A DNA stretch of 38,765 nt from an uncultured Pseudomonadota bacterium. GTDB taxonomy: Bacteria; Bdellovibrionota_B; Oligoflexia; Oligoflexales; CAIMVM01. The stretch spans positions 1 through 38,765 of the forward strand of contig CAIMVM010000163.1 in the NCBI GenBank assembly GCA_903844895.1, in the 5' to 3' direction. This document shows positions 1-38,765 of this stretch, in pieces; position 1 is the stretch's first letter; every line of letters begins with the position of its first letter. The position numbers and the translations under genes were made by a program. The notes under the pieces are model-generated. The model searched no databases. It saw nothing but the letters and a program-made list of their open reading frames with translations, and was not told where the DNA came from.

Positions 1-69
1 AAACCATCGCTGCTTTTTATTGCACTCACCGCATTTGACAGTTGCGGTAAACGTACAGACGATCCATAA
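1..69 (+). CDS. 3' end of a small gene, possibly a short lipoprotein (partial)
   Basis: Frame 1 is open from the first base to a TAA at 67-69. It encodes a hydrophobic stretch (LLFIALTAF), then DSCGK and a short polar tail ending in DDP. This resembles the end of a signal peptide followed by a lipid-attachment Cys and a very short mature part, as in small lipoproteins of the LptM/entericidin kind. The residues before the Cys (F-D-S) are a poor lipobox, so that reading is uncertain. A terminator-like inverted repeat begins ten bases after the stop, which supports a real gene ending here. The start lies outside the window. Confidence 0.35.
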   Translation, partial: KPSLLFIALTAFDSCGKRTDDP

Positions 70-78
70 TCCTTCATG

Positions 79-132
79 GAAAAGCCCTTCTTATTTGATT
101 TTAGTCGACCAAACAAGAGTGGGCTTTTCTTC
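79..132 (+). terminator. Rho-independent terminator-like inverted repeat
   Basis: The arms GAAAAGCCC (79-87) and GGGCTTTTC (121-129) are perfect complements. A further TTCTT/AAGAG extension (88-92 with 115-119) is offset by one unpaired base. The T-rich 3' arm and the TTC after it fit transcript release. It most likely ends the gene whose last codons open the window. The loop is long, about 22 bases. Confidence 0.6.
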
Positions 133-393
133 AACAAAATTGAATACTTAATCTTAAGCTAGTGCCATTGAGTCATAGACGACAACACCGATAAGCTTAA
201 CTTGCAGCACACTACAGCAAAATGAAGGATTCGCTCCGTAACAGATTTTCTGCCGAAAATCTTGCCAACTGTAAGCTGAAATAGTTACACCCTCTTTTTA
301 AAGTTCGCTACTTTTGCCTTGACCCGGCTTTGGCAAATCCTCAAGATTTCAAAACTGTTTTTCTTACAACCCTAGGAAAGGAATTTCAATTAC

Positions 394-1287
394 ATGGCAA
401 AAGTTCTTATTAAGAGTATCGGTTTCATTGTCGTGTTAGGAGTGGTCGCTGCTGGCAGCCTCCTTCTATGGGCTGGAAATATGGTGGACGCAAAACTCGA
501 CGAACCCCAGACCTATGCCCAACTTACTCCTGCAGAGCTGGAGGGGACACCTCCTGGAGACATAGAAACAGGAAAACACATCGTCAACTCCCGCAACGGC
601 TGTGTCGATTGCCATGGCAGCGATTTAGCAGGAAAGACCTTTATTGATGACCCAGCTATAGGAGTAATATCGGGGTCCAATTTAACTCCTTCAGCCATGG
701 GATCAAAATCTGACCTTGAAATCATCCAATCCTTGCGCTTTGGTGTTAATAGCGCCTTAAAACCTCTTGTATTCATGCCTTCTCATGAATTCCAGCACTT
801 AAGTTTGCACGACATGCAGTCCATCGTCGCCTATTTGAGATCTATCCCGTCAGTTGAAAGAGCTAGTGCGCCTATTAAACTAGGCCCCATGGCTAAAATT
901 TTATTCGCCACAGGCAAAGTACCTACCTTTATTCCTGCTGCCAGTGGACTCATTCGCAGAAATCACGGATTCACAGAAAAACCAGCAGAGGGCGCAACGC
1001 CCGAATACGGCGCCTATTTAATAAAAGCTGGATGTGCCGGTTGCCACGGACAAGAGCTCAAAGGCGGCCCTATTCCGGGGGCTCCTCCTGATTGGCTTCC
1101 CGCTACCAATATCGCAGCTGATAGTACAGCTGCAAAATGGACCAAAGAACAATTTGTAACGGCCATGCGGGAAGGAAAGCGCCCCGATGGATCCATCATT
1201 TCTCCGCCCATGCCGATTCCCCTCACGAGCCAACTCAAGGAAGTGGAACTAGAAGCTATGTGGGCCTATATCCATTCCGCCAAATAG
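394..1287 (+). CDS. Membrane-anchored dihaem cytochrome c
   Basis: A 297-residue protein with one N-terminal hydrophobic segment (residues about 5-27) that would anchor it in the inner membrane facing the periplasm. Two cytochrome c domains follow, with haem-binding CVDCH at 70-74 and CAGCH at 214-218. Met residues in FMPSHEF (near 128) and PPMPIP (near the C-terminus) are candidate sixth ligands. This two-domain, single-anchor layout is typical of electron-transfer cytochromes linked to periplasmic dehydrogenases or terminal oxidases. No oxidase or dehydrogenase partner lies nearby, so the redox partner is unknown. The ATG follows an AGGAAAGGAA stretch. It stands alone on the plus strand. 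Confidence 0.85.
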   Translation: MAKVLIKSIGFIVVLGVVAAGSLLLWAGNMVDAKLDEPQTYAQLTPAELEGTPPGDIETGKHIVNSRNGCVDCHGSDLAGKTFIDDPAIGVISGSNLTPSAMGSKSDLEIIQSLRFGVNSALKPLVFMPSHEFQHLSLHDMQSIVAYLRSIPSVERASAPIKLGPMAKILFATGKVPTFIPAASGLIRRNHGFTEKPAEGATPEYGAYLIKAGCAGCHGQELKGGPIPGAPPDWLPATNIAADSTAAKWTKEQFVTAMREGKRPDGSIISPPMPIPLTSQLKEVELEAMWAYIHSAK

Positions 1288-1898
1288 TTTAAAGATCTCA
1301 ACTTATACGGGGGGCCGCACTGGGGGTTTCAGAATCGGGTCCTTGCCGAAAACGCTGCAGACTTCCTAGTGATTGGGAGGAAGAATCTGACTACAAAACT
1401 GAAAACAATTTCTGGACAAACCTCCCAGACCTTTTGGAGATCGTACCTGATAGGTCTTTTTAGTATCATTCAGCTGGTGCCTTTAGGGCCTGTCATGACT
1501 CGAAATCTGTTCCGACTAAAGATGGCTAACAGTGGAAAGACCATACAACGCACCATGCGAGAATGAAGCCAGAAAACAAAAAATAGGGCTGGTCGACATC
1601 ATCAATGAATTTATGTGCCATTCTTTGTTAGCTATCACCCAAAAAAAACTCGAAGAATCAATCCAATCTACGCGACAACTTGCCTTTTTAAATCACCTAG
1701 AATCCCTAGGCCTCTCATCCGAAAAAATTAGATCGCTAATTTAAAACTTCAGACAATGGATCTTCGGCATTCCAGAGGAAAATCGCCAAAATGATTCAAT
1801 TTACGATTTTAAAACAGCAACTTAGACCCTAGCCGGCAACTAAAAATATAAAGTTTCTCGCGACTTAGCCCGAAATGAAAACGATTGGAGAAACGCAA
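1288..1898. other. Gene-poor stretch between the cytochrome c gene and the CheA-like gene
   Basis: I see no convincing gene in this region of about 600 bases. Two short overlapping frames exist (GTG 1532 to 1744, and 1369 to 1566). Only the second half of the 1532 frame looks protein-like, with a helical segment ending LSSEKIRSLI. It has no clear Shine-Dalgarno sequence or recognised family and could be a remnant of a lost gene. The start of the kinase downstream is set by GGAG at 1887-1890. Confidence 0.4.
1532..1744 (+). CDS. Possible small hypothetical protein or gene remnant
   Basis: This frame encodes 70 residues from a GTG start. The first 20 residues look unconvincing. The rest is a plausible amphipathic helix-rich segment, with FMCHSLL, a Lys/Glu-rich stretch and LNHLESLGLSSEKI. 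I recognise no family and see no good ribosome binding site. It may be the 3' part of a decayed gene. Confidence that it is expressed is low. Confidence 0.2.
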   Translation: MERPYNAPCENEARKQKIGLVDIINEFMCHSLLAITQKKLEESIQSTRQLAFLNHLESLGLSSEKIRSLI

Positions 1899-4751
1899 AT
1901 GGATGAATTCAACTTCGATATTAGACAGACTTTCCTCGAAGAGTTTTCCGAGTCTGCCCATAGAATGGAAACTCTATTCATGGTGCTAGAAAAGCAACCA
2001 GCAGACTCTGATTGCATCGATGAGATCTTTCGTCTCATGCACAATACTAAAGGCTCTAGTCGAGCAGTCGGACTAGATGAAATGGCCAAACTGGCACATT
2101 CATGTGAAAGCCTACTTTCCGACATTCGAAGTGGAAAGACCCCTCCCAACGTAGCCATTGTAGATCCTCTTTTGAAAGCTCTTGATGCCATGAGGTGGGG
2201 AGCTGAAAACATTGAAAATTCCACTGAAAATTCCTCTAAATTTGAACAAGCTATATCCAACCTGGCGGCCTTCTCTCAATCTCCATCTGCACCGACTGTC
2301 GCAACTCCATCCCTTAAATCAGTTCCGGAAGCAGTAAACTCTGCTACCGATAGCGATTTTATAGATTTTTCTAAAGAAGACGTTTCACAAACCCCTAGTC
2401 CTTTGGTTGCTCTCGAAAAAGCAAACAGTAACGATGATCCCAAGTCAAATGGTACAAACGGTTTAAAGGAAATAAAGGATACAAAAACTGATAAAAAAGA
2501 TGCAGAAAAAAGCTCGGCTTCAGCTCAAGACCACCAGCCCAACACCTCGCACAACTCAAAAACCGACGACACAATTAGGGTCAATCTGTCTAAACTAGAT
2601 GAGATACAAAACAAATTCGGCGAGCAAGTGATACTTCAATCTGTTCTAGATCATGTGATGGCGCAGACCCCCATCGACATGCAGCAATCTGAGAAAATGC
2701 ATACGCAGCTCAAAAAAATAAGTGGAAGCTTACAAGGGCTCATTCTTAGTTTAAGAATGGTGCCAATTTCTTCCATCTTAGTGCGTCTTAATCGAGCCGT
2801 TAGAGATGTTGCCCTTTCCACGAACAAACTAGCGGAATTAGAACTCATAGGAGGCGATAGCGAACTAGACAAAAACATTCTTGAACAGCTAGTTGACCCT
2901 TTGGTTCATATGGTAAGAAACAGCGTAGACCACGGCATCGAGACACCAGAAGAACGTCGACGAAAAAATAAATCTGCTGCTGGCAGCATAAAAATTGTCG
3001 CTCGGAGACTAGGAAGGCATCTCGAAATAGAAATCTCTGATGATGGTAAAGGCCTCTCTAAAGAAAAAATCTTAGAAAAAGCTTACTCGACGGGGCTTCT
3101 CCCCAAGGGGCATGTCCCAGAAAATAAAGACATCTTCAAACTCATATTTGCTAGTGGTTTTAGCACAAAACAGGCTGCTTCGGAATTTTCAGGCCGAGGA
3201 GTTGGAATGGATGTAGTTAAGACCAACATCGAACATATAGGCGGAATGATCGAACTCTCTAGTGTGGAAGGCAGTGGCACAACTATAAAACTCAAAATCC
3301 CCCTGACCTTGGCAATTGTACCGGGATTAATTGTGAAGTCTCAAAACCAACATTTCACCATACCCCAAAGCGACCTTGTTGAACTTGTAAGAATAGAAGC
3401 AGATGAAACAAAAAGCGAAAAAATAACAATGCTGCAAGGCGTCAAGGTACTGCGACTTCGTGAAAAAATATTGCCCCTACTCAACCTATCAGAAATCCTA
3501 ACAATGAAAGATTTGAAAACGGCTGCAAAAGAAGCATCTTTTGGAAAAACAACCTCCATTAATATCGTGATACTAAATGCTGATTCATACCATTTCGGCT
3601 TAGAAGTAGAGTCTGTGGTAGACACCGCAGATGTAGTCGTTAAACCACTGCCCTCCTTTCTTAAGCAGATGAGTCACTTTTCTGGTGCCTCCATAATGGG
3701 AGACGGATCCGTCGCACTGACTCTTGATACAATGGGAATGTTACATTTTGCGCAGTCAAACGCAGAGATCGGCTCCAAACACTATGGAGATGCCGATGCT
3801 TCACCAGTATCTTTAAGTCAGCATCAATTAGACTCTTCAGAATTTTTAATGATTGATGTTGGTGCCCCGGGGAATTATGTAATCCCAGTAAATGTAGTCA
3901 ACCGACTGGAAGAGTTTCATACAAAAGACTTTGAGTATGCTGGAGAGCAAAGAGTTGTAAGATATCGCAACACTTTACTACCGATATTTTCTCTCCCCAA
4001 CTTTTTAAATTTACCTTCGACGCAAATACCCGCCGAAAGAGAAAAATTGCCAGTAGTCGTTATAAAACGCGGAGAGAGTTTTTATGGCATCGAGGTCGTT
4101 CAGATTTTAGATGTGGCTAATCTACCCTCGAAAATGAATATGACAGTGCGTGACCGGCCGGGTATATTAGGCACAATGGCGGTGAATGAAACAGTTCTTG
4201 TGGTAATAGATATTTTAGGAATCATTGACTCGATTAGGCATAGATTGGCAGTAGAGGCTGGAATTATTTCGAAAAACTCCGATCTTGGACCTAAATCCTC
4301 TAAAGTAGAAAAGTCACACAAGCGACGTGAGCACCGTGTTCTAATCGTTGAGGACAGCTCCTTCTTTAGAAATCTTATGAGAAAGACTCTGACAGAAGCC
4401 GGTTACCAAACAGAAGTGGCATGCGACGGCGCAGAGGGATGGAATACTTTAGAAAATGCAGATCCGAACTATTTTAGTCTTGTGCTGTCTGACATCGAAA
4501 TGCCAGAGGTTACCGGACTTGAGCTTGCCAAGATGATTAGAGATGACAAAAAACTCTGCAAAATACCTTTGATTGCTATTACCACTAAATCAACCAGCTC
4601 TGACCAAGAAAAAGGCCTTAAATCTGGATTCACTCGTTATCTTGAAAAGCTAAATCCTGAAATGCTAGTCTCAGAAATTGATGCCCTGATTCTAAATCGC
4701 GACTCCGTTTCCGAGCCTAGAGAAGAGTTAGGCCTTACGAGCAATTTCTGA
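1899..4751 (+). CDS. Hybrid CheA-type histidine kinase: Hpt, kinase, two CheW-like domains, REC
   Basis: I chose the ATG at 1899 because GGAG at 1887-1890 is spaced for it; an in-frame ATG at 1875 lacks a site. The 950-residue product is cytoplasmic. An N-terminal Hpt domain has the phospho-acceptor His in LMHNTKGS (His48). A long polar linker (about 140-240) stands where a P2 domain would be. The dimerisation/HATPase core has the N box (HMVRNSVDHGIE), a G1 box (DDGKG) and a G2 box (GRGVGMD). Two CheW-like domains follow, then a C-terminal receiver with VEDS, the acceptor in SDIEMP, a Thr (ITT) and a Lys (LEKL). CheA-receiver fusions such as FrzE are known. No CheW, CheR, CheB or chemoreceptor gene is nearby, so the input and output are unknown. 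Confidence 0.93.
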   Translation: MDEFNFDIRQTFLEEFSESAHRMETLFMVLEKQPADSDCIDEIFRLMHNTKGSSRAVGLDEMAKLAHSCESLLSDIRSGKTPPNVAIVDPLLKALDAMRWGAENIENSTENSSKFEQAISNLAAFSQSPSAPTVATPSLKSVPEAVNSATDSDFIDFSKEDVSQTPSPLVALEKANSNDDPKSNGTNGLKEIKDTKTDKKDAEKSSASAQDHQPNTSHNSKTDDTIRVNLSKLDEIQNKFGEQVILQSVLDHVMAQTPIDMQQSEKMHTQLKKISGSLQGLILSLRMVPISSILVRLNRAVRDVALSTNKLAELELIGGDSELDKNILEQLVDPLVHMVRNSVDHGIETPEERRRKNKSAAGSIKIVARRLGRHLEIEISDDGKGLSKEKILEKAYSTGLLPKGHVPENKDIFKLIFASGFSTKQAASEFSGRGVGMDVVKTNIEHIGGMIELSSVEGSGTTIKLKIPLTLAIVPGLIVKSQNQHFTIPQSDLVELVRIEADETKSEKITMLQGVKVLRLREKILPLLNLSEILTMKDLKTAAKEASFGKTTSINIVILNADSYHFGLEVESVVDTADVVVKPLPSFLKQMSHFSGASIMGDGSVALTLDTMGMLHFAQSNAEIGSKHYGDADASPVSLSQHQLDSSEFLMIDVGAPGNYVIPVNVVNRLEEFHTKDFEYAGEQRVVRYRNTLLPIFSLPNFLNLPSTQIPAEREKLPVVVIKRGESFYGIEVVQILDVANLPSKMNMTVRDRPGILGTMAVNETVLVVIDILGIIDSIRHRLAVEAGIISKNSDLGPKSSKVEKSHKRREHRVLIVEDSSFFRNLMRKTLTEAGYQTEVACDGAEGWNTLENADPNYFSLVLSDIEMPEVTGLELAKMIRDDKKLCKIPLIAITTKSTSSDQEKGLKSGFTRYLEKLNPEMLVSEIDALILNRDSVSEPREELGLTSNF

Positions 4752-5070
4752 ATCTTCTAAAAATGCATGTTGTTTACTAAAGACGCCTTCTTTGGGTGTC
4801 TTCTATTGGTTGGATCACCCCAGATACTTACTAGTTGGCCTGCTCCACCTGCAAAGAAGCGTTTAAATCCAATGTTACACAGCACTCACACTTAGCGTAC
4901 TTTGTCGGCTTCGCTAAAAATACATCCTGCTCGCCAGCCGAAAGCCTAGGAGAGTCTAATTTCCAGAAGTCAGTTCAAGCGTAAGGCTAACGGATAGTCA
5001 TGACTCCTGTAGCTTCCATCAAAAGATCTAACTCCGGGCTGAAGCTAGATGTCTCTCTGGAACAGAACGC
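4752..5070. other. Intergenic stretch with one weak hairpin
   Basis: No gene recognised. An AAGACGCC/GGTGTCTT inverted repeat at 4780-4802 (one G-U pair, short loop) lies 28 bases after the kinase stop codon. It has no T-run after it, so at best it is a weak terminator. The rest, up to the 3' end of the broken lipoprotein gene on the minus strand, shows nothing clear. Confidence 0.4.
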
Positions 5071-6533
5071 CTACTGCTTATAAGGCGAAAGCAGCTGACA
5101 CGGACTGGAAGGCATTCCTTGTGGCGGAGGCACTTGAGGATAGCCCATCATGCCAGAATTTGGGCCTATCGGAGCAGAGTTTGCTGGACCCATTCCAGTA
5201 TTGTATTGTGGCTGCCCAGGAACCGGATAAGACGTATAGCTCCCGCCATTTAGACAAGGATAGCCCCCATCTGGATATGGTTCTTTGGAATTTGAGGGAA
5301 TTGGGTAATTTTTTCGAGGGGGGTCATTTTCATAGAATTGCGTGTTTAAAAGGACTCGGGGGTTGGTGGCTAGTTCACCCTGACTCTGAGAGGGAGAACT
5401 TGGAATACAATAGATTTTGCCCTCTGCGCGAAAGTCTTTACTGTTTTCGATGGCCGTGTAACCATCAGCACATGTTGTAATTTTTCCAGATGCCAAACCG
5501 TCCAAAATAGCAAACAAGCCTTTTCTATCATCTTCTTGAATCGTTCCCAATGCAATCAGGTGATTTCCCATAAGAGCATTGGGGTGTCTTTTAAGGGCAG
5601 AGCCTGATGCATCTTCCACATATACATCTATAAGAAAAAACAAATGCCCGATTTCATATATCATAACCCACTTACCCAAAAGACGCTCAAAACGAGGGAC
5701 CTATCCATTATGGTTTTCAGCTTCCTTGCTATTTAACATATAGTTAGGAAGACCAATTGTAATTTCAGAACCCTCTGCATCAACAAAAGCCCGATCCCAA
5801 ACTCCGATATCCAGTTCCTCTGTTGCTAGACGTCTTTTTACAATGTCTCTTAATTTTTTTTGTTCGTTGACATCTTTTTGATCCTCAATCAAAAGCTGAG
5901 CCCAAAGATTTTTGAGTCGTTTTACGAAACTATCATTCACAAGAAAAAGATTCTCTCCAAAAACTTGATGGGCCCTTTGAATCGTCTGCGCATCAGATTT
6001 TGACGTCAAGCCTGTAATGGTAATTCCATTTTTACAACCCAAATTTTCAGCTGCTTTAGAAAGCTGCTCCGCGAGGGGCTTTATGATTTCAAGATATCTA
6101 TTCATGGACTCCTCAAAATTCTTGTGGGGGCCTTCGATGTATGAATTTAGCTGCGCCAAATATGCGGGATCACTTTTTTGACGGATTCTATGGATCACTC
6201 GAATGAGATTTCCAAGGTCGAATCTTATAAACTCAATTTTTGGCCTAGAAGGACCTATCCAAGTAGAATGTTGGGAGGCTACCTCTAGCCAGCTGTAAAG
6301 TCCTTCTCGAAAGTCAGCTTCAAGGAGATCCAAATAAGCCTTACCAACGGGGGCATTCAGATTTTCATTAAAAAGACAAACTTTGAGAGTTGCGTCTGGC
6401 TTATTCAGTAATTCAAAAATCGGCCCTTTAAAACAACTTCCTTCGGCACCGCGTACTTAGCATCAGAGTCTTGAGTATGGGGCTTACATGACCCTAAAGT
6501 AGATAGCATTAAAAAAAGGAAGAAGCCTCGCAT
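5071..6533 (-). pseudogene. Broken lipoprotein gene (one frameshift, one in-frame TAG), possible former metallopeptidase
   Basis: An ATG at 6533 behind GAGGAAA starts a lipoprotein signal peptide (MRGFFLFLMLSTLGSC, lipobox LGSC at 13-16). That frame stops at a TGA at 6405-6407 after 42 residues. Shifting frame anywhere between about 6460 and 6405, for example one missing base in AAAGGGCC near 6424, continues in an open 210-residue frame to a TAG at 5701-5703. The same frame stays open beyond the TAG to 5071, with coherent protein (YEIGHLFF) and a Pro/Gly/Gln-rich tail. Joined, the three parts would give a secreted lipoprotein of roughly 485 residues. The YEIGH motif would be a zinc-type HEIGH site if Tyr were His. 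I do not recognise the family. The frameshift could be a sequencing error; the TAG is harder to explain that way. Confidence 0.6.
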
Positions 6534-6574
6534 CAATTGTTTCCTCTACGAAATTTCTGGTTTAAGTTTATCGA

Positions 6575-6593
6575 TTAGATTTATGAAATCTAA
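6575..6593. promoter_or_regulatory. Perfect 8-bp inverted repeat upstream of the broken lipoprotein gene
   Basis: TTAGATTT, a 3-base spacer (ATG) and AAATCTAA form a perfect dyad about 42-60 bases before the start codon at 6533. It has no T-run, so it is more operator-like than terminator-like. No regulator is identified. Confidence 0.3.
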
Positions 6594-6749
6594 CCGAACT
6601 CTATATTCAATATAACAAGCCTGAATTCGCAGCAAAAGCCATCCAAGTTGCCTAGTTATCAATGAAATCAAAGCAAAAGACTCAGAGCTTTTTAGAATGA
6701 GCATCATGCCTAACTCAGCTTCCCAAAAAACATAGAATGATTCTCGATG

Positions 6750-7673
6750 CTAGTCGCGGCTTTGCCCCGACTTTGGAAAGTTCATAATTTGATTGTGATA
6801 TTGATTGAGAAGGGGATATGAGGATCTCCCCTTGGCAACGCCAGCAAGCCACTCTGATTCGGTTCGTTTTTGTAACCTAACATCGCGAGCCATAGAGTTT
6901 TCATTGGCAGCCGAACTTGTTATGAGTGCGATCAAGTTCTCGAAGATTTTTTCCTCAGTAACTGACCAGGGCCCCCAAATCTCGATTCCTAACTTAAATG
7001 CTTCGCTGCTCAGCTCCCTCATAAGAGGAATTTTCTCTAAAGCAAGCCCATTATTAGACAGCTTAAAACTAGCACATACGGTATTGATGACTGTATTGTA
7101 AAACCACTTCAAATGCTGCGAAGGAGCTATGGGATCGGCCCATGTAAAGAATTCTCCTCCATCTCGACTTAAAATATTCTGTTCCATAGGAGAAGGATGA
7201 TGTTTCGCATCCATTGACTTGACACCTAGGGGGCCAAACACAACGCCCCCCTTGGTGGAACGCAGTTCATAGCTTGCCTCTGAAGTTTGGGAGCTGGCAA
7301 AGGAACAAAAACCATTTCGCCACAATCTTCCTGGAATTTCTTTAGCCACACCTTTGATTTGAGGCTCGGTATAGCCGTTTGAGATGGGGACAATAGAGCA
7401 TTCATTGGGAAGATATTTTACTATGCGTCTCACAGCGCCCTCAAGATCAAATGCTTTGGTGGCAAAGAAGGCTAGAGAAATTGCCTTGAAGTCTATTTCA
7501 TCTAGTTTCTTGGGTTCGAATAGAAACTGAGAGTTCCAGCCACTAAATCTTACCGGCAAATCACTTGGCCCTTTTCGGCCCATAATCAGAGAAGAAAAGC
7601 CAAGGAGCTGGAGTCTAGCTGCAATGCCAGCTCCAATAGCCCCCGCTCCGACAATGAGAATTTGAGAATCCAT
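6750..7673 (-). CDS. Ketopantoate reductase family (ApbA/PanE-like) NAD(P)-dependent oxidoreductase
   Basis: A 307-residue cytoplasmic protein with an N-terminal Rossmann fold (GAGAIGAGIAARL near residues 8-20) and the ATKAF segment matching the family's conserved Lys region. The C-terminal all-helical domain has a TESEWLAG motif that aligns with the TEIDYLNG motif carrying the catalytic Glu of PanE. PanE reduces 2-dehydropantoate to pantoate for coenzyme A synthesis. The segment usually reading W-x-K-x-x-x-N is divergent here (KWFYNTVIN), so the catalytic Lys is uncertain and the substrate may differ. It is the last gene of a minus-strand operon behind the two paralogous 129-residue proteins, with 28 bases between it and the gene upstream. 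Confidence 0.75.
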   Translation of the reverse strand: MDSQILIVGAGAIGAGIAARLQLLGFSSLIMGRKGPSDLPVRFSGWNSQFLFEPKKLDEIDFKAISLAFFATKAFDLEGAVRRIVKYLPNECSIVPISNGYTEPQIKGVAKEIPGRLWRNGFCSFASSQTSEASYELRSTKGGVVFGPLGVKSMDAKHHPSPMEQNILSRDGGEFFTWADPIAPSQHLKWFYNTVINTVCASFKLSNNGLALEKIPLMRELSSEAFKLGIEIWGPWSVTEEKIFENLIALITSSAANENSMARDVRLQKRTESEWLAGVAKGRSSYPLLNQYHNQIMNFPKSGQSRD

Positions 7674-7701
7674 TGATGTCTACCAAATGATATCTTAAAT
7701 G

Positions 7702-8091
7702 CTACTTTTTTCTTACCCCGTTCAACATCGCCTCATCTTGTGAATACACTCTAGGCAACTGACGGGTTTCGCGAATCATAACAGCTTGTTGATTTCTAAG
7801 ATACTGTACTATGTTGCGGTTTCTTGGGTCTTTTTTGAGATCATCGATGGTGACTTGAATGTCATTGAGGCGATCCATCGGATTTTCTTTGGTGTAGATC
7901 GAGTCGAGAACATTGTTAAACGCCATTTTTTCATCTTCGGTTAAACCAGTCGTATTTGAGTAGCGATGGAACTTATTAATAGTTAATGGTTCCGTATCGA
8001 TGGTAACGGTACCATCTTCGTGCTTTTCCGTCACGACACCTGGATTTGTATACATGCCGGATTTTGGAATCAAGTCGCCGATCTTAGCCAT
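7702..8091 (-). CDS. Unknown small protein, tandem paralogue B
   Basis: 129 residues, no signal peptide or membrane segment. The ATG follows AGGAGA at good spacing. It has an N-terminal beta-rich part (PGVVTEKHEDGTVTIDT), then a helical part with GLTEDEKMAFNNVLDSI and later YLRNQQAVMIRET. The same pattern occurs in the neighbouring gene 15 bases upstream, which has the same length, so the two look like products of a local duplication. No family recognised. The N-terminal half has the look of a small beta-barrel binding module; that is only an impression. It probably shares a transcript with its paralogue and the PanE-like gene. Confidence 0.7.
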   Translation of the reverse strand: MAKIGDLIPKSGMYTNPGVVTEKHEDGTVTIDTEPLTINKFHRYSNTTGLTEDEKMAFNNVLDSIYTKENPMDRLNDIQVTIDDLKKDPRNRNIVQYLRNQQAVMIRETRQLPRVYSQDEAMLNGVRKK

Positions 8092-8106
8092 AGTTATCTC
8101 CTAAAA

Positions 8107-8496
8107 TTATATGCTTCTAGCAACTGCCGCTAATGGCATGTTGGCCTTGAAGTAACGGGGGGATAGATTTAGAATTTGCATCTGATGAAATAGCTCTGAT
8201 TCTAAATATCTAGTCATTCTGATGTTCTTTGAATCAAGGCGCGAGTCTTCTACCATTTTCTGCATCTTCTCGATTTTTTCTCTTGGATCCTGTATTTCTG
8301 AAATCTCGTCCACGGCTTTATTGAAAACGTCCCTTTCTTCTATCGAAAGACCGTTGATATATCCGTGTCTGTGAATTTTTCTAATCTCATTTCGATCTGT
8401 ATCCACGGTATATTCTTTACGATCTTGATCGATGTTTTTCACCACTCCAGGAGCTCCATTGATATTGAATGTGACTGAGCCTACTTTGAGTGTCAT
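8107..8496 (-). CDS. Unknown small protein, tandem paralogue A
   Basis: I place the start at the ATG at 8496, giving 129 residues, because GGGAGG lies six bases upstream. A longer in-frame version reaching 8580 would add a Cys/His-containing segment that has no counterpart in the paralogue and no Shine-Dalgarno sequence. The protein shares spaced motifs with the next gene: GVVKNIDQDRKEYTVDT against GVVTEKHEDGTVTIDT, INGLSIEERDVFNKAVDEI against TTGLTEDEKMAFNNVLDSI, and a shared late segment (RYLESELFHQM against QYLRNQQAVMI). No signal peptide, no recognised family. It is the first gene of the operon, and its leader contains the palindromes described separately. Confidence 0.7.
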   Translation of the reverse strand: MTLKVGSVTFNINGAPGVVKNIDQDRKEYTVDTDRNEIRKIHRHGYINGLSIEERDVFNKAVDEISEIQDPREKIEKMQKMVEDSRLDSKNIRMTRYLESELFHQMQILNLSPRYFKANMPLAAVARSI

Positions 8497-8525
8497 GGAC
8501 ATCCTCCCTGTCTTTAAGAATATGG

Positions 8526-8587
8526 TGCCACAGTGGCAATAATTTAGGCAATGGGTTGTAAGCGGTAAATATTGCCTCATAACCCAT
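8526..8587. promoter_or_regulatory. Palindrome and two crossing inverted repeats in the leader of the paralogue operon
   Basis: TGCCACAGTGGCA (8526-8538) is a perfect 13-bp palindrome. AGGCAAT (8546-8552) pairs with ATTGCCT (8571-8577), and ATGGGTT (8551-8557) pairs with AACCCAT (8581-8587). The last two pairings interlock, so as RNA they could form a pseudoknot-like fold or alternative hairpins. GGCAAT is also directly repeated at 8535 and 8547. The block sits 30-90 bases before the start codon at 8496, which suits an operator or a 5' leader control element. Confidence 0.4.
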
Positions 8588-8731
8588 CAAAACCTATAAG
8601 GAATACTTGAATTACGTTAAGAATATGGCTAGTTTAACCGAGAAATCCTTAGGTTCAAAGAGCAAGGGAACATGACAGACTCTTGTAAAACCAGCGGAGG
8701 ATCGAAAATCAATTGGGAGTGAGGTTACGCC

Positions 8732-9082
8732 ATGAGCAAGGTTATCGACTTTAACAAATTTAAAAACAAGCAGCAGCGATCTTGGCTAAGACTTCACGAA
8801 TCCCGACTGAATCGACTGATTGCCCACCATTTAGCGACGAATCTAGATATACCCTTAGATGATGTAGCCCATGCCTATAGAACCCAACAAGTCGCGAATA
8901 TGGAAGAGTCTTGGGATCAGTGGGACCTTAGAGACTTAATTTCCGATGTATTGTCCAGAACAGGGATTGTCGAAAAGATCTACGCAGATTTAAACAGAGA
9001 AGTTTGGTTTAGACAAAAGATTTTGTCTGAAGAAAAATTACTCGATCTTTGTGTATCGAGATATATTTTAGACAGAACTTAA
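8732..9082 (+). CDS. Unknown small soluble protein
   Basis: 116 residues starting MSKVIDFNKFKN, with GAGG seven bases before the ATG. It is predicted helical, highly charged, with no signal peptide, membrane segment or Cys pair. The opening VIDFNKFKN resembles the start of many small cytoplasmic proteins of unknown function. It converges on rpoZ with a shared bidirectional terminator between them. A 16-codon frame (ATG 8672, TGA 8720-8722) ends just at its Shine-Dalgarno sequence and could couple translation, but it may be chance. No function can be assigned. Confidence 0.65.
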   Translation: MSKVIDFNKFKNKQQRSWLRLHESRLNRLIAHHLATNLDIPLDDVAHAYRTQQVANMEESWDQWDLRDLISDVLSRTGIVEKIYADLNREVWFRQKILSEEKLLDLCVSRYILDRT

Positions 9083-9141
9083 CTACTAAAAGTCAACTTA
9101 AGATTTCTTCTGTATATTTTCGTGTTCCTAAAAACAAAAGT

Positions 9142-9174
9142 AAAAAAAAGAAGGACTAGCCTTCTATTTTTTTT
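9142..9174. terminator. Bidirectional rho-independent terminator
   Basis: AGAAGG (9149-9154) and CCTTCT (9160-9165) form a stem with a 5-base loop. An A-run (9142-9149) lies on one side and a T-run (9167-9174) on the other, so it can end transcripts from both directions. It lies between the 3' ends of the unknown plus-strand gene and rpoZ. Confidence 0.8.
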
Positions 9175-9238
9175 ACCAAATTTATTGCGACTTTGTATCA
9201 CAGCCCTAATCCGTGATGAACGTAATCACTCCAGACCC

Positions 9239-9448
9239 CTAAGGCCTAACGTGATTCCCAACTTCACCCACTTGGCCCACAGCGCCTTCTGCAATTTCTC
9301 TAAGTGCAGTTACACTTTCACGATTCTTGGAACGAACCATCGGAGAGGCATTGTCAGCTAATTGTCTAGCTCTATCTGCAGCTACTAAAACAAGCACAAA
9401 GCGGTTAGGTATTTTTATTTGACAGTCTTCAATGGATACCCGTGCCAT
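9239..9448 (-). CDS. rpoZ: RNA polymerase omega subunit
   Basis: 69 residues starting MARVSIEDC, with AAGGAGC before the ATG at 9448. A longer in-frame extension to 9517 does not match the family. Conserved omega features are NRFVLVLVAADRARQL, matching the NRFDLVLVAARRARQ core of E. coli omega, and VTALREIAEG, matching VIALREIEEG. Omega binds the beta-prime subunit and helps core enzyme assembly. The protein is shorter than the 91-residue E. coli version because it lacks the variable C-terminal tail. It is often neighboured by gmk, spoT or coaBC; none of these is adjacent here. It is divergent from the TPR/beta-barrel gene. Confidence 0.93.
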   Translation of the reverse strand: MARVSIEDCQIKIPNRFVLVLVAADRARQLADNASPMVRSKNRESVTALREIAEGAVGQVGEVGNHVRP

Positions 9449-9505
9449 GTTTAGCTCCTTAGTTAACGAGGTGGAACACCAGAAATCTGGCGGCGTTGAG
9501 TGAAA

Positions 9506-9534
9506 TAGATATCCCAAAAAAGAGTCTTGGTCAA
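9506..9534 (-). promoter_or_regulatory. Candidate sigma-70 promoter for rpoZ
   Basis: On the minus strand TTGACC (9529-9534) is followed after 17 bases by TATCTA (9506-9511). The -35 box is close to consensus and the -10 box is weak. It lies about 58 bases before the rpoZ start codon. Confidence 0.35.
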
Positions 9535-9687
9535 CAACATGCGGCTTAAAGGTGCCATTACTTGGGAAAATTCTGCACTCTAAGGGGCAAAGCGGTGTCG
9601 TAACTTCAGGACCTTACGCTTATATCTTGGCCTTATACAGCCTCTATCACCTTGAAATGCTAATATTATCCGTTGGAGGAACTCTTT

Positions 9688-11289
9688 TTGGTTAAGGCAC
9701 GTTTACTTCTATGGGTCTACCTTTGCTTATGCCTGCGGATAGCACAGGCTGAGACAGCTAATGTAAGGCTTCTATTTGCCGATGCGCAGCAGATTTATGC
9801 TAGCGGGGACTTTGAAAAGGCCGCTAAAGCCTTTGCCCGTAATTTGGAAAAGTTTCCTGATCATGGACCCAGTCAACTATTTTTAGCAAAGTCACTCTTT
9901 CGGCTTCATCGCTATGAGAATGCCTGGTCGGTATTTCAGAAGCTTGCTAATGATCCCCTCGACCAAGAGTCTAAGTATGAGGCAGGTTACTCTGCCTACC
10001 GTAACAAATCCTGGAAGAGAGGTAGTGAAATCCTAAGTTCCATACCAGAATCAAGTCCTAGCTTTGATCTTGCAATGTATTATGCAGCAGTGTGCCTCAT
10101 CAATTTAAATCGTCTCAGTGAGGCAGAACAAGCACTTAAAAAATCCATCGTTCTTCCTCCACGCTTTGCAGCCAGTAGAAAGAACCTTCTGAGCTATGTA
10201 AAAGTAGAGCTTTCTAATCAAACCTCCCCGCAATCCTCGCCCCAAACCACCCCGCAAAACAGCCCCGCAAAACAGCAAAAACCTGTATTGAAACCGGAGA
10301 CCATAGAAGAGGAATTTACCGAGGAATCCAACGACAAAGGAACAGGCAGCAGTGCGCCTAAACGCTCTTTGGGACTTTTTTATGACCTGCAAAGTTACAA
10401 ACAGAATATGGCGGGCATAGATACGGCTTCAGGAACTTATCAGAGAAGTGGTGTCTATGTGCAAGGATCCTATGAAAGTGCCACTTCAGGCTATGGATAC
10501 TTTGCCGATTTTTCAGGCGAAGGTAGCCAAGCAAATGCATCAGGTAATGCAGTTTCTACAGGACTGACCATTTTCCAAAAAGAGGATATCTGGCCATCAC
10601 TTTTGGGAAAAATTTCGCAAAAGGGCCCCAAAACAGACCTTCGATTTAGCTTAAAGCCAGGAATTTCCTATCAAATGGACTCCATGAATGTCGGGGCATT
10701 TGGGATTTTAAGGCTAGTAGACAATGGCGACTCTTCCAATCGCGGCGGCGGCGGGGGAGCAAGGCTATTTAAGCAGGCTGGCAAATTTAAAATAAATATC
10801 GCCGCTGAAGCTTCAAGTTGGACTAGCGACGTCTATGCGCCATTGACTTCCTATTCAGGTCTGCTGGAAAGCCAGCTAGTATTTGGAGGAGATTTTACAC
10901 TCAACTTTGGCATTTCGAGGCAGGTTTTAGATGCCTCTGAAGAAAGTGTGGAGATCCCGTTAGGCCTAAGCCAAGCTAACTTTAAAGTTGCTCAAGGCTT
11001 AGGCTTTGGGCTCAGTGTCGATGCGTCAGGGAGCTTTGCGACATTAGACAACTTGCTAAAGACGAATCCACAAGGGGGATCCACAACAGCAGATGGTACG
11101 CAGGTTAGCTGGGAAGTAGGACTGAATTGGAGCCCCCTCAAATGGTTCGTTTTTTCCATTAATCAATACATCTCCAATTATACTTGGAGCCATGTAGATC
11201 CTGAAGTCAATCGTCCCACATGGGATGGAAGCGTCCCTGACTACGAAGAACTTAGTACCTTAAATTTCAAATTTTACCGCGCTTTTTAG
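9688..11289 (+). CDS. TPR-containing outer-membrane beta-barrel protein
   Basis: I chose the TTG at 9688 because GGAGGA (9675-9680) is seven bases upstream. The product has 533 residues. A signal peptide ends AQA near residue 21, so it is exported. TPR-like helical repeats occupy roughly 25-165 (FADAQQIYASGDFEKAAKAF, SQLFLAKSLFRL and similar). A Ser/Pro/Gln/Thr-rich linker follows, then about 300 residues of alternating Gly/aromatic beta-strands ending FKFYRAF, with the C-terminal Phe typical of BamA substrates. The TPR-plus-barrel layout resembles YaiO-type outer-membrane proteins, but I cannot confirm that family. It heads an apparent operon with the two small genes downstream (9- and 2-base gaps). 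Confidence 0.8.
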   Translation: MVKARLLLWVYLCLCLRIAQAETANVRLLFADAQQIYASGDFEKAAKAFARNLEKFPDHGPSQLFLAKSLFRLHRYENAWSVFQKLANDPLDQESKYEAGYSAYRNKSWKRGSEILSSIPESSPSFDLAMYYAAVCLINLNRLSEAEQALKKSIVLPPRFAASRKNLLSYVKVELSNQTSPQSSPQTTPQNSPAKQQKPVLKPETIEEEFTEESNDKGTGSSAPKRSLGLFYDLQSYKQNMAGIDTASGTYQRSGVYVQGSYESATSGYGYFADFSGEGSQANASGNAVSTGLTIFQKEDIWPSLLGKISQKGPKTDLRFSLKPGISYQMDSMNVGAFGILRLVDNGDSSNRGGGGGARLFKQAGKFKINIAAEASSWTSDVYAPLTSYSGLLESQLVFGGDFTLNFGISRQVLDASEESVEIPLGLSQANFKVAQGLGFGLSVDASGSFATLDNLLKTNPQGGSTTADGTQVSWEVGLNWSPLKWFVFSINQYISNYTWSHVDPEVNRPTWDGSVPDYEELSTLNFKFYRAF

Positions 11290-11298
11290 GAGAATATT

Positions 11299-11784
11299 AT
11301 GGCGGATGTACAATGGATAAAAAATCTAGCCGGCTCTACTTTTACGGATCAGGGATGGAACTTTCCAGAGAACTTCTCCCCTAATAGCTCCCCAACAGAC
11401 CGGACGGCTGCGGCTATTGGCGCCCTCTACCAAGAAACCAAAGAGGCCATATTTTGCTACAATAACTTTGTGCCTCTTAAGCGACACATCTCTATACTTA
11501 AAATCGACGGAAATCTCCCAGAAGGCCTCTTAGGACTCATCCTTATGATAGGAGGCCATCAGCTTAAGATAGTCCGCCGAGCGGAAGGGTTAGAGTTTAT
11601 TCTCATCACTGTAAAGTCATTCGGAACCTACCAAAAGACCATTGAAAAAATATTCCCTTGCTACGACACCTTTGGTTCGCTATTTTGGCAAACAGGGGAC
11701 CAACGGGCAACTCTTACAACGGAGCACATTGTAAAGACTGCCTTGAAAGAATTGATTAAATTTGTGGACACCACAAAAGGATAG
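11299..11784 (+). CDS. Unknown protein in an operon with the TPR/beta-barrel gene
   Basis: 161 residues, no signal peptide. AGGAG lies before the ATG, nine bases after the stop of the outer-membrane protein gene. Moderately hydrophobic strands in the middle (EGLLGLILMIGGHQLKIVRR) suggest a mixed alpha/beta domain; I see no convincing membrane helix. The C-terminal part is helical (HIVKTALKELIKFV). No motif or family recognised. Close linkage suggests co-expression with the flanking genes, but no function follows from that. Confidence 0.65.
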   Translation: MADVQWIKNLAGSTFTDQGWNFPENFSPNSSPTDRTAAAIGALYQETKEAIFCYNNFVPLKRHISILKIDGNLPEGLLGLILMIGGHQLKIVRRAEGLEFILITVKSFGTYQKTIEKIFPCYDTFGSLFWQTGDQRATLTTEHIVKTALKELIKFVDTTKG

Positions 11785-11786
11785 CC

Positions 11787-12098
11787 ATGAAAATTTCATT
11801 CCATGATATGAGTGCGGAGGCTGCTGTAGCAAAGATCACGTCTAATCTAAGTGGCCGTCAATTGGGCGAATTGGTATCTTTAGAGCTAGTTCAAAATAAG
11901 CTTCAAGTAGTAGTCTCTAAATTTGGAACCTCAACGTTTTCCTTCACCTGTCAGAATCAGGGAAAAGGGTGCACGTTTGAATTAAATTCTGAAAAAATAG
12001 CATTTGCCCATCGCGCATTTAAAAATGAAGTTATTGACAAGTTGGCAAACGTTGTAAAAACTTCTGGCGGCGACCTCATTGCGCCTTATAAGGGTTAA
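11787..12098 (+). CDS. Unknown small protein
   Basis: 103 residues starting MKISFHDMSAEAAV, two bases after the preceding stop, so it is probably translated from the same transcript. No signal peptide or membrane segment. The layout looks like helix, three or four strands (LVSLELVQNKLQVVV, TSTFSFTC), then a helix. It has two Cys residues (FTCQNQGKGCTF). The last gene of the apparent three-gene operon; trpS follows after 81 bases and could be on the same transcript because no clear terminator separates them. Function unknown. Confidence 0.6.
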   Translation: MKISFHDMSAEAAVAKITSNLSGRQLGELVSLELVQNKLQVVVSKFGTSTFSFTCQNQGKGCTFELNSEKIAFAHRAFKNEVIDKLANVVKTSGGDLIAPYKG

Positions 12099-12179
12099 AG
12101 CCTCCCGTGAGTCCCTATAAGACTTCTGAAGTAGAGTCCTACGTCCCTATTATTTTTTTAAGTATTTGCGAAAGACGCC

Positions 12180-13187
12180 ATGAAAACTAAAGATATAATG
12201 CTTTCAGCTATTCAACCCACCAGCTATCCCCATTTAGGAAACTATTTAGGTGCCGTAAAAAATTGGGTAAAATTACAGGATCAGTATAGATCCTATTGTT
12301 TTATAGTGGATCTTCACGCGATAACAGTTCCTCAAACACCAGAAAATCTATCTCTCAACACACTCAATGCAGCGGCATTTAATTTAGCTGCAGGGCTTAA
12401 CCCCAAAGAGGTCACTCTCTTTATCCAATCCCACGTTAAAGAACATGCTGAGCTTGCATGGATTTTAAATTGCTTTACCTATTTTGGTGAACTCGGCAGA
12501 ATGACACAGTTTAAAGATAAAAGCTCAAAGTCTGGCGAAAACATTGGCGCCGGTCTATTTACTTACCCGATATTAATGGCTTCAGACATCCTACTCTATG
12601 ACACTAAAATTGTTCCGGTTGGGGAAGACCAAAGGCAACATGTAGAACTCACGAGAAATATCGCGACTAGATTCAATCACCGCTTTGAAAAAGAAATTTT
12701 TATTATTCCAGAGCCACGCATTCAAGGATCTGGAGCCCGAATTATGGACCTCCAGGACCCTACTTCTAAAATGAGTAAATCTGCGCAAAACGACAAAGGG
12801 GTCGTTTTTATGAATGACTCGGCGAAGGAAATGGAAAAGAAAATTAAAGGAGCTGTAACTGACTCGGGTTCTGAAATCGTTTATACGCCAGACAAACCAG
12901 GAATAAAGAATCTCATCGACATTCAAGTGGCGATTACGCAGAAGTCGATTCAAGAAATCGTCGACCACTATCAGGGCAAAATGTACGGTCACCTAAAAGT
13001 AGACACTGCTAAGCTTGTGATGGAAGAAGCCATGCCCATCCAAGAAAAAGCGGGGCAACTGTTAAAAGATAAAGATACCTTGATTGATATATTGCATGAT
13101 GGTGCCGAGAGAGCCCGAAATCATGCTAGAGAAACTTTAGACCGCGTCTACAGCACGATAGGATTTGTACCGGGAAAAGGAAGATAG
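12180..13187 (+). CDS. trpS: Tryptophanyl-tRNA synthetase
   Basis: 335 residues, the usual length for bacterial TrpS. This class Ic enzyme charges tRNA-Trp with tryptophan using ATP. The HIGH-like signature is in QPTSYPHLGNYLG (residues 12-24). The residue after Thr is Ser where Gly is usual (PTG). KMSKS is intact at 197-201, preceded by DPTS. Other conserved segments are FIVDLHAIT, MTQFKDKS, GLFTYPILMASDILLY and VPVGEDQRQHVELTR. The first ATG gives an MKTKDIMLSAIQP start that fits the family, although its Shine-Dalgarno sequence is weak. No tryptophan leader or T-box was seen upstream. It converges on the minus-strand gene ending at 13214. Confidence 0.96.
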   Translation: MKTKDIMLSAIQPTSYPHLGNYLGAVKNWVKLQDQYRSYCFIVDLHAITVPQTPENLSLNTLNAAAFNLAAGLNPKEVTLFIQSHVKEHAELAWILNCFTYFGELGRMTQFKDKSSKSGENIGAGLFTYPILMASDILLYDTKIVPVGEDQRQHVELTRNIATRFNHRFEKEIFIIPEPRIQGSGARIMDLQDPTSKMSKSAQNDKGVVFMNDSAKEMEKKIKGAVTDSGSEIVYTPDKPGIKNLIDIQVAITQKSIQEIVDHYQGKMYGHLKVDTAKLVMEEAMPIQEKAGQLLKDKDTLIDILHDGAERARNHARETLDRVYSTIGFVPGKGR

Positions 13188-13213
13188 TTCGATGGTGAGC
13201 ACACTTTCTCATC

Positions 13214-13666
13214 CTATTCGATGACAAAATAACCTTTCACCTGAACTCCCTCTTCGCAAAGATACATGGCAGCAGAAAACACCTCTGAAGCATTCGTACC
13301 AAAAATGATTAAAGGCAATTGATTTTCTATAGACTGTTCCAGAAATGCGCCCTTATCATAATCCGATTTCATAAGCTCTCTCAAGTCCATACAGATAACC
13401 TCGCCGTTTTGCGATAGATCCCGTTTCGACTTCGCTCCTAAAAAAGATGGTAGGCTGCCATAGATCCTATTAAGCCTTGCCAAGATTTGATTTAGCGGTG
13501 AGCTCATGTAGTGACAAATGTCTTTAGGAGAGGTAATGTTGCCGTGTGGAAGGAAGACTGGCAAATAGAATGCCTCTCTTAAAATAACTTGCAGCTCAAA
13601 GTCTTGAAAATAGTCGAGTAGGTCTGACTCAGAGTGTATTTCTTCTTTTAATTTTTCCATATACAT
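13214..13666 (-). CDS. Unknown cytoplasmic protein
   Basis: 150 residues. The start could be the ATG at 13666 or the one at 13660; neither has a strong Shine-Dalgarno sequence. The N-terminus is acidic and helical (LKEEIHSESDLLDYFQDFELQ). The C-terminal part alternates strands and helices (LPLIIFGTNASEVFSAAMYLCEEGVQVKGYFV). No signal peptide and no recognised family. Its start is only 12 bases from the divergent carbonic anhydrase start, so the promoters of the two genes must lie inside each other's reading frames or be shared. It ends 26 bases from trpS, convergent. Confidence 0.6.
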   Translation of the reverse strand: MYMEKLKEEIHSESDLLDYFQDFELQVILREAFYLPVFLPHGNITSPKDICHYMSSPLNQILARLNRIYGSLPSFLGAKSKRDLSQNGEVICMDLRELMKSDYDKGAFLEQSIENQLPLIIFGTNASEVFSAAMYLCEEGVQVKGYFVIE

Positions 13667-13678
13667 CCGGAGGATAGT

Positions 13679-14227
13679 TTGAGTTCAAATTTATTACCTT
13701 ACAAAGACACATTTCCAATCGTCGGCGATCATACTTATATTTCTCCTGGTGTCTATATTATTGGCGATGTTGTCATAGGCCCGAACTGCAGCATTTGGTT
13801 TGGAGCCGTGATTCGAGGCGATGTCAATTATATTAGGATCGGTGCTCGCACGAATATCCAAGATAATAGTGTGGTCCATGTTACCCATAATGGCAATCCG
13901 ACCATTATCGGTGACGATGTGACTATTGGCCATGGAGTAATTCTTCACGCTTGTACCATTGGAAATCGTGTTCTTATTGGAATGGGTGCGATCATTTTGG
14001 ACGGTGTTACCATTCCTGACGATAGTTATGTGGCTGCTGGTTCCCTGGTGACTCCTGGGAAATCATTTTCCTCTAAAAAAATGATTATGGGTTCTCCCGC
14101 TAAGGAGAGCAGAGATCTCCGGCCGGATGAGCTAGCTTGGCTAAAGGAATCTGCTGCCCATTATCAAAATGTGGCCAAGCCCTATCTAGATCTATCAGCG
14201 GCTAAAAACGAGGATTTCACTAAATAG
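13679..14227 (+). CDS. Gamma-class carbonic anhydrase / left-handed beta-helix protein
   Basis: 182 residues from a TTG start directed by CCGGAGG at 13667-13673. The chain is a left-handed beta-helix of hexapeptide repeats (IGDVVIG, IGDDVTIG, IGNRVLIG). His67 (NSVVHVTH), His85 and His90 (IGHGVILH) match the three zinc ligands of the gamma-carbonic anhydrase family. A C-terminal helix (LAWLKESAAHYQNVAKPY) is also typical. Family members hydrate CO2 or, in many proteobacteria (YrdA, PaaY), have weak or unknown activity. The last 46 bases overlap the 3' end of the convergent gene on the minus strand. Confidence 0.88.
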   Translation: MSSNLLPYKDTFPIVGDHTYISPGVYIIGDVVIGPNCSIWFGAVIRGDVNYIRIGARTNIQDNSVVHVTHNGNPTIIGDDVTIGHGVILHACTIGNRVLIGMGAIILDGVTIPDDSYVAAGSLVTPGKSFSSKKMIMGSPAKESRDLRPDELAWLKESAAHYQNVAKPYLDLSAAKNEDFTK

Positions 14228-14808
14228 CTGGCAAAACTTTTTTGAAATTTGGGTTTGTTGCTAAAGCGAAAGTCTCTGGGATAATAGCTTTCAAGAGTTG
14301 CTCTAATTAGTTTCTGTTCGTCGGAAATCAATCCAAAGCGCTTGCCTTGATTTAATTCCCACTCATAAGCTTCTCTCTCCGCGAGAGACGTTCCATAAAG
14401 TCCTAAAGAGTCCGCAATGGAAATTAAAAAGAAATTCTGCTGGCAATGAATCTCCAATTCATGGGACAACGTGGAACCTAGCAGTGCCCAAGAATCAAAA
14501 GCAGAAGGCCCTATCTTCACTGTTTTGCCTTGCTCATATCCCATTTTTTCCGTGATTCCCCGGTCTGACAGTTTGCCCTCAAAACTCGGATGAGCTCCGG
14601 ATTGGGACAAGTCAAATCCATAGGCAATTAGGGCTAATTCAATTGATGTTTGTGACATTTCTGGAGGTGTGGCATTGACTTCGACCTCAATCGAGTGGGT
14701 TAACATCTCGTCTCTAATCGCATTTTTAATGCCGGTATTTGCCCAGAACATAGCCCCCATGAAAGCTAAACTTGAAATTCCAGCGAATACTCTGTGGTCA
14801 AAAAACAT
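14182..14808 (-). CDS. Membrane-anchored or exported protein with an HExxxH site, possible metallopeptidase variant
   Basis: 208 residues. The N-terminal hydrophobic segment (about residues 8-24) is a signal anchor or uncleaved signal peptide, so the rest is probably periplasmic. Residues 116-124 read HELEIHCQQ. This recalls the HExxH-x-x-QQ zinc site of DUF4157-like and related exported peptidases, but there are three residues, not two, between Glu and the second His. A downstream AEREAYEWE (about 143-151) could provide the third ligand, as ExxA motifs do in those families. If it is zinc-binding, the geometry is unusual; it may be inactive. GGGAGG precedes the ATG. Its 3' end overlaps the carbonic anhydrase gene by 46 bases. 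Confidence 0.65.
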   Translation of the reverse strand: MFFDHRVFAGISSLAFMGAMFWANTGIKNAIRDEMLTHSIEVEVNATPPEMSQTSIELALIAYGFDLSQSGAHPSFEGKLSDRGITEKMGYEQGKTVKIGPSAFDSWALLGSTLSHELEIHCQQNFFLISIADSLGLYGTSLAEREAYEWELNQGKRFGLISDEQKLIRATLESYYPRDFRFSNKPKFQKSFASYLVKSSFLAADRSR

Positions 14809-14942
14809 TGGCAGCTGCCTCCCGAAAGGAAAGCTGCAATTTGAAGGCCGTTCTGTTAGTATAATAACGTCGGGGAGTTAGGTATAATCCCCCTATTGAT
14901 TCCCAACCAAGTGTCTAAAATGTTTACATAAATGGAGTTTGG

Positions 14943-15431
14943 ATGCGATTTTCTTGGCAAACAAAAGTGAAGGGAACCTCTCAATATGAAATCTCATTTC
15001 AGGGCCAAATCAACGAAAAGTCTAACCTCGAAGACTTATATGTAGAGATTCTTTCCAGACCAAACGCAAAGAACTATATAAATCTCGAAAGCATCGAGAC
15101 TATAAATAGCTCTGGAGTTGCCAAGTGGCTTGAGCTTATAGGCAAGTTAGAAGAACAAAATCTAATTATAGAATTCGTGCATTGTCCGATTGGAATCGTT
15201 CAACAGATGAATATGGTGCCCCAATTTAAAGGTAGGTATCACGTAAGTTCTGCATTTGCTCCCTATTATTGTGCAAAGTGCGACAAAGAACATGATGTTG
15301 GGATTGAAATCCCCATGGGCGCCACCTCAAACACAGTCCAAGTCAAGGAAAGCATGCCTTGCAAAGCTTGTGATTCCTCCATGATTTTCGATGACGTCAT
15401 TGATGAATACTTAAGCTTTCTTGACTCATAA
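14943..15431 (+). CDS. STAS-like domain protein with a C-terminal zinc ribbon
   Basis: 162 residues; the ATG follows GGAG. Residues 1-95 look like a STAS domain (strand-helix pattern with INLESIETINSSGVAKWLELI), the fold of anti-anti-sigma factors and related signalling proteins. The usual DSSG around the phosphorylated Ser reads NSSG here (55-58). The C-terminal part has two CxxC pairs (Cys110/Cys113 and Cys140/Cys143) about 26 residues apart, a likely zinc ribbon. No partner kinase or sigma factor gene is adjacent. A regulatory role through protein-protein contact is likely, but the partner is unknown. The gene converges on uvrA with only 14 bases between stops. Confidence 0.7.
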   Translation: MRFSWQTKVKGTSQYEISFQGQINEKSNLEDLYVEILSRPNAKNYINLESIETINSSGVAKWLELIGKLEEQNLIIEFVHCPIGIVQQMNMVPQFKGRYHVSSAFAPYYCAKCDKEHDVGIEIPMGATSNTVQVKESMPCKACDSSMIFDDVIDEYLSFLDS

Positions 15432-15445
15432 TCCCGCAGGGTGTT

Positions 15446-18007
15446 TCAAGCATGAAATGAGTTTTGAAGATATTGCCCCGTGCGAGAATGTCTGCTTTTC
15501 TTTAAACCAGACACTTCACCTTGATAGACTACATCGCCCCCTGCGCTTGCTGCCCCTGGCCCAAGATCTACCACCCAGTCTGCTTTATAAATGACTTCCG
15601 GATTATGCTCGATCATGATGATAGTTGTGCCCAAGTCGACAAGTCGCCCTAGAGAATCCATGAGCCTTGCAACATCCGAGAAATGTAAACCTCGAGTAGG
15701 TTCGTCCAGTATCAAGATGGTTTTTTCACCAAACTCCTTGGACAAAATAGGAACGAGTTTCAGTCTCTGCGCTTCGCCCCCTGACAGAGAGGCGGACGTC
15801 TGGCCAAGTTTTAGGTAGCCCAGACCCAAATCAATCGCAGGTTTTAAAGCCCTCGTGATATGACGGTGGTGAGCAAAAAGCTCTCCTACTTCCGCCAGGG
15901 TAAGATCTAGAACTTGCGATAGAGAATGGCCGTTATACTTGATTTCAAGAAGGCTTTCTTTGTAGCGCCTCCCAGAACAAACCGGGCAACGCTCCCTGGC
16001 ATCTGCTAGAAAGCGCATAGAAAGTACCACCTCGCCGCGCCCCTTGCACTCCTCACAACGCCCACCCGCCGACATCAAACTGAAATCTTTTACATCCAAT
16101 CCAGCCAGTTGAGCTTCGGGAAGTTTGGCATAAACACCTCGCAGATAAGTCATTAAGTCGAGATAGGTGACCGGCATGGAAACCGAACTTTTTCCAACAG
16201 GGCTCCTATCGACAACCCTAAGATTTTGAAACGACTCAATTCCCGAAATCGCGCTACAATTCCCCAACTCTGGGACTGCTTCTCTCGCCTTAAGCGCTGC
16301 GAAAATGGACTCCAAATTGGGAACCAAACAGCCAAAAACCAAGCTTGACTTGCCAGATCCTGAGACGCCTGTAACTACATTGAGAGCGCCCTTGGCAAAA
16401 CGAACGTTGATCTGTTTAAGGTTATTATATTGAGCTTTCTCAATGGAAATAAACCCCTTGGTTGGCCTTGAAGTCTTGGGGCGTAGCATTTGCAAGTCGT
16501 CTAAATGTTTTGCTGTTAAACTACTACCCGAAAATCTTTGGGCCTCTCTTGGGTCAAACTGGGCCTGCAAAAAACCCCCTAAAGCTCCGCCACCTGGACC
16601 TAGATCAATCACCCAATCGGACTTCCTAATCATAAATTCATCGTGATCCACAATGAGTATCGTATTACCAAGATGCCTAAGTCGATCGATATTAAGCCAA
16701 AGGGACTCCAGTTCAGAAGGATGAAGGCCTTGACTGGGCTCATCTAGAACGTAGAGCACCCCCCTTAGAGACTCACTTAAAATACCCGCGAGCCTAAGTC
16801 TTTGGGATTCCCCTCCTGATAGGGTTAGCACGCGACGACCTAAACTGAGATACCCTAAGCCCACATCAATAATTTTCTGCAATCCATCTGCAATTTTCTC
16901 ATAGACTCTCAAAAAAGCTGGATTCTCAGAACTGCCCAAATGGGTCGCAGACTTCACGAAGGTATGGAGATCAAGAATCGGCATCTGCATCAGGCTTCGC
17001 ATGGTCTCTTGATGGAAAGTGATGGCATCATATTTTGGATTAAGACCGGTGCCTGAGCAGACCTTGCAGTGATCACTTTGACCCGCATCGACAGTGGCAA
17101 GTTGGGACTCATCTTCAAAATCGTAGAGATCCGGTTCTAACCCAAAACCAAAACAATGGGAACATCGGCCGACGGAATTTGCGGAAAAGTAGCGAGAATC
17201 TAACTTAGGCCATGAAAAGCCACAGCTCGGACATCCATCTTTTCTTGAGGCGGACCCCCCTTTTTCCAAATGAATGTTTCCGTGTTTGTCGGAAACATAG
17301 TATTCCGCATAGCCATCAGAAATTTCCTGAGCTTTTTCAATAGCCTGTTCTAAGCGTTGCAGTTTTGCCTCGGAAACCTTGACATAGTCAATCACCACCT
17401 TAATGGTGTGTTTAACCTCTTTTTCTAGTTTGGGAGGAGTTTCTATATCAAGGATCTTTCCATCGACAAACGCTTTGGTAAATCCTGCTTCAAAGGCCAA
17501 TGTGAACTCTTTCTTGAAAATACCTTTTTTGTTCTCTGCGATAGGACTGGTAATCGCCAAAACTTGTCCTTCAAACTGCATGAGAATGTGCCGCACCACT
17601 TCTGACCGGCTCATTACGGTAGTTTTAAGCTTGTGGGTAGGGCAGTACTTGTCCGAAAAATTTGCGAATACAACTCCAAAGAGCTCTGAAATGTCAGTCA
17701 AGGTGCCAACAGACGCGCGCCTCGAAGGTTTCGTTTCATTTTGCTCTAAAGCGATGGCTGGCGAAAGTCCTGATATCTTTCTAACTCTAGGCCGTGTGCC
17801 TAGGTCCAGAAACTGGCGTGAATAATTGGATAGAGTATAAAAAAAACGACGGTGACATTCAGCCAAAATCGTATCAAAAGCCAAGGAACTTTTACCAGAA
17901 CCAGAAACACCCGTCACAACGGTAATTTTCCCTCTGGGTACAACGATATCTATATTTTTCAGATTGTGCTCACTGGCACCTGAAACTCTAATTTCACTTA
18001 CTTCCAT
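15446..18007 (-). CDS. uvrA: Excinuclease ABC subunit A (UvrA family, shortened)
   Basis: 853 residues. UvrA is the damage-sensing ATPase that loads UvrB in nucleotide excision repair. Two ABC ATPase halves are present. Each has a Walker A (GVSGSGKSSL) and signature (LSGGESQRLRL, LSGGEAQRLKL), plus a Walker B (LYVLDEPSQGLH, LILDEPTRGLH). The UvrB-binding region is recognisable (FVDGKILDIETPPKLEKE, then KHTIKVVIDY). Zinc modules have CPSC...CSHC and CEEC...CPVC. It is about 90 residues shorter than E. coli UvrA, mainly because the insertion domain between the first zinc module and first signature is small. It could be a second, specialised UvrA. Its start overlaps the pdxA stop by 10 bases. 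Confidence 0.9.
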   Translation of the reverse strand: MEVSEIRVSGASEHNLKNIDIVVPRGKITVVTGVSGSGKSSLAFDTILAECHRRFFYTLSNYSRQFLDLGTRPRVRKISGLSPAIALEQNETKPSRRASVGTLTDISELFGVVFANFSDKYCPTHKLKTTVMSRSEVVRHILMQFEGQVLAITSPIAENKKGIFKKEFTLAFEAGFTKAFVDGKILDIETPPKLEKEVKHTIKVVIDYVKVSEAKLQRLEQAIEKAQEISDGYAEYYVSDKHGNIHLEKGGSASRKDGCPSCGFSWPKLDSRYFSANSVGRCSHCFGFGLEPDLYDFEDESQLATVDAGQSDHCKVCSGTGLNPKYDAITFHQETMRSLMQMPILDLHTFVKSATHLGSSENPAFLRVYEKIADGLQKIIDVGLGYLSLGRRVLTLSGGESQRLRLAGILSESLRGVLYVLDEPSQGLHPSELESLWLNIDRLRHLGNTILIVDHDEFMIRKSDWVIDLGPGGGALGGFLQAQFDPREAQRFSGSSLTAKHLDDLQMLRPKTSRPTKGFISIEKAQYNNLKQINVRFAKGALNVVTGVSGSGKSSLVFGCLVPNLESIFAALKAREAVPELGNCSAISGIESFQNLRVVDRSPVGKSSVSMPVTYLDLMTYLRGVYAKLPEAQLAGLDVKDFSLMSAGGRCEECKGRGEVVLSMRFLADARERCPVCSGRRYKESLLEIKYNGHSLSQVLDLTLAEVGELFAHHRHITRALKPAIDLGLGYLKLGQTSASLSGGEAQRLKLVPILSKEFGEKTILILDEPTRGLHFSDVARLMDSLGRLVDLGTTIIMIEHNPEVIYKADWVVDLGPGAASAGGDVVYQGEVSGLKKSRHSRTGQYLQNSFHA

Positions 18008-19014
18008 AAATCCTCTTTTCCAAATAAAGTCTTCTCCAGATACCCAACGGCTGAAGCCATGGCATTTTCAAAACTCTTGAAGGAAGCTTCAGGGCTTAAA
18101 ATCATGTCTGATGCCGGCCCATGATCAGGTGAAACCCGCAAAAATGGCAGTCCGGCACTGATATTGATGGCTTCCTCAAAATATATCGTTTTCATGGGAG
18201 TGAGTCCCTGATCGTGATACATCGCGAGCACCCCATCAAAACGTCCTTTCAAGGCAAAATGAAAAACTGTGTCGGCGGAAATAGGCCCGGTCAAACTCGC
18301 AGGACCTTTATAGCTCTTAACAAATGCTTCAATTACAGTTTTATCTTCAATACCAAAAAGCCCTCGATCGCCAGCGTGGGGATTGAGACCGCAAACGGCG
18401 AGCCGAGGCTTTGAAATGCCATAAATTTCCTGCAGCGCCTGGGTGAACTTCGCAACTTTATCCTGAAGCAACGAAGCTGTGATATGAGTCGGCACTTCCG
18501 AGAGTGCCATATGATTTGTAGCAAGACCTACCTTTAACTTAGGACCAGATAATAGCATCAGCGCATCAGATCCCCAAAGCTCTGAAAAATACTCTGTCTG
18601 ACCTCGAAAGTTCTTCCAAGTTAACGAAACAATATTTTTGTCCACTGGCCCTGTCACAACGGCCATTATGGTATGAGATTTAGGTATGGCGCAAAGTGCT
18701 GCAACACTTTGCCTGGACCGCTCCTCTTGAGACAAAGCGTCATAAGAAACCTCAGCGCCTCCCAGGTCAAGAAACCAAAGGCCCTTGCCCTCAGGCAGCT
18801 CTTGAGTCACTTTCATTTTCAAAGAGTTTTCCACATCCGGGGCACTAGATAACAAACCTTTGCTCCGAAGGATCTGAAGTTGATCTTGCCACTGAAAATA
18901 GGAGCCAATGATAACCACCGGCATCAAATTTTGAAGATCTTTAGTGGCATGAAGCGTCTGAACCACCCCTCTTATGTTTATGGAGTAAGGATCGCCCAAA
19001 GTAACTAGGAGCAT
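17998..19014 (-). CDS. pdxA: 4-hydroxythreonine-4-phosphate dehydrogenase
   Basis: 338 residues, the normal PdxA length. The enzyme oxidises 4-phosphooxy-threonine with NAD(P) on the way to pyridoxal 5'-phosphate. Metal-binding His residues sit in ATNHMALSEVP, NPHAGDRGLFG and AMYHDQGLTPMK, and the phosphate-binding segment RVSPDHGPASD is present. GQTEYF and GPVDK are further family motifs. The N-terminus is compact (MLLVTLGDPYSIN), keeping the GDP motif. The ATG overlaps the last codons of folB (10 bp), and its own end overlaps the uvrA start by 10 bp, so the three genes form a translationally coupled operon. Confidence 0.93.
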   Translation of the reverse strand: MLLVTLGDPYSINIRGVVQTLHATKDLQNLMPVVIIGSYFQWQDQLQILRSKGLLSSAPDVENSLKMKVTQELPEGKGLWFLDLGGAEVSYDALSQEERSRQSVAALCAIPKSHTIMAVVTGPVDKNIVSLTWKNFRGQTEYFSELWGSDALMLLSGPKLKVGLATNHMALSEVPTHITASLLQDKVAKFTQALQEIYGISKPRLAVCGLNPHAGDRGLFGIEDKTVIEAFVKSYKGPASLTGPISADTVFHFALKGRFDGVLAMYHDQGLTPMKTIYFEEAINISAGLPFLRVSPDHGPASDMILSPEASFKSFENAMASAVGYLEKTLFGKEDLWK

Positions 19015-19406
19015 GGTGGCACCGATGGCTGACGAGATCCCCCGCGAGATACAAAGCTTTCGTGAATGCGAATCCGACCACCTTTAGCCATGCCTCCTGG
19101 AAGCACTGGTTTCTCAATGGTCACATCAAGCTTTTCCACCTGTAAAAACTTCTCTATCAACGACTGACCTACAGCTATAACTGCAGATTCAATCAACTTA
19201 AATTCGCGATCTTTCAGCGCGGCATCTAAAGTTCTTATAATGTCTCCATAGTCGAGAGTCTTTTTAAGATCATCCCCTAATGCTAACCCTGACTCCATCC
19301 GGATTTCAGCAAATACAGTTACCAGGACTTCTTGGCCGTGAAGTCGTTCTTCCCGAAAACAACCTATTCTCATAAAAACGGGATATTCAATAATTTCAAT
19401 GCGCAT
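19005..19406 (-). CDS. folB: Dihydroneopterin aldolase
   Basis: 133 residues, with GAGGAAA before the ATG. FolB cleaves dihydroneopterin to 6-hydroxymethyl-dihydropterin and glycolaldehyde, the step before FolK. The family pattern is present: IGCFREERLHGQEVLV (the catalytic Glu region), LDYGDI (Tyr53), LIESAV (pterin-binding Glu73) and VTIEKP with Lys99. The C-terminus has a polar extension of about 25 residues beyond the Lys-Pro motif, which includes the pdxA overlap. It is first in the folB-pdxA-uvrA operon. folK lies about 1.6 kb away on the opposite strand. Confidence 0.9.
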   Translation of the reverse strand: MRIEIIEYPVFMRIGCFREERLHGQEVLVTVFAEIRMESGLALGDDLKKTLDYGDIIRTLDAALKDREFKLIESAVIAVGQSLIEKFLQVEKLDVTIEKPVLPGGMAKGGRIRIHESFVSRGGSRQPSVPPCS

Positions 19407-19973
19407 ATCTATTTCCTCTGGCTACTTTGGTGAAAACCTCTAGAGCTGATGATTGCCCTAAAACCCCAAAACAGCCGCGCCGCTAGATTATCGTTCTCAG
19501 TCAAAAATTGCTACACTCTAAAGGCCTGAGGAAGCACAGCAGATGTTTTCCGGCTGGCTGATGGACTGTGCATTCCTGGTTTCGCATTCCAGGCCTCTCA
19601 TTCCTGGAAACAAAAAAAAATGTCATTTTCTGCCTTTCTCTCATCTTTACTTTGCCACGCGCCGAGATGGAATTTTGCACTTGAATCTTTGCACTTCAAT
19701 ATTTCTAATGAGTTAGCGAGTTGTCTGGACTTAAAATCGAAGAAGACCTCATGTGGGGGGAGGATAGAATGGAAAGAAAATTCCCAAAAATCTTCTGTTC
19801 TTTCATATCCCAGATAGGCCCTTGTTGAGCTATGCTCCGCCGAAATGGTTAAAAATTAAAGTAAAACCCGCTAAACCCGATAGCTTTTTGCTCGTTTTTA
19901 AACCACTTCAGGCCGCCATTTTAAACGAGCGAGGATGAGTGGCAAAGCCTAAGCAGGAAAGGCACTTTCACAC
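19407..19973. other. Gene-free stretch with three 9-bp direct repeats at 14-bp spacing
   Basis: No convincing gene. A 65-codon frame at 19620-19817 has no Shine-Dalgarno sequence or recognisable protein. The region presumably holds the folB promoter on the minus strand and that of the lipoprotein gene on the plus strand. The sequence CATTCC(T/A)GG occurs at 19571, 19585 and 19599; see the repeat entry. Confidence 0.5.
19571..19607. repeat. Three CATTCC(T/A)GG direct repeats, 14-bp period
   Basis: CATTCCTGG (19571-19579), CATTCCAGG (19585-19593) and CATTCCTGG (19599-19607) recur every 14 bases. The second and third also make an inverted TTCCAGG/CCTGGAA pair. A run of A follows at 19612-19620. 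The block is 165 bases before the folB start on the minus strand. It could be a protein-binding site or a hairpin; no T-run supports a terminator on the plus strand. Confidence 0.5.
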
Positions 19974-20639
19974 ATGAAATACCATAGCTTTATTTTGACT
20001 CTCTTTTTGAGCTTGGCCTGTAATCCATTAGGTAAAAGATCACACTCTCCCAAAGGCCCCGAAGCTGCGAAAACCGACCCTAAAACGGGAGATTTAAACC
20101 AGAACGACCAAAGTTCTATGGAGCCTTATTTAGGGATTTGGTCTTTTCCTTGTGAACCTGACACAGAGAATTCCATTTCATCCAAGAGTTCTTTGCAAAT
20201 CACTCGCGAAAAATGGGATTTCGTAACCACATTCTATGGCTATAAAGCAGATTGTACAGGGGCTATTCCTTACGCTTTCACCTCTACATTTTCTGCCCGC
20301 ATTGAGGGTCCCTCAAATAAAATAGCTGGTGTCACAGATTACAATGCAACTTTTGTTTCTCACTCCGCGACACCTCTCCTTCCTTTGGGTATGGAAACGC
20401 TGCAGAAGAAATACCCTCAATTCACATGGACCCTCTTCAAAGCAACGACTGTAGATAAGTCGCCCTTTGGCAACAATTCCTTGTCGCCTGGGGATATCCG
20501 TTATTCGTTCATGAAAATCATCGAGGATCGGCTCTGCTTTGGTGAGACCAAGACTCAATTTGGCGAGTCTAAAGATACCCGCGGAGACAAACTCGAAGAC
20601 AAAGAGTCGTGCAGTAAAAAATCCGATCGTTTGAATTGA
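19974..20639 (+). CDS. Predicted lipoprotein of unknown function
   Basis: 221 residues. The N-terminus MKYHSFILTLFLSLAC is a lipoprotein-type signal with Cys16 as the likely lipid site. The residue three before it is Ser rather than Leu, so the lipobox is not perfect. The mature part begins with a polar linker (residues about 20-47), then a single domain (YLGIWSFPCEPDT...) with Cys residues that may pair (CEPD, ADCTG, LCFGE, ESC). The GIW segment recalls lipocalin-like or DUF lipoproteins that start with a Gly-x-Trp strand, but I cannot place it. It is flanked by gene-poor DNA on both sides. Confidence 0.7.
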   Translation: MKYHSFILTLFLSLACNPLGKRSHSPKGPEAAKTDPKTGDLNQNDQSSMEPYLGIWSFPCEPDTENSISSKSSLQITREKWDFVTTFYGYKADCTGAIPYAFTSTFSARIEGPSNKIAGVTDYNATFVSHSATPLLPLGMETLQKKYPQFTWTLFKATTVDKSPFGNNSLSPGDIRYSFMKIIEDRLCFGETKTQFGESKDTRGDKLEDKESCSKKSDRLN

Positions 20640-21054
20640 TTTCAAAGTACTGCAGATACCGCCAATGTGGACTATAAATTGGGAATCTGGTCCAGACGTG
20701 TCGGAACTGTTATTCTAGAATATTTCCTATCTAGAGGCCGAAAGGAACTATTTTTGGGCTATGGTGTCACCGATTGCGCAACTTTTTTGTGTTTTAGCTA
20801 CAAAACTTCGATGAAACCCATCATGAGATGGAATTAAGTCTACATTCCGTGTAAGTTCCTCTCGGAAAAGGCCTGAAGTTTTGAAGGCGGGAGGAAAGGC
20901 GATATAAAGAGTTCTCAAAAAAATTCAAAATCAATGATAGCAGCGTGATAGGAAATTTTGACTGGCCAGGAGAATCCAAGAATGTCCGCTTTTGAGGGAA
21001 CTAGAAAGCTTAAATGCCACTTTAAAACTTTGATGACAGAGGGATTTTAACCCT
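20640..21054. other. Gene-free stretch before folK
   Basis: About 415 bases without a recognisable gene, RNA or repeat on either strand. It must contain the folK promoter unless that gene is read through from the lipoprotein gene. An AGAGGGA sequence near 21039-21045 may be the folK ribosome binding site. Confidence 0.4.
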
Positions 21055-21513
21055 ATGTATCACTATTTGATCGCATTTGGTGCCAGCGAGGGAAATCGCT
21101 CTGAGAATATTCAAGATGCACTGGCAAAAATTCAGTCTTTGGGGGCTATGGAAGCCCTGTCGCAAGTCATATCTACGCCACCCTATGGGGGCGTGGCGCA
21201 GGGTGAGTTTTTAAACGGAGCCCTGATTCTATCTTCGAAGCTCTCGCCGGAAACTCTCATGACTAGGCTTCTTGGCATCGAAGCGGAGCTGGGCAGAGAA
21301 CGAACGCGGAAGTGGTCGGATAGACCCATAGACCTAGATTTAATCTTAGAAAAGTCAGGACTTGTTTGGAATTCAGACCTTTTAACCCTTCCCCATCCCG
21401 AATTTCACAAACGAAGCTTTGTGCTCATTCCAGCTGGGGAAATTGCGCCCGATTGGATTCATCCCGTACTCAACCGCACAGTTTTAGAAATATGGGGATC
21501 TCTCGAGCCTTGA
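21055..21513 (+). CDS. folK: 2-amino-4-hydroxy-6-hydroxymethyldihydropteridine pyrophosphokinase
   Basis: 152 residues, normal HPPK length. FolK transfers pyrophosphate from ATP to 6-hydroxymethyl-dihydropterin, the step after FolB. Family motifs are GASEGNRSENI near the N-terminus, ISTPPYGG, the FLNGA segment, the signature RKWSDRPIDLDLI with the two Mg-binding Asp residues, and LPHPEFHKRSFVLIPAGEI. The first residues MYHYLIAFGAS match the usual strand one. It is not in an operon with folB, but both are in this window. It is followed by the REC-TPR gene after 121 bases. Confidence 0.95.
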   Translation: MYHYLIAFGASEGNRSENIQDALAKIQSLGAMEALSQVISTPPYGGVAQGEFLNGALILSSKLSPETLMTRLLGIEAELGRERTRKWSDRPIDLDLILEKSGLVWNSDLLTLPHPEFHKRSFVLIPAGEIAPDWIHPVLNRTVLEIWGSLEP

Positions 21514-21634
21514 TGCTTGAGCGTAACATACTATATTTTTTGATCTTTGCCCCCTCTCTTTATGCCGCGAAAATAATCTTAAATTAAGATTTTCATCGTT
21601 CCGAAATACCAAAGACAGCTGAAGGGAGCCCAGG

Positions 21635-22843
21635 GTGAAACCTAACTATAGAGAAACCGCAAAGCTTGTGTCTGAGGTCTTAGGTGAATCCTCGTCTTTA
21701 ATGGTCGTAGATCCTTCCCATAACTATAGGTCGACTATTAAGAGCTTTCTTCAAAAGCTTCAGGTCAAAAACATCATCCAAGTCGCGAATTTTGAAGATG
21801 CCAAACGTCTCCTTCTCACTTCTGATGTAAAGATTTTTGTTATTGAGTGGATAGCCGAAGGTCAAAATGGCCTCGATTTTTGTCGGGAGCTTAGAAAGTC
21901 TGTCCGATACCGCGATGTTCCCATCATTCTTGTGACTTCTGAAAACTATAGGCATGACGTCGCAATTGCCTCTGAGGTAGGAATTGATAGATATCTTCTA
22001 AAGCCCTTTTCCCTGGAAACCCTTTCTGATCAAATCTTTAAAGTTTTAAAGTCCCAGCTATCCCCTACTAACTATGACTCCGTTCTTCAAGACGCTGCGA
22101 AAGCGCTACATGGAGGTCATGTGGCGATAGCAGAAGAATTTTACTTAAAGGCCCGACAATTGAATCCAAGTGGAGGCAGACCCGGCCTTGGTTTAGCGCG
22201 CATAGCCCTAGCTCGAGCAGATCACAAGAAGGCAATTCAGTACTTGAGACAAACGATTGAGGCTAACCCGAACTTTATAGAGGCCCATCGATTACTTATG
22301 GATATATACCTAGAGATCGGCTCCCATGATGGATACTATAAACAGGCCACTCTATTAAATGAACTTTCCCCAGAAAATCCCATCTATCTCGTGGCTCTTG
22401 CGGAAAAGGCGCTGGATCTGAAAGACTTTGCTGCAGCCGAAACCTATTACAAAAGATCCGTGCTCCTATCGCCTTCCATGGGGGCCGCCCATAGAGGCTT
22501 AGGAGATATTGCCTTTAGCAGGGAAGAATATGATAGGGCAGAAAAACACTACAAAAAGGCTTTGGATTTGGAGCCCAAAAACATCAGCTGCTTAAACAGT
22601 CTAGGTCTCACATTTGTTAAAATTGGTCGGTTTAAGGAAGGCATGTCAAAGTATATGGCCGCTTTAAGTATTTCGCCAGAAAATCCTAAAGTGCTCTTCA
22701 ATCTAGGACATGCCTGGGAGAAGCAAGAAAACTATCAAAAAGCTGAAATCTACTATCAACATGCTCTTAAAGGCGATGCCGCTTTTCAAAAGGCGCAAAA
22801 AGGCCTAGAGAGAATCAAAAAATGGATTAAAAATAGCGCCTAA
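21635..22843 (+). CDS. Receiver-domain protein with TPR repeats, acceptor Asp replaced by Glu
   Basis: 402 residues from a GTG start, with AAGGGAG six bases upstream. Residues 20-140 form a receiver domain: an acidic residue in VVDPS (Asp26), Thr101 (ILVTS) and Lys123 (LLKPF) are kept. The phospho-acceptor position reads VIEW (Glu71) where VLDW or similar is usual. Residues about 150-395 are TPR repeats (for example GDIAFSREEYDRAEKHYKKALDLEP read in order along the chain). A receiver plus TPR array suggests a signalling scaffold or assembly factor. Glu can mimic a phosphorylated Asp, so the domain may be locked on or be non-phosphorylated; that is inference. It converges on the AacS gene. Confidence 0.88.
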   Translation: MKPNYRETAKLVSEVLGESSSLMVVDPSHNYRSTIKSFLQKLQVKNIIQVANFEDAKRLLLTSDVKIFVIEWIAEGQNGLDFCRELRKSVRYRDVPIILVTSENYRHDVAIASEVGIDRYLLKPFSLETLSDQIFKVLKSQLSPTNYDSVLQDAAKALHGGHVAIAEEFYLKARQLNPSGGRPGLGLARIALARADHKKAIQYLRQTIEANPNFIEAHRLLMDIYLEIGSHDGYYKQATLLNELSPENPIYLVALAEKALDLKDFAAAETYYKRSVLLSPSMGAAHRGLGDIAFSREEYDRAEKHYKKALDLEPKNISCLNSLGLTFVKIGRFKEGMSKYMAALSISPENPKVLFNLGHAWEKQENYQKAEIYYQHALKGDAAFQKAQKGLERIKKWIKNSA

Positions 22844-22865
22844 AGATACCGCTAAATCGCATGAA

Positions 22866-24833
22866 TTAAGCTTTACCTATGATACCCATGTATTCCTTTA
22901 AAGCTTCCGGATTCACGAGAGCATCCGCATTGCCTATGGGAAGTCCAAGAATCGCATTCAGCACAGCAAGCTCCACTTTTTTGCCGCTCCTTGTGTAAGG
23001 TATATCGTGTACCACATAGATAAGCTCAGGAACGTGACGAGGAGTCAGCTCAGCTCTAATACGCTTTTTTAATCGCGTTTTAAGGTCTTCTTCGTCTACA
23101 GCATGGGTCAATTTAATAAATAATGAAACCATGACATCATCGCCTTTAGGCACTCCCACGACAATAGAATCCTGGATTTCTGGAAAAGACTCCGTTTGCC
23201 GATAGATTTCTGCAGTTCCTATCCGCACCCCGCCAGGATTTAAGGTTGTATCGGAACGTCCATAGACAATGACGCTGCCGTAATCTTGAATAGACACCCA
23301 GTCACCTTGGCGCCAGACCTGGCGATCCTTAAAAAAACTAAAATAGGCATCTTTATACTTTTCTCCCGAAGGGTCATTCCAAAAGCCTATAGGCATGGAA
23401 GGAAACGGTTTCACGCATACCAATTCGGCTTTGGCTCCCTGCACCCTTTGCCCTTTATCATTCCAAGATTCAATAGCCATTCCAAGTCCTGCAGACTGTA
23501 TTTCCCCTGGGTGAACATCCAGGAGGGGATTGCCGAGCATAAAACAAGAAATAATATCAGTCCCACCTGAAATAGATGCGATTTGAACATTCGGCTTCAC
23601 CCGATCATAGACCCAGAGATAGCTTTCTGAGGGGAGAGGAGACCCAGTGGACAATATGGTTTTTAAATGGGAAAAAGAATATTGAGGTATGTAGGAGGCT
23701 TTCATACAAGAAGAAATAAATTTTGGGGAAGTTCCAAATACGTTTACGTTTTCTTGTTCGACAATACGCCACAAAATATCATTAGCTTCAAGCACCACGG
23801 CCCCGTCATAGGTGACGATCGAAGCTCCCACAGAAAGTGCTGAAACCATCCAATTCCACATCATCCAACCACAAGTCGTAAAGTAGAAGAGCTTGTCCCC
23901 CTCACCTAAATCCGTGTGTAAAGACAGCTCCTTCTTGTGCTGAAGTAGGGTTCCTCCGACACTATGTACAATGCATTTGGGCTTACCGGTCGTTCCCGAA
24001 GAATATAAAATATATAACGGAGCTCCGAAACTCACAGGTTCAAATGCCAGTGGCAAATACCCTTCGCTGTCTTTAGCAGACGAATGATCTTGTAAAATAG
24101 AACCTAAAGTTAGGCCTTCAAACCTTTGGGTACTTCCTTTTAGATGCTCTACCGCTACAGTCTGAATCAAACTGGGCAGGGACCCTGAAATCTCTCGGAG
24201 ACCGAGGAGGGGCTCGATTCTTTTACCATTGTAAAGGTAGGCGCTAGTTATAAAGAGTATCTTAGGCTCGATTTGAGAAAATCGATCCAATATCCCTGAA
24301 ACGCCGAAATCGGGGCTACAAGACGACCAAATCGCTCCGATAGAGGTGGCGGCTAGCATAGCGATGACAGCCTCAGGACCATTGACAAGAACTCCTGCGA
24401 TTCGGTCCCCTGGGGCAATGTAAAGCGACTTAAACCAAGCGGCAAGGCGCGCGACATCGTTCCACAGCTCCTGGCCCGTCCAAGTCCGACGCTCTGCGCC
24501 CTCGGCATAACTGATCAACACAGGCTGGGAACTATGTTTGATGGGAGACAGGAGATTCTCAGCATAATTCAGCTGACTTTCAGGAAACCAGCGGGCACCA
24601 AACATAGAATCGCCTGACAGAACTTCGTTTCCTCTCTTTTGCCAAATCACTTTGGTAGAGTCGGCTACGTCGCTCCAAAATTCTTCGGGCTTTTGAATGG
24701 ACCATTGATACAAAGAATTCCAGTCCGGCAGAACCCCTCTCTTGGCTGAGATTTCCCTTAAGAAGGAGTACATTCTAGAAGACGTGATGCGATCTGAATT
24801 TGGCTTCCAAATGGCTGCTTGTGAAGTTTCCAT
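22866..24833 (-). CDS. aacS: Acetoacetyl-CoA synthetase
   Basis: 655 residues, the normal length for AacS. The enzyme activates acetoacetate to acetoacetyl-CoA with ATP, allowing use of ketone bodies or recycling from polyhydroxybutyrate breakdown. It belongs to the ANL superfamily. The AMP-binding motif YSSGTTGKPK is present, with the later motifs SGGTDIISCF, YGRSDTTLNPGGVRIG and the C-terminal Lys region TRSGKKVE. The N-terminal segment (FWSDVADSTKVIW, ARWFPESQLNYAENLL) is characteristic of AacS rather than acetyl-CoA synthetase. AAGGA precedes the ATG. It lies downstream of the IrrE-like gene but is separated by a terminator, so it probably has its own promoter. Confidence 0.93.
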   Translation of the reverse strand: METSQAAIWKPNSDRITSSRMYSFLREISAKRGVLPDWNSLYQWSIQKPEEFWSDVADSTKVIWQKRGNEVLSGDSMFGARWFPESQLNYAENLLSPIKHSSQPVLISYAEGAERRTWTGQELWNDVARLAAWFKSLYIAPGDRIAGVLVNGPEAVIAMLAATSIGAIWSSCSPDFGVSGILDRFSQIEPKILFITSAYLYNGKRIEPLLGLREISGSLPSLIQTVAVEHLKGSTQRFEGLTLGSILQDHSSAKDSEGYLPLAFEPVSFGAPLYILYSSGTTGKPKCIVHSVGGTLLQHKKELSLHTDLGEGDKLFYFTTCGWMMWNWMVSALSVGASIVTYDGAVVLEANDILWRIVEQENVNVFGTSPKFISSCMKASYIPQYSFSHLKTILSTGSPLPSESYLWVYDRVKPNVQIASISGGTDIISCFMLGNPLLDVHPGEIQSAGLGMAIESWNDKGQRVQGAKAELVCVKPFPSMPIGFWNDPSGEKYKDAYFSFFKDRQVWRQGDWVSIQDYGSVIVYGRSDTTLNPGGVRIGTAEIYRQTESFPEIQDSIVVGVPKGDDVMVSLFIKLTHAVDEEDLKTRLKKRIRAELTPRHVPELIYVVHDIPYTRSGKKVELAVLNAILGLPIGNADALVNPEALKEYMGIIGKA

Positions 24834-24883
24834 GATCTTCCTTTTAGGTATTCGCCTCAGGAAGATACCTTATTTTAGGAAGA

Positions 24884-24906
24884 CAAAAAAGAGGCAAAAG
24901 CCTCTT
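24884..24906 (-). terminator. Rho-independent terminator after the IrrE-like gene
   Basis: AAGAGGC and GCCTCTT (24889-24895, 24900-24906) enclose an AAAA/TTTT loop. On the minus strand the stem is followed by TTTTTT-type sequence. It lies 27 bases beyond the stop of the IrrE-like gene and upstream of the acetoacetyl-CoA synthetase start. Confidence 0.85.
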
Positions 24907-24932
24907 GTCGTTTAGCCTACCTGGTCCGATTT

Positions 24933-25682
24933 CTAACGGTCCATAGATTTGTCTATCTTGCGAGCAAGGTCGCGGATCATTTCCATCCCACGCGGCGCTT
25001 CGGATTTTTGACGAGTCGTTTGGGGTTTCTTCTCACTTTGATAGGGCTCGACCACCTTTTTATAGTTGACCGTAGGAGATGCCAAATTCTCTTCTAAAGA
25101 AGACGTAGGTGCAGCAGGCTTGGTGAGTCGTTCAAGATCCTCGAGGCGTCGAGTGACGAGGGCACTAGAAACCCCAAACAAATCAGCTACCAATTTAGGC
25201 TCTTTAAGCTTCTCAAATGCTCGAAGAACCATTGCCTGGGGGAGAATAAGCGAAGCAGCAAAGTGATCTGCAGCCATTTCCCTTTCACTACCTCCCAAGC
25301 GGGATAGATAGCGCACTAATGGGGAAACTTCTTCCTTGAGCCCGGAACGTTCAAACTCGCCCCTAGCAAGGAGGGGCTGAATATCGATCAGAAAATGCCC
25401 CAAAAGGTGCGCCATTGCAAATCGAGCCTCCAAAGAATTGAGGCTATGCGACACTACAATATAAAACTCAAAACGCCCTCGGTCATCCTCCCCTGCGATT
25501 AAGGCAGGGCAGTCGATGGCCTCCCTACGATGAGGAATCCCAAAGTCATGGACCAATGCTTCGATGTCGAGTTTCAATTGCGCCGGCTTTCCGACAGCAA
25601 AATAACGCCTTACTGCTACCGATAGGGCTTCAAAATCTCTTGTGATAGCCAAGTGAACAATTTCAGGGAAAATAGCAATCAT
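24933..25682 (-). CDS. ImmA/IrrE-like protein with a lost catalytic site
   Basis: 249 residues; GGAGG six bases before the ATG. The N-terminal half matches the ImmA/IrrE metallopeptidase fold. In the usual RFTLAHELGHLLL zinc motif this protein reads RFAMAHLLGHFLI (His92, Leu93, His96), so the catalytic Glu is Leu. The later EREMAADHFAASLILP matches the E-A-x-x-FA-x-x-LL-x-P motif, but the third-ligand position appears to be Ala137. A helical segment (PKLVADLFGVSSALVTRRLEDL) resembles the winged/HTH element that follows in this family. The C-terminal 70 residues are polar and low complexity. Likely a non-catalytic regulator; active members cleave repressors or anti-sigma proteins. Assignment to the family is by eye. 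Confidence 0.7.
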   Translation of the reverse strand: MIAIFPEIVHLAITRDFEALSVAVRRYFAVGKPAQLKLDIEALVHDFGIPHRREAIDCPALIAGEDDRGRFEFYIVVSHSLNSLEARFAMAHLLGHFLIDIQPLLARGEFERSGLKEEVSPLVRYLSRLGGSEREMAADHFAASLILPQAMVLRAFEKLKEPKLVADLFGVSSALVTRRLEDLERLTKPAAPTSSLEENLASPTVNYKKVVEPYQSEKKPQTTRQKSEAPRGMEMIRDLARKIDKSMDR

Positions 25683-25886
25683 AGGCTGCCTCCTTTTCTC
25701 CTTTTATTCTAACCTTTTAATCAGAAATCTCAAAATCCGGACCTCTATTTATGCCTGAAACCTATCAAAATGTATGGATAATTCGGAAATCTTTAAGGAT
25801 CTTGCTGGAAGGCCGAAGAGCACTATTGGATAGAAAAAAAGGCCTCTTAACGAACAGCTTGCCTGGTGGTCCATGGGGGAAAGATT

Positions 25887-26213
25887 ATGATTAATCTCAA
25901 ATTTCAAGAACGCCGATTTAAGACGCGCAAGAAGCTCAGCGGTCTGATGCCTGGAAAAATTTTTTCCGGGGATAAGGAACTTAAAGTTAAGCCTGTTGAC
26001 CTTGGTCAAGATGGATTAGGCGTTATTTCCGAGGTTTCGCTAACAGAAGGGGAGCAGCTTACCATGGAAACCTCGAACGGCAAGATCGACCTGAAGGTGA
26101 TTTGGATCAAGAAAGATTTTGGAAAGCAGGATCTATTCCGGATTGGCCTCGTAACTTTGAACCCAAAAGACAATCTGGGAATTATTTTCGAAAACGCTGG
26201 ATGCCTTAAGTAG
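25887..26213 (+). CDS. PilZ-like domain protein
   Basis: 108 residues from the ATG at 25887, chosen because GGGGGA lies upstream; a GTG at 25866 would add seven residues without a site. The protein is a single small beta-domain. An Arg-rich start (QERRFKTRKK) and DLGQDGLGV fit the RxxxR and (D/N)xSxxG motifs that bind cyclic di-GMP in PilZ domains, with Gly in place of the Ser. PilZ proteins act as cyclic di-GMP receptors for motility, surface or secretion functions. Binding is plausible but not certain. A strong terminator follows the stop. Confidence 0.75.
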   Translation: MINLKFQERRFKTRKKLSGLMPGKIFSGDKELKVKPVDLGQDGLGVISEVSLTEGEQLTMETSNGKIDLKVIWIKKDFGKQDLFRIGLVTLNPKDNLGIIFENAGCLK

Positions 26214-26235
26214 CAAGAGGTTCCGTGCACAATTA

Positions 26236-26267
26236 AAAGCCACCTTTTTTAGGTGGCTTTCTTTTTG
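26236..26267 (+). terminator. Strong rho-independent terminator after the PilZ-like gene
   Basis: AAAGCCACCT (26236-26245) and AGGTGGCTTT (26251-26260) form a perfect 10-bp stem with a TTTTT loop, followed by CTTTTTG. It lies 22 bases after the PilZ-like stop codon. Confidence 0.9.
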
Positions 26268-26493
26268 TCTTAAGTTTTGTACCTCAATATGCCGAAGGAG
26301 TTTTTACTTGTGAGACACTGGTAGAAAAAAATTTCCTCCCTTGTCGCCACTTGAAAAAAAAAGTTACTAGCCCACTCGGTCTTTCAAATCACAGTGGCAC
26401 TAGTGATTGAACTCAGAAAGGACTTTGTATTTTTGCGCAAATTAAAAAAGATTCATTTTTTTTTGCAGAGAGGAACCGAAAAAATGAAGAATG

Positions 26494-26502
26494 TGTTATT
26501 AT
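26494..26502 (+). promoter_or_regulatory. Candidate extended -10 promoter for the histone-like gene
   Basis: TGTTATTAT has TG, one base, then TATTAT, a five-of-six match to the -10 box with the extended TG. No good -35 box is seen, as is common for extended -10 promoters. It would give a leader of about 110 bases before the TTG start. Confidence 0.35.
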
Positions 26503-26616
26503 CAGATTGTGTGAAAGTGAAAAATGTTTTACAAAGTTGTTTCGGTTCGCAAAATAATTTATCTACAAACCCGTGAGGGTCAAATAACAGGGTCAATTTA
26601 ACGAAGGAGATTCACC

Positions 26617-26922
26617 TTGGCTAAGAAAGCAACGAAGAAAGCAGCAACTAAGAAAGTAGCAAAAAAAGCTACAAAAAAAGCTGCAACAAAGAAAAAAGTA
26701 GCAAAAAAAGCAACTAAGAAAGTTGCAAAAAAAGCTACTAAGAAGGCTGCAACTAAGAAGGTAGCAAAAAAAGCTACTAAGAAAGTTGCAACTAAGAAAG
26801 CTGCAACTAAGAAAGTTGCAACTAAGAAAGCTGCAACTAAGAAAGTTGCAAAAAAAGCTACTAAGAAGCGCGCTACTACTAAGAAGAAAGCTGCTGCCTC
26901 TGAAGCTCCAGCAATGGCCTAA
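26617..26922 (+). CDS. Lysine/alanine-repeat histone H1-like DNA-binding protein
   Basis: 101 residues from a TTG start behind AAGGAGA (26604-26610). Almost the whole chain is made of short units of the type KKAATKKVA, KKATKKAAT and KKATKKVAK, ending ASEAPAMA. Such Lys/Ala/Thr repeats are typical of the C-terminal domain of eukaryotic H1 and of bacterial H1-like proteins (HctB-like, AlgP-like), which bind DNA without sequence preference and compact the nucleoid. The protein is very basic, with no aromatic residue or Cys. The coding DNA is itself repetitive and prone to copy-number change. It stands alone between two terminators and faces the end of the peptide-importer operon. Confidence 0.88.
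   Translation: MAKKATKKAATKKVAKKATKKAATKKKVAKKATKKVAKKATKKAATKKVAKKATKKVATKKAATKKVATKKAATKKVAKKATKKRATTKKKAAASEAPAMA
26625..26885 (+). repeat. Degenerate in-frame tandem repeats in the histone-like gene
   Basis: Near-identical units such as GCAACTAAGAAAGTTGCA and GCAAAAAAAGCTACTAAG recur throughout, each in the reading frame. Codon use is limited (GCA/GCT for Ala, AAG/AAA for Lys, ACT/ACA for Thr). This arrangement can gain or lose units by slippage without breaking the frame. Confidence 0.75.
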
Positions 26923-26941
26923 TCGCCAAAGCACAAAAGAA

Positions 26942-26974
26942 TCGCCCCGATCATTGATTGGGGCGAATTTTTTT
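26942..26974. terminator. Rho-independent terminator, possibly bidirectional
   Basis: TCGCCCCGATC and GATTGGGGCGA form an 11-bp stem with one G-T pair and a 3-base loop, followed on the plus strand by an eight-base T-run. On the minus strand the same hairpin is followed by TTCTTTTG. It can end the histone-like gene and probably the convergent importer operon, whose last stop is at 26991. Confidence 0.9.
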
Positions 26975-26990
26975 GTTCAAAACATACTCA

Positions 26991-27959
26991 TCACAGGGTT
27001 TCCGCAAGATGACAGGCGACCTGATGCCCATTAAAGTCCCTCATGACTGGCTTTTCCCTTTTACACTGGTCTACAGCATGGGGGCAGCGGGGATGAAACG
27101 CACACCCAAAAGGCGGATCAAAGGGCGAAGGAACATCCCCTTTAAGAACGATTCGCTCGGTGGTATGGGAGGGGTCTGGGGTAGGAACAGCTGAAATTAA
27201 AGCCTTCGTGTAGGGGTGGAGCGGTTGCGAATAAATAGAATCCGCATCCGTAATCTCTACAATTTCGCCTAGATACATAACCGCAACGCGGTCGCTTATA
27301 TGCCTCACTACGGCGAGATTATGGGCGATAAAAATGTAAGAAAGCTGCATTTCACTTTGTAGCTTAAGTAACAGATTTAAAACTTGGGATTGTATCGAGA
27401 CGTCTAAAGCCGAGACGGGCTCATCACACACAATAAGGCTTGGGCTCAAGGCAATAGCTCTCGCGATGCCAATACGTTGACGCTGCCCCCCAGAAAATTC
27501 ATGGGGATACCGAATGCCTGCTGATTCTGGAAGCCCGACCTTGGCCAGAAGACTTTTCACCACTTCCTTACGGCTTTGGCGATCCCCAACCCCATGGATC
27601 TCAAGGGGTTCAGATAAAATACTTTCTACAGTCTGCCTTGAGTTTAGAGACTCATTAGGGTCCTGAAAAATCATTTGAAAGTCGCGCCTCATCTGACGCA
27701 GGTCTCTTTTGGAAAGGTCTAACAGGTTTTGATTTTTAAAGTAAACCTTACCCGAATCTGCTTCATAAAGACGAAGCAGTGTCCTACCCAAGGTGCTCTT
27801 CCCGCACCCAGACTCACCCACAATCCCTAGGGTTTCGGAAGATTTCAAAGAAAAGCTTACGTCATTTACGGCATGAACCCGACCTATCTCGCGCCCCCAA
27901 AAACCACCATGAACTGGGAAATATTTAATTAAATTCTCGACTCTCAATATCTCAGTCAT
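26991..27959 (-). CDS. oppF: Peptide ABC importer ATP-binding protein, OppF/DppF type
   Basis: 322 residues. A cytoplasmic ATPase of the oligopeptide/dipeptide importer group, with Walker A (GESGCGKSTLGR), signature (FSGGQRQRIGIARA), Walker B (LIVCDEPVSALDVS) and H-loop (FIAHNL). The C-terminal oligopeptide-transporter extension has Cys residues in GCAFHPRCPHAVDQCKREKP, the pattern that binds an iron-sulphur cluster or metal in this family. The N-terminus (LIKYFPVHGGFWGR) is typical of the F subunit. Its start overlaps the oppD stop by 8 bases. With OppD it takes the place of the single fused ATPase YejF found with YejABE in E. coli. Confidence 0.92.
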   Translation of the reverse strand: MTEILRVENLIKYFPVHGGFWGREIGRVHAVNDVSFSLKSSETLGIVGESGCGKSTLGRTLLRLYEADSGKVYFKNQNLLDLSKRDLRQMRRDFQMIFQDPNESLNSRQTVESILSEPLEIHGVGDRQSRKEVVKSLLAKVGLPESAGIRYPHEFSGGQRQRIGIARAIALSPSLIVCDEPVSALDVSIQSQVLNLLLKLQSEMQLSYIFIAHNLAVVRHISDRVAVMYLGEIVEITDADSIYSQPLHPYTKALISAVPTPDPSHTTERIVLKGDVPSPFDPPFGCAFHPRCPHAVDQCKREKPVMRDFNGHQVACHLAETL

Positions 27960-28950
27960 GAAAACCTCGATTCCAGCAGGCTAAGTTCTGGTCCTGCTTG
28001 ATTTGAACTTCCGGAATTTCTTCGCGACACCGCTCGGTAACGAGGGGGCATCGGCTTTGAAATCTGCATCCCCGTAGCAGATCCTTGAGGGCAGGAACAC
28101 TTCCTTCAATCGTGGGGAGCAGCGTTTTTCTTACAGATCCCAGACGTGGGATTGAGTGTAGGAGCCCCTTCGTATAAGGATGACGGGGGTCTTTAAAAAG
28201 ACTTCGGGTGTCTCTGGCTTCCGCAAGCCGCCCTGCATACATCACGAGAGTTCTCTGACACATTTGAGCAACGACGCCAAGATCATGGGTGATCAATAAA
28301 ATGGACATCCCTCGTTTCTTTTGTAAAGCTAGCATTAGATCCAGTATTTGAGCTTGAATCGTCACATCAAGAGCCGTTGTAGGCTCATCGGCGACCAAAA
28401 TATCAGGATCTGCACTAAGAGCGATGGCAATCACGACCCGCTGACGCATGCCCCCCGAAAGCTGATGGGGAAATTCGTGGATGCGCTTTTCTGGCGAGGG
28501 AATTCCGACATCTTCAAGAAGCTCCAAGGACTTCATTAAGATGTCCTTGTCACTCATTTCAGGAAAATGAAGGCGAAAACTCTCAAAAATCTGCCTTCCA
28601 ATGGTATGCACCGGATTGAGTGCTGTCATTGGTTCTTGAAAGATCATGGAAATTCTGGCACCTCGGATACGACTGAGCTGGTTAGCGGGTAGGCGAACTA
28701 TATCCTCCCAACCGTCCTTGGTTTTTATTAGAATTTCACCTGAGAGTATCTTGCCAAGGGGCTGAGGGAGAAGGCGCAGCAGGGACAGTGCTGTGACACT
28801 CTTTCCGCAACCAGACTCACCTACCAAACCAAGAGTCTCACCAGCTCTAAGATCAAAAGAAAGACCGTCGACGGCAACGAGCATACCGTGATCTTCGGTT
28901 GCGAACCCAACGCGGAGATTTGAAACTCGCAATACTACCTGATCATCCAT
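27952..28950 (-). CDS. oppD: Peptide ABC importer ATP-binding protein, OppD/DppD type
   Basis: 332 residues from the ATG at 28950, which follows AAGGG and fits the family start (MDDQVVLRVSNLRVGF). An in-frame GTG at 29007 in the last 17-bp repeat would add 19 residues and also has AGGG at good spacing, so the true start needs testing. Motifs: Walker A GESGCGKSVTALS, signature LSGGMRQRVVIAIA, Walker B ILVADEPTTALDVT, H-loop LITHDL. The C-terminal Cys cluster (GCRFQSRCPLVTERC) matches the OppD/DppD family. OppD and OppF form the ATPase pair of the importer encoded upstream. Confidence 0.92.
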   Translation of the reverse strand: MDDQVVLRVSNLRVGFATEDHGMLVAVDGLSFDLRAGETLGLVGESGCGKSVTALSLLRLLPQPLGKILSGEILIKTKDGWEDIVRLPANQLSRIRGARISMIFQEPMTALNPVHTIGRQIFESFRLHFPEMSDKDILMKSLELLEDVGIPSPEKRIHEFPHQLSGGMRQRVVIAIALSADPDILVADEPTTALDVTIQAQILDLMLALQKKRGMSILLITHDLGVVAQMCQRTLVMYAGRLAEARDTRSLFKDPRHPYTKGLLHSIPRLGSVRKTLLPTIEGSVPALKDLLRGCRFQSRCPLVTERCREEIPEVQIKQDQNLACWNRGFHD

Positions 28951-28994
28951 GAAACGCCACCCTTGCAAAATCCTTTTGTAATCGAAAGGACAAA

Positions 28995-29089
28995 AGCCCT
29001 GCTTCACTTAAAGCCCTGCTTCACTTAAAGCCCTGCTTCACTTAAAGCCCTGCTTCACTTAAAGCCCTGCTTCTTTTAATGCCCTGCTG
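28995..29089 (-). repeat. 17-bp tandem repeat array between the binding-protein gene and oppD
   Basis: On the minus strand the unit AAGTGAAGCAGGGCTTT occurs four times in identical form, after one variant unit (AAAGAAGCAGGGCTTT region, near 29064-29080) and a partial one (near 29081-29089). Plus-strand copies start every 17 bases at 28996, 29013, 29030, 29047 and 29064. Each unit has AGGG, six bases, then GTG, and reads GTG AAG CAG GGC TTT AAG TGA, so consecutive units make mini-ORFs (MKQGFK) whose stop overlaps the next start. The last GTG is in frame with oppD. Each unit also has a small AAGC/GCTT inverted repeat. Confidence 0.9.
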
Positions 29090-29125
29090 TCCTCAATGCC
29101 TAAAGCACCCCATTGCCACCACCTA

Positions 29126-31018
29126 CTACTTGGCCTTGAACTCACGATTAATAGCGGTAACTGGCTCAAATGATTTTTTGCTGGCTTTTGCTTCCTGCGT
29201 CTCATCATAAGCTTTCTTATCAAACCAAAACAAACCACCCGTCGCAGATCCTAGAGGATCCAAGGCATCTTCGGAAATCTTAGTAGCAGGAACGTCGGGA
29301 AGCTTCCAATAGCGCCAAAAAGCTTGCCGGAAATAGGGAACTTGAAAGGTCGTGATAATTGAGCCTTCTTCAAATATGAGGGACTGGACTTCACGAGATA
29401 GAGCTGCTTTTTCTTTTAGGTCAAAGGAGTCTTCATATTTTTTGACAACAGTATCTATTTTGGGATCCGAAGTGTTGGTCAAATTGTTGGTTTGGGATTT
29501 GTTGGCATTATCGGAGTGAAAGAACTCCCAATATTGAGGCCTCATGCTAGTTCCCCAACCAACCCAGGCAATATCATGCTTTTTTTCACGCATTTTCTTA
29601 AAGGAAGCAGACCCATCGAGCTCCTCTAGATTTAACTCAATCCCACACTTTTTAGCCTCTTGTTGGAGGACTACAAGTCGATCCTTATGGTGAGGCTGGC
29701 CATAGGTTACAGTCACTGAAAAACGCTTGCCGCTCTTAGCCCAAACGCCGTCCGCCCCACGCTTCCAACCAGACTTTTGCATCAATGTAGCTACTTTTGC
29801 CGGATCAAATTCTCGGGGTTTGATCTCTTGATTGGTAAAATCTCCATAGCCTCTGCTTATAAAATTAAGTCTTTCATAGTCAGATCTTAAAACCTCTTTT
29901 AGAACTTTATCGAGATTCATGGCGTGAGCCAATGCATAACGGACGTTTTTATCCTTGAAAATCGGCTGAGCCAAATTGAGAAACATGCCCATATCACTTC
30001 TGGGTGCATCATTATAAAACCATAGGCGTTGAATGAATCCGCGTTTCACCATATCTTCATTGGCGGATTTTTCATGCCAATATTCTGGAAGAGTGATTCC
30101 CATAGAATCAATTTCACCTTTTTTGAAATACTCCCACTGGGCATTGATATCGCGAATCACTGTGTAAACAACTTGGTCTACATTAAATCGGTTTCTATAA
30201 TAACGAAGCCTTCTCCCCCACCAAGACGGGACCTTGTCCAAGACAATCTGCTTTCCTTTATCGACTTGGGTGATCTGATACGGACCAGAAACGGGCTCAA
30301 CCTTCCAGTTATAGTTTTCTACCCATTTATCATCAAGTACATGAAAGTGCCGTGGAGTCGGGCCAACCCCGTAGAAGTAGAGAAGGTCTTCTTTGGGGTA
30401 AGCTTTAGCTCCGGTCACGGAAATGACATAGTTTGATATCTTTTTAATGTCTTTAATGTTTTCTGTGTAATGACGGTTATACCAAGGATCCACAATAGAT
30501 TTTGAACGATGAAACTCTTGAGTGAAGGTATAGTCTTCAGGTGTTATGGGTTTCCCGTCGGACCAACGGGCATTGGGATTTAGCTTATAAAAGACCGTCA
30601 CCCCATCTTTATCAAAAGCCCAATGGGATGCCAACTGAGGGATGGGCCTGCCTGTATTAGGGTGAATCTCAAGAAGGGAAAGCTGAATCGAGCGTAGGAC
30701 TCCCGCAAAGCTGCCGTTGGCATCAGGACCCACTCGCCTCAATGTCATGGGAAACGTGGGGATGCCTTCATGGAAAGTTCCACCCGATATCGCATTGGGT
30801 GAGGCATACTCGGGGTCAGTATCATTAGTCTGCCATTCCACACCTGCGGGAAGTTTAAAATCACCCATGATCTCAGCTTCTGAAAACTGTTTTTCAGCGA
30901 CCTCTTGCTTTTGACTCGCCTCGCCACTTGAGGAATCAGTTGGGTTTTTCTTCTTTTTGGTGCAAGCAAAAAGACTAACTGCAGTTGCTAACAAACCAAA
31001 TCTAATCCACATCCTCAT
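29126..31018 (-). CDS. Peptide-binding lipoprotein of the importer (YejA-like, SBP_bac_5 family)
   Basis: 630 residues. The N-terminus (MRMWIRFGLLATAVSLFAC) is a lipoprotein signal with Cys19, followed by a charged linker. The mature part is a family-5 extracellular solute-binding protein that captures peptides in the periplasm. Recognisable segments include RSIQLSLLEIHPNTGRPIPQ, WSDGKPITPEDY, VRYALAHAMNLDKV, and late in the chain YWEFFHSDNANKSQTNNLT, which fits the YejA subgroup (microcin C/peptide uptake). It is the third gene of the operon, 21 bases after the YejE permease; the 17-bp array separates it from oppD. A lipid anchor rather than free periplasmic form is common outside the enterobacteria. 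Confidence 0.88.
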   Translation of the reverse strand: MRMWIRFGLLATAVSLFACTKKKKNPTDSSSGEASQKQEVAEKQFSEAEIMGDFKLPAGVEWQTNDTDPEYASPNAISGGTFHEGIPTFPMTLRRVGPDANGSFAGVLRSIQLSLLEIHPNTGRPIPQLASHWAFDKDGVTVFYKLNPNARWSDGKPITPEDYTFTQEFHRSKSIVDPWYNRHYTENIKDIKKISNYVISVTGAKAYPKEDLLYFYGVGPTPRHFHVLDDKWVENYNWKVEPVSGPYQITQVDKGKQIVLDKVPSWWGRRLRYYRNRFNVDQVVYTVIRDINAQWEYFKKGEIDSMGITLPEYWHEKSANEDMVKRGFIQRLWFYNDAPRSDMGMFLNLAQPIFKDKNVRYALAHAMNLDKVLKEVLRSDYERLNFISRGYGDFTNQEIKPREFDPAKVATLMQKSGWKRGADGVWAKSGKRFSVTVTYGQPHHKDRLVVLQQEAKKCGIELNLEELDGSASFKKMREKKHDIAWVGWGTSMRPQYWEFFHSDNANKSQTNNLTNTSDPKIDTVVKKYEDSFDLKEKAALSREVQSLIFEEGSIITTFQVPYFRQAFWRYWKLPDVPATKISEDALDPLGSATGGLFWFDKKAYDETQEAKASKKSFEPVTAINREFKAK

Positions 31019-31039
31019 GAAAAACTCCTTTGGAAAAAT

Positions 31040-32110
31040 CTACTCGTAGGTGGTATGTCTTTTGGGATCAAATGCTTCTCGAATGGCCTCGCCCATAAAA
31101 GTCACTAAAATTAAAACTATCACCATGGCGGTTACAACCGATGCTAGGATCCAATAGGCTGAAAGAGTTCGAACTCCTTCGTCTAAAAGCCCTCCCCAAC
31201 TGGGCGTGGGAGGGGGCAGCCCGTACCCGAGAAAATCTAGGGACGTCAAACTCACAATGGCTTCCGAAATGGAAAAGGGAATAAAGGTTAAAATCAATGC
31301 CAAGGAATTAGGGATAATATGTTTGAAAATGATTCTAAAATCCGTAGCACCGATGGATCTAGCCGCCAAAATGTAGTCTCTAGCCTTCTCCCTATAAGTC
31401 GCGGTTCGCATATACCACGTCATGCTTATCCAGCCAAATGCCGCCATAATGAACCCAAGACTATAAAAGGTCGGGGTCACAATTGAAGCCACAATCATCA
31501 CCACATACAAGAAGGGAATATTAGAAAGCACTTCAATAAAGCGCTGCATATATAAGTCAGTCCGTCCCCCTAGCCACCCCATAAAACACCCGATCATAAT
31601 TCCTGCAAAATAATTGATGAAAAGCAAAAAAATAGAAAATGCGATCGCTATTCTGAACCCGTAGAAAAGCCGTGCCAGAATGTCCCGTCCCGTGGAATCT
31701 GTTCCCAAATAGTGTTTTCTTGCGTACTCAGGCGCAAAGGGTGGATAAAGCCTTTTTGAGTTTTGGTCGTACCTTGCCTCTAGGTCATTTTCTAGTGGCC
31801 CCCATGGCACGAGGGGCAGGACTACAAAATTGTCAGAGCTCCCGGCAAATTTTTCGTGTAACTCGCGGTAATTGGTTTCGTATTCATAATCTAGCCCAAA
31901 AACATTTCCAGGAATTTGATGGCCATAGGTGGGAAAATAGTACTTGTTTTCATATTTTACCAGCAGCGCCCGCTCACTGATAAAAAGCTCTAAAAAAACA
32001 GACACTAGTATCAAAGACATAAAAATAACAAAGGACCAATAGCCCCTTTTGATCGATTTAAATCGAGCAAACTGTCGTTTGGACGCGGGACTCATTTTAA
32101 AAAATTTCAA
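31040..32110 (-). CDS. yejE: Peptide ABC importer permease, YejE/OppC type
   Basis: 356 residues from a TTG start with GAGG at suitable spacing. The N-terminus (MSPASKRQFARFKSIKRGYWSFVIF) closely matches the YejE pattern (SP...RxARF...RGYWS). A first helix, a periplasmic loop of about 100 residues (including LLVKYENKYYFPTYG) and a core of five or so helices follow. The cytoplasmic EAA motif region reads AARSIGATDFRIIFKHIIPNS, and LDFLGYGLPPPTPSWG is a second family signature. It forms the heteromeric channel with YejB. Seven bases separate it from yejB. Confidence 0.9.
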   Translation of the reverse strand: MKFFKMSPASKRQFARFKSIKRGYWSFVIFMSLILVSVFLELFISERALLVKYENKYYFPTYGHQIPGNVFGLDYEYETNYRELHEKFAGSSDNFVVLPLVPWGPLENDLEARYDQNSKRLYPPFAPEYARKHYLGTDSTGRDILARLFYGFRIAIAFSIFLLFINYFAGIMIGCFMGWLGGRTDLYMQRFIEVLSNIPFLYVVMIVASIVTPTFYSLGFIMAAFGWISMTWYMRTATYREKARDYILAARSIGATDFRIIFKHIIPNSLALILTFIPFSISEAIVSLTSLDFLGYGLPPPTPSWGGLLDEGVRTLSAYWILASVVTAMVIVLILVTFMGEAIREAFDPKRHTTYE

Positions 32111-32117
32111 GGTAACC

Positions 32118-33146
32118 TCATTTAAACTGAATCCGAGGATCTACCAGGGCGACTGCAAAATCAGAGAGTATATTTCCTATCAAAAACAATATGGAAGACA
32201 CAACCAAGGTACCCATAACAACTGGGTAGTCCCGCTCCACTAAAGACTCATAACCCAGAAGGCCCAAGCCATCGATGTTAAATATCTTTTCAATCAAAAA
32301 GGAACCCGTCAGGATCACGCTTATATTTTGACCAAAATGCGTGGCCATGGGAATCAAACTATTGCGCACAGCGTGGGAAAATACAGCCTTTCGAAACGAC
32401 ACACCCTTTGCAATGGCCGTTCTCACATAGTCTGCGGATAAGTTTTCCATAAGAGTGTTCTTCATTAAGAAAGTCATCATGGCAAAACTACCTAAAACAT
32501 AAGCCGTAAGAGGAAGGACTGAGTGTTCTATGAGGTCTATAATTTTACTAAAAAAAGTGTACTCCGAAAAATCTGAAGACGTAAACCCACCCAGAGGAAA
32601 CCACTCTAGATTGGACGCAAATACAACCAGAAGAATGATGGCTACTACATAAGCAGGAAGGGAGTAACCTATAAAAACTAAAATGGAACTGATATAGTCA
32701 AAAAAACTGTTATGACGAATGGCTTTCCAAATGCCAAGTGGAATGCAAATAAGATAGGTGATCAACATCGTCAAGATGCCATAATAGGTGGAAATGGGAA
32801 GTTTTGACCAAATCAAGGCCCCAACAGGCTCATTGTAACGGGTGGATCGCCCCAAATCAAAGGTAAGCACTTTGCCCAACCAAAGCACATAAGATTGGTA
32901 CCAGGGTCTATCAAACCCATAATAGGCCTTGAGGCTCGCCAACTGTTCATTGGATAGTGCTGCTCCGCCACTGGAAGCATCCATTTTAATATTTTTGCCA
33001 CCTTCAGCACCCATAAGAGCCCCACGCATAAGCACCTGCTCCAAAGGGCCGCCTGGAACAAATCGAGTGATGGCAAACACAATTAAGGTAATGCCCAAAA
33101 ATGTGGGAACAATCCAAAAAAGTCTTTTTAGAATGTAACTCGTCAT
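32118..33146 (-). CDS. yejB: Peptide ABC importer permease, YejB/OppB type
   Basis: 342 residues, first gene of the importer operon. It has the family N-terminus (YILKRLFWIVPTFLGITLIVF), the TRFVPGGPLEQ motif typical of YejB, an EAA loop (YVRTAIAKGVSFRKAVFSHAVRNS) and the signature LLGYESLVERDYPVVMGTL. About six membrane helices are visible, with a periplasmic loop after helix one. YejB and YejE pass short peptides (in E. coli also microcin C and antimicrobial peptides). The operon order here is B-E-A-D-F instead of the enterobacterial A-B-E-F. It is divergent from the ABC operon that starts at 33276; the 129-base gap must contain both promoters. Confidence 0.9.
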   Translation of the reverse strand: MTSYILKRLFWIVPTFLGITLIVFAITRFVPGGPLEQVLMRGALMGAEGGKNIKMDASSGGAALSNEQLASLKAYYGFDRPWYQSYVLWLGKVLTFDLGRSTRYNEPVGALIWSKLPISTYYGILTMLITYLICIPLGIWKAIRHNSFFDYISSILVFIGYSLPAYVVAIILLVVFASNLEWFPLGGFTSSDFSEYTFFSKIIDLIEHSVLPLTAYVLGSFAMMTFLMKNTLMENLSADYVRTAIAKGVSFRKAVFSHAVRNSLIPMATHFGQNISVILTGSFLIEKIFNIDGLGLLGYESLVERDYPVVMGTLVVSSILFLIGNILSDFAVALVDPRIQFK

Positions 33147-33275
33147 TGATCAACCAAAGGTTATGATAGCTTGCCTATTAAGTTACACGATCCATCGATT
33201 TTAAGCAAAGTATTTTCGGGGAGAACCTCCTGTTTTGACTAGACACTTCTCTGATTTTGAGCCATTGTTCTCCTC

Positions 33276-34349
33276 ATGACACAAAGAAAAACACTAACGC
33301 AGCTTTGGCTTGTATCACTTTTTAGAGGTGTGGTTTCTAATGTCTGGAATTATTTAACCCTAGCCCTATGCTCTGCTGTGTTGATCGCCCTCTTTTTGTA
33401 CGTTTTCAATGACCTTCTAACCAAACAACTTAGCGGCCTTCCCCAATTGGAAGTTCTTTCTCTTGCCTTTGGTTGGATTGCTGGCTCCATTATCCAGTTT
33501 AGACTGCTTTACATTTCTGGTCAGGCCCATGAACTTTCTAGGTTTGGCCAATTTATAAATGGCGATCCAGGCGAAATCAGGTCTTTGAATACCTCTCGCA
33601 TGCTCTTATGGCGGATACTCGGCCCTGGAATCGTATGGGGTGTGATTTCTACTCTCCCCTACTGGAGTGCCTACAAAGTTGCGGCATTTTTTTTCGTAAA
33701 CTTAGCAATCTTTACTGGGACGAAAGGTTCCGCAAAACTTCAGTCTTGGCTCCCACGGCTTTCGCCTAAATTTCTGGCTCCGTTTTCGCCGATACTACGA
33801 TGGCGCTTAGTGAGATTGTTTATTTATAACGAATCCTGCAGAATTCTTTTACTCACAGCCTTTGCCTTTCAGTGTTTGATCGTTTTTAGAAATTCGGCTT
33901 CGTTGGGCTTTCTTTGGCTTTTGGCGCTGCTTTCCGGAATCCTTACCGGAGTCGCTCATATCTTGGTTGCTGCTGAAGACCTTAGATCCTCTTGGCTTGA
34001 AAAAAATGCAGGGCTTAGTCACGAATCCTTCATCAGAACACAGATGGCTGTCAGCATTCTCCTTGCTCTTTTTCTAATGCTTCCGTCAATTCTCCTAGGC
34101 CTGATATCCGACCTCCCCTTAAACCAAAAGCTTTCGTTAATGCTAACGGGACCTGCAGTAGCGGCGATGGTGCCAGGAATCATTCTACAAATTGATGGCA
34201 GAAGACCTGAAATTTCAGCGGTGGTGCTTATTCTTTTGGGGCTATTTGTGGGAACAGCTGTTTTAGCGCATCCTTTGAGCTTTCTCCTTACGTTCCTCGT
34301 TGTAAGCTACGGGGTGTCCAGCCAAAGCGATCGTTACTATAAACAATGA
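33276..34349 (+). CDS. Unknown polytopic membrane protein, probable permease partner of an ABC ATPase
   Basis: 357 residues with about eight to ten hydrophobic segments (for example LALCSAVLIALFLYVF, SAYKVAAFFFVNLAIF, LLLTAFAFQCLIVF, LGFLWLLALLSGILTG, VSILLALFLMLPSILLGLI). No ATPase motif. I do not recognise the family; by context, seven bases before a stand-alone ABC ATPase, it is probably the membrane subunit of that transporter. A weak start site: no clear Shine-Dalgarno sequence precedes the ATG. First gene of a four-gene operon with tight spacing through to the two half-exporters. Confidence 0.65.
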   Translation: MTQRKTLTQLWLVSLFRGVVSNVWNYLTLALCSAVLIALFLYVFNDLLTKQLSGLPQLEVLSLAFGWIAGSIIQFRLLYISGQAHELSRFGQFINGDPGEIRSLNTSRMLLWRILGPGIVWGVISTLPYWSAYKVAAFFFVNLAIFTGTKGSAKLQSWLPRLSPKFLAPFSPILRWRLVRLFIYNESCRILLLTAFAFQCLIVFRNSASLGFLWLLALLSGILTGVAHILVAAEDLRSSWLEKNAGLSHESFIRTQMAVSILLALFLMLPSILLGLISDLPLNQKLSLMLTGPAVAAMVPGIILQIDGRRPEISAVVLILLGLFVGTAVLAHPLSFLLTFLVVSYGVSSQSDRYYKQ

Positions 34350-34356
34350 GGTTATA

Positions 34357-35052
34357 ATGAAACTTGATGTGGGTGGCGTCCAAAAAAACTACAATCGCTT
34401 TACGCTTGGGCCCATTGGACTTCAGATTCAAGCTGGGGAAACGGTCGCTTTACTTGGTCCCAATGGCGCCGGAAAGTCGACCCTATTTCAAATTTTAACC
34501 TCGAATATCAGGCCCGACGCCGGAACCATCAGGCTCGATGATCAGTTGATATCCCCTGAAAATTTCAACCAGAGACGCATGATTGCCTATCAATCCCAAA
34601 GCAATGAACTCCCGCGCTGGGTAAGCGCGCTAGAGGCACTGCAGTATGTCGCTTTTTTACATCAAAAAGACGAAACTCTCATCGACGCTTTTGTCGAGGC
34701 TTTTGATCTGAAGTCTTTTCTAAACAAGCCCTTACATGGATGCTCTTATGGTATGTTAAAGCGAGTGGGACTTGCTATCGCTTTCCTACAGCAGTCCCCT
34801 TTTTTAATTCTAGATGAGCCTTTTAGCGGCCTTGATTTGTATCATGTAAAGTCTCTTGAAATGGCCTTGATTGAAAGGCAATCTCAGGGACGTTCCACTC
34901 TTATTTCCACCCATGACTTCGCCTTTGTTTCTAGGCACGCCCAAAGATGCCTATTTATAGAAAAAGGACAGCTAGATGAGGCTAAAAACTGGAAGCAATT
35001 AGATCAGATAAAGAGACTAGATCTCATTGAAGCGAGATTTTTTAACACATGA
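34357..35052 (+). CDS. Stand-alone ABC transporter ATP-binding protein
   Basis: 231 residues, with GAGG before the ATG. Walker A GPNGAGKSTL at 34-43, Walker B with catalytic Glu (LILDEPFSGLD, about 150-160) and H-loop (STHDFAF) are intact. The signature reads CSYGMLKR (129-136) in place of LSGGQ; similar YSxGM variants occur in ATPases of ABC-2-type exporters. It has no membrane segments, so it should pair with the polytopic protein encoded just upstream. Its stop overlaps the start of the next gene as ATGA, which implies translational coupling with the half-exporter pair. Confidence 0.85.
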   Translation: MKLDVGGVQKNYNRFTLGPIGLQIQAGETVALLGPNGAGKSTLFQILTSNIRPDAGTIRLDDQLISPENFNQRRMIAYQSQSNELPRWVSALEALQYVAFLHQKDETLIDAFVEAFDLKSFLNKPLHGCSYGMLKRVGLAIAFLQQSPFLILDEPFSGLDLYHVKSLEMALIERQSQGRSTLISTHDFAFVSRHAQRCLFIEKGQLDEAKNWKQLDQIKRLDLIEARFFNT

Positions 35053-36668
35053 GCTCCCTTACAAATATACTTTCTGTTCACCTAAGACCCCTCTGGAAGT
35101 CCTATATCTATGCGATATTTTTTATTGTTATTACCGCTTGGATTGCCGTCAAAATACCTGAGTTAGTTTCCCGCGCTGTGAACGGCCATTTGGATGCCAC
35201 CTATACCATCCCCATGTCTGTTATAGGTTTAGGATTTCTGCAAATAATTGTCAGAACCTGTTCACGGCTTTTTGTGTTTAATCCTGCTAGAGAAATGGAA
35301 GAGGGCCTCAAAAATCAAATTTTTTCTAAGCTCATGCGGGCGACCCTGCCTTGGCTTCAGACGAGACAAACCGGCGACTTACAATCTTTAATCAATAGCG
35401 ACACGGGACATCTACGGGTCTTTATCGGGCTTGGTGGCCTTCAAGTGGCAAGCTTTTTTACTCTGGCCGTTTTTGCTATTTCTAAAATGATTACGATCCA
35501 CGCCACCCTTACCTTAGTAACTCTGCTTCCCCTATTGCTAGCAGTGCCATTGCTTCGGAATGGGATGCCGAGAGTTATGAAACTCAATGTGGAACAAACT
35601 AAACTCCTCGGGTCCCTCACCTCAAGGATTACGGAAACCTTTGTGAATGTTCACATGATTCAATCGACGGCAAGTGAAGGTTCATTTATGGGACGTATCG
35701 CCGAGCGTAGTGACGAGCTCCGAATCCTAAACATGCGCCTTCTTAGGATTCGTCTTCTTATTTTCCCCGTCCTGCCCTTGCTCACGGGCGTTTCTTCGTT
35801 CCTTGTTTTTTTGTATGGAGGCTATGAAGCCATATCGGGTCGGCTTACAGCTGGAGATATCATTGCCTTTACAAGCTATGTAGCGCTTTTAGCTTTTCCC
35901 TTAGGAATCATCGGCATGGTGCTCGCTATGTGGCAACGGGCAGAAGCTGCATCCAAACGGATTGAGGTAGCACTTCTAGCAGAATCCGAGAAGGATTCTG
36001 GTACAAAGTTAGAAAGTATCACCCCAAGCCTTGAAATTAGAAACTTAGATTTTAGGTTTCGTGAAGAACATGAATTACTTCATAGAGTTTCCTTGCGGGT
36101 CGATTCCGGGGAAATTTTAGGAATCGCCGGCCCTATTGGAGCTGGTAAGACGACGCTTTTAAATCTCACCGCTTCGCTGATTCAGCCACCTCCAAATACC
36201 ATCTTTGTCGGTGGGTTTGATATTACCCAATGGAACGCTGCCCAGCTTAGAAGTATGGTGGGTCTGGTCCCTCAAACACCCCAGCTCTTCAGTGTGAGCA
36301 TCCGTGAAAATTTGACGGCAGGCCTGAGTCCCGACGAAAGTGACATTTGGAAAGCTTTAGATCTCGCCTGCATCAGGCAAGACATCGAAGCTCTCCCAGA
36401 AAGACTCGAAACTCCTATCGGAGAGCGGGGAATTCGGCTTTCAGGGGGCCAAAAGCAGCGCCTAGCGCTGGCCAGGCAACTGCTTCGTGAGACCCCTATT
36501 CTTTTACTAGATGATGTCATAAGTGCCGTGGATCAAATCACCGAAGAGCGCATTTTAGCCGGCCTGCGGGCCTTGAACCGTACCGTTGTTTTGGTGACCC
36601 ATCGGGAGAGCGCCTTATTGAATTGTGATCGCGTATTGAGACTAGGAGGGACCCATGAAATTGCTTAA
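35049..36668 (+). CDS. ABC exporter half-transporter with degenerate catalytic site (BmrC/TM287-like)
   Basis: 539 residues: an N-terminal exporter-type membrane domain of six helices, then an ATPase domain. Walker A (GPIGAGKTTLLN, near 360) and a canonical signature (LSGGQKQRLALARQ, near 464) are present. After Walker B the catalytic Glu is replaced by Asp (LLLDDVISAVD). The Q-loop VPQTPQLF and H-loop VTHRES are present. An Asp here combined with a normal signature is typical of one subunit of heterodimeric exporters such as BmrC/BmrD and TM287/288. The next gene supplies the opposite pattern. The start overlaps the preceding gene by four bases. Confidence 0.88.
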   Translation: MSSLTNILSVHLRPLWKSYIYAIFFIVITAWIAVKIPELVSRAVNGHLDATYTIPMSVIGLGFLQIIVRTCSRLFVFNPAREMEEGLKNQIFSKLMRATLPWLQTRQTGDLQSLINSDTGHLRVFIGLGGLQVASFFTLAVFAISKMITIHATLTLVTLLPLLLAVPLLRNGMPRVMKLNVEQTKLLGSLTSRITETFVNVHMIQSTASEGSFMGRIAERSDELRILNMRLLRIRLLIFPVLPLLTGVSSFLVFLYGGYEAISGRLTAGDIIAFTSYVALLAFPLGIIGMVLAMWQRAEAASKRIEVALLAESEKDSGTKLESITPSLEIRNLDFRFREEHELLHRVSLRVDSGEILGIAGPIGAGKTTLLNLTASLIQPPPNTIFVGGFDITQWNAAQLRSMVGLVPQTPQLFSVSIRENLTAGLSPDESDIWKALDLACIRQDIEALPERLETPIGERGIRLSGGQKQRLALARQLLRETPILLLDDVISAVDQITEERILAGLRALNRTVVLVTHRESALLNCDRVLRLGGTHEIA

Positions 36669-38376
36669 GGATTTAAAGCTCTTTAAGTTGATTTGGCCCT
36701 ATGCCAAAGCTCATCCTATTCCTTTTGCAGCCAGCTTTCTGACCATGCCGTTGCTCACACTCATTCAAGCGAGTCAGCCAATTTTTATTCAAAAGATTGT
36801 CGACTTGGGCATCATTGCTAAAAACGAGACTCATCTTCTTCAGTACTCTTTCATTTTTTTGGGACTGATCCTCGCGGAATACCTCTGCAAATTTTTGCAA
36901 TCCTTTAGTTCCAATATCTTTGTCCAAAAAATGATTCATGCCCTTCGGCTGGATTTTTCGGCACATGTCTTAGGACAGAAGGCTGCTTGGCATGATAAAA
37001 ACCTAAGTGGCACATTAGTATCTCGAGCCACCAGCGATCTAGACAATTTGTCTGAAGCCATTGGCACAGGACTTTTAAGCAGTCTTCTAGATCTTTTCTC
37101 TTTGGCGGGTGCTGTATTTGCCATGTGGCATTTAGCCCCTAACTTAGCCGTGCTCGTCTTCCTTATGCTGCCCCTATGCTTACTTTCAGTTAAATACTTC
37201 TCGCGTAAGATAAAGTTTCATATAGACCACTCCCGAAAAGCCACCGCTCAGCTGAGTGCATGGACCCAAGAGTCTCTTTATGGGGTGCCCTCCATAAAGT
37301 CTCTTTCTGCCGAACCATGGGCCGAAAAAAGATACCAAGGATTCAACAGAGACTTCAAGCTGTCGCAAATGAAATACGTATTCTTTGATGCCTCACTATT
37401 TTCTGTATTAGAAGGGTTTGCCGCCATGACTCTAGGCCTGATCCTTTGGCGTGCGACAGGAAATTCAGATGTCGTTACGGTTGGTGTCTTGGTGGCATTC
37501 GTCAAACTTTCCAGCCAAGTCTTTGACCCGCTCAAACAGCTTGGGCAAACCATGTCCATGCTTCAAGGTGTTTTTAGCTCGCTTGAGCGAATCAAATCAA
37601 TCTTAGATGTAAATGAGAAAATTATCGGCACTCAAAAAACAGAAAGCGATGGCATTGAAGTAAAAGATCTCAGCTTCTCTTATGGGATCGATCAAAAAAA
37701 TGTATTGAGCAACTTAAATTTTTCCATCCGGAAGGGTCAGAGTCTAGCTCTGATTGGAAAAACGGGAAGCGGAAAGTCCTCCATCGCAAAAGTATTGATT
37801 AGGCTTTACGACAACTATCGGGGCTCGATCAAAATGGGCGGAGTGGAGCTTTCTAGCATAGAAACTTCTCACCTTCGACAAAAAATAGTTAGCATCCCTC
37901 AAGATGTCGCCATCTTTGCAGGCTCCTTGTTTTTTAATATTTCTTTAGGTCGAGCCCAAATCACTCCGCAAGTAGCATGTGAGGTATTTATCAGATTGGG
38001 CGGCCAGCAGGTTTTAAATAAATTAGAAGACGGCATCAATAGTCAGCTTTCCGAAGGAGGCTCGAACCTAAGTCAAGGTGAGAAACAGCTCATTGCCTTT
38101 GCGCGCGCTTTAGTCCTAGAACCGAGCCTCGTAATCTTAGACGAAGCTACAGCCGCAATCGATCAAGAGTCAGAAATCGTGATTCAAAAAGCAATCGATG
38201 TACTTCTAAAATACACGACGACCATCATTATTGCCCATCGGCTTTCTACCATCGAGCATTGTGACCAGATTTTAGTCCTAGAGGAAGGCAAGATTGTGGA
38301 AATCGGCACCCACGCCTCGCTACTAGCCAATCAGGGAGCATATTTCCGCCAACTAACGCGCCGCCTCGAAGACTAA
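36655..38376 (+). CDS. ABC exporter half-transporter with intact Walker B and altered signature (BmrD/TM288-like)
   Basis: 573 residues; GGAGGG precedes the ATG, which overlaps the previous gene by 14 bases. Six-helix membrane domain, then an ATPase domain with Walker A (GKTGSGKSSIAK, near 368), Walker B with catalytic Glu (LVILDEATAAID) and H-loop (IIAHRLSTI). The signature reads LSQGEKQLIAFARA where LSGGQ is usual; LSQGxxQL is the form seen in BmrD-type subunits. Together with the previous protein this gives one normal and one degenerate ATP site. Substrates of this class are drugs, lipids or peptides. No precursor peptide gene or peptidase domain is visible, so the substrate is unknown. 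Confidence 0.9.
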   Translation: MKLLKDLKLFKLIWPYAKAHPIPFAASFLTMPLLTLIQASQPIFIQKIVDLGIIAKNETHLLQYSFIFLGLILAEYLCKFLQSFSSNIFVQKMIHALRLDFSAHVLGQKAAWHDKNLSGTLVSRATSDLDNLSEAIGTGLLSSLLDLFSLAGAVFAMWHLAPNLAVLVFLMLPLCLLSVKYFSRKIKFHIDHSRKATAQLSAWTQESLYGVPSIKSLSAEPWAEKRYQGFNRDFKLSQMKYVFFDASLFSVLEGFAAMTLGLILWRATGNSDVVTVGVLVAFVKLSSQVFDPLKQLGQTMSMLQGVFSSLERIKSILDVNEKIIGTQKTESDGIEVKDLSFSYGIDQKNVLSNLNFSIRKGQSLALIGKTGSGKSSIAKVLIRLYDNYRGSIKMGGVELSSIETSHLRQKIVSIPQDVAIFAGSLFFNISLGRAQITPQVACEVFIRLGGQQVLNKLEDGINSQLSEGGSNLSQGEKQLIAFARALVLEPSLVILDEATAAIDQESEIVIQKAIDVLLKYTTTIIIAHRLSTIEHCDQILVLEEGKIVEIGTHASLLANQGAYFRQLTRRLED

Positions 38377-38765
38377 TCCTCTCCCCACTATCATACTGTG
38401 AGCTTTCAATTAGAGATTTGTGGGTATGTACTTCAAGCACATGGAAGCGCAACTCCTGCTTCAGCCCCCTGAAACGCCTCGCCCAGAGAACCAAGAATGG
38501 GCCTGCCAAAATGGGCGCCATGTCGCGAAAACCTAAGCCCATCAGCTGATTAGAAGGTAGATACGTGGGCCTATCCACACAACCTGTGGAAAACCATCTC
38601 GAATCAAAGTCTCGACTAAAGGACAAATGAACTACTCCACCCAATCCTCACAAGCCCTGGGGGCTTGCTCCGGTATGGGATGGAGTTTCGTGTTTCACAG
38701 GAAAAGAGTTCTTCTCCTCCACACCTGAGGCCGGTTCCCGACCCGTGACAAAGCCTGTCAAAGCA
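38377..38765. other. Gene-free end of the window with a hairpin and two DnaA-box-like sequences
   Basis: No convincing gene on either strand. CAAGCCC (38651-38657) and GGGCTTG (38661-38667) form a 7-bp hairpin without a T-run. CTATCCACA (38571-38579) and TGTGGAAAA (38585-38593, TTTTCCACA on the minus strand) are each one mismatch from the DnaA box consensus TTATNCACA and face each other across five bases. No clear terminator for the ABC operon was found. Confidence 0.4.

What the first reader, a model, noticed from the sequence alone, without database searches (positions are those of the whole stretch)
5071..6533. Lipoprotein gene inactivated by a frameshift and an in-frame TAG; lesions fit C-to-T changes
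A good Shine-Dalgarno sequence and signal peptide are followed by a frame break near 6424 and a TAG at 5701-5703, with protein-like sequence continuing in the same frame afterwards. TAG would be CAG (Gln) and the TAT of YEIGH would be CAT (His, giving HEIGH) by single C-to-T changes. This suggests a recently decaying exported metallopeptidase-like lipoprotein.
Basis: partly seen in the sequence, partly recalled or inferred. Interest (0 to 1): 0.5.

Follow-up and report, generated by a model that had tools for sequence, protein, structure and literature searches.

The report
Broken lipoprotein protease gene
An environmental bacterium carries what looks like a recently broken gene for an exported, membrane-anchored zinc protease: it has lost its reading frame, gained a stop codon and lost one metal-binding residue, which is ordinary gene decay.

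Summary
On the minus strand a lipobox signal peptide (6533-6486) opens a frame ending at TGA 6407-6405. Protein-like coding resumes in the overlapping -1 frame, stops at TAG 5703-5701 and continues in that frame to 5074. The post-TAG part is clearly related to single-frame lipoproteins of the same order (probably Oligoflexales) with an HExxHxxGxxD zinc site. In 50 of 50 relatives inspected, out of 103 non-self profile matches, the first zinc ligand is His; here it is Tyr. The other nine invariant residues of the post-TAG part are kept. The pre-TAG half resembles the family only modestly. TAG is an ordinary stop here (12 of 29 window genes). No intact copy of this subfamily was found in the held genome. 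T over C at synonymous third positions exceeds all 29 comparison genes, which modestly fits the C-to-T idea, but the residue once at the TAG cannot be inferred. A slippery heptamer lies at the frame break; nothing else found supports programmed frameshifting. Best reading: a young pseudogene. Reads could not be checked, so assembly error remains the main rival.

The parts
6542..6546 (-). Shine-Dalgarno-like GAGGA, 8 nt before the ATG
   Evidence: read; motif recalled, not scored
6486..6533 (-). start codon and signal peptide with lipobox-like LGSC (Cys codon 6488-6486)
   Evidence: the 10 homologues of A1 share a Cys in this region
6408..6456 (-). 49-nt overlap of the Met frame and the -1 frame, in which the frame break lies; contains T_TTA_AAG at 6432-6426 and A_AAG_GGC at 6429-6423; the Met frame ends at TGA 6407-6405
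5704..6417 (-). pre-TAG part (P0003, 238 aa): probable N-terminal half of the protease domain plus a long stretch without match
   Evidence: residues 4-53 align with L004 63-112, a modest match: 7 of 500 shuffles score at least 28 bits
5701..5703 (-). in-frame TAG stop
   Evidence: TAG ends 12 of 29 window genes
5074..5700 (-). post-TAG part (P0001, 209 aa): zinc-site half of the protease domain and a Pro/Gly-rich tail
   Evidence: profile match E 6.4e-13, hhalign probability 97.6
5626..5658 (-). degenerate zinc site YEIGHLFFLID (homologues: HExxHxxGLxD)
   Evidence: 50 of 50 relatives inspected have HExxH
5569..5571 (-). conserved Met after the zinc site, retained
5527..5532 (-). conserved Asp-Asp pair, retained

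Best explanation
This is a pseudogene. It was a gene for an exported lipoprotein with a zinc protease domain (HExxHxxGxxD zinc site, later Met). Shown in the assembled sequence: the frame break, the in-frame TAG, Tyr in place of the first zinc-ligand His, and homology of the post-TAG part to single-frame lipoproteins. Inferred: the protein is no longer made whole, because translation from the ATG with the good ribosome-binding sequence ends after 42 codons and the signal peptide is never joined to the zinc site. Decay would be recent, because protein-like coding and the other family-invariant residues survive.
For: Two frame-destroying lesions of different kinds. Ten homologues in the same order are open frames of 313-494 residues (10 of 12 non-self places; two dropped as unrelated). 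First His is Tyr here and His in 50 of 50 relatives inspected; the nine other invariant post-TAG residues are kept. From the Cys codon to the LKVCL codon is 101 nt across the break, against 34, 34 and 36 codons in L005, L009 and L004 (45 and 52 in L006 and L010), as if both frames once made one N-terminus. Codon signal persists in both halves. TAG is a normal stop here. GC3 is the lowest of 30 genes, and T over C at synonymous sites exceeds 29 of 29, as relaxed selection could give. The held genome has three profile matches at E up to 0.01: this gene and two 1071-residue proteins, of which the one scanned is an M6 protease.
Against: No read data; a 372-contig assembly, so one or both lesions could be errors. 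The pre-TAG part has only modest similarity to the family: hhalign against A1 gives probability 2.1% (E 0.023), the best BLAST score is 28.5 bits with 7 of 500 shuffles at 28 or more, the read-through protein aligns with A1 only in its post-TAG part, and P0003 gave no match in 55 other genomes. Relatives were found by a profile that rewards the HExxH motif, so members without it could be under-counted. AT-rich third positions also occur in weakly expressed or acquired genes. The genome is about 95.6% complete, so an intact copy could be missing.
Confidence: 0.78

Rival explanations
1. The frame break and the stop are assembly or sequencing errors; the real gene is open and encodes either a zinc-site-altered pseudoprotease (if the Tyr is real) or a working protease (if that too is an error).
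For: 372-contig assembly without reads. The break lies in short runs, T4 A3 G3.
Against: Two independent errors of different kinds are needed for an open pseudoprotease, and more for a working enzyme (Tyr for His, Phe at the Gly position). Long Pfam-matched genes in the same window (tRNA-synt_1b, PdxA, UvrA-like, acetyl-CoA synthetase-like, CheA-like) are open.
Confidence: 0.15
2. Programmed -1 frameshifting at T_TTA_AAG (6432-6426) joins the two frames, and the TAG is read through, giving a full-length lipoprotein.
For: The shift needed is exactly -1 and the heptamer lies in the Met frame inside the 49-nt overlap, with AAGGA six bases upstream. In-frame X_XXY_YYZ heptamers occur at 77 of 10,180 codon positions in 29 window genes, so about 0.12 are expected in the overlap; two overlapping ones are there. 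TTTAAAG itself occurs at 5 of 10,180.
Against: No unusual downstream structure (z -0.02, 95 of 200 shuffles fold at least as well; pseudoknots not tested). The ten aligned homologues are single-frame. A second recoding event at the TAG would be needed, and the product would lack a zinc ligand. The heptamer was noticed after the fact.
Confidence: 0.03
3. Two separate functional genes, one for each part.
For: Each part is an open frame of over 200 codons with a possible TTG start. Only the post-TAG part has clear homologues.
Against: The post-TAG ORF holds at most 14 residues before the zinc motif; the 50 relatives have 90 or more. It has no signal peptide. The coding frame is the same on both sides of the TAG. 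No homologue confined to either part was found in the searches made.
Confidence: 0.03
4. TAG is reassigned to an amino acid in this organism.
For: Coding continues in frame after the TAG.
Against: TAG ends 12 of 29 window genes, including the tRNA-synt_1b gene; the frame break would remain.
Confidence: 0.01

Closest known systems
Lipoprotein-like HExxHxxGLxD proteases of Oligoflexales (L004, L005, L009, L012, L013 and others)
   Same: Cys in the lipobox region, zinc-site region, Met and Asp-Asp pair; the post-TAG part aligns over about 70-120 residues at 30-32% identity with L005 and L004
   Different: They are single open frames with His as first zinc ligand; the window copy is broken, has Tyr, and has a Pro/Gly-rich tail where L004 has a ricin-B-like lectin tail
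Snapalysin (M7) and M6 (immune inhibitor A) proteases
   Same: HExxHxxGxxD-type zinc site in the homologues; snapalysins also keep a Met after the third ligand (PMC3890501, abstract and passages seen; M6 motif recalled)
   Different: The four homologues scanned reach no NCBIfam cut-off for snapalysin or M6. The Met lies 18-19 residues after the third ligand in L004 and the window against about ten in snapalysins
Matrixin, Pfam PF00413 (Peptidase_M10)
   Same: 6 of 10 aligned homologues match weakly, best E 1.9e-4
   Different: L004 scores 21.8 against a cut-off of 24; third ligand Asp, not His; the window parts give no match to it

Membership tests
Oligoflexales HExxHxxGLxD lipoprotein protease family (A1) | Profile similarity in the zinc-site region | tested here: met
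   E 6.4e-13; hhalign probability 97.6
Oligoflexales HExxHxxGLxD lipoprotein protease family (A1) | Lipobox signal peptide | tested here: met
   MRGFFLFLMLSTLGSC at 6533-6486, but in the other frame; judged by eye, no predictor run
Oligoflexales HExxHxxGLxD lipoprotein protease family (A1) | Similarity of the N-terminal half | tested here: inconclusive
   right place and spacing, modest score
Oligoflexales HExxHxxGLxD lipoprotein protease family (A1) | HExxH with His as first zinc ligand | tested here: not met
   Tyr here; His in 50 of 50 relatives inspected. Filed as a broken relative, not a working member
Oligoflexales HExxHxxGLxD lipoprotein protease family (A1) | Single uninterrupted reading frame | tested here: not met
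   frame break and TAG
Pfam PF00413 Matrixin | Score above the gathering cut-off | tested here: not met
   no match for the window parts; L004 21.8 against 24
Snapalysin / M6 | Score above the NCBIfam cut-offs | tested here: not met
   window parts 0 families; four homologues below cut-off
Programmed -1 frameshift gene | Slippery heptamer in the zero frame at the junction | tested here: met
   T_TTA_AAG 6432-6426; about 0.12 such heptamers expected in the overlap
Programmed -1 frameshift gene | Downstream stimulatory structure | tested here: not met
   z -0.02 for 6345-6425; pseudoknots not tested
Programmed -1 frameshift gene | Two-frame arrangement conserved in relatives | tested here: not met
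   ten aligned homologues are single ORFs; no close orthologue was found to test

The most novel reading that the evidence does not exclude
The gene is still expressed whole by two recoding events (-1 frameshift at T_TTA_AAG and TAG readthrough) and makes a zinc-site-altered pseudoprotease lipoprotein with a non-catalytic role.
Probability: 0.03. Interest if true: 0.65.

Novelty: new member of a known kind. Interest (0 to 1): 0.15.

Why it matters
It is an example of decay of an exported protease gene in a lineage with no held relative in its genus or family, and it leads to a family of lipoprotein proteases that the Pfam and NCBIfam models barely reach. If the lesions were assembly errors, the Tyr in place of the first zinc ligand would still mark it as a pseudoprotease candidate. 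For annotation, the two ORFs are best recorded as one broken gene.

Tried and rejected
Leads that gave nothing: P0003 against genome contigs (39 stretches matched a pattern, none confirmed), plasmids (no match) and the PDB (8 weak hits, best E 0.055); P0001 against the PDB (none). The A1 profile against the PDB gave 269 matches; the best 60, those shown, are mostly ankyrin proteins that match the homologue tails and say nothing about the window gene. P0001 in class and phylum reached the same number of genomes, 58, and gave no new homologue. Gene order: 29 window proteins against five homologue neighbourhoods gave three weak hits (25-31% identity, partial length) and no shared order. Two of the 12 non-self places were dropped as unrelated: L007 (tail-only match across a TGA) and L011 (a different protein). 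L058, L071 and L072, flagged with stops inside the match, were looked at as possible further broken members; in the frames printed the stops lie after the protease domain, so I do not call them broken.

Considered and rejected: two genes, TAG reassignment, programmed recoding (see rivals). The 29 comparison genes were chosen as open frames, so their openness is no control for assembly quality; only the Pfam-matched ones bear on it. Structure prediction was not tried: by its stated rule I judged that it would not take homologues from the genome search, and a single sequence often folds poorly. The 50 relatives are those of A1 and of the stretches I fetched, out of 103 non-self matches (two of which are second stretches of a gene already counted); all matches with E up to 3.4e-6 are in, plus four weaker ones; the other weaker ones were not inspected.

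Full report
What is there. The window is contig C163 of a 4.23 Mb, 372-contig genome, estimated completeness 95.6%. The relatives returned include none of the same genus or family. Contigs of four relatives with homologues have the same lengths as records titled 'Oligoflexales bacterium' or 'uncultured Oligoflexales bacterium', and a fifth the same length as one titled 'Bdellovibrio sp.'; the order is probably Oligoflexales, an inference. On the minus strand an ATG at 6533-6531 follows GAGGA by 8 nt and begins MRGFFLFLMLSTLGSC, a lipoprotein-like signal peptide. That frame ends at TGA 6407-6405 after 42 codons. The -1 frame is open from 6456 through 5704, meets TAG at 5703-5701 and is open again to 5074, with a terminal TAG at 5073-5071.

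Is it coding? With codon frequencies from 29 other window ORFs, the pre-TAG part scores 0.283 and the post-TAG part 0.183 bits per codon in the stated frame, against a mean of 0.239 (sd 0.039, minimum 0.150) for the 29; the other two frames score negative. The leader before the break scores 0.08 over 35 codons.

What is it? P0001 has no Pfam match at E up to 1; P0003 has one at E 0.13, below its cut-off. Neither has an NCBIfam match. P0001 found 12 non-self places in 42 other genomes of the order at E up to 1, the best at 2.3e-4. Ten of these are homologues; two were dropped as unrelated. The ten are open frames of 313-494 residues. Their alignment A1 has 12 invariant columns: C (lipobox region), W, H, E, G, H, L, D, Y, M, D, D. 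The pattern HExxHxxGxxD is that of zinc proteases with Asp as third ligand, and snapalysins (M7) of this kind keep a Met after it, according to PMC3890501 (abstract and passages seen); there the Met is about ten residues on, here 18-19. 6 of 10 homologues match Pfam Matrixin weakly (best E 1.9e-4). A profile of A1, which does not contain the window, finds the window at E 6.4e-13, and hhalign aligns P0001 with A1 at probability 97.6.

The zinc site. The A1 profile gave 104 matches at E up to 0.01 in 43 genomes, one of them the window. I inspected 50 relatives: the ten of A1 and 40 in 39 further fetched stretches. They range from close family members to weak zincin matches, including the two M6-like proteins of the own genome. 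50 of 50 have HExxH. The profile favours this motif, so members that lost it may be missed. The window has YEIGHLFFLID: Tyr for the first His, and Phe where the relatives have mostly Gly, in two Ala and in two Thr. The nine other invariant residues of the post-TAG part are kept.

One gene or two? The 50 relatives have 90 to 414 residues between the preceding stop, or the edge of the stretch, and the HExxH in one frame; the post-TAG ORF has at most 14. The pre-TAG part aligns with L004 residues 63-112, where it should, but weakly: 28.5 bits, with 7 of 500 shuffles at or above 28; hhalign against A1 gives probability 2.1%, E 0.023, at the right place; and the protein read through the TAG as X aligns with A1 only in its post-TAG part. 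From the Cys codon to the LKVCL codon is 101 nt here, against 34, 34 and 36 codons in L005, L009 and L004, and 45 and 52 codons in L006 and L010. Signal peptide, pre-TAG and post-TAG parts therefore most probably formed one lipoprotein gene; the post-TAG link is firm, the pre-TAG link is inferred.

C-to-T? At synonymous T/C third positions the gene has 170 T against 144 expected (z 3.4; the 29 other genes have sd 1.4 and none is as high). For A/G pairs z is 1.0, with 8 of 29 as high. GC3 is 0.351, below all 29. This leans towards C-to-T on the coding strand but can also come from weak expression or acquisition. The TAG lies in an unconserved stretch, so its former residue cannot be told, and the Phe needs at least two base changes. 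'Lesions fit C-to-T' is compatible with the data, not demonstrated.

Recoding. T_TTA_AAG lies in the Met frame at 6432-6426, overlapped by A_AAG_GGC, and the shift needed is -1. Such heptamers occur at 77 of 10,180 codon positions in the 29 genes, about 0.12 expected in the 49-nt overlap. No unusual structure follows (z -0.02). The ten aligned homologues have no frame break, and TAG readthrough would also be needed. TAG ends 12 of 29 window genes. I give recoding 3%.

Backup copies. The held genome has three matches to the A1 profile: this gene and two 1071-residue proteins, 91% identical to each other; the one scanned is an M6 (immune inhibitor A type) protease. No intact copy of this subfamily was found at E up to 0.01.

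Literature. Two searches of the paper library (240 papers: 984; ten listed each, listings seen) showed no report of this gene or of such lipoprotein proteases in Oligoflexales; only the listed papers were looked at, so this is no claim of absence from print.

Verdict. A young pseudogene of an exported zinc-protease lipoprotein: ordinary decay, low interest. The main uncertainty is the absence of read data.

Noticed in passing
G002:C1 and C5 (L008, L014, L015, L046, L049-L057, L059, L066, L068, L071): One Oligoflexales genome has 18 matches to this protease profile, one of them a second stretch of the same ORF. Of nine of its proteins scanned, eight show ankyrin repeats behind the protease domain at E up to 0.01, seven of them above a Pfam cut-off: an expanded family of ankyrin-tailed, probably exported proteases.
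   Followed up: partly
L092, L093, L096, L097, L100, L102, L103, L104: 8 of 15 named loci encoding relatives of the homologue L004 are from Poribacteria assemblies, so the family or its wider kin reaches beyond the order.
   Followed up: no
L081:14-3226 and L082:4285-7497: Two 1071-residue proteins, 91% identical, on separate contigs of the window's genome; the one scanned is an M6-type protease. Recent duplicates or mixed strains.
   Followed up: partly
26602-26919: A Lys/Ala-rich repeat ORF (KKAATKKVAKKAT...) on the plus strand, resembling histone H1-like tails (recalled likeness).
   Followed up: no
L004 and probably L013: Two of ten aligned homologues match ricin-B-like lectin models; L004 is shown there, L013 is my assignment from its repeated tail.
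   Followed up: no
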